Positions 1-40,791 of a stretch of 40,791 nt of DNA are shown here, in pieces (position 1 is the first letter of the stretch; every line of letters begins with the position of its first letter). This DNA is from Culturomica sp. (GTDB lineage: Bacteria; Bacteroidota; Bacteroidia; Bacteroidales; Marinifilaceae). Position numbers and translations under genes: made by a program. The notes below the pieces were generated by a model. The model did not search any database. It was not told the DNA's origin and saw only the letters and a list, made by a program, of their open reading frames with translations. The stretch lies in assembly GCA_031262745.1 (NCBI GenBank), contig JAISHE010000015.1:1-40791 (forward strand), read 5' to 3'.

Positions 1-450
1 GGCAATATTACCAAAATCGGAACGCATAGTTTTAATGGTAAACGTCTTATTATTAACGTTTGAGCCACCTTTTTCGGAAAGCATAAGAAAAATACCTCCC
101 GCACGCGAAGCATCTATGCCGCCTACGTCATAAGTGAAGCCCGAAGGAGCGGAATGCCCTGTGGGTAAAAGCTTTAAGTGGTGCCAAGTGTCCTCCATAC
201 CCACCGTATACTTCCCAAAAACCCAAACTGCGTCCCAATTAAAGTCATCACGCCAAGCATGATCCCAAGACAGTGAGAATGAAATCATTACAGTGTCGTT
301 GTTAAAACTTACACTCGGTTTTGAATTAAATCTCACATTATTAGCTAAAACACTTGTGCTCATCAGAATACAGGCACAAATTAAAAAATTGCGAAATACA
401 TGGTTAATTTCGCTTCTTTTTTTCCCTTTTTCGGTCTCTTCCGTTTTCAT
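1..450 (-). CDS. Secreted SUMF1-type protein, N-terminal part (runs off the left edge)
   Basis: An open frame reads leftward from an ATG at 448-450 to the window edge, giving 150 codons without a stop. The protein starts with a basic segment, then a hydrophobic stretch (about residues 19-37, ending in SVLANN) that reads as a signal peptide. After that comes a domain with SLSWDHAWRDDFNWDAVWVF and, later, YDVGGIDASRAGGIFL. From family knowledge, this beta-rich 'SWD.SWR...NWDAVWVF' region sits at the N-terminus of many secreted Bacteroidetes proteins whose C-terminus is a formylglycine-generating-enzyme (SUMF1) domain. The SUMF1 part would lie outside the window, so the assignment rests on the N-terminal domain alone. 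A TACATTTG element at 579-586 on the same strand could be its promoter. The frame is certain; the function is an inference. Confidence 0.6.
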   Translation of the reverse strand, partial: MKTEETEKGKKRSEINHVFRNFLICACILMSTSVLANNVRFNSKPSVSFNNDTVMISFSLSWDHAWRDDFNWDAVWVFGKYTVGMEDTWHHLKLLPTGHSAPSGFTYDVGGIDASRAGGIFLMLSEKGGSNVNNKTFTIKTMRSDFGNIA

Positions 451-578
451 ATTGATATGGTGTAATTGTTTAAAAATGTTGCAGTTATCCTCTTTTTGCA
501 AACAACCATATTTCATTGATTTTCACCGATTTTTGAGCCTCAAAAACCCATGGTTTTTGCAAAGAAACTATTGCGATG

Positions 579-586
579 CAAATGTA
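579..586 (-). promoter_or_regulatory. Candidate -7 element for the SUMF1-type gene
   Basis: The minus strand reads TACATTTG, a full match to the Bacteroidetes -7 consensus TAnnTTTG. It lies about 130 bases before the ATG at 450. No clear TTTG is seen at the expected -33 spacing, so this is a moderate call. Confidence 0.4.
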
Positions 587-665
587 AAAAATAATCTTTA
601 ATATCGGAAAAAGAATGTTAGAAAAATTTTTACGACACACATGTAACATGCGCAACACCTGTAAT

Positions 666-692
666 GTACGGGCGTATGCCATACGCCCGTAC
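666..692. repeat. Perfect 12-bp inverted repeat (hairpin)
   Basis: GTACGGGCGTAT at 666-677 is followed by a 3-base loop (GCC) and its exact reverse complement at 681-692. A related 14-mer, GCATACGTCCCTAC, lies at 724-737; its reverse complement differs at only two positions from GTACGGGCGTATGC at 666-679. The element lies between the starts of two divergent genes, so it does not terminate either of them. It looks like a dispersed palindromic (REP-like) element, but only one copy cluster is present here. Confidence 0.6.
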
Positions 693-754
693 AACAATAC
701 GTTCATCGACCTGAGGGGAAAACAGCATACGTCCCTACTTTTCAACATTTAGAA

Positions 755-785
755 TTTGCAATTACAATTATCATTCATAACTTTG
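755..785 (+). promoter_or_regulatory. Promoter of the PcrA/UvrD helicase gene
   Basis: TTTG at 755-758 (-33) and TAACTTTG at 778-785 (-7) are separated by 19 bases, the ideal Bacteroidetes arrangement. Transcription should start about 791-793, which leaves a leader of only about 15 bases before the GTG at 807. The promoter overlaps the upstream in-frame ATG at 756, so that ATG cannot be the start used from this promoter. Confidence 0.75.
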
Positions 786-806
786 TGCAAAATCTTAGGA
801 GCACCC

Positions 807-3065
807 GTGAATTTTCTCAATGAATTAAACAGTAAACAGTTGGAAGCCGTTGAAAATACGGAAGGTCCTTCACTTGTGATCGCAGGTGCCGGTTCCGGCA
901 AAACAAGAGTGCTCACCTATCGCATTGCCAATTTGCTGGCAAAAGGAGTGCCTCCTTATAGTATTCTCGCACTCACGTTCACCAATAAAGCCGCCAAAGA
1001 AATGCAAAAACGTATTTCGCAATTGGTTGACTACAATAGTGCCTCCAATTTATGGATGGGAACTTTCCACTCTATTTTCTCACGTATCCTGAGATTTGAA
1101 GCGAATAAATTAGGATATTCTTCAAATTTCACAATCTACGACACACAAGATTCCAAAAATCTCATCAGAAGTATCATAGGAGATTTGAAATTGGATAACA
1201 AGGTTTACAAGCCTAACGATGTGTTGGGACGAATTTCTATGGCAAAAAACAACCTGATAGTTGCCGATGTTTATGCTCAATCTTCAAATATTATCAATGC
1301 CGACAAAAAAGCGCAAAAGCCGCACATCGCAGAAATATACAAACTATATCAGCAACGATGCAAACAATGCGACGCAATGGATTTTGACGATCTTCTGCTG
1401 CAAACAAATATACTGTTCCGTGATTTCCCCGACGTTTTGGAAAAGTATAGAAACAAATTCAGATACGTGCTTGTGGACGAGTATCAAGACACCAACTATT
1501 CGCAATATTTAATAATCAAAAAACTCTCTCAGTACCACCGCAATATCTGTGTTGTGGGTGATGATGCCCAAAGTATTTATTCTTTTAGAGGTGCACGAAT
1601 AGAAAACATACTTAATTTCAACGTAGATTATCCTGAATCCAAACTTTTCAAGTTGGAACGTAATTATCGTTCCACCACCACAATCGTAGATGCCGCAAAC
1701 AGTGTTATCCACAGAAATAAGGAACAAATCCCTAAAACTATTTTCTCCGAAAACGAAAGGGGTGAAAAAATAAAAATTCTGCGCGCACTATCCGATAAGG
1801 AAGAAGGCAATCTGATTGCAGGAGAAATATTCCGCATTGCAAACTACGAGCAGGAAAAGTTCAGCGATTTTGCCGTTCTCTACCGTACAAATGCCCAATC
1901 GCGTATACTCGAAGAATCTCTTAGACGCAAAAATATTCCTTACCGTGTCTACGGCGGACTTTCTTTTTACCAACGCAAGGAAATAAAAGATATGATGGCT
2001 TACCTGCGGCTAATTGTGAATAACAATGATGAGGAGGCTCTAAAACGTATTATCAACTATCCTCAGCGAAAAATAGGTGAAACGACAATTGAAAAGATAC
2101 GCTCACTCGCACTGCAAAAACAGGTGAGTTTATGGACAGTGATAAGCAATAATGATCTCTTGTCGGCTATTGTCAATCGTCCCACAGCCGAGAGGATTAA
2201 CGGGTTTAGGGCATTGATAGAGAAATTCTCCGAAAGAGTTGAAATCGATAGTGCCTACGATATTGCAAATTCAATAGCATTGGCATCGGGAATAGTAGAA
2301 GAAGTTTCAAACGATGCCACGCCGGAAGGTATTTCCCGAAAAGAAAATATACAGGAACTTTTGAACGCCGTGAAGTCATTTTCCGAAACTGCATATAAAG
2401 AAGGTATAAACGACAAACTTGCAGTATTCCTCGAAGAAGTTTCGCTACTCACCGATCAGGATAATGATAAAAATGCCGACACCAACAGGGTAACCCTTAT
2501 GACTATTCACTCTGCCAAAGGCTTGGAGTTTCCGAATATAATCGTGAGCGGCATGGAGGAGGAACTCTTCCCTTCGCAACAGAGCAGCACCCGCAATCAA
2601 GCACTCGAAGAGGAAAGGCGACTTTTTTATGTTGCGCTCACAAGAGCAGAGAAACGTGTGATTCTCTCATTCAGCACGACACGCTATCGCAACGGTCAGA
2701 CTATGTCACGCCATTGCTCACGTTTTATAGGGGAAATCAATCCGTTGTATTTGGAGGGATTTTTGGATCCACTCATGGAAATGCCGAGAAGAGAACCCGA
2801 AAAAACATTCTCTTATAAACGTCCGGAGTCAAGAACCGTTGCAACAGCTCAAAAAGTGCAGGACATTCCCGACATCCCTTTTGCAAACCTGACACCCGTA
2901 GACACGGACGCTATCACGGCAGGCACATTTATCTACCACTTACAATTCGGTAGCGGGCAGGTAATCGCCGTTGAAGGAGTGGGAGCAAACAAAAAAGCAA
3001 AAGTTCAATTCAAAAACGGAGGTGTCAAAGTTTTACTCCTCAAATTTGCTAAACTTTATAAATAA
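807..3065 (+). CDS. uvrD: PcrA/UvrD-type superfamily 1 DNA helicase
   Basis: ATP-driven 3'-5' DNA helicase of 752 aa, expected to act in nucleotide-excision repair and in clearing replication obstacles. All SF1A motifs are visible: Walker A GAGSGKT (about 27-33), motif Ia TFTNKAAKEM, Walker B DEYQDTN (224-230), motif III GDDAQSIYSFRGA, motif IV NYRST, motif V TIHSAKGLEFP and motif VI FYVALTRAE. The last 50 residues (HLQFGSGQVIAVEG then KVQFKNGG) form the small Tudor-like C-terminal domain typical of PcrA. I chose the GTG at 807 rather than the ATG at 756 because an AGGAG sits 5 bases upstream of the GTG and the promoter overlaps the ATG. Length fits the family. The gene has its own promoter, and the next gene does too. 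Confidence 0.95.
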   Translation: MNFLNELNSKQLEAVENTEGPSLVIAGAGSGKTRVLTYRIANLLAKGVPPYSILALTFTNKAAKEMQKRISQLVDYNSASNLWMGTFHSIFSRILRFEANKLGYSSNFTIYDTQDSKNLIRSIIGDLKLDNKVYKPNDVLGRISMAKNNLIVADVYAQSSNIINADKKAQKPHIAEIYKLYQQRCKQCDAMDFDDLLLQTNILFRDFPDVLEKYRNKFRYVLVDEYQDTNYSQYLIIKKLSQYHRNICVVGDDAQSIYSFRGARIENILNFNVDYPESKLFKLERNYRSTTTIVDAANSVIHRNKEQIPKTIFSENERGEKIKILRALSDKEEGNLIAGEIFRIANYEQEKFSDFAVLYRTNAQSRILEESLRRKNIPYRVYGGLSFYQRKEIKDMMAYLRLIVNNNDEEALKRIINYPQRKIGETTIEKIRSLALQKQVSLWTVISNNDLLSAIVNRPTAERINGFRALIEKFSERVEIDSAYDIANSIALASGIVEEVSNDATPEGISRKENIQELLNAVKSFSETAYKEGINDKLAVFLEEVSLLTDQDNDKNADTNRVTLMTIHSAKGLEFPNIIVSGMEEELFPSQQSSTRNQALEEERRLFYVALTRAEKRVILSFSTTRYRNGQTMSRHCSRFIGEINPLYLEGFLDPLMEMPRREPEKTFSYKRPESRTVATAQKVQDIPDIPFANLTPVDTDAITAGTFIYHLQFGSGQVIAVEGVGANKKAKVQFKNGGVKVLLLKFAKLYK

Positions 3066-3095
3066 TTGCATTACAACTTTTTTTATATATCTTTG
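3065..3095 (+). promoter_or_regulatory. Promoter of the DUF4290-folK unit
   Basis: TATCTTTG at 3088-3095 matches the -7 consensus exactly. ATTG at 3065-3068 is a three-of-four match to the -33 box at a 19-base spacing. It lies directly after the helicase stop codon and about 35 bases before the next ATG. Confidence 0.65.
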
Positions 3096-3130
3096 CACCT
3101 CATTTCGGCACAGACCGAATCTTAATCAAC

Positions 3131-3805
3131 ATGGAATATAATAGTCAAAAGAAAAAATTAGTTCTCCCCGAATACGGTAGGAACATACAAAAAATGGTTA
3201 ACCACCTCCTCACAATAGAGGATAGAGAACAAAGGAACTTAGCAGCAAAAACAATTATAGACGTAATGGGCAATATGTATCCGCAACTTAGGGATGTGCC
3301 TGATTTCCGTCATAAGCTCTGGGATCACCTTGCCATAATGTCCGACTTCTCTCTTGATATCGACAGTCCCTACCCGCTTCCGACTGCCGAAAGCATCAAA
3401 GAAAAACCTATAAAGCTAAGCTATAACAATAAGACCAAAATAAAATGTCGCCACTACGGAAAAACCGTTGAACGACTTCTCGAAACAATCAAGGATATAC
3501 AAGATCAGGAGAAAAAGAAAGCCCTCACCCTCCTAACGGCAAATCAAATGAAAAAATCTTTTCTGATGTGGAATAAAGATTCCGTTGAAGATGAACAGAT
3601 TTATAACGATATTAACAACTACTACGGAGTTAATCTCAACATGCTGGAAGGTGCTACTCTTTCAAACTCCAAAACATTGCTTCAAAAAAAGCCAAGACCT
3701 GTCAACAATAATTTTACCAACAATAACGGACGGCAACAGGCTCACAACAGCAAAAAAAACGGCAACAACAATGCCAAAAACTATCATAATTTTAGGCAGC
3801 AATAG
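3131..3805 (+). CDS. DUF4290 family protein
   Basis: A 224-residue soluble protein with no signal peptide or membrane segment. The N-terminal 150 residues (starting MEYNSQKKKLVLPEYGRNIQ and including RNLAAKTIIDVMGNMYPQ and DFRHKLWDHLAIMSDF) match the Bacteroidetes-restricted family DUF4290, whose function is unknown. The last 40 residues are low-complexity, rich in Asn, Gln, Lys and Arg (NNNFTNNNGRQQ, NGNNNAKN), a composition seen in flexible nucleic-acid-contacting tails. That tail is encoded by the stretch that overlaps the start of folK by 35 bases, so the two genes are almost certainly co-transcribed. No catalytic motif is recognisable. Confidence 0.85.
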   Translation: MEYNSQKKKLVLPEYGRNIQKMVNHLLTIEDREQRNLAAKTIIDVMGNMYPQLRDVPDFRHKLWDHLAIMSDFSLDIDSPYPLPTAESIKEKPIKLSYNNKTKIKCRHYGKTVERLLETIKDIQDQEKKKALTLLTANQMKKSFLMWNKDSVEDEQIYNDINNYYGVNLNMLEGATLSNSKTLLQKKPRPVNNNFTNNNGRQQAHNSKKNGNNNAKNYHNFRQQ

Positions 3806-4259
3806 CGGTTTAAAAAAGGAAATGCCGGAAATAAGTTGCCGACTGTTGGAAGAACGCTGCGGCACAATTTTAAAAACATCCGGCATTTACGAAACCGAAC
3901 CATGGGGATTTGAATGTCGGGAATCATTCTATAATCAAGCGGTTGTCATTGAAACACCCTTATCCCCTCTCGAATTACTTTCCACTGTTTTGCAAATTGA
4001 GAACGAACTCGGACGCACCCGCAATCCGAATCAACGCTACTCATCACGCAGCATAGATATAGACATACTTTTCTACGATTCCGAAATCATTCAAACCGAA
4101 AATCTTACAATACCGCATCCGCTAATTCGAGAACGCAACTTTGTTCTTATACCTTTAAATGAAATAGTCCCCGATTTCTTGCATCCGGTATTCAAAAAAA
4201 CCGTAAACGAACTTCTATTATCATCTGAGGATACATTAAACGTCAAAAAGATTTCCTAA
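3771..4259 (+). CDS. folK: HPPK, folate biosynthesis pyrophosphokinase
   Basis: A 162-residue 2-amino-4-hydroxy-6-hydroxymethyldihydropteridine diphosphokinase. It moves pyrophosphate from ATP to hydroxymethyl-dihydropterin, the step before dihydropteroate synthase in folate synthesis; cytoplasmic. The family signature is complete: GSN near the N-terminus (9-11), SGIYETEPWGF (37-47), the magnesium-binding pair in SRSIDIDILFY (D96 and D98) and HPLIRERNFVLIPL (about 116-129). The frame is open further upstream, but ATG 3771 gives exactly the conserved N-terminus (MPKTIIILGSN). It overlaps the DUF4290 gene by 35 bases in another frame, which implies translational coupling. Confidence 0.95.
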   Translation: MPKTIIILGSNSGLKKEMPEISCRLLEERCGTILKTSGIYETEPWGFECRESFYNQAVVIETPLSPLELLSTVLQIENELGRTRNPNQRYSSRSIDIDILFYDSEIIQTENLTIPHPLIRERNFVLIPLNEIVPDFLHPVFKKTVNELLLSSEDTLNVKKIS

Positions 4260-4260
4260 T

Positions 4261-4292
4261 CTTGTTTTAAGTCAATTATATAATTAATTTTG
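4261..4292 (+). promoter_or_regulatory. Promoter of sppA
   Basis: TAATTTTG at 4285-4292 matches the -7 consensus, with CTTG (three of four) at 4261-4264 and a 20-base gap. It predicts a leader of about 80 bases before the sppA ATG at 4382. Confidence 0.6.
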
Positions 4293-4381
4293 CAAAGTTC
4301 TCGTGATTAATTTTATGAAATTACGACTAATGAAAAGGATATAATAGAATAATAACAATATTTAACCTAAAAATCTCAGTC

Positions 4382-6175
4382 ATGAAAAAATTCTTTAAGT
4401 ACACGCTCGCCACAATTGTCGGCATAATCATTTTCAACATTATCGGCTTTCTGTTTTGGATTATTCTTCTCGTAAGCATGACCTCTTCGGATACCGTTAT
4501 AGTGAAAGATAACAGTATATTGAAAATAACTCTCGGTAATCTTATTCAAGACCGTGCTTCCACCAATCCTTTGGACAATTTCGATTTAATGTCAATGACT
4601 AATGTCAAATCGAGTGGTTTGAATAAAATCATAGAAAATATCGAAAAAGCCGGAAAAGACGACCGCATAAAAGGTATCTACCTCGAACTTACCGATATTA
4701 ATGCCAATTTCGGAGGCATGGCTTCAACGGAAGAAATTCGCAACGCACTGAAAGAATTTAAAAAAAGCGGTAAATTCATTTACAGTTACACAAATCTTGG
4801 TTACTCACAAAAGGCGTATTTCCTCGCATCCGTTGCCGACAGCATCTTTGTTAATCCCGAAACACCGCTCGGATTAGTCGGTTTAAGCAGTCAAAATATC
4901 TTCTTCAAAAATGTACTCGACAAATTAGGCGTCAAGAGCGAAGTTGTAAAAGTCGGAAAATATAAATCAGCCGTAGAACCTTTCCTGCAAACATCCATGA
5001 GCAAAGAAAATCGCGAACAGGTGCAAAAATACCTGAACTCTACTTGGAACACAATGTTAGCCGGCATTTCCGAAGGTCGCAACATCTCAGTTGAAGAACT
5101 AAACAAAATTGCAGACAACTTCGATATGCGCATGCCGCAAGATGAAGCAAAATTAGGACTCTTCGACGGAGTAATCTACGAAGATGAAATTATCGACTTT
5201 CTAAAAGATAAATGTGGTGTTGATACAGACAAAAAATTATCTTACGTTGATTTGGACGATTATGTGAATGCACCTCTAACTAACGATGACAAGAAGTTTT
5301 CCAAAGATAAGATTGCCGTTCTCTATGCAGCCGGCGACATCGTAATGGAACAGTCAAACACCACAATCGGCGTGGACTTTGCAAAAACAGTGCGCGAAGC
5401 TCGTCAAGATAAAAACGTTAAAGCAATTGTGATGCGTGTAAACTCCCCCGGTGGCAGCGTGCTCACGTCCGACATCATTTGGAGAGAAGTGAAACTCGCC
5501 GCAAAGGAAAAACCTTTCATCGTTTCAATGGGCAACGTTGCCGCTTCCGGTGGTTACTACATTTCCTGCCCTGCTACCGTCATTGTTGCCGACCCGACTA
5601 CCTTGACCGGTTCCATAGGTGTTTTCGGTCTGCTTTTCAGCGGTGAAAAGTTAATAAAAGACAAAATCGGTATCACCAGCGAAGTCGTAAAAACCAATGA
5701 ACACGGCGATTTCGGAGGTGTGGCATTCTTAGGCGGATTAAGTGACAGAAGTTTCACCGACTACGAAAGAAATGTTATGCAAAATTACGTTAACAACACC
5801 TACGACTCATTTCTCTCCAAAGTTTCCGAAGGCAGGGGCATGACAAAAGAAGCCGTGCACGAAATAGCACAAGGTAGAGTTTGGACAGGTGAAGACGCTA
5901 TCAAAATAGGATTGGTAGACACTCTCGGTGGTTTGAACGATGCCATAAAAATTGCTGCCGATAAAGCAGGTTTAACCGAATACCGTATCACCGAACTTCC
6001 GACCGAGAAATCACCTTTTGAAGAAATATTCTCAAATTTCTCCGCATCGGTAAAAGGAAAAATGTTGAAAGAAGAACTCGGAGTATATTACGATGCTTAT
6101 CGTCAACTGAACGAATTTGCAAAACTTCCGCAAGGAGTTTTGGCTCGCATGCCCTACAACATGACAATAGAATAA
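4382..6175 (+). CDS. sppA: Signal peptide peptidase SppA, long (67K) form
   Basis: A membrane-anchored serine protease of 597 aa that degrades cleaved signal peptides and other membrane fragments. One N-terminal hydrophobic segment (about residues 8-32) anchors it; the rest faces the periplasm. Two tandem S49 domains are present, as in E. coli SppA. The general-base lysine lies in the first domain (GKYKSAVEP, K195) and the nucleophile in the second (GNVAASGGYYIS, S389), followed by the conserved PTTLTGSIGVFG strand. Both catalytic residues are intact and the length is normal. It has its own promoter (4261-4292) and is followed after 62 bases by lpxK. Confidence 0.95.
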   Translation: MKKFFKYTLATIVGIIIFNIIGFLFWIILLVSMTSSDTVIVKDNSILKITLGNLIQDRASTNPLDNFDLMSMTNVKSSGLNKIIENIEKAGKDDRIKGIYLELTDINANFGGMASTEEIRNALKEFKKSGKFIYSYTNLGYSQKAYFLASVADSIFVNPETPLGLVGLSSQNIFFKNVLDKLGVKSEVVKVGKYKSAVEPFLQTSMSKENREQVQKYLNSTWNTMLAGISEGRNISVEELNKIADNFDMRMPQDEAKLGLFDGVIYEDEIIDFLKDKCGVDTDKKLSYVDLDDYVNAPLTNDDKKFSKDKIAVLYAAGDIVMEQSNTTIGVDFAKTVREARQDKNVKAIVMRVNSPGGSVLTSDIIWREVKLAAKEKPFIVSMGNVAASGGYYISCPATVIVADPTTLTGSIGVFGLLFSGEKLIKDKIGITSEVVKTNEHGDFGGVAFLGGLSDRSFTDYERNVMQNYVNNTYDSFLSKVSEGRGMTKEAVHEIAQGRVWTGEDAIKIGLVDTLGGLNDAIKIAADKAGLTEYRITELPTEKSPFEEIFSNFSASVKGKMLKEELGVYYDAYRQLNEFAKLPQGVLARMPYNMTIE

Positions 6176-6237
6176 TAACAATGTTAAAACTTTCGAGAGC
6201 CGGCACAACATGTCGGCTCCCTTAAATATATATACTT

Positions 6238-7314
6238 ATGTCGCCGAAATTACTGTTATTGCCGCTAAGTGCTCTCTACGGATTAGTTGTGGGAATAAGA
6301 AATTTTATGTATGACAAAGGTATTTTTAAATCAATCTCTTTCAGCGTTCCGATAATTTGCGTAGGTAACATCTCAGTCGGTGGCACAGGTAAAACCCCTT
6401 TCACCGAATATATTATATCCCACCTCATTCTGCAAGGCTATAATATTGCCTACCTTAGTAGAGGGTACAAACGCCTAACATCCGGATTTATCGTAGCAGA
6501 CAAGAATTCCACACCTGCTGATATAGGTGATGAACCGTTTCAAGTGAAGCAAAAATTTCCTAACATCACCGTTGCATGCGATGCCGACAGAGTTAGAGGA
6601 GTTCAAAATCTCTTAAAACTAACACCCGTATTCGATGTAATCATTCTCGACGACGCTTTCCAACATCGCCACATAAAAGCCGGTTATTCCATAGTGCTTG
6701 TTGACTACAACAATATGATAGATAAAGATTTTCTCCTGCCTGCCGGTAGACTTAGAGAATGTGCAAAAAATACGAAGCGTGCCGATTTCGTGGTTGTAAC
6801 AAAATATCATGCTTCATCAATAGATACGGCAACTAAAGCAGAACTCTCCGCTCGTTTAAATATTGAGAAAACTCAGGGATTTGCGGTTGCCGGAATTCGT
6901 TACTCCGAAGCATTACCCGTATTTCCAAAATCTTCTACATACGAGTTGGATAGAATACGCAAAGAAGACAATATTTTGTGCATAACGGGTATTGCCAAAC
7001 CACAACCTTATATTGACTACTTAAAAACATTCACCGGAAATGTTAACACTTTAATCTTCCCTGACCATCACAATTTCAGTAGAAAAGATGTTGAAAATGT
7101 CGTTAAAAGTTTTGCACAACTTCCGTCTGACGGGAATAATTTCATCCTCACCACCGAAAAAGATGCCGTGCGTTTTCAAGCTCTTGATTATGTCCCCGAC
7201 AACATAAAAGGGAAAATGTACTACACCCCTATTAAACCTGAAATCATAGAAGAAAAATCAAATGAAGAACTCTTTGGTAAATTGATTGAATATGTTGAAG
7301 AAAATAAAGGATAG
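6238..7314 (+). CDS. lpxK: Tetraacyldisaccharide 4'-kinase
   Basis: Phosphorylates the 4' position of the lipid A disaccharide precursor, the sixth step of the Raetz pathway, at the inner face of the cytoplasmic membrane. It is 358 aa, close to the family norm. A hydrophobic N-terminal helix (SPKLLLLPLSALYGLVVG) is the membrane anchor. The P-loop GGTGKT is at 48-53 within VGNISVGGTGKTPF, followed by LSRGYKR (about 75-81) and the Walker-B-like DDAFQHRH. Late motifs GIAKPQPY and FPDHHNFS are also typical. It follows sppA after 62 bases and overlaps the purine nucleoside phosphorylase start by 23 bases, so all three may share a transcript. Confidence 0.95.
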   Translation: MSPKLLLLPLSALYGLVVGIRNFMYDKGIFKSISFSVPIICVGNISVGGTGKTPFTEYIISHLILQGYNIAYLSRGYKRLTSGFIVADKNSTPADIGDEPFQVKQKFPNITVACDADRVRGVQNLLKLTPVFDVIILDDAFQHRHIKAGYSIVLVDYNNMIDKDFLLPAGRLRECAKNTKRADFVVVTKYHASSIDTATKAELSARLNIEKTQGFAVAGIRYSEALPVFPKSSTYELDRIRKEDNILCITGIAKPQPYIDYLKTFTGNVNTLIFPDHHNFSRKDVENVVKSFAQLPSDGNNFILTTEKDAVRFQALDYVPDNIKGKMYYTPIKPEIIEEKSNEELFGKLIEYVEENKG

Positions 7315-8104
7315 CGCAGATTTTATACGTAAGTATTTGGACGAAGAGTATGAAACGGCAATCATACTTGGTTCCGGACTTGGGGCACTTGCCGATTCTA
7401 TGGAGGTACATCATCGCCTACCTTACAAGGAGATACCGTTTTTTCCGGTTTCAACGGTTGAAGGACATTCCGGAAATTTGATAATAGGAAAATTCGGCGG
7501 TAGAAACGTGATTGCCATGCAAGGACGTTTCCACTATTATGAGGGCTACAGCATGAAGGAAGTTACATTTCCGATACGTGTCATGAAACTTTTAGGCGTG
7601 AAACATTTATTCGTTTCCAACGCTGCCGGAGGAGTTAACCCTACTTTCCGTGCAGGAGATTTAATGGTTATAACCGATCATATTAATCTTTTCCCCGAAC
7701 ATCCTTTAAGAGGTAAGAACATGGACGAATTCGGCGCACGCTTCCCTTCTATGACGGAAGCTTACAGTAAGCGGCTTATTAGATTGAGCGAAACTTGTGC
7801 CGATGCACTCGGCATAAACATTAAAAAAGGTGTATTCGTGGGTTTGCAGGGACCTTCATTTGAAACACCTGCCGAATACAAATGGTTGCGTATAATCGGA
7901 GGAGATGCCGTTGCCATGTCGACGGTGCCGGAAGTTATCGTGGCGCGTCATTGTGGCATGGAATGTTTTGGTATGTCGGTGATTACCAATGCCACGGCAT
8001 CACCGGAAGAAATAACTACTTCCCACACAGAGGTTCAAGATGTCAGCAACAGTTCGCAACCTGCCATGACTGCTCTTTTCCGTGAAATTATAAGTAGAAT
8101 GTAG
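7292..8104 (+). CDS. punA: Purine nucleoside phosphorylase I (inosine/guanosine type)
   Basis: Cleaves purine nucleosides with phosphate to free base and (deoxy)ribose-1-phosphate in purine salvage; cytoplasmic, trimeric in this family. It is 270 aa. Motifs of the trimeric PNP class are present: GSGLG (27-31, phosphate loop), GHSGN (58-62), HYYEGY (81-86), NAAGGVNP (110-117), GPSFETPAEY and the purine-binding TNATA. I chose ATG 7292; an in-frame TTG two codons earlier is less likely. The start lies inside the end of lpxK (23-base overlap). The gene converges with the minus-strand nucleotidyltransferase. Only a weak 6-bp hairpin (CCTGCT/AGCAGG, 8114-8148) lies between them. Confidence 0.93.
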   Translation: MLKKIKDSADFIRKYLDEEYETAIILGSGLGALADSMEVHHRLPYKEIPFFPVSTVEGHSGNLIIGKFGGRNVIAMQGRFHYYEGYSMKEVTFPIRVMKLLGVKHLFVSNAAGGVNPTFRAGDLMVITDHINLFPEHPLRGKNMDEFGARFPSMTEAYSKRLIRLSETCADALGINIKKGVFVGLQGPSFETPAEYKWLRIIGGDAVAMSTVPEVIVARHCGMECFGMSVITNATASPEEITTSHTEVQDVSNSSQPAMTALFREIISRM

Positions 8105-8158
8105 TTATAACGTCCTGCTCCTAAAATTTAAACTTTAAAAATAGCAGGAAAATTCTGT

Positions 8159-8887
8159 CTATTTGAGCGTATTAACAAACGTCAATGTTTCCGGTCGTCC
8201 GATGTCGAACCATTGAGTACCTTCCGGAGCAAGATAACCGCTTATCTTCAAACGGTCGGAAATAGATATATAGAAATCAATTATTGAAAACCGTCCATGC
8301 CAATCGTTCATGTAATTAACAATCTCCTTAGAAACGACGTGAATACCGTTGAAAGCAAGTCGACGGCATTCATTCGGTTGCAAGTTCAGATAAGGAGATT
8401 TCGTTTCATTTGTTTTTACATTCGTCCAACCACAAAGTCGCAAGTCTCTGTCGAACAAAAGATAACGTTGAGTGGTTCGAGCATCTACAAATAAAGTCGC
8501 CAACGAATCTCCGGATTTATGTCGTTCATACAATTCTTTAATATCCACATCGGTAACCACATCCACATTATGCACCAAAATCGGTTCGTCATTAGTAAAA
8601 AGTTTTGCAGCCTTTTTAATTCCGCCACCCGTATCCAATAAATAATCTCGTTCATCGGAAATTTTTATATCCATGCCGAAATTCCGATTGCTATGCAGGA
8701 AATCTATAATCTGTTCTCCAAAATGATGAACATTAACAACTATTTGCTTTGCTCCTGCCGCTTTTAATTTCAAAATAACATTTGCCAACATCGGTTGTCC
8801 CCATAATTCGACCAATGCTTTGGGTTTATCATTCGTCAAAGGTTGCAATCTCGTTCCGAGACCTGCCGCAAATATTATTGCATTCAT
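8159..8887 (-). CDS. MurU-like sugar-1-phosphate nucleotidyltransferase
   Basis: A 242-residue nucleotidyltransferase (GT-A-like NTP_transferase fold). The N-terminus has the nucleotide-binding signature FAAGLGTRLQPLTNDKPKAL (residues 6-25), with LDTGGGIKKA in the middle and a metal-site motif HNVDVVTD. Length and motifs fit the MurU branch (N-acetylmuramate-1-phosphate uridylyltransferase) better than GlmU or RmlA. Its start codon overlaps the stop of the upstream kinase gene in an ATGA, so the two are translationally coupled. In Pseudomonas, AmgK (an APH-type sugar kinase) and MurU together recycle cell-wall MurNAc to UDP-MurNAc. The pairing here mirrors that, but the sugar is inferred, not seen. 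Confidence 0.8.
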   Translation of the reverse strand: MNAIIFAAGLGTRLQPLTNDKPKALVELWGQPMLANVILKLKAAGAKQIVVNVHHFGEQIIDFLHSNRNFGMDIKISDERDYLLDTGGGIKKAAKLFTNDEPILVHNVDVVTDVDIKELYERHKSGDSLATLFVDARTTQRYLLFDRDLRLCGWTNVKTNETKSPYLNLQPNECRRLAFNGIHVVSKEIVNYMNDWHGRFSIIDFYISISDRLKISGYLAPEGTQWFDIGRPETLTFVNTLK

Positions 8888-10296
8888 TTCTGTAATTCTC
8901 TATGTATCAAACGTACTTTCACTCCGAATTTTTGCGCAATATGCTGTGCGGCACTTTGAGCGGAGTATACCGAACGATGTCTTCCGCCGGTGCAACCGAA
9001 GGACAATTGCAAATGTGTGAAACCTCTTTCCAGATAGCGTTTAACGGAAGCATCCGACAAACTATAAACCGCATCCAGAAATCGTAATATCTCTCCGTCA
9101 TTTTCCAAAAACTTTTTCACCGGTTCATCCAAACCCGTAAGGTTTTTATACTCCTCATATTTACCCGGATTATGTATGGCACGACAATCAAACACGAAAC
9201 CTCCACCATTGCCCGAGTCATCTTCAGGTATTCCTCTTTTATATGAAAAACTGTAAATAGTTACAATTAAAGGCAAATCGGCATTTGAATAATTTGGTGT
9301 GTTTACTGCTTGCAATTGATCCGCAATATCTTTTAAATAAGGATAATCCGAACCTATTTCCGAAAGGATTTCATTAAAATTTTTCAAAGCCGACGGTATA
9401 CTTTCCAGAAAATGCGACTTACCCTCAATCATACCTCTAAAACCGTAAGAACCCAAAACTTGCAATTGTCTGAACAACACAAAATACGTGAGGTGTTCGT
9501 AAAATGACTTTCTATCGGGAATAGTTATGTTCAACTTACCCAATTCATCAAGATACTCATCCAAAAGCAATTGCCTCAATTCATACGAGAAATGCGCCTT
9601 TGATTGCCAGAGAAAAGAAGCAAGATCGTAATACAAATGTCCTTTGCGACCACCCTGAAAGTCTATAAAATACGGTTCACCGTTTTTCAACATAACATTG
9701 CGTGACTGAAAATCACGATACATAAAATAATCTGCCGGCTCAAACAATAATTTGTTTGCCAAATTCTCAAAATCATCTTCCAATTCCGGTTCCGAAAAAT
9801 CCGGCAGTACCATTTTCAAAAAACAATACTTGAAATAGTTCAAATCCCACATCACCGAACGCCTGTCAAACGTTGACACCGGATAACATTTTGCAAAATT
9901 CAAATCTTGCGCACCTTTTATCTGAAAATGCGGCAATAAACGGATAGTGTTTTTTAATAATGTAATCTCTTGCTCCGAGAAACTACCACTTTCTCTACCG
10001 TTTTTTATTGCGTCAAACAAAGAAGTATCACCCAAATCTTCTTGCAAATAATAATGAACATCGTCGGAAACGGAATAAACCTCCGGTACAGGTAATCCTT
10101 TTAGACGAAAATGACGGGCAATGTATATAAAAGCTTCATTCTCACGAACAATTTCTCCATATACACCTATCAAACTACGATGCTCCGACGTTAGACGATA
10201 ATAACAACGATTAGAACCCGACTTAGGTAAAAGCTCTACCCTTTCAACTTTTTCTTCCGGAAATAATTCCGACAACTTATCTTCGTGCATAAGCAT
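8884..10296 (-). CDS. APH-family (AmgK-like) sugar kinase fused to a RapZ C-terminal domain
   Basis: A two-domain cytoplasmic protein of 470 aa. The N-terminal 340 residues form an aminoglycoside-phosphotransferase-type kinase: an early SGSNRCYYRL loop, the catalytic loop YRDFQSRNVML (Asp and Asn in the usual places) and the metal motif FIDFQGG. The last 130 residues (about 341-470) match the C-terminal domain of RapZ: IYSFSYKRG, FVFDCRAIHNPG and GCTGGRHRSVY. In E. coli that domain binds glucosamine-6-phosphate and the GlmZ/GlmY small RNAs; the RapZ N-terminal ATPase is absent here. The gene is coupled by ATGA overlap to the MurU-like gene, suggesting phosphorylation of an amino sugar in cell-wall recycling. 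I chose ATG 10296 because a -7 element lies at 10311-10318; an in-frame ATG at 10347 is upstream of it. ATG 10290 is also possible. Confidence 0.82.
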   Translation of the reverse strand: MLMHEDKLSELFPEEKVERVELLPKSGSNRCYYRLTSEHRSLIGVYGEIVRENEAFIYIARHFRLKGLPVPEVYSVSDDVHYYLQEDLGDTSLFDAIKNGRESGSFSEQEITLLKNTIRLLPHFQIKGAQDLNFAKCYPVSTFDRRSVMWDLNYFKYCFLKMVLPDFSEPELEDDFENLANKLLFEPADYFMYRDFQSRNVMLKNGEPYFIDFQGGRKGHLYYDLASFLWQSKAHFSYELRQLLLDEYLDELGKLNITIPDRKSFYEHLTYFVLFRQLQVLGSYGFRGMIEGKSHFLESIPSALKNFNEILSEIGSDYPYLKDIADQLQAVNTPNYSNADLPLIVTIYSFSYKRGIPEDDSGNGGGFVFDCRAIHNPGKYEEYKNLTGLDEPVKKFLENDGEILRFLDAVYSLSDASVKRYLERGFTHLQLSFGCTGGRHRSVYSAQSAAQHIAQKFGVKVRLIHRELQK

Positions 10297-10310
10297 ATCT
10301 ACATTTCCCA

Positions 10311-10318
10311 CAAAATTA
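10311..10318 (-). promoter_or_regulatory. Candidate -7 element of the kinase-nucleotidyltransferase operon
   Basis: The minus strand reads TAATTTTG, matching TAnnTTTG. No good -33 box is seen at 19-20 bases. Transcription would start only about 10 bases before ATG 10296, so the leader is very short. Confidence 0.5.
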
Positions 10319-10340
10319 TAAGTAATTTTAGATAAATAGA

Positions 10341-10372
10341 CTTGCACATTAAAAAATTATCACATACCTTTG
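10341..10372 (+). promoter_or_regulatory. Promoter of the L31 gene
   Basis: TACCTTTG at 10365-10372 matches the -7 consensus, with CTTG (three of four) at 10341-10344 and a 20-base gap. It predicts a leader of about 40 bases and is divergent from the kinase promoter. Confidence 0.65.
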
Positions 10373-10420
10373 CAACCCGATTGAAATTGGAAGGAATAAT
10401 AATCAAAAACAAGATATATC

Positions 10421-10687
10421 ATGAAAAAAGGCATACATCCTGAGAACTACAGATTGGTTGCATTCAAAGACATGTCAAACGGTATCACGACAATCACAAA
10501 GTCTACTGCTGCAACAAAGGAAACTATTGAAATAGACGGTGTTGAATATCCTCTTGTTAAATTGGAAATCTCAAATTCATCTCATCCGTTCTACACAGGT
10601 AAAGTAAAACTTGTTGACTCTGCCGGTCGTGTGGATAAGTTTATGACTAAATACAAAGATCACCTTGATAAAAGAAAAAAGAATTAA
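10421..10687 (+). CDS. rpmE2: 50S ribosomal protein L31, type B (zinc-free)
   Basis: An 88-residue ribosomal protein starting MKKGIHPENYRLVAFKDMSN, with HPFYTGKVKLVDSAGRVDKF in the C-terminal half. It lacks the CxxC zinc ligands of type A L31, so it is the cysteine-free type B form, which in many bacteria replaces the zinc form under zinc shortage. It is the only L31 in the window, so whether a zinc form also exists cannot be judged. It is monocistronic: its own promoter precedes it and a strong terminator follows at 10734-10758. Confidence 0.95.
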   Translation: MKKGIHPENYRLVAFKDMSNGITTITKSTAATKETIEIDGVEYPLVKLEISNSSHPFYTGKVKLVDSAGRVDKFMTKYKDHLDKRKKN

Positions 10688-10733
10688 TTCATAGTTTTAA
10701 TTTTTAAAAGTTGTTAATTAAAATTCAGAGGTG

Positions 10734-10758
10734 AAAGCTGTCCTTATGGGCAGCTTTT
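10734..10758 (+). terminator. Rho-independent terminator after the L31 gene
   Basis: AAAGCTGTCC (10734-10743), loop TTAT, then GGGCAGCTTT (10748-10757). This gives a 10-bp stem with one G-T wobble, ending in a T run. It separates L31 from lon. Confidence 0.85.
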
Positions 10759-10790
10759 CATGTATAAACGTTGGCATACTAATTGTGCAG

Positions 10791-10852
10791 TAGTAGGTAC
10801 AAATCAAAATACTACTAAATATTGACAAAATGTCAGTTCAAATAAGACTGAC
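10791..10852 (+). promoter_or_regulatory. lon leader region with three short inverted repeats
   Basis: Upstream of lon I see TAGTAG/CTACTA (10791-10796 and 10812-10817), TGACA-aaa-TGTCA (10823-10835) and GTCAGT/ACTGAC (10832-10837 and 10847-10852). The last two share bases and could not form together as RNA hairpins. The lon ribosome-binding site AGGAG (10863-10867) follows immediately. There is no clean TAnnTTTG here; the nearest, TAATTGTG at 10780-10787, has one mismatch. Operator or RNA-structure roles are inference. Confidence 0.35.
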
Positions 10853-10873
10853 GCTAATTTTAAGGAGATAAAA

Positions 10874-13288
10874 ATGAGTAAAGTAAGCATCAAGAAAATC
10901 TTTTCCGACCGAATGAAGAACGACTCTGTTGAGTTTGTGCCGATTATTGACGACGAAAGAGAGTTGTTAAATGATGACACAAATATATCCGACACTCTGC
11001 CAATCTTGCCACTACGCAACACAGTGCTTTTTCCGGGAGTGATTATACCTATTAATATAGGTAGGGATAAATCGATGAATCTTATAAATTACGCATACAA
11101 GCAGAATGCTTATGTTGGTGTAGTTGCACAAAAAGATCAAAATCAGGAAAATCCTAAATTCGATGATCTTTATAATGTTGGTACTATTGCATCTATTTTG
11201 AAAGTACTTGAAATGCCGGACGGTTCCACAACCGCTATACTTCAGGGTAAGCGTCGTTTCATGCTTGAAGATATTTTATATGATGATCCTTATCACGTGG
11301 GTAAAATAGCCCTCAAACCGGAGCAAAAATTACCGGCGAGCGATCCCGAATATAGTGCAATTGCCGCTTCTCTTAGAGATATGGCAAGTGAAATCATTAA
11401 ATATTCCGGAAATATTCCGAATGAAACAGGTTTTGCGGTTAAGAATATCGAAAGTATGTTTTTCCTAATTAATTTCATTTCTGCAAATACGGATATTGAT
11501 TATAAGGACAAACAACAATTGCTTGAGATTGATAACCTAAAAAAACGTGCTTTCAAGCTTTTAAGTTTGCTTAGTAAACAGATAAGCATGCTTGAACTCA
11601 AACACGATATTCAACGTAAGGTACAAACCGACATTGATAAACAGCAGAGAGAGTATTTCTTGCATCAGCAAATGAAGACAATTCAGGACGAACTGGGTGG
11701 TAACCCTTCGGATGAGGAGATCAAGGAACTCGAAGAAAAGGCATCTAAAAAGGAATGGAATGATAATGTAAAGGAAGTTTTTGAAAAAGAACTTTCCAAG
11801 TTGCAACGTTTAAATACGTCATCACCTGATTATTCCGTGCAAGCTAATTATCTGCGTGAAATAGTAGAACTTCCTTGGAACCATATTTCTCATGATAATT
11901 TAGATCTTAACCACGTGAAAAAGGTACTCGATGAAGATCACTTCGGACTTGAAAAGGTGAAAGACCGTATCTTGGAATACATGGCGGTTTTGAAACTAAA
12001 ATCAAATATGAAGTCGCCAATTTTGTGTCTATATGGACCTCCGGGTGTCGGTAAAACTTCTCTCGGAAAGTCTGTGGCACGTTCCATAGGTAGGGAATTT
12101 ATCAGAATGTCGCTTGGCGGTCTGCACGACGAAGCTGAAATCAGAGGTCATCGTAAAACATATATCGGTGCTATGCCGGGACGTATCATACAGAGTATAA
12201 AAAAAGCCGGCACTTCAAATCCCGTTTTCATTCTTGATGAGATAGACAAAGTTGGTAAGGATTTTAGAGGTGATCCGCAGTCAGCATTGTTGGAGGTACT
12301 TGATCCCGAACAAAACAACTCTTTCCATGACAATTATTTGGATATTGACTATGATTTATCGAAAGTGATGTTTATTGCCACAGCAAATGATATTTCTACA
12401 ATTGCACCGCCTTTGAGAGACCGTATGGAGATGATAGAGGTTAGCGGTTATCTGCTTGAAGAAAAGATTGAAATAGCCAAAAGGCATTTGATCCCTAAAC
12501 AGTTGGATAATCATGGTCTCGTTGCTAAGAACGTAGTATTTCCCGATAATGTGATTGAATTTATCATTGAGAAATACACTCGGGAATCCGGAGTTAGAAG
12601 TTTGGATAAGACAATAGCCAAAATCATGAGGCAAGTAGCTCGTAAGGTGGCAATGAATAAGAAATACACTATCGTTCTGGATGAAGACGCTGTTACGAGC
12701 TTTTTGGGTTCTGCCATTTTTTCTCGCGAACAATATCAGGGTAATAAACTTCCGGGGGTTGTTACAGGCTTGGCATGGACGGCGGTAGGCGGTGAAATCT
12801 TATATATCGAATCAAGTTACAGCAAAGGTAAAGGCAATTTAAGTTTGACCGGTAATTTGGGTGATGTGATGAAAGAATCCGCCAAATTGGCTCTGGAATA
12901 TATCAAATCAAATGCACAGAAACTCGGTATAGACGAAGCAAGTCTTACAGAGCGGGACATTCACTTGCATGTACCTGCGGGTGCTGTGCCAAAAGACGGT
13001 CCTTCCGCCGGTATCACAATGGTTACTTCTCTCGTTTCCGCCCTAACCGGCAGAAAAGTGAAAGCAGCTTTGGCAATGACCGGTGAAATCACGTTGAGAG
13101 GCAAAGTGCTACCTGTTGGCGGTATTAGAGAAAAAATCCTTGCAGCCAAACGTGCCGGTATTAAGGAAATAATCCTTTGCAGCGAAAACCGTAAGGATGT
13201 GGAAGAAATCAATAAAACTTATTTAAAGGGATTGAAGTTCCACTATGTAGACCAGATTGACGAAGTTTTAAAATTAGCACTCATTTAA
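10874..13288 (+). CDS. lon: ATP-dependent protease Lon
   Basis: A cytoplasmic AAA+ serine protease of 804 aa that removes misfolded and some regulatory proteins. Domains in order: N-terminal substrate-binding domain (from about 40, [14 protein letters not shown]), a coiled middle region ([20 protein letters not shown]), the AAA+ module with Walker A GPPGVGKT (388-395) and Walker [11 protein letters not shown], and the C-terminal protease domain with the Ser-Lys dyad S711 (DGPSAGITM) and K754 ([10 protein letters not shown]). All key residues are present. A strong AGGAG lies 7 bases before the ATG, unusual in this window. The leader carries several inverted repeats. tatA starts 11 bases after the stop. 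Confidence 0.97.
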
Positions 13289-13299
13289 TACATTTTATT

Positions 13300-13488
13300 A
13301 TGAATACTACATTAATGATAGGTACTACGGAAATAATTATCATCGCACTTGTTGTTTTACTCATTTTCGGTGGTAAGAAAATTCCGGAACTTATGAAGGG
13401 TTTAGGTAAAGGTGTGAAAAGTTTCAAAGACGGTGTGAACGGTGCCGGCGAAGAAACCGGTAAACAGGAATCGAAGAAAGAAGATTAA
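13300..13488 (+). CDS. tatA: Twin-arginine translocase subunit TatA/E
   Basis: A short (62 aa) Tat pore subunit. It has an N-terminal transmembrane helix ([15 protein letters not shown]), the hinge [16 protein letters not shown], an amphipathic helix (GVKSFKDGV) and a charged tail. Tat carries folded, often cofactor-containing proteins across the cytoplasmic membrane. It lies 11 bases after lon and 12 bases before tatC, so the three are likely one transcript. No separate tatB is present, which suggests a minimal TatA-TatC system at this locus. Confidence 0.93.
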
Positions 13489-13500
13489 GCCCAAACGCTA

Positions 13501-14301
13501 ATGTCAGAGGTATCCGAGGGAAATATGACTTTCTGGGAGCACTTGGATGAGCTACGGAAAGTTATTTTTCGGGCAAGCATTGCGGTGTTATTAATTGCCG
13601 TAGTTGCTTTCTTGAACAAGGATATTCTGTTTGAAATTGTGCTTGCGCCTCAACACTCCGATTTTATTACGTATCGACTGATATGCAGGCTTGGAGAATG
13701 GCTCAACATGCCGAGCATTTGTCCTGATGCGTTTCAATCGGAGTTGATTAACACGCAATTAGCCGCACAATTTTTAATTCATATAAGTGTTTCGCTCTAT
13801 GCAGGTTTACTTATAGCATCACCTTACATCATTTATTTGTTGTTTTCTTTTATAAAACCGGCATTACATGCAAACGAAAGACGCCATTCCGGAAGGATAA
13901 TAACGGCGTCTTTTGTTCTTTTTTTTATTGGAGTATTACTAAGTTATTTTTTAATCTTTCCGTTGTCGTTTCGTTTTCTTGCTACCTATCAAGTGAATGA
14001 ATTGGTAAAAAATACGATAACTCTTTCATCCTACATTTCAACATTAACTATACTGTCGCTTATGCTGGGTGCGGTTTTTGAAATACCGATTTTGGCTTAC
14101 TTTTTTGCTAAACTTGGATTTATAAATACCAACATTTTAAAAAAATATCGTAGGCATGCACTTGTAGTAATTCTGATCATTGCAGCTTTTATCACCCCCA
14201 CCGGCGATGCCCTCACTCTTATGCTCGTATCTGCTCCTATGTATTTACTTTACGAATTGAGTATCGCAATTGTAAAAAGAACGAAGGCTGCCTCGCTTTG
14301 A
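13501..14301 (+). CDS. tatC: Sec-independent protein translocase TatC
   Basis: A polytopic inner-membrane receptor of the Tat system, 266 aa with about six hydrophobic helices. The N-terminal signature FWEHLDELRKVIFR (12-25), which helps read the twin-arginine signal, is intact. Later family motifs are visible: LFSFIKPALHANERR in the first cytoplasmic loop, GAVFEIPI and ITPTGDALT near the C-terminus. It pairs with the upstream tatA. The stop lies inside the hairpin at 14285-14309. Confidence 0.95.
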   Translation: MSEVSEGNMTFWEHLDELRKVIFRASIAVLLIAVVAFLNKDILFEIVLAPQHSDFITYRLICRLGEWLNMPSICPDAFQSELINTQLAAQFLIHISVSLYAGLLIASPYIIYLLFSFIKPALHANERRHSGRIITASFVLFFIGVLLSYFLIFPLSFRFLATYQVNELVKNTITLSSYISTLTILSLMLGAVFEIPILAYFFAKLGFINTNILKKYRRHALVVILIIAAFITPTGDALTLMLVSAPMYLLYELSIAIVKRTKAASL

Positions 14302-14309
14302 GACAGCCT
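14285..14309 (-). terminator. Terminator between tatC and ilvE, best in the minus direction
   Basis: AGGCTGCCTC (14285-14294) pairs with GAGACAGCCT (14300-14309) with one internal mismatch and a 5-base loop. On the minus strand the hairpin is followed by a T-rich run (TCGTTCTTTTT), so it should end the S46 peptidase-ilvE transcript. It overlaps the tatC stop codon and may also stop tatC transcription. Confidence 0.65.
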
Positions 14310-14342
14310 CTATACACAATATAATTGAAAAGATAATCTTAC

Positions 14343-15365
14343 TTAAAATTCCAATATTTCATTCCAACCGAATTTATCTTCACAATCTCCATACTGAATG
14401 CCGCGCAGGCGATTATAAAGTTTCTCCGTCAATTCACCCACCTGATCCGGTTTGCCGATTGTGATCACCTGTCCGCTCGTTGAATCTTCAACAGAACCGA
14501 TAGGACTTATCACTGCAGCCGTACCGCATGCTCCGGCTTCTTTAAAAGTAGCAAGTTCTTCAATGGGGATCAAGCGACGTTCAACCTTTAAACCCATATC
14601 CTTTGCAATCTCCATAATACTTGCATTGGTGATTGAAGGCAAAATAGTAGTTGCAGAAGGCGTGATATAGGTATTATCCTTGATACCAAAGAAATTAGCA
14701 GGACCACATTCGTCTATATACTTCTTTTCTTTTGCATCCAAGAAGATTGCCATAGCATAACCCTTGTGGTGAGCAGCCTCTCCGGCACGCATACCTGCCG
14801 CATAGTTGCCACCTACTTTAATATGACCTGTGCCGTGAGGCGCAGCTCTATCATCGGTATGTTCCATTAGAACTTTCACCGGCTTAAATCCTGTCTTAAA
14901 GTAGGGACCTACGGGAGATACGAATACCGTAAAAAGAAATTCCTTAGACGGTGCAACACCCATTTGGGGACCTACTCCAATCAACAACGGACGAATATAA
15001 AGACTTGCACCGGATTCATAAGGCGGTATATACTCCTTATTCAGTTCGATAGCCTTTACGACGGCTTCGCTGAAAAGTTCCGAAGAAGGTGCCTTCATCA
15101 TAATATAGTCGGCAGTATTCTGCATGCGCTTGGCATTCTCTTCACAACGGAAAAGCCTCACTTTACCGTCTTTGCCCCTGAAAGCCTTCAAACCTTCAAA
15201 AGCCTCCTGACCGTAATGAAGACAGGTGGATGACATGTGAATCGGAAGATACTCGGAATCACTTACCTCTAATTCACCCCATTTACCGTCTTTATAGTGG
15301 CAACGTACATTATAATCTGTCTTATAGTATCCGAATGACAGGTCTTGCCAATTAATATTTTTCAT
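14343..15365 (-). CDS. ilvE: Branched-chain amino acid aminotransferase
   Basis: A PLP enzyme (fold type IV) of 340 aa that interconverts Leu, Ile and Val with their 2-oxo acids, using glutamate/2-oxoglutarate. The PLP lysine is in GTGHIKVGGNYAA (K183). Other family landmarks are HYGQEAFEGLKAFRG (50-64), SLYIRPLLIG (121-130), the ECGPANFFGI segment and the phosphate-binding CGTAAVISPIG. The C-terminus (IQYGDCEDKFGWNE) is typical of the Bacteroidetes and eukaryotic BCAT type. It starts 16 bases after the S46 peptidase stop and is likely co-transcribed with it, linking peptide degradation to amino-acid turnover. Confidence 0.95.
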   Translation of the reverse strand: MKNINWQDLSFGYYKTDYNVRCHYKDGKWGELEVSDSEYLPIHMSSTCLHYGQEAFEGLKAFRGKDGKVRLFRCEENAKRMQNTADYIMMKAPSSELFSEAVVKAIELNKEYIPPYESGASLYIRPLLIGVGPQMGVAPSKEFLFTVFVSPVGPYFKTGFKPVKVLMEHTDDRAAPHGTGHIKVGGNYAAGMRAGEAAHHKGYAMAIFLDAKEKKYIDECGPANFFGIKDNTYITPSATTILPSITNASIMEIAKDMGLKVERRLIPIEELATFKEAGACGTAAVISPIGSVEDSTSGQVITIGKPDQVGELTEKLYNRLRGIQYGDCEDKFGWNEILEF

Positions 15366-15381
15366 AATCTATATTTTATAT

Positions 15382-17544
15382 TTATTTTACAATCGTCATC
15401 TCTTCTATAAGATTTTTAGCACCTGCGTAGACGTCAATAACGAAAAGTACATAGCGCATATCTACGTTGATACATCTTTGAAGATTTTCTTCAAAATCGA
15501 TATCTCCCGACATTGCTTCCGAATTACCGTCAAAAGCCGCTCCGATTAATTCACCGTTTGCATTGATTACCGGTGAACCGGAGTTACCACCTGTTATATC
15601 GTTATCGGAAATAAAATTGACATGTAAATTATTATCGGTGGCATATTGACCGTAATCGCTTGCTGCATAAAGTTCTTTCAAACGTGCAGGCACTTCAAAT
15701 TCAGTACCTTTTGCACCTTCTTTTTCCATCACACCGGTTAAAGTTGTGTAATAATCATAATAAACTGCATCTCTCGGTTTGTAACCTTTAACCTGACCGT
15801 AAGTCAATCTCAATGTAGAATTTGCATCGGGAGAATAAAACTTATCGGGATTCATTGCAAGCAAACCTTTAACAAATAAACGATCTCCTTTTTGTATTTC
15901 CTGTGATGCCGGTTTCATTTTATCTCTTATAACATAATAAACCTCTGAAAACGATTTACCGGCAATAACTGCAAGGTCTTCATCAAATTTCTTGATATTT
16001 GGCTTTTCAAGAAATGCATTAAGTCTGCTTTCATCCATGAATATGGATTTTTTACTAACTTCTTCGGCAAATTTCACATAATCACCACTATATTTCTTAT
16101 TAACCAACTTGATAATTTCAGGATAAAACTCTTCGGAAACTTCATCCGAATAGATCTTATAAAGCGAAGCATAAATATTTTGCTCAATCGTAGGGTCGAA
16201 ATTCTTGTAGAAATCAACAGCTTTTTTCATAATCCTTCCCTTAGCTTCAGCCTTCTTGTCGGAGGTAATATTATTATCACACAAGGTGTTAATATCTTTG
16301 GTTATTCCGGTAGCAAATCCGGAAGTTTCCGTAGCACCAAGAGCTTCCGAAACATAAGTACGCACTCTATTATATTCCGCATTAGCCTTATATCCATCGC
16401 TAATCAATTCCAAGGCATCTCCATATTCCGCTTTACGTGATGCATCAGCATTCACCCATTGAGTGAACTCCTGTTCTATGTCTTCTTTTGTTTTCATAGT
16501 ATTCAACTTCTTCAAAGCTTTATTCTGCTCAAAAGCATTCTTCCAATAGTTTGCAACGCCGGCATATTTTGAAGCATATTGAATACGCACTTTATCACTT
16601 TTCTGCATATCTTCTTTCATAATTTGCAATCTCACTGTGCGCACATTATAACGAATATCGTTATTTTCCATTGTATTGGTGAGACCGAAACTTGTAAGGA
16701 AACGATCTGTGGAACCCGGAAATCCCATAATCATTGCAAAATCCCCTTCTTCTACTCCTTTTATAGAAATCGGGAAATGATGCTTAGGTTTCAACGGAAT
16801 ATTATCGGTAGAATATTCGGCAGGTCTGCCGTCGGGACCTGTGTAGATACGAAACATTGAAAAATCGCAAGTATGACGGGGCCACATCCAATTATCGAAG
16901 TCGCCGCCGAATTTACCCATACTTTGGGGAGGTGCACCCACCAAACGAACATCTTTATATATTGTATAAAGTAATAGAAAATATTGATTACCGTTAAACA
17001 TACCTATCACCTGACCTTTTAAGTCGCTGTTACCGACGGCTTCTTCAACAATTAACTTACCAACGCTGTCTACAACAACTGTTCTTTCTTCTGAAGTCAT
17101 ATCATTTTTCAAAAGCGGTAAGATACGGTCGCTAACATCTTCCATACGTTCAAGTATTGAAGCGGTTATTCCGGGATTTGAAAGTTCATCTTCCATTTTA
17201 TATGCCCAGAAACCGTTTGAAAGATAATCGTTTTCAACGGAAGAATGATCTTGAATCATTCCGAAACCACAATGGTGATTGGTTATGAGCAAACCTTTGT
17301 CGGAAACTATTTCTGCAGAACAGAAATGACGGAAAGGACGACCCTGACGTCCCAAACCTACAACCGCATCTTTAATGCCCGGTTGATTAAGTGAATAAAT
17401 ATCTTCGGCAGTAAGTTTGAAACCAAGTTCGTGCATACGTTCGATGTTGTTTTGTTTCAACAACGATAAAAGCCACATACCCTCATCGGCTCTTACTGCC
17501 AAAAAGGATAAAATTGTAAGTGAAATTAGTAATAGTTTTTTCAT
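15382..17544 (-). CDS. S46 family dipeptidyl-peptidase (DPP7-like specificity)
   Basis: A periplasmic serine exopeptidase of 720 aa that removes dipeptides from oligopeptides, central to peptide use in asaccharolytic Bacteroidales such as Porphyromonas. It has a cleavable signal peptide (about 1-19). The trypsin-like halves show the catalytic His in LITNHHCGFG (H90/H91), an Asp in HTCDFSMFRIY and the nucleophile S655 in TGGNSGSPV. In the family, the residue 18 positions after the nucleophile sets P1 choice: Arg in DPP11 (acidic P1) and Gly in DPP7 (hydrophobic P1). Here it is G673 (AAFDGN), so I infer DPP7-type preference. The C-terminal VDMRYVLFVID strand is characteristic. It heads a two-gene unit with ilvE. 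Confidence 0.93.
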   Translation of the reverse strand: MKKLLLISLTILSFLAVRADEGMWLLSLLKQNNIERMHELGFKLTAEDIYSLNQPGIKDAVVGLGRQGRPFRHFCSAEIVSDKGLLITNHHCGFGMIQDHSSVENDYLSNGFWAYKMEDELSNPGITASILERMEDVSDRILPLLKNDMTSEERTVVVDSVGKLIVEEAVGNSDLKGQVIGMFNGNQYFLLLYTIYKDVRLVGAPPQSMGKFGGDFDNWMWPRHTCDFSMFRIYTGPDGRPAEYSTDNIPLKPKHHFPISIKGVEEGDFAMIMGFPGSTDRFLTSFGLTNTMENNDIRYNVRTVRLQIMKEDMQKSDKVRIQYASKYAGVANYWKNAFEQNKALKKLNTMKTKEDIEQEFTQWVNADASRKAEYGDALELISDGYKANAEYNRVRTYVSEALGATETSGFATGITKDINTLCDNNITSDKKAEAKGRIMKKAVDFYKNFDPTIEQNIYASLYKIYSDEVSEEFYPEIIKLVNKKYSGDYVKFAEEVSKKSIFMDESRLNAFLEKPNIKKFDEDLAVIAGKSFSEVYYVIRDKMKPASQEIQKGDRLFVKGLLAMNPDKFYSPDANSTLRLTYGQVKGYKPRDAVYYDYYTTLTGVMEKEGAKGTEFEVPARLKELYAASDYGQYATDNNLHVNFISDNDITGGNSGSPVINANGELIGAAFDGNSEAMSGDIDFEENLQRCINVDMRYVLFVIDVYAGAKNLIEEMTIVK

Positions 17545-17602
17545 TTTATCAGTTATTTAACTCATTTAGTATTAATTCAAAACTTTTTTCGCATATTTGG
17601 TA

Positions 17603-17610
17603 CAAATATA
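17603..17610 (-). promoter_or_regulatory. Candidate -7 element of the S46 peptidase-ilvE unit
   Basis: The minus strand reads TATATTTG, matching TAnnTTTG, about 60 bases before the peptidase ATG. No clear -33 box is seen. Confidence 0.5.
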
Positions 17611-17653
17611 TAATAAATTCCAATAGAAGAATTAGGAATTCTCATAATTTCAC

Positions 17654-17661
17654 TAATTTTG
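17654..17661 (+). promoter_or_regulatory. -7 element five bases before the rlmN start
   Basis: TAATTTTG at 17654-17661 matches the consensus. The rlmN ATG begins at 17666, so initiation at the usual distance would give a leaderless or nearly leaderless mRNA. No -33 match is seen. Confidence 0.45.
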
Positions 17662-17665
17662 TGTA

Positions 17666-18703
17666 ATGGCAAACGAATTTAACATACGTAATATCTCAGA
17701 AGAAAATCTTGCAGATTTTTTGAAGCAACATTGCCAACAAAGTTTCAGAGCAAAACAAATTATGCAGTGGATTTGGCAAAAAGGTGTAACATCATTTGAA
17801 GATATGACCAATCTCCCAAAACAATTGCGAGATTTGTTAAATGAAAAATTCTACTTCGACGGTCTTAGAGAAGCCCATTCCGAAATTTCAAACGACACAA
17901 CAAACAAAACTTTATGGCAATTGTATGACGGCGAACATGTGGAAAGTGTTTTAATACCTTCAAAAGACCGTTATACTGTTTGTGTTTCCTCACAAGTGGG
18001 ATGCAAACTCGGATGCAAGTTTTGTGCCACTGCCACTCTCGGTTTTAAACGAAACTTAAATAGAGGTGAAATCTTTGAACAGGTTTTTCGTGCATCAAAT
18101 GAAGCACAAAAACGCAACGGTAATCTCTCCAACATTGTTTTTATGGGTATGGGCGAACCTTTGCTAAATTATGAAAACGTTTTGCAAGCCATTGACCGCA
18201 TCACTTCACCGCAAGGCTTAGGCATGTCGCCCGCAAGGATCACACTTTCCACTGCCGGCATTGTAGAAGGAATTAAAAAATTAGCCGATGATAAGGTGCG
18301 TTTCAATCTCGCTGTTTCACTCCACTCCGCAAAAGATGAAATTCGTTCACACCTGATGCCGGTGAACCGCATGTCAAATCTTCACGACTTAGCCGAAAGC
18401 CTGAAATACTTCGTTAATAAGACCGACTCACGCCCTACTTTTGAGTATTTACTTCTGAAAGGTGTTAACGACTCTCTTTCCGATGCCGTCGCATTAGCCG
18501 CTTATTGCCGTCAGTTTCCGGTTAAAGTTAACATCATCGAATATAACGAATCTCCACAATCTTCCTATAATGCCTCCACAGAAAAAGACAGAGATACTTT
18601 TGTCAGCTATCTTGAAAATAAAAATATGATAGTGAACATTCGCCGCAGCAAAGGGAAAGACATAGCCGCAGCCTGCGGACAACTTGCAAACAGGTTTTCA
18701 TAA
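17666..18703 (+). CDS. rlmN: 23S rRNA / tRNA adenine-C2 methyltransferase
   Basis: A radical SAM enzyme of 345 aa that methylates C2 of A2503 in 23S rRNA and A37 in some tRNAs. The 4Fe-4S ligands are in CKLGCKFC (C113, C117, C120). The methyl-carrying cysteine near the C-terminus is present in AAACGQLAN (C337). GMGEPLLNY and LSTAGIVEGI are RlmN/Cfr landmarks. RlmN is housekeeping, whereas Cfr targets C8; overall length and motifs favour RlmN. No internal Met before residue 33 offers a better start, so the near-leaderless arrangement with the promoter at 17654-17661 stands. Confidence 0.93.
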   Translation: MANEFNIRNISEENLADFLKQHCQQSFRAKQIMQWIWQKGVTSFEDMTNLPKQLRDLLNEKFYFDGLREAHSEISNDTTNKTLWQLYDGEHVESVLIPSKDRYTVCVSSQVGCKLGCKFCATATLGFKRNLNRGEIFEQVFRASNEAQKRNGNLSNIVFMGMGEPLLNYENVLQAIDRITSPQGLGMSPARITLSTAGIVEGIKKLADDKVRFNLAVSLHSAKDEIRSHLMPVNRMSNLHDLAESLKYFVNKTDSRPTFEYLLLKGVNDSLSDAVALAAYCRQFPVKVNIIEYNESPQSSYNASTEKDRDTFVSYLENKNMIVNIRRSKGKDIAAACGQLANRFS

Positions 18704-18773
18704 AACTTATACTACAAATGTCGATTATATAAATTTTCGACGTTATACCGTTCATGTCCTCATCTAAATTTTA

Positions 18774-18781
18774 TACCTTTG
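18774..18781 (+). promoter_or_regulatory. -7 element of the MATE gene
   Basis: TACCTTTG matches the consensus. It lies downstream of an in-frame ATG at 18754 and 14 bases before the ATG at 18796, which settles the start choice. Only a partial -33 (TTCA, 18751-18754) is present. Confidence 0.55.
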
Positions 18782-18795
18782 CGCATATTTTAATC

Positions 18796-20148
18796 ATGAG
18801 CACTCTAAATTCACCACTTCTACTTGGCACCGAAAATATCCGCAAACTGCTGATAAAATATTCGTTGCCGGCTATTGTTTCCATGACTGCGGCATCGCTC
18901 TACAACATGGTGGACAGCATCTTTATTGGTCATGGCGTTGGGGCAATGGGAATTGCCGGACTTGCAATCACCTTGCCTTTTATGAATATTGCCGCTGCTG
19001 CCGGTGCACTTGTTGGCGTGGGTTCTTCGACTCTTATGTCAATGAAACTGGGACAAAAAGACGTTAAAAGTGCCTCTATAATTTTGGGAAATGTAGTGCT
19101 GTTAAACCTAATAATAGGTAGTATTTTCACAATCATAAGCCTAACATTTCTCGATGACATATTGCGCTTTTTCGGTGCAAGTAACGTAACTCTACCCTAC
19201 GCCAAAGATTACATGACTGTTATTTTGTTCGGAAATATAATTACACATACCTATCTCGGCTTAAACGATTCGCTACGTGCTTCCGGTTACCCAAAGAAAG
19301 CAATGTATGCCACACTATTTGCTATCGTAATAAACGTAATTCTAAACTACTTTTTTATATTCATCTTTGGAATGGGAATAAAAGGTGCGGCACTTGCCAC
19401 AGTTCTTTCTCAAGCATTAGCGTTGGCGTTTATTGTCATACATTTTTCCGACAAAAAACATTTTATGCACTTCAAAAGAGGTATCTGGCAACTCAATCCT
19501 AAAATAGCCAAAGGTATTCTATCAATAGGACTTTCCCCTTTCCTAATGAATGCGTGTGCAAGTATGGTGGTAATTCTCATAAATAATAGTCTGCAAAAAT
19601 TCGGTGGCGACCTTGCAATAGGTGCCTACGGAATTGTCAATCGTATTGCATTCCTTTTCATCATGATAAATATGGGCTTCAATCAAGGCATGCAACCAAT
19701 TGCAGGCTTTAACTACGGAGCACGCAAAACAGACCGTCTGATGAAAGTGTACAAATACACCGTAGCATGCACCACCTGCGTCGTAATAATAGGTTTTATC
19801 GCCGGACAGTTTTTTACTCACGAATTAATAAGTCTCTTCTCTACTGATGAGAAACTGATGGAACTTGCAGCAAGAGGTTTGCATCTTGTGATGGCTGCAT
19901 TCCCGTTAGTCGGTTTTCAAATGTCCACATCCAGCTTTTTTCAGTCAATAGGCATGCCTCAAAAATCAATTTTCCTTTCACTCAACAGACAATTGATTTT
20001 TTTAATACCTTTTTTATTTATACTTCCCACATTTTGGGGAGAAGAAGGAGTTTGGTTGAGTATGCCGTTTGCCGATGTAGTGGCATTCATAACAGCTGCA
20101 ATTATGATACGCTACCAAATTAGGAAATTCAAAAAAGAACCAAAATAA
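18796..20148 (+). CDS. MATE family efflux transporter
   Basis: A cation-coupled multidrug/toxin exporter in the inner membrane, 450 aa with about 12 hydrophobic helices in two six-helix halves. Family motifs include the N-terminal MVDSIFIGHGVG and the mid-protein FNQGMQPIAGFNYGA, which marks the second half. The first helix begins LIKYSLPAIVSMTAASLYN. The substrate cannot be told from sequence. I chose ATG 18796 (MSTLNSPLLLG) because the promoter at 18774-18781 lies after the upstream ATG at 18754. queE begins 15 bases after its stop and may be co-transcribed. Confidence 0.92.
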   Translation: MSTLNSPLLLGTENIRKLLIKYSLPAIVSMTAASLYNMVDSIFIGHGVGAMGIAGLAITLPFMNIAAAAGALVGVGSSTLMSMKLGQKDVKSASIILGNVVLLNLIIGSIFTIISLTFLDDILRFFGASNVTLPYAKDYMTVILFGNIITHTYLGLNDSLRASGYPKKAMYATLFAIVINVILNYFFIFIFGMGIKGAALATVLSQALALAFIVIHFSDKKHFMHFKRGIWQLNPKIAKGILSIGLSPFLMNACASMVVILINNSLQKFGGDLAIGAYGIVNRIAFLFIMINMGFNQGMQPIAGFNYGARKTDRLMKVYKYTVACTTCVVIIGFIAGQFFTHELISLFSTDEKLMELAARGLHLVMAAFPLVGFQMSTSSFFQSIGMPQKSIFLSLNRQLIFLIPFLFILPTFWGEEGVWLSMPFADVVAFITAAIMIRYQIRKFKKEPK

Positions 20149-20163
20149 TAATATACATAACTT

Positions 20164-20754
20164 ATGTCACACATATTAAAAGTAAAAGAAATATTTTATT
20201 CACTTCAAGGTGAAGGCACAAGACAAGGTGAAGCATCCATTTTTATACGACTTTCCGGATGTAATTTAGAATGTGAATTTTGCGACACCGATTTTAAAGG
20301 TGGAACCTCTATGACACGCAAAGATATATATGAGAAAATCAAGGAATATCCATGCAAATGGATCGTATGGACAGGCGGTGAACCGACATTACAGCTTACA
20401 AAAGATATTATACAATACTTTAAATATAGAGGTTTTCGCCAAGCTATTGAAAGTAACGGTTTGAGGAGACTTTCCGAAATATTTGACCATACGGTGATAA
20501 GTCCAAAAGGAGACTACCAATATGTGAAAAAACACAATAGTTCCGCAGATGAAGTGAGAGTGCTTCTTGAATATGGTCAAGAACCTCCTCTAATAAAGCA
20601 ATTACCTAAGGCAAAAAATTACTATCTAAGCCCCATTTTTAGAAAAAGTAAGATCGAAACCAGAAAAAACATTGCCCATTGTATTCAAGAAGTCAAAAAG
20701 AATCCGACATGGCAACTGAGCGTACAGCTACATAAATTAATAGGCATTAAATAG
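20164..20754 (+). CDS. queE: 7-carboxy-7-deazaguanine synthase (queuosine pathway)
   Basis: A radical SAM enzyme of 196 aa that turns 6-carboxytetrahydropterin into 7-carboxy-7-deazaguanine, an early step toward preQ0 and queuosine. The N-terminal EIFYSLQGEGTRQGEAS motif is diagnostic. The cluster ligands follow as CNLECEFC (C33, C37, C40; Cx3Cx2C). WTGGEPTLQ is the SAM-binding GGE motif, and SPKGDYQYV lies later. It is compact, as usual for the family. No other queuosine gene is nearby. Confidence 0.92.
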   Translation: MSHILKVKEIFYSLQGEGTRQGEASIFIRLSGCNLECEFCDTDFKGGTSMTRKDIYEKIKEYPCKWIVWTGGEPTLQLTKDIIQYFKYRGFRQAIESNGLRRLSEIFDHTVISPKGDYQYVKKHNSSADEVRVLLEYGQEPPLIKQLPKAKNYYLSPIFRKSKIETRKNIAHCIQEVKKNPTWQLSVQLHKLIGIK

Positions 20755-20794
20755 TTTTTCTTAAAATATAGACCTATATCCGAAAAAAAAATTC

Positions 20795-20802
20795 TACTTT
20801 TG
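20795..20802 (+). promoter_or_regulatory. -7 element of secDF
   Basis: TACTTTTG matches TAnnTTTG about 45 bases before the secDF ATG. The -33 position shows no TTTG. Confidence 0.5.
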
Positions 20803-20847
20803 CGCATTAATCTGGATAATGTTTAAGTAATATAAAATAATTTAAAA

Positions 20848-23800
20848 ATGCGAAACAAAGGAGCGATTACCCTAATCACAATCTTATTGGCACTTGTGAG
20901 TTTGTATCAGCTGTCTTTTTCATGGAAAACTGCCTCTGTGGAAAAAGAAGCCAGAATTTATGCAAACGGGGATGAGAAAAAAGAAAGGCAGTACCTTGAT
21001 TCTATTGGTAACCAAGTTGTATACAACTTCCTCGGATTTGCCAAATTCACTTATAAAGAATGTAAAGAGTTGGAACTTCCGTTAGGTCTTGACCTTAGGG
21101 GAGGTATGAACGTTACTATGGAAGTTGACGTTGCCGAAGTAGTCAAAAATCTTGCCAACAACAGTCAAGATCCTGCTTTCACGCAGGCATTAGACACTGC
21201 CATGCGCCTGCGCGGCACTTCTACGAAAGATTTTGTAACTCTTTTCGGTGAATCTTTTGAAAAAATTGCTCCTAACGAACAACTTGCTTCACCCGATATT
21301 TTCGGTACCGTTGAAATGAAAGATAAAATCAAAGTAGGTGCAACAAATCGTGAAGTATTGAACGTAATCAGAAAGGAAGCCGACGGTGCCATTGATAACA
21401 CTTTCACTATTTTGCGTGCACGTATCGACCGTTTCGGCGTAGCTCAACCTAATATTCGTAAAGGTAATATAGCAGGTCGTATTAATATAGAACTACCGGG
21501 TATAAAAGATGCTCAACGCGTTAGAAAACTTTTACAAGGTACGGCTTCTCTGGAATTTTTTGAAACATACGAAAATTCCGAGTTTTATCCTTTCTTGGTA
21601 GCTGCAAATGATAAATACCGTGAAATTATCGACGCTCAGGAAGCATTGAAACCGGAGGAAGTCAAAGATGATGATACAAAAACATCCGACCAAGTTTTAA
21701 CACCTGAAAATGCCGAAGGTGAAGAAACAGACTTGGCAAGTCAATTGGCAGAAGGCGACAGTTTAAACACTGAAGCAAGCAACGAAGAGTTTATGAAAGC
21801 TAATCCGTTGTTCGCACTACTTAATCCTAACGTAAATAGAGACGGCACTATGGGACTCGGTTCCGCCATCGGTTATGCAAACGTAAAGGATGTTGAAAAA
21901 ATAAACGAGGCGTTGGCTCTTCCGCAAGTGAAATCCACACTTCCGAGAAATGCCCGCCTTATGTGGGAAATGAAACCCAACGGAGATTTCATCGCACTTC
22001 ATGCCATAAAAGTAACAACGCGTGACGGCAAAGCACCCTTAGATGGTAGTGTGGTTGTGGATGCTCGAAAATCATTCGACGACCAAAGCAGCGGACGTCC
22101 GGTTGTGAGCATGAATATGAACGGTGAAGGTTCCAAAATTTGGGCAAGATTGACCAAAGACAATGTAGGTCGTTCAATTGCAATTGTACTTGACGGTTTA
22201 GTAGTTTCCTCTCCCACTGTTAACGGCGAAATCAAAGGAGGTAGCTCTCAAATCAGCGGTCAATTTGACGTAAAAGAAGCCGAAGACCTTGCAAACATTC
22301 TCAAATCAGGTAAACTTCCCGCACCGGCTCGTATTATTGCCGACGAAATAGTGGGACCTTCTTTGGGTCTTGAGTCGATCCAATCCGGTATGTGGTCGTT
22401 CATACTTGCATTTATTCTTGTATTAGCCTACATGTTATTCTTTTACAGTCTCAAAGGCGGCGGACTTGCAGCAGACATCGCTTTGCTTGTAAACCTGTTC
22501 TTCCTTTTCGGTATACTTGCTTCTTTGGGAGCCGTGTTGACATTGCCGGGTATTGCAGGTATCGTGCTGACAATGGGTATGGCAATTGATGCCAACGTGC
22601 TCATATATGAGCGTATAGAAGAAGAAAAACGTGCCGGTAAAAGTGTGAAACTTGCAATCAAGGACGGTTACAGCAATGCTTATTCGGCAATTATAGACAG
22701 TAACATCACCACATTAATTACCGGTTTTATTCTTTACTATTTCGGTGAAGGTCCGATTAAAGGTTTTGCAACCACTCTTATAATAGGTATCTTCACTTCT
22801 CTTTTCTGTTCGATCTTTATTTCCCGACTTTTGTTGGAGAGATTTGCTGCAAAAGGAAAAGATGTTTCTTTCACAACGAGATTTACCAAGAATTGGTTAA
22901 GAAATACCCATTTCCCGTTCCTTCAAAAAAGATTTATATCTTACGGCATTTCGGGAGCAGTGATTCTTATCGGATTAATATTCATATTCACAAAAGGTTT
23001 GGATAAAGGCATTGACTTTGTCGGTGGGCGTACCTACACTGTTAAGTTCGACAAACCTGTTGAAGTGGAAGATGTTGCCGCAAGTTTGGCAGCGGTCTAC
23101 GGAAGTAGTCCGGAAGTGAAAACATTCGGAGGTCCGGAACAAGTGAGAATTACGACTAAATACAAAATCGAAGAAGAAGGTTTGGACGTTGACGACGAAG
23201 TGGAAACTTTGCTCTATGAAGGATTGAAAGAAGGCAAGTTCGTACCGGAAAACGTTACTAAAACAGAATTTCTTGACACCTATCGTCAAATGTCGGAAAA
23301 AGTAGGACCTGCAGTTGCGGAAGATATTACGAGAGCTGCTTATTGGGCTGTTATTTTCTCTCTGATTGGAATATTCCTCTATATAATGATACGTTTTTCA
23401 CAGTGGCAATACGGTGCAGGTGCCGTTGTCGGTTTAACTCACAATGTGCTGGTTGTGCTTGGAGTGTTCTCAATATTCTCCGGCATACTTCCGTTCTCTT
23501 TGGAGGTGGATCAAGCATTTATTGCAGCCATACTTACTGTGGTAGGTTATTCGATTAATGACACTGTGGTTGTGTTCGACCGTATTCGTGAATACTTCAC
23601 GCTTTACCCCAAACGAAATGCGTTGGAAATAACAAACGAGGCACTGAATTCAACATTACGTCGTACATTCAATACCTCTTTATCAACCTTAGTTGTTTTG
23701 ATAGCAATATTCTTCTTCGGTGGAACGGCAATCAAAGGTTTTGTATTTGCATTGTTCATCGGTATCTTAGTCGGTACGTATTCATCATTATTCATAGCTA

Positions 23801-23850
23801 CGCCGCTTTCTTACGATTTGCGTCGCAAATTTGCAAAGAAAGTTAAGTAA
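20848..23850 (+). CDS. secDF: Fused protein translocase subunit SecDF
   Basis: A 1000-residue fusion of SecD and SecF that uses the proton gradient to pull secreted proteins through SecYEG; inner membrane with large periplasmic heads. SecD half: first helix (1-25), DLRGG (82-86), RIDRFGVAQPNI, and the TM4 motif MGMAIDANVLIYERIEEE (about 576-593). SecF half: IDFVGGRTYTVKFD (from 722) and GYSINDTVVVFDRIRE. The fused form is standard in Bacteroidetes. The P1 head holds an acidic low-complexity insert (about 266-316, rich in Glu, Asp and Ser). It has its own promoter and a strong terminator (23883-23922). Confidence 0.97.
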   Translation: MRNKGAITLITILLALVSLYQLSFSWKTASVEKEARIYANGDEKKERQYLDSIGNQVVYNFLGFAKFTYKECKELELPLGLDLRGGMNVTMEVDVAEVVKNLANNSQDPAFTQALDTAMRLRGTSTKDFVTLFGESFEKIAPNEQLASPDIFGTVEMKDKIKVGATNREVLNVIRKEADGAIDNTFTILRARIDRFGVAQPNIRKGNIAGRINIELPGIKDAQRVRKLLQGTASLEFFETYENSEFYPFLVAANDKYREIIDAQEALKPEEVKDDDTKTSDQVLTPENAEGEETDLASQLAEGDSLNTEASNEEFMKANPLFALLNPNVNRDGTMGLGSAIGYANVKDVEKINEALALPQVKSTLPRNARLMWEMKPNGDFIALHAIKVTTRDGKAPLDGSVVVDARKSFDDQSSGRPVVSMNMNGEGSKIWARLTKDNVGRSIAIVLDGLVVSSPTVNGEIKGGSSQISGQFDVKEAEDLANILKSGKLPAPARIIADEIVGPSLGLESIQSGMWSFILAFILVLAYMLFFYSLKGGGLAADIALLVNLFFLFGILASLGAVLTLPGIAGIVLTMGMAIDANVLIYERIEEEKRAGKSVKLAIKDGYSNAYSAIIDSNITTLITGFILYYFGEGPIKGFATTLIIGIFTSLFCSIFISRLLLERFAAKGKDVSFTTRFTKNWLRNTHFPFLQKRFISYGISGAVILIGLIFIFTKGLDKGIDFVGGRTYTVKFDKPVEVEDVAASLAAVYGSSPEVKTFGGPEQVRITTKYKIEEEGLDVDDEVETLLYEGLKEGKFVPENVTKTEFLDTYRQMSEKVGPAVAEDITRAAYWAVIFSLIGIFLYIMIRFSQWQYGAGAVVGLTHNVLVVLGVFSIFSGILPFSLEVDQAFIAAILTVVGYSINDTVVVFDRIREYFTLYPKRNALEITNEALNSTLRRTFNTSLSTLVVLIAIFFFGGTAIKGFVFALFIGILVGTYSSLFIATPLSYDLRRKFAKKVK

Positions 23851-23882
23851 ATATAATTTTAAACGTGTTTTTTTCATTCATG

Positions 23883-23922
23883 AAGCTGCATTCCCATTTA
23901 CCGGGAATGCAGCTTTTGTTTT
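23883..23922 (+). terminator. Strong rho-independent terminator after secDF
   Basis: AAGCTGCATTCCC (23883-23895), loop ATTTACC, then GGGAATGCAGCTT (23903-23915) make a perfect 13-bp stem followed by TTGTTTT. This is the best terminator in the window. Confidence 0.92.
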
Positions 23923-24011
23923 GACCCGCCAAAACTTCGAGTACATCTGCCAAAACATTGTCGGGGCAGTGGAGAAAATCCGGATCAAGTCAAAATTTCA
24001 GTTGTAAACCT

Positions 24012-24019
24012 TATCTTTG
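24012..24019 (+). promoter_or_regulatory. -7 element of the DinB-fold gene
   Basis: TATCTTTG matches the consensus about 27 bases before the ATG at 24046. No clear -33 box is seen. Confidence 0.5.
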
Positions 24020-24045
24020 CCGAAATAGTTAAAACCAAAAATAAT

Positions 24046-24546
24046 ATGCGAGAACATAATTTCATACACGTAACCAATAGTATTGCGAAGATTATTAAAA
24101 CGGAAGAAAATGTATTAATCTGCCTTCCTACAGATGTTATAACATTGAGACGAAACAAACAGAATCGCACCATTAAGCAAATACTCGGTCATTTGATCGA
24201 CTCTGCATCCAATAATCATCAACGAATGGTTCGTCTACAATACAGCAAAGATTTACTCTTCTTTCCGGATTATCGACAAGATAATGACTTGTGGATATCT
24301 CTTCAAGATTACGAACATGCGGACTGGACAAACTTAGTCCAACTATGGAAATTTTATAATCTACATATCATTCAGGTTATTAAATCTGTGGATATAACAA
24401 AACAGGATAGTTATTGGTGTGATTTTGAAGGCTCAAAAGTTACACTAAAAGAAATGATAGAAGGTTATTTGGAACATCTGCATCTGCACATAAATGAAAT
24501 TCATGAATTAATAGCCGCACCTATGTCCGTAGAGCACAAAGTTTGA
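24046..24546 (+). CDS. DinB-fold (DinB_2-like) putative metal-dependent protein
   Basis: A 166-residue soluble protein, probably a four-helix bundle of the DinB/YfiT-like superfamily. The expected metal-binding histidines can be placed: H49 in IKQILGHLIDSASNN, and H144 and H148 in the C-terminal YLEHLHLHINEIHEL helix. Family members include thiol-transferases and many proteins of unknown role, so no substrate is assigned. It has its own promoter, stands alone between the secDF terminator and the carbohydrate operon, and has no partner gene that hints at its job. Confidence 0.75.
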   Translation: MREHNFIHVTNSIAKIIKTEENVLICLPTDVITLRRNKQNRTIKQILGHLIDSASNNHQRMVRLQYSKDLLFFPDYRQDNDLWISLQDYEHADWTNLVQLWKFYNLHIIQVIKSVDITKQDSYWCDFEGSKVTLKEMIEGYLEHLHLHINEIHELIAAPMSVEHKV

Positions 24547-24669
24547 TAATAGATTATCACGAAAAACCGAAAGGCGAAGAATCCTATTAAATTAAATATG
24601 TAAAATTATTTTCTACAAATATCATATCAACAATTTGTCATCCGACTGCCACTATTTCAAAAATAACAT

Positions 24670-24677
24670 TACCTTTG
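24670..24677 (+). promoter_or_regulatory. -7 element of the six-gene carbohydrate operon
   Basis: TACCTTTG matches the consensus. Initiation near 24684 gives a leader of about 120 bases that contains the palindrome at 24708-24727. No -33 box is seen at the right spacing, as might be expected for an activator-dependent promoter. Confidence 0.55.
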
Positions 24678-24707
24678 CAAACGATGTAAATAACGAATGT
24701 AGGACAA

Positions 24708-24727
24708 ATATCTGTCTAAACAGATAT
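24708..24727 (+). promoter_or_regulatory. Perfect 8-bp inverted repeat in the operon leader
   Basis: ATATCTGT, a 4-base spacer (CTAA), then ACAGATAT. It lies about 30 bases after the -7 element and 78 bases before the first ATG. It could be a dimeric-regulator operator or an mRNA stem-loop; the sequence alone does not decide. Confidence 0.5.
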
Positions 24728-24805
24728 AAAACAGCATGAAAAATATCGCAAGTCAGATTAAGGAAAAGACAACTTACTATTTAAGTATCATAAATTATCC
24801 AACGT

Positions 24806-28491
<3,686 letters not shown>

Positions 28492-28497
28492 ATCTAA

Positions 28498-29682
<1,185 letters not shown>

Positions 29683-29712
29683 TTGAAGGGCTGTGTCTGC
29701 CTAATAAGATGT

Positions 29713-31596
29713 ATGAGATATATTAAATATCTGATCGTTGTATGCTTACTTTGTGCTTCGTGTGCTGAAGTGCGGACACAGGAAGAAATCGTTTCACCAA
29801 ACGGCAGGTTGTCGGTTAAATACACGGTAGAAAACCGACTGCCTGCCTTTGAGATATATGCGAACCAACCGGACGGCAAAAAAAAGGTGAGTGATTTATC
29901 TTCCATCGGCATATTGACGAAAGAGGGCTTAAACGGAGATCTTGTTTTAGAATCCGTATCAAAGCCGAAAGAGATAGAAACAGCGTATACCATGCTGACA
30001 GGCAAACGGAAAGAATGCCGGAATAAGGCGACGGAAACGACCTACTCTTTCAAGGATAAAACGGGCAAACGGTTGAATCTGGACTTACGCGTCTATGACG
30101 ACGGCATTGCATTTCGGTATGAATTGCCCGCAGGTGGGATGATAACGGACGAACTGACTACTTATCAGGTTAGTGATTCCGCTACCCGTTGGCTACAAAA
30201 GTATGCTCCCCTTTCCTACGAGGATTTCTACAACTGCATAGAGCCTGACCAAGTGCAGGCAAATCGCAAGAAAATAGGATACCCTGCCTTGTTTAAAACT
30301 ACTGATGATGTTTATATGCTGTTGACCGAATCCGGTATCCGCAGAGAACATTGTGCATCATTGCTTAGTAATGAAGAGAATGCTTCGCTTTTCAAGGTCA
30401 AACTTGGACAGGACAGTCTTGCGGTCGACGCCGGATGGGCTTCGCCTTGGCGTACTGCCATCATCGGCTCTTTGGCGGATGTGGTGGAATCAACGCTGGT
30501 TACCGACCTCAGCGAACCTTGCGCATTGGAGGATGTTTCTTGGATTAAACCGGGGGTAGCTTCTTGGATTTATTGGGCTTATAACCATGGATCGAAAGAT
30601 TTTCAATTGATCAAGCAATATGTGGACATGGCTAAGGAACTTCATTTGCCTTATGTGTTGATAGATTGGGAATGGGAATCAATGGGAAACGGAGGAAACA
30701 TAGACGATGCCGTGAAATATGCGTTGTCGCAAGGAGTGAAACCTCTCTTGTGGTACAACTCCTTTACGGCATGGATCGGAGAGAGTGCTCCGGGAACGCC
30801 TTATCTGCTTAACAACGCCGACACCCGCCGTAAGGAGTTTGCCAAATTGGAAAGCATGGGAGTGGCAGGAGTAAAGATCGACTTTTTCAGCGGAGACTCG
30901 CAAGCTACGATTGATTATTATCTGGATTTGCTGGAAGATGCTGCCAAATACCACTTGTTGGTCAACTTTCATGGAGCAACCGTGCCTCGTGGCTGGCAAA
31001 GGACTTACCCTAATATGGTGTCTGTCGAAGGTGTATATGGAGCGGAATGGTACAACAATGCACCGATACTGACAAACAAAGCGGCGGCGCATAACGCCAC
31101 CCTACCGTTTACCCGTAATGTCATCGGTCCTATGGATTACACCCCTACTACCTTTACCGATTCGCAACATAAGCACATTACGACTCATGCTCACGAATTG
31201 GCTTTGACGGTGGTGTTTGAGTCTGCTGTTCAGCACTTAGCTGATCGACCATCCTCCTATCTCTCTCAAAGCAAAGAGGTGAAAGACTTCTTGCAACATT
31301 TGCCTACCGTGTGGGATAACACCAAACTCTTGTCAGGATACCCGGGTGAATCTGTCGTGATCGCTCGTCAGAAAGACGGGAAATGGTATGTCGGCGGGTT
31401 AAATGGTACGAATGAGTCTCTCACTCTACCTCTCTCAATGGAATTCTTGGGTAAAGGGGACTATCAGGTAACTTTGTTTAAAGATGGAAAAGAAGCTCAC
31501 TCGTTTGACATTGAAAAAGAAACGTACAGAGGTGAAAACTTGGAGATACCTTGCCTACCTCGTGGCGGTTTTGTTGCAATAATAACTAAAAAATAA
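29713..31596 (+). CDS. GH97 family glycoside hydrolase, probably of the retaining type
   Basis: A 627-residue GH97 enzyme: N-terminal beta-sandwich (about 20-260, starting SPNGRLSVKYTVE), a TIM barrel (about 265-540, from PGVASWIYWAYN) and a C-terminal beta domain. Catalytic-region motifs are IDWEWES, GVKIDFFSGD (D390) and SVEGVYGAE (E439). In GH97, an Asp at the GVKIDF position marks the retaining branch (alpha-galactosidase, also beta-L-arabinopyranosidase); SusB-type alpha-glucosidases invert. I infer the retaining branch from memory of these motifs. The N-terminus, CLLCASC with C17, could be a lipobox although its -3 residue is unusual. I chose ATG 29713; the frame also stays open up to a TTG at 29683. 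Confidence 0.85.
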   Translation: MRYIKYLIVVCLLCASCAEVRTQEEIVSPNGRLSVKYTVENRLPAFEIYANQPDGKKKVSDLSSIGILTKEGLNGDLVLESVSKPKEIETAYTMLTGKRKECRNKATETTYSFKDKTGKRLNLDLRVYDDGIAFRYELPAGGMITDELTTYQVSDSATRWLQKYAPLSYEDFYNCIEPDQVQANRKKIGYPALFKTTDDVYMLLTESGIRREHCASLLSNEENASLFKVKLGQDSLAVDAGWASPWRTAIIGSLADVVESTLVTDLSEPCALEDVSWIKPGVASWIYWAYNHGSKDFQLIKQYVDMAKELHLPYVLIDWEWESMGNGGNIDDAVKYALSQGVKPLLWYNSFTAWIGESAPGTPYLLNNADTRRKEFAKLESMGVAGVKIDFFSGDSQATIDYYLDLLEDAAKYHLLVNFHGATVPRGWQRTYPNMVSVEGVYGAEWYNNAPILTNKAAAHNATLPFTRNVIGPMDYTPTTFTDSQHKHITTHAHELALTVVFESAVQHLADRPSSYLSQSKEVKDFLQHLPTVWDNTKLLSGYPGESVVIARQKDGKWYVGGLNGTNESLTLPLSMEFLGKGDYQVTLFKDGKEAHSFDIEKETYRGENLEIPCLPRGGFVAIITKK

Positions 31597-31608
31597 AAAA
31601 TTAGAAAC

Positions 31609-33129
31609 ATGAAAATAGTTTTAGGAATTGTTTGTCTATTGTGCTGCTCCTTATTGTCTTTCGGACAAGGGAGGCAATGGACGGACATCAGCTATGCCAA
31701 CGATAGTTTGGAAGGACATAAGCTGGATATTTATTTGCCGGCTGACGGTAGAGTTAAACACAAAGTAGTCGTTTTAATCTACGGCAGTGCATGGTTTGCC
31801 AATAATATGAAGCAGATGGCTTTTCAGGCAATGGGAAAGCCCTTACTTGACGCAGGCTTTGCGGTGGTTTCCATTAATCACAGATCAAGTGGAGACGCAA
31901 AGTTTCCGGCACAAATCAATGACGTGAAAGCTGCCATTCGTTTTATCCGTGGCAATGCGGGTAGATTCGGACTGGATACGTCTTTTATCGGTATCACCGG
32001 ATTCTCTTCGGGCGGTCATTTGTCTTCTTTGGCAGGTACAACGAATGAAGTGAAAACCTATAAAGTAGACGATACAAGCATGGACATTGAAGGGAATGTG
32101 GGAGAATACACTACTTTCAGTAGTAACGTGGATGCAGTGGTCGACTGGTTCGGACCGATTGACATGACCCGCATAGAGAATTGCACTACAACAAAAGAGG
32201 CGAATTCTCCGGAAGCCGCCCTGATAGGCGGAGCACCGGCAGACCATTTGGATGTGTTGGCTCTTCTGAATCCGATGACTTATATAGACGAAAAAGACCC
32301 TAAATTTCTGGTAATTCACGGAGATGCCGATAATGTAGTTCCTCATTGTCAAAGTGTCTTCTTTTCGGATGCTTTGAAAGAAAAAGGTAGATTGGTTGAA
32401 TTTATCACCGTGCCTAACGGACAACATGGTCCGGTTACTTTCAATGAACAAACCTTTAAAAAGATGGTAGACTTCTTCAAGAAAGAAGCCGCAATGGATG
32501 ATGAAGAAGTACGCGACATGGCTGCATACTTCTCCCCTGTTTCCAAAAAGGATGCCATGCCTGATGAGCAAGGGTTCATTAGACGTTGGTTAATTCTGGA
32601 ACCGATTGACAAACCCAACCGTAGCAATACGGTTTTCACGGATAGCTACATCCGTCAAGCATTCGGCACGGAATACTTCCCCGCTCAACTCTCATCCGTT
32701 CTTCCCAAAGACGGAGATCAGGTGAAAGTCGATGGTCGGGAATTGACTTGGCACGACTTAGACAGCAAAAACTTCAACGTGAAACTGTTCCGTTTTGCTT
32801 ATGGACTGCACAAGAATGTATATGGTGTTCTATTCTGGGTGGCTACGGAGGTCAACTGTACCGAAGACATGGAAAATGTGAGAATGTCCGTAGGTTCCAA
32901 CTCGGCGTCTATGTGGTGGCTTAACGGGAAAGAAGCTGTGATACTTTCCGGAGACAGGCGCATGGTGAAAGACGATTGCGTATCGCCCCGACTGAATTTG
33001 AAGAAGGGAAAGAATATTGTATGGGGAGCAGTAATTAATGGTCCCGGAATGAGTGATTTCTGCGTTCGTTTTCTAAACGAAGATGGAGAACCTATAAGAA
33101 ATATCACTATCTCAGTTGCAAATAAATAA
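31609..33129 (+). CDS. Secreted alpha/beta-hydrolase (BD-FAE-like) with a C-terminal beta-sandwich
   Basis: A 506-residue secreted protein with a signal peptide (about 1-19, ending SFGQ). Residues about 25-295 form an esterase/lipase domain: nucleophile S133 in GFSSGGH, Asp D241 in HGDADNVVPH and His H273 in NGQHGP. The oxyanion segment reads IYGSAWF where relatives have HGGGW. Residues about 315-506 (FIRRWLILEPIDKP, SNSASMWWLNGKEA, DFCVRFLNEDG) form an unassigned domain resembling a galactose-binding-like beta-sandwich, perhaps for carbohydrate binding. In this operon an acetyl-xylan or feruloyl esterase role is the best inference. It lies 12 bases after GH97 and 11 before the next gene. Confidence 0.8.
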   Translation: MKIVLGIVCLLCCSLLSFGQGRQWTDISYANDSLEGHKLDIYLPADGRVKHKVVVLIYGSAWFANNMKQMAFQAMGKPLLDAGFAVVSINHRSSGDAKFPAQINDVKAAIRFIRGNAGRFGLDTSFIGITGFSSGGHLSSLAGTTNEVKTYKVDDTSMDIEGNVGEYTTFSSNVDAVVDWFGPIDMTRIENCTTTKEANSPEAALIGGAPADHLDVLALLNPMTYIDEKDPKFLVIHGDADNVVPHCQSVFFSDALKEKGRLVEFITVPNGQHGPVTFNEQTFKKMVDFFKKEAAMDDEEVRDMAAYFSPVSKKDAMPDEQGFIRRWLILEPIDKPNRSNTVFTDSYIRQAFGTEYFPAQLSSVLPKDGDQVKVDGRELTWHDLDSKNFNVKLFRFAYGLHKNVYGVLFWVATEVNCTEDMENVRMSVGSNSASMWWLNGKEAVILSGDRRMVKDDCVSPRLNLKKGKNIVWGAVINGPGMSDFCVRFLNEDGEPIRNITISVANK

Positions 33130-33140
33130 AAGAAGTTAGT

Positions 33141-34598
33141 ATGATAACAAAAATAAAATGGATAAGTGCTGTGGCTTTTGCATCAGTATGTTTTATAGAA
33201 ACGGCTGTGGCACAAATTGGAGAACCGTTCATTCATGATCCTTCAACTATCATGGAATGTGAAGGTAAGTATTATACATTCGGCACCGGTGGTGGCGGAT
33301 TGATCTCCGAAGACGGGTGGACATGGCACGGTGGCGGGGTTAGACCGGGAAGAGGAGCCGCACCCGATGCAGTGAAGATTGGCGACCGCTATTTGGTGGT
33401 CTATGGCGGCACCGGCGGCGGACTGGGCGGCGGACACAATGGCGTGATTTATACGATGTGGAACAAGACACTCGACCCTCAGTCTCCTGATTTTAAGTAT
33501 ACGGAGCCTATTATTGTGGCTTCTTCGGATGGTATGGAAGATAATGACGCTATCGATCCGGGACTTCTTCTGGATCCTACCGACGGACGGCTATGGATGT
33601 CATACGGTACATATTTCGGTTTTATTCGTCTTGTGGAGCTTGATCCTAAGACAGGGAAACGAGTTGAGGGTAATCAACCGATAGACATCGCTATTGATTG
33701 TGAGGCTACGGATTTGATGTACAACGACGGATGGTATTATCTTCTCGGCACGCACGGCACTTGCTGCGACGGACCTAACTCTACTTATAATATTGTGGTA
33801 GGTCGTTCCCGTAAGGTAACAGGTCCTTATCTCGACAATGTGGGAAGAGATATGCTCGAAGGCGGCGGACGCTTGGTAGTAACTTCCGAAGGAAGGTTGA
33901 TAGGACCCGGACATTTCGGACGTATGATTCTCGGCGACGGTGTAGAAAAAATGTCTTACCACTACGAAGCGGATATGGATTTGGGCGGTAGAAGTGTATT
34001 GGCTATTCGTCCTTTGTTGTGGAAGAACGGTTGGCCTGTTGTCGGTCAGAATATTCAGACGGGAAATTATGAGATTGAATCCGAAAGAAGAGGATATGCT
34101 CTGGAGTTGGCTGTAGATTTTGTAAGGATACCGGGCGGCATGCGATGGTTTAATAGAGATGAGCCGATGAAGCCTATTGCCTCACAAACATTGGCGGATG
34201 TGATAGACACTTGGTCAAAAGGTGATATTGGCGTGAGACTTGGTGATTATATGGTTCGCCCGCATCAGCGGTGGACTATTACAGCTGTCCCCGAAGCGGG
34301 CGGTTATCTGGGTGCTCCCTATTATAAGATTGTGATAGAAGGAACAGAACGTGCTTTGGCAGCAACAGCCGAAGCGGAAGTAATCACCGTTCCCGCTTTC
34401 ACCGGCGCACCGGAACAGTTGTGGCAAATTGATCAGCTGACGGACGGCACTTATCGCATCATGCCGAAAGCCATCCCCGGTTCAACGGAAAGGCTGGCTC
34501 TGATATCCATTGGCGACAGCACACCGACACTTGGTAAGTTCGACAAGGACAGCGACAATTCCAAGTGGAATTTTAAATCGAATCCCGTTGTTAAATAA
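33141..34598 (+). CDS. GH43 arabinanase-type hydrolase with a C-terminal beta-rich domain
   Basis: A 485-residue secreted GH43 enzyme with a signal peptide ending about residue 25 (TAVAQ). The three GH43 acids are placed: D33 (FIHDPSTI), D139 (AIDPGLLLD) and E188 (DCEATDLMY). GTHGTCCDGPNSTYNIVVGRS is the hallmark of endo-1,5-alpha-arabinanase-type GH43 members. Residues 48-100 contain several Gly-rich runs (GTGGGGL, GGGVRPGRG, GGTGGGLGGG), longer than I expect for the family. The C-terminal 120 residues (RPHQRWTIT, EQLWQIDQL) look like a ricin-type or other beta-trefoil module. It closes the operon; a terminator follows at 34643-34674. Arabinan or arabinose side chains are the probable target. 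Confidence 0.85.
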   Translation: MITKIKWISAVAFASVCFIETAVAQIGEPFIHDPSTIMECEGKYYTFGTGGGGLISEDGWTWHGGGVRPGRGAAPDAVKIGDRYLVVYGGTGGGLGGGHNGVIYTMWNKTLDPQSPDFKYTEPIIVASSDGMEDNDAIDPGLLLDPTDGRLWMSYGTYFGFIRLVELDPKTGKRVEGNQPIDIAIDCEATDLMYNDGWYYLLGTHGTCCDGPNSTYNIVVGRSRKVTGPYLDNVGRDMLEGGGRLVVTSEGRLIGPGHFGRMILGDGVEKMSYHYEADMDLGGRSVLAIRPLLWKNGWPVVGQNIQTGNYEIESERRGYALELAVDFVRIPGGMRWFNRDEPMKPIASQTLADVIDTWSKGDIGVRLGDYMVRPHQRWTITAVPEAGGYLGAPYYKIVIEGTERALAATAEAEVITVPAFTGAPEQLWQIDQLTDGTYRIMPKAIPGSTERLALISIGDSTPTLGKFDKDSDNSKWNFKSNPVVK

Positions 34599-34642
34599 GG
34601 ATTTGAAAAGATAATAGCTACGCATTTGGCGTATGTACATAA

Positions 34643-34674
34643 AAAGAGCTTCCACAAGTTGGAGGCTCTTTTTT
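34643..34674 (+). terminator. Terminator of the six-gene carbohydrate operon
   Basis: AAAGAGCTTCCA (34643-34654), loop CAAGT, then TGGAGGCTCTTT (34660-34671) with one G-T wobble, followed by TTT. A strong 12-bp rho-independent terminator. Confidence 0.9.
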
Positions 34675-34833
34675 GTATGATAATGGTGAACTCACGCAAC
34701 ATTCTATCTCCGAACAACTCCCCCGAACTTACGGGAAAGTATGAGAATTCTTATTTATCAACTTTTTCACAAAATTTTGCTTAAAATAAAAAATATTACT
34801 TTTGCATATAAATTAATTATGTAGAAATTGATA

Positions 34834-36438
34834 ATGCACACTTACCGCTCATACGAAACATTTAGGGCAACAGATAAAAAATATCCTTTGTTAAACGATG
34901 TATTACCATTTGATTACCCCCCAACACATAAATCACAAAGAATTAATTATAACAAAATTAGACGCATTTTCACTCCGGCGATTATTCCTTGGTTTATCCT
35001 CATCCTTGGCGTGGTGCTGGCACTGATACAGTGGTGCTACAATCGCAGTATCTGGCTGGACGAGGGGTTGCTTGCACTTAATATTATCCACCGCACCCCC
35101 GCTGAATTGTTGCAACCGCTGGATAACCTGCAGTCCGCACCCATCCTGTTTCTGTGGATAGAAAGGTTGTTTGGAACCCTCATTCCGAATACGGAGATGG
35201 GGTTGCGATTTTTCCCGATGTTGTGTTTTGTGGCAGCGTGTGTGTTTTTTTGCAAAATGCTGCGGCGGGAGTCCGGTATCCCCACAACAAGCGTAGCTAT
35301 GGGGTTCTTTGCATTCAACTATTGGCTACTGTCATACTCCGCAGAGGCAAAGCAGTACTGCGTGGAGACATGTGTAGCGGTGGTGTTGCTGTACCTCATC
35401 ACAAAAACCTACAAAACACAGCTTGGCAAGTGTCTCACGCTTAGCATTGTGGGGGTTATGTCTGTGTTTATGTCAAATACAGCGGTGATAATGCTGTTCA
35501 CCTGTGGTTGCTACTTGCTTTATCAGCAACTAAGCACCGGCAATATTACCCTGCGACGCCTCGCTCCGCTACTCGGTGTGGCTGCTACGTGGATAGTATC
35601 GTTGGTAGTGTGCTACGTGGTGTTCGTGAGCAGGAACAATACCACCCGCGAAATGATGCATACTTCGTGGATAGCATTTGGTGGTTTTTTGTCCCACCAT
35701 CCACAAGAACTGTTCTCCGGCAATTACCTGATGTTTATCGTCAACCGCTTGGGGCTGTTCATTTCCAACGTATTGCCCACGTATCATATAGTGGCTTTGG
35801 CAATTATTACCCTGTTGATACTGGCGGGTATGCTATCCTTGCTGTTGCAAAAACGCTGGGGTTGGCTTATCCTCACAATTATGCCTATAGTAATAATTGT
35901 GCTGCTGTCATTCATCCAACTTTACCCTATTGCACGACGGCTCGTATTTTTCTGTACGCCCGGACTTATCCTGCTGTTTACCAGTGGCGTTTCGTACCTC
36001 GCCGGCTGTATTTCCTCAAAGGTAAAGCAATACAGTCCCCTGCTGGCAATCCTGCCGCTCGCTATGGTGCTGACAATTGGCTTCCCCATTCAGCGCGAAA
36101 ATTTTAGGGGTGCTATCACCTTCGTACAAGACCAACTCCGTCCTAATGAACAAATAGTAGGTGCCAGACCATCTACGCTGCGCTTTTACTCCGATATCGG
36201 AGTAATAAAATCCTCCACAATGAATCAGGTAGATACCTCGGCAACCCTGATGGACAACCTGACAGGAAAGGTTTGGTACATAGTATCCACCCCCTACGGT
36301 GGCATTTGGGATGGTTATCGGTACTCGCCCCGCCACGTCGGCAGTAACTTGGAGCGCCGCTTGGATTCGCTGGGCTATCAACCCATCAAACGCTATGAGG
36401 ACTTTGGAGCAGCGGCATATTTGTATGATTTTAAATAA
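34834..36438 (+). CDS. GT-C-fold membrane glycosyltransferase (GT39/PMT-like)
   Basis: A polytopic protein of 534 aa with about ten hydrophobic helices. The first periplasmic loop after helix 1 holds WLDEGLLALNI (D76/E77), the acidic pair that marks GT-C enzymes using lipid-linked sugars. The C-terminal 120 residues are soluble (IVGARPSTLRFYSDIG, GGIWDGYRYSP). It probably moves a sugar from a polyprenyl carrier to a protein, lipid or glycan; the acceptor is unknown. GC looks higher than in the core genes (about 53% in 35041-35100 against 37% in 1021-1080), which suggests different ancestry. I chose ATG 34834; an in-frame TTG lies two codons earlier. A near-consensus TTACTTTG (34797-34804) may be its promoter. 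Confidence 0.8.
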   Translation: MHTYRSYETFRATDKKYPLLNDVLPFDYPPTHKSQRINYNKIRRIFTPAIIPWFILILGVVLALIQWCYNRSIWLDEGLLALNIIHRTPAELLQPLDNLQSAPILFLWIERLFGTLIPNTEMGLRFFPMLCFVAACVFFCKMLRRESGIPTTSVAMGFFAFNYWLLSYSAEAKQYCVETCVAVVLLYLITKTYKTQLGKCLTLSIVGVMSVFMSNTAVIMLFTCGCYLLYQQLSTGNITLRRLAPLLGVAATWIVSLVVCYVVFVSRNNTTREMMHTSWIAFGGFLSHHPQELFSGNYLMFIVNRLGLFISNVLPTYHIVALAIITLLILAGMLSLLLQKRWGWLILTIMPIVIIVLLSFIQLYPIARRLVFFCTPGLILLFTSGVSYLAGCISSKVKQYSPLLAILPLAMVLTIGFPIQRENFRGAITFVQDQLRPNEQIVGARPSTLRFYSDIGVIKSSTMNQVDTSATLMDNLTGKVWYIVSTPYGGIWDGYRYSPRHVGSNLERRLDSLGYQPIKRYEDFGAAAYLYDFK

Positions 36439-36491
36439 TTGCAATTTATGTACTAAAATGATTATTCTTCTTTATTAATCAAAACATTCCC

Positions 36492-36499
36492 TATCTTTG
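36492..36499 (+). promoter_or_regulatory. -7 element of the beta-galactosidase gene
   Basis: TATCTTTG matches the consensus, about 33 bases before the ATG at 36533. The -33 region has only CTTT (36470-36473). Confidence 0.55.
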
Positions 36500-36532
36500 G
36501 ATACTGAAATTCAAACCTAATATAAAAGACCC

Positions 36533-39500
36533 ATGAAGAAACAATTACTTTTTTGCTGCTTGACTGCACTGGGACTGACAGCCGTTCAAGCACAAAGTTT
36601 CAACGAATGGAAAGATCCGGAAGTGAATTCCGTCAACCGTTCCGCTATGCACACTAATTATTTTGCTTACGCATCGGCTGATGAAGCAAAAGCCGGCATC
36701 AAAGAAAAATCAACGAATTTCATGACGCTGAACGGTCTTTGGAAATTCAACTGGGTGAGAAACGCCGATGCACGCCCAACTGACTTTTACCAAACTAATT
36801 TCAACGACAAAGGTTGGGACGACCTTCAAGTTCCGGGTGTTTGGGAATTGAATGGTTACGGCGATCCTATCTATGTAAACGTAGGATACGCATGGAGAAA
36901 TCAATTCATAAACAACCCGCCACAAGTACCGACAGAAAACAATCATGTAGGTTCTTACCGAAAAGAGATTCTTCTACCCGCCGACTGGAAAGGGAAAGAA
37001 GTTTTCGCACATTTCGGTTCGGTTACCTCTAATATGTACCTTTGGGTGAACGGACGCTACGTAGGATATAGCGAAGACAGCAAACTGGAAGCGGAGTTCA
37101 ACCTAACCAACTATCTGAAGCCGGGTAAGAACGTGATTGCTTTCCAAGTATTCCGCTGGTGCGACGGCACTTATTTGGAAGATCAAGACTTCTTCCGCTA
37201 CTCCGGTGTTGGGCGCGATTGCTACCTTTATGCACGTGATAAAAAATATATCCAAGACATTCGCATAACTCCTGATTTGGATAGCCAATATAAAGACGGT
37301 ACGCTGAGCATAGCCGTTCAACTGAAAGGAAGCGGTACAATAGCTTTAGATTTGGCAGACTGCCAAGGCAATAGCGTAGCAACCGCAGATCTGAAGGGTT
37401 CGGGTAATTTAAGTACCATTTTATCCGTCTCCAATCCGGCTAAATGGACTGCCGAAACACCTAATCTATACACACTGACCGCTACACTTAAGAACGGCAA
37501 CAACATAACAGAAGTTATTCCGATCAAAGTAGGTTTCCGCAAGATTGAACTTAAAGGCGGACAGATACTCGTCAACGGACAACCGGTACTCTTCAAAGGA
37601 GCCAATCGCCACGAGATGGATCCCGACGGTGGCTATGTGATTTCTACCAAGCGTATGTTACAAGACATAAAGGTAATGAAAGAGCTTAATATCAACGCTG
37701 TACGCACTTGCCATTATCCGGACAACAATCTTTGGTATGACCTCTGCGATAAATACGGTATCTATGTCGTAGCCGAAGCCAACGTAGAGTCTCATGGTAT
37801 GGGTTATGACGAGCGGACACTTGCAAAGAACCCCATCTATGCCAAAGCCCATATTGAACGTAATCAACGCAATGTGCAACGCGGATACAACCATCCGTCC
37901 ATCATCTTCTGGTCATTGGGCAACGAAGCCGGCATGGGACCAAACTTTGAGCAATGCTACACGTGGATCAAGAATGAAGATAAGACACGTGCCGTACAGT
38001 ATGAACAAGCAAGAACCGGCGAATTCACCGATATTTTCTGTCCGATGTATTATGGCTACGAATCTTGTGTCAAATACAGTGAAGGCGATATCCAGAAACC
38101 ATTAATCCAATGCGAATACGCACATGCGATGGGTAACTCCGAAGGCGGATTTAAAGAATATTGGGACATCATCCGCAAATATCCGAAATACCAAGGCGGA
38201 TTTATTTGGGATTTCGTAGATCAGGCATGTCATCTGAAAGATAAGGACGGAGTCAATATCTACGCTTACGGGGGCGACTTTAACAAATACGATGCTTCGG
38301 ATAACAACTTCAATAATAACGGATTAATCAGTCCGGATCGTGTGCCTAATCCACATGCTTATGAAGTGGCTTATTTTTATCAGGATATATGGACTACTCC
38401 CGCTGATCTCTCCAAAGGTGAAATCAACGTTTTCAACGAGTATTTCTTCCGTGATTTATCTGCCTATTATATGGAATGGCAACTACTTGCAAACGGTGAA
38501 GTAATACAGGAAGGTACCATCTCTGATCTAAAAGTGGCACCTCAGCAAACGGTCAAAGTGCAAATTCCATTTGATACGAAGAATATCTGCCCTTCCAAAG
38601 AATTACTACTCAACGTGAGCTATAAGCTGAAAGCTGCTGAAACACTATTGCCGGCAGGAGCTACCATAGCATACGATCAGTTAAGCATCCGTGACTACCA
38701 AGCACCGGAACTGAAACCAGAGAATCAACAAGCAACTAACATTCCCGTCATCGTGCCCACCATTTTGGACAACGATCACAATTATCTGATTGTGAAAGGC
38801 GAAAGTTTCTCTATGGATTTCAACAAACACAACGGCTACCTCAGCAGTTACAATGTCAACGGTATGCAACTGATGGAAGACGGCAGCGTATTGACTCCTA
38901 ACTTCTGGCGTGCACCGACCGACAATGATTTCGGAGCCGGACTACAATTCAAATACGCCGTATGGAAGAATCCGACGTTGAAACTGACTTCTTTGAAACA
39001 TACGATTGAAAATGACCAAGTGGTGATTCGTGCCGAATATGACATGACGTCAATAGGCGGAACATTAACGCTGACTTATATCATTAATAATAAGGGTGCA
39101 ATGAAAGTTACTCAAAAGATGGTGGCGGACAAGAGCAAGAAAGTTTCGGATATGTTCCGCTTTGGTATGCAGATGCGTATGCCTGTCGACTTCAATGAGA
39201 TAGAATATTACGGTCGTGGTCCGGGAGAGAACTATGCCGACCGCAACCATGCGTCCATGATAGGTAACTATTGCCAGACGGTAGAAGAACAATTCTATCC
39301 ATATATCCGCCCGCAAGAAACCGGAACAAAAACGGATATTCGTTGGTGGAAACTTCTGAATATCAGTGGCAATGGACTACAGTTTATATCGGATGTTCCT
39401 TTCTCTGCTTCTGCTTTGAATTACACCATCGAATCATTGGACGACGGCGTAGGTAAAGATCAGCGTCACTCGCCGCAAGTAAAGAAGGCTAACTTCACCA

Positions 39501-39640
39501 ACTACTGTATCGACAAAGCGCAGATGGGACTTGGTTGTGTCAACAGTTGGGGAGCTTTACCACTGGAAAAATACCGTCTTCCGTATCAAGATTATGAATT
39601 TAGCTTCATAATGACCCCTGTTTGTCATCAACTGAAGTAA
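36533..39640 (+). CDS. GH2 beta-galactosidase, LacZ type, secreted
   Basis: A 1035-residue five-domain GH2 enzyme with a signal peptide (about 1-20, ending VQAQ), so it acts in the periplasm or outside, unlike E. coli LacZ. Order: sugar-binding jelly roll (about 60-230, NGLWKFNW, SGVGRDCYLYA), two Ig-like domains flanking the TIM barrel, and the C-terminal Bgal_small_N domain (from about 760). The acid/base is E465 in SLGNEAG and the nucleophile E528 in IQCEYAHAMGNS. NRHEMDPDGG and RTCHYPDN are typical. It retains beta-galactosides and may serve host glycans or plant galactans. It has its own promoter, is separate from the xylan operon, and is followed by phage-derived sequence. Confidence 0.93.
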   Translation: MKKQLLFCCLTALGLTAVQAQSFNEWKDPEVNSVNRSAMHTNYFAYASADEAKAGIKEKSTNFMTLNGLWKFNWVRNADARPTDFYQTNFNDKGWDDLQVPGVWELNGYGDPIYVNVGYAWRNQFINNPPQVPTENNHVGSYRKEILLPADWKGKEVFAHFGSVTSNMYLWVNGRYVGYSEDSKLEAEFNLTNYLKPGKNVIAFQVFRWCDGTYLEDQDFFRYSGVGRDCYLYARDKKYIQDIRITPDLDSQYKDGTLSIAVQLKGSGTIALDLADCQGNSVATADLKGSGNLSTILSVSNPAKWTAETPNLYTLTATLKNGNNITEVIPIKVGFRKIELKGGQILVNGQPVLFKGANRHEMDPDGGYVISTKRMLQDIKVMKELNINAVRTCHYPDNNLWYDLCDKYGIYVVAEANVESHGMGYDERTLAKNPIYAKAHIERNQRNVQRGYNHPSIIFWSLGNEAGMGPNFEQCYTWIKNEDKTRAVQYEQARTGEFTDIFCPMYYGYESCVKYSEGDIQKPLIQCEYAHAMGNSEGGFKEYWDIIRKYPKYQGGFIWDFVDQACHLKDKDGVNIYAYGGDFNKYDASDNNFNNNGLISPDRVPNPHAYEVAYFYQDIWTTPADLSKGEINVFNEYFFRDLSAYYMEWQLLANGEVIQEGTISDLKVAPQQTVKVQIPFDTKNICPSKELLLNVSYKLKAAETLLPAGATIAYDQLSIRDYQAPELKPENQQATNIPVIVPTILDNDHNYLIVKGESFSMDFNKHNGYLSSYNVNGMQLMEDGSVLTPNFWRAPTDNDFGAGLQFKYAVWKNPTLKLTSLKHTIENDQVVIRAEYDMTSIGGTLTLTYIINNKGAMKVTQKMVADKSKKVSDMFRFGMQMRMPVDFNEIEYYGRGPGENYADRNHASMIGNYCQTVEEQFYPYIRPQETGTKTDIRWWKLLNISGNGLQFISDVPFSASALNYTIESLDDGVGKDQRHSPQVKKANFTNYCIDKAQMGLGCVNSWGALPLEKYRLPYQDYEFSFIMTPVCHQLK

Positions 39641-39690
39641 AAATTATCTTCTTTACACAAATACAGTTGTGAATTACTTTCAAAAGTTTG

Positions 39691-39698
39691 TATCTTTG
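39691..39698 (+). promoter_or_regulatory. Promoter-like element at the phage-fragment junction
   Basis: TATCTTTG matches the -7 consensus. It points into the phage-derived segment, where no plus-strand gene is credible. It may be the remaining promoter of a chromosomal gene whose body is no longer present here. Confidence 0.35.
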
Positions 39699-39722
39699 AC
39701 ATCGTGAACAGTGGATTGCGGG

Positions 39723-39800
39723 TATTGCCGACAACTCCGCTTCGATGCGGTTGCGGCGAGCGAGTTGGCTCTCGGTGAGTTGTTTAATGTGTCGTGTCAT
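39723..39800 (-). pseudogene. 5' fragment of the gene that followed the phage terminase gene
   Basis: An ATG at 39798-39800, overlapping the terminase end by 17 bases, opens a GC-rich charged frame (MTRHIKQLTESQLARRNRI, then EAELSAI). At about 39720 the sequence turns AT-rich and the frame loses any phage-like character. The overlap is typical of packed phage genes. In HK97-like order the next gene is often the portal, but 26 residues do not identify it. Confidence 0.35.
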
Positions 39801-40521
39801 AGCGTTTCTCGATTATAGGCCTAAGCATTCCCCGCTCGTTGTAGGGGTTAGATTCGGTGTTGGCTTGGTCGGTGAGCCATTCGCCAAGAGCCATGATCGC
39901 GGCCACGATGCCGTCGATCTTCTGCGAGGACTTCTCCTTGTCGGGCTTGATGTTGCCCGCAGGGTCGGTCTTGACAACTGTCGAGGCAAGCATCCACCTT
40001 AGCACAGGGTTGCCGAAATGCTCCACCTCACCCGTCAGCACCAGAGCCTCGAACTGCTTGATCGGTGCAGACATCGAGCCGAAGCCTTGCCCGAAGGGTG
40101 AGAACTCCATACCCTCATTCGATAGGTCGATTATGGTCTGTGAGGCATTCCAGCGGTCATAAGCCGATGACTTCAAGTTGTAAGTGGCGGCTATGCGCAA
40201 TATGTCGGCCTTAACGAAGTCGTAGTCCACCACATTGCCGGGCGTGGGGGTAACGTGGCCCTCCCTGACCCAAGTGTCGTAATTGATGTTCTCTTTGCGT
40301 ACTTTCTCACGTATTTTTTCTTCGGGTATCCAAAAGTGTGGGAGGAGTTGAAACTTGTCGTTCTCGTGGAAGAGCAGCACGAGTGCCGTCACAACGCCAA
40401 CGTTCGATAGGTCTAATCCGCCCCAGCAGTCGCAACCTTTTAGTGTTCTTGGGTCGGTCGTGCCCGTACACTTCATCCACGTCTCGTCGAGTATCCACGT
40501 CCGCTCGGCATCGACCCACAG
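39784..40521 (-). pseudogene. Phage terminase large subunit, C-terminal fragment
   Basis: A 245-residue fragment covering the end of the ATPase domain and the whole RNase-H-like nuclease domain of a Terminase_1-type TerL, which cuts and packages phage DNA. Diagnostic stretches are GGLDLSNVGVVTALVLLF (nuclease metal motif), HFWIPEEKI, YDTWVREGHVTPTPGNVVDYD, YDRWNASQ, PFGQGFGSMSAP and TDPAGNIKPDKEKSS with the closing DGIVAAIMALG. Homology begins abruptly at LWVDAERTWI near 40521. The frame stays open for about 17 more codons of unrelated AT-rich sequence, then stops at 40573-40575. The Walker ATPase part is missing. GC is about 62% in 40021-40080, far above the chromosome. It is a remnant, or an assembly junction near the contig end. 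Confidence 0.85.
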
Positions 40522-40561
40522 AAATATTTTGAAGAAATTTATTCCGTAATATTCAACAAGT

Positions 40562-40593
40562 TTTGCAGAAAGTTAAAATATTTTCTACTTTTG
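40562..40593 (+). promoter_or_regulatory. Strong consensus promoter pointing out of the window
   Basis: TTTG at 40562-40565 and TACTTTTG at 40586-40593 with a 20-base gap, both boxes perfect. Initiation near 40600 would transcribe toward the right edge. Confidence 0.65.
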
Positions 40594-40791
40594 TCATGTC
40601 GCGTGAGCGGCAAACATATTGATGAAAGTGTTTAGCTTTTGTCCTTGAGTAGAAATCTGGAAAATTTCACGAATACAAGGATAGCAATCACTCATCACCG
40701 TCAGTCATGTACTTACCCTACATACTGTCCGGTGTGGGGTATTGTTTATTTGTATTCGGGTCTTCCAGAACCTCTACTCAGATAAACTAAC
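40594..40791 (+). other. Right-edge non-coding leader, no gene seen
   Basis: About 190 bases follow the promoter at 40562-40593 with no convincing open frame on the plus strand. On the minus strand a frame from the edge (ending GSGRPEYK) stops after 14 codons and could be the tail of an off-window gene. The sequence has an imperfect palindrome, GGTCTTCCAGAACC, about 40759-40772. It may be a long 5' leader or a recombination-site region of a gene beyond the edge; I do not recognise it. Confidence 0.4.

Follow-up and report, generated by a model that had tools for sequence, protein, structure and literature searches.

An AmgK-like kinase, a RapZ C-terminal domain and a MurU-like nucleotidyltransferase form a probable UDP-MurNAc salvage module in Bacteroidota

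The window, a 40,791-nucleotide stretch of Culturomica sp. DNA, carries a minus-strand gene pair flanked by plus-strand genes of different function: those for LpxK and a purine nucleoside phosphorylase to one side, that for Lon to the other. The pair comprises the following features:

8884..10296, minus strand: kinase-RapZ_C fusion gene, 470 amino acids, open reading frame read from the ATG at 10296
9322..10296, minus strand: AmgK-like APH kinase domain, residues 1-325, assigned from Pfam, fold and invariant residues
8893..9270, minus strand: RapZ C-terminal domain, residues about 343-468, assigned from Pfam PF22740, the structural model and fold
8971..8997, minus strand: GCTGGRHRS, a Cys-x5-Arg-Ser phosphate loop (C435...R441, S442) equivalent to E. 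coli G246-S254
8884..8887, minus strand: ATGA overlap of the fusion and MurU-like frames (fusion stop 8884-8886, next ATG 8887-8885)
8159..8887, minus strand: candidate MurU-like MurNAc-1-P uridylyltransferase, 242 amino acids, assigned from the best NCBIfam models and co-inheritance

An upstream GTG offers the fusion an alternative start and would extend it to 487 residues. Pfam APH matches residues 23-249 of the fusion protein at 41.6 bits (cut-off 23.2), and PF22740, the RapZ C-terminal domain (RapZ_C), matches residues 344-468 at 114.1 bits with an E value of 5.9e-33 (cut-off 27). The two stretches quoted in the initial annotation, FVFDCRAIHNPG and GCTGGRHRSVY, are both present. With both Pfam domains above their cut-offs, the annotation was right to place an APH-type kinase and a RapZ C-terminal signature in one protein, and the ATGA overlap that it described is also there. 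A genome search revealed that this RapZ_C is the sole copy in the 2.1-Mb genome. The same genome has murB, murA and glmS as consecutive genes (G000:C46:77346-81499).

The kinase domain contains the catalytic pattern YRDFQSRN (D195, N200) and IDFQGG (D212). These three residues, whose roles we take to be those of known APH kinases, are invariant in 19 of 19 aligned sequences, and the top fold match of the domain is 3csv. AmgK is the best NCBIfam model for this part, yet the scores of 55.3 bits (NF045759, cut-off 550) and 38 bits (NF045698, cut-off 500) do not reach the cut-offs. The neighbouring protein has the loop and metal site of a nucleotidyltransferase (GxGTRLxPxT and NxD), with G9, G11, R13, K23, N107, D109 and D228 invariant in 17 sequences; their roles are presumably those generally known for nucleotidyltransferases. 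As the initial annotation had it, this neighbour is MurU-like, since two MurU models are its best NCBIfam models (E values of 5e-34 and 7e-34), though its 117.7 bits are below both cut-offs of 250 and 370. The RapZ model PRK05416 aligns with the fusion only over model positions 155-278 (93.7 bits, cut-off 244); the N-terminus of the fusion is APH and contains no Walker domain. By the NCBIfam cut-offs these proteins are therefore neither AmgK, MurU nor RapZ, and the RapZ part belongs with the RapZ C-terminal domain family rather than with RapZ itself. The model of the full fusion has a pTM of 0.72, and the arrangement of its domains is moderately sure. An APH-fold kinase adjoining a MurU-like uridylyltransferase is shared with the AmgK-MurU salvage pathway of Pseudomonas, Caulobacter and T. 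forsythia. Unlike in that pathway, the kinase here is fused to or travels with RapZ_C, the scores are far under the equivalog cut-offs, and the genome of the window lacks AnmK.

The initial annotation had likened the C-terminal domain to that of E. coli RapZ, and its predicted structure (pLDDT 94.3) proved a close match to the E. coli RapZ C-terminal domain (CTD, 5o5s), with a Z-score of 20.6 and an rmsd of 1.6. Alignment of 130 domains, one gene being in the set twice, revealed that C435, T436, G437, G438, H440, R441, S442, D370, R372 and an NPG turn are invariant in 130/130. The Cys-x5-Arg-Ser loop lies between a strand and a helix in the predicted structure, and equivalents of C435, R441, S442, D370 and R372 are kept in all seven canonical RapZ proteins and the two actinobacterial domains compared. 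In published work on E. coli, the corresponding loop, C247-S254, holds sulphate or malonate (PMC5737377) and is needed for RapZ activity, with C247S inactivating the protein (PMC9841335), and the CTD by itself binds GlcN6P tightly (PMC7073468). The annotation had suggested that the fusion could sense an amino-sugar phosphate, and had named loss of the GlcN6P-binding residues as evidence against this. Most of the pocket is intact: four of the five residues of the E. coli anion pocket (H190, T248, G249, H252, R253) are kept in 130/130 domains. The loss has nevertheless partly occurred, as the His190 position is Gly in all 130, compared with His in six of seven canonical RapZ, so that the ligand may not be GlcN6P. 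Relative to E. coli RapZ, the fusion thus shares the fold and phosphate loop of the CTD and lacks the N-terminal Walker domain, while the domain itself differs by the His190 to Gly replacement, by a GNGGG stretch inserted before FDCR that marks the Bacteroidota-type domain, and by the loss of most RNA-contact residues.

We surveyed 395 Bacteroidota genomes, 371 of which are of good quality. PF22740 was found in 49, all of them among the 371. By inspection of the loci, RapZ_C is fused to the kinase in 37 of the 49 and is a separate small gene in the other 12. The kinase lies directly upstream of the separate gene in 8/12, giving the order kinase, RapZ_C, MurU as three genes, and elsewhere in the genome in 4/12 (G331, G271, G306 and G180). 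The MurU-like gene is next to the fusion at 30 of the 37 fused loci. A named collection gave the same picture: the best 80 of 563 relatives, which were kept for analysis, are all fusions; MurU follows directly in 69 and does not in 10, and one is undecidable. Among the 109 loci where MurU follows directly, 29 have the 4-base overlap of the window. Because the same fusion occurs in 37/395 genomes and 80/80 kept contigs, mostly with a MurU-like gene beside it, it is not a product of chance or assembly. The neighbourhood recurs across Bacteroidota, and the finding of the initial annotation is real and broader than was seen there: a phylum-wide, three-part module, very likely for salvage. Two genomes have a lone RapZ_C gene followed by an MFS transporter gene on the same strand (L116:7444-7875 and L118:7083-7493).

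The three parts are also inherited together. A kinase model built from 19 sequences and run on the same 395 genomes separated a strong class (50 genomes, E ≤ 1.1e-78) from a weaker class (84 genomes, all of family f19, E values of 7e-45 to 5e-22). All 49 RapZ_C genomes fall within the 50 with a strong kinase, and RapZ_C was found without a strong kinase in 0/395. A MurU model built from 17 sequences matched at E ≤ 5.6e-55 in 51/51 kinase carriers (the 50 and T. forsythia), whereas the ten kinase-negative genomes searched with it gave nothing better than 9.6e-34. In carriers where MurU does not adjoin the fusion it is found elsewhere in the genome. This co-inheritance indicates that RapZ_C, kinase and MurU form a set even when unlinked, and it supports the earlier assignment of RapZ_C to a recycling module, for the unfused genes as well. 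The sole strong kinase without RapZ_C (G009, L139:7090-8801) overlaps its MurU gene. In family f19, a related kinase, MurU, NamZ and a sodium symporter stand in a row (L149:5298-9848, L141 and L153; Pfam-checked in L149), and these three genomes have neither RapZ_C nor AnmK. NamZ is an exo-muramidase. Since kinase-MurU pairs without RapZ_C exist in G009 and in the f19 genomes read, the chemistry of the pair does not require RapZ_C.

The loss of MurNAc synthesis provides strong indirect evidence of function. MurA is present in 385/395 genomes and in 366 of the 371 good ones, and the five good genomes without it (G115, G132, G180, G216 and G267) all carry the kinase and RapZ_C. The hypergeometric chance of this is 3.3e-5 when genomes are counted as independent, which they are not fully. 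A further five genomes without MurA, all of them f19 drafts that are either poorly complete or heavily contaminated, were left out of the evidence. MurB is absent from G115, G132, G216, G267 and T. forsythia and present in G180 and the four other genomes searched, while MurC is present in 10/10 genomes searched, those lacking MurA and MurB included. It is unlikely that both genes were merely missed in G132, a single contig in which both are absent; in G180, which has 120 contigs and MurB, a missed MurA is possible. A TAG within the MurU match of G216 was identified as the normal stop of that gene. When the losses are mapped on a tree of 38 fusions, the five tips lacking MurA/MurB need five changes. 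T. forsythia has a single match to the kinase model at E ≤ 0.01; it is the fusion, and MurU comes immediately after it. Published work describes this organism as a MurNAc auxotroph without murA, murB, glmS and glmU, whose murK mutant still produces UDP-MurNAc-pentapeptide, so that another MurNAc route must exist (PMC5790795); an AmgK/MurU route is assumed for it in PMC7670621.

A set that makes UDP-MurNAc from MurNAc would render MurA and MurB dispensable wherever outside MurNAc is obtainable, and the observed pattern matches this expectation. Co-inheritance and the MurA/MurB losses suggest that the two enzymes work like AmgK and MurU, and we consider it very likely that the module, as the initial annotation proposed, is a UDP-MurNAc salvage unit, in which the presumed activities convert MurNAc to MurNAc-1-P and this to UDP-MurNAc. 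It is likely the source of MurNAc in several relatives from which the usual synthesis has disappeared: besides T. forsythia, G115, G132, G216 and G267 seem to lack de novo MurNAc synthesis and would be expected to rely on the module. The kinase and nucleotidyltransferase might instead use another sugar, with the MurA link a lineage effect. The scores far below the AmgK and MurU cut-offs would allow this, as would a MurA statistic that treats genomes as independent. We judge it improbable, as the MurA/MurB losses take five changes on the fusion tree and all fall in carriers, T. forsythia makes its UDP-MurNAc-pentapeptide (PMC5790795) with no second kinase of this model, and the f19 operon joins such genes with NamZ.

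The role of RapZ_C is less certain. In the mechanism we favor, the kinase would phosphorylate C1 of MurNAc, and perhaps of GlcNAc, and the MurU-like enzyme would convert MurNAc-1-P into UDP-MurNAc; the Cys-x5-Arg loop of RapZ_C, the constant partner of the kinase, would bind an amino-sugar phosphate, and the bound sugar phosphate would report hexosamine supply and tune the kinase, in cis where fused and in trans where split. MupP, the MurNAc-6-P phosphatase of Pseudomonas, is a HAD-type enzyme, and AnmK is a source of MurNAc-6-P. RapZ_C could alternatively be a PTP-type cysteine phosphatase that cleaves the phosphate off C6 of MurNAc-6-P or GlcNAc-6-P, and would then perform the step of MupP although it is a different enzyme. 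Much is consistent with catalysis, which we regard as a real, if tentative, possibility. C435, R441, S442, D370 and R372 are invariant in 130/130 domains and form, as in cysteine-dependent PTPs, a C-x5-R-(S/T) loop between strand and helix; the domain also exists as a separate gene; AnmK is present in 31/49 kinase carriers with RapZ_C and 0/85 without; and the His190 to Gly replacement could admit a bulkier sugar. Khan and Gorke likened the E. coli RapZ pocket to a cysteine-dependent PTP loop and suggested GlcN6P hydrolysis over time (PMC7199280), so the phosphatase-loop likeness is already published for E. coli RapZ; PMC9841335 reports that C247S inactivates RapZ and that the GlcN6P in crystals looked chemically transformed.

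Other observations speak against catalysis. One of the 31 AnmK matches, that of G216, is weak (E 1.2e-10), and the single family f19 accounts for 84 of the 85 kinase carriers that lack RapZ_C. Of the 49 RapZ_C genomes, 18 have no AnmK, among them that of the window, and the plain proposal that RapZ_C replaces MupP for AnmK products is therefore not supported, though MurK-type kinases could supply MurNAc-6-P; with MurK present, a phosphatase would create a futile cycle. The top 50 of the plain Foldseek list contains no PTP. One, 3s4o, surfaces only in the VIA second look (Z 6.0, rmsd 3.2, 94 aligned), where it is tied with PFK (best Z 6.8) and Rossmann-like structures; the fold match is not above unrelated ones, and the domain is not known to act as a phosphatase. 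The tight binding of GlcN6P by the E. coli CTD (PMC7073468) is unlike a fast phosphatase and fits a sensor better, which favors the gate. We therefore lean towards a gate over catalysis, which fits nearly as well, with RNA binding, other substrates or a structural role making up the remainder. Tentatively, gating is the most likely role of RapZ_C, and we find somewhat better than even the explanation as a whole, a UDP-MurNAc salvage pair with RapZ_C as a putative metabolite-responsive gate; the compact self-regulated module of the initial annotation is possible. Rather doubtful is the specific scheme in which a cysteine-based amino-sugar-6-phosphate phosphatase lets the fusion move phosphate from C6 to C1 in one protein (MurNAc-6-P to MurNAc to MurNAc-1-P) before MurU acts. 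If this scheme were true, the protein would amount to a convergent MupP-AmgK fusion and would belong to the only route to UDP-MurNAc in several Bacteroidota that lack MurA/MurB, and it would explain the chemistry of the E. coli RapZ domain.

The annotation had also suggested that the domain, like its E. coli counterpart, could bind RNA and so couple recycling to GlmS supply. The fold is that of RapZ and the equivalents of E. coli K170 and R184 are kept, but the other contacts are mostly gone: the R238 position is aromatic in 130/130 domains, R211 is mostly replaced by Asp, Glu, Gln, Asn or Ala in the 130, K251 is Gln in 121/130, and the KRK terminus has largely disappeared. No Rfam family matched within positions 7000-11500 of the window. 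GlmS over the cut-off is present in 58 of 61 genomes and missing in T. forsythia, G230 and G347, all of which keep RapZ_C (3/51 carriers). Small-RNA control of GlmS by this domain is thus unlikely, and we give the RNA-binding reading very little credence. G230 and G347 (L010 and L016) both have MurA and no GlmS over the cut-off, and may be amino-sugar auxotrophs.

We found no paper in the open-licence PMC literature that joins AmgK with RapZ, and none for RapZ, phosphatase and C247 together. A RapZ domain familiar from enterobacterial sRNA control is here found in a different phylum and linked to an enzyme of metabolism, which offers a test of whether handling sugar phosphates is the older job of the domain. 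The RefSeq label 'RNase adapter RapZ' hides the kinase, as in a B. finegoldii fusion (L159:4990-6420) on a 95-kb plasmid record. Used as a query, E. coli RapZ matched 26 Streptomyces plasmid records. Stand-alone RapZ_C genes of about 130 amino acids occur on Streptomyces and Nocardiopsis plasmids (L160:4986-5381 and L161:4962-5366) with no annotated kinase near, and a RapZ on a Desulfosarcina plasmid (L162:4567-5171), annotated as two short pieces, is probably a broken gene.
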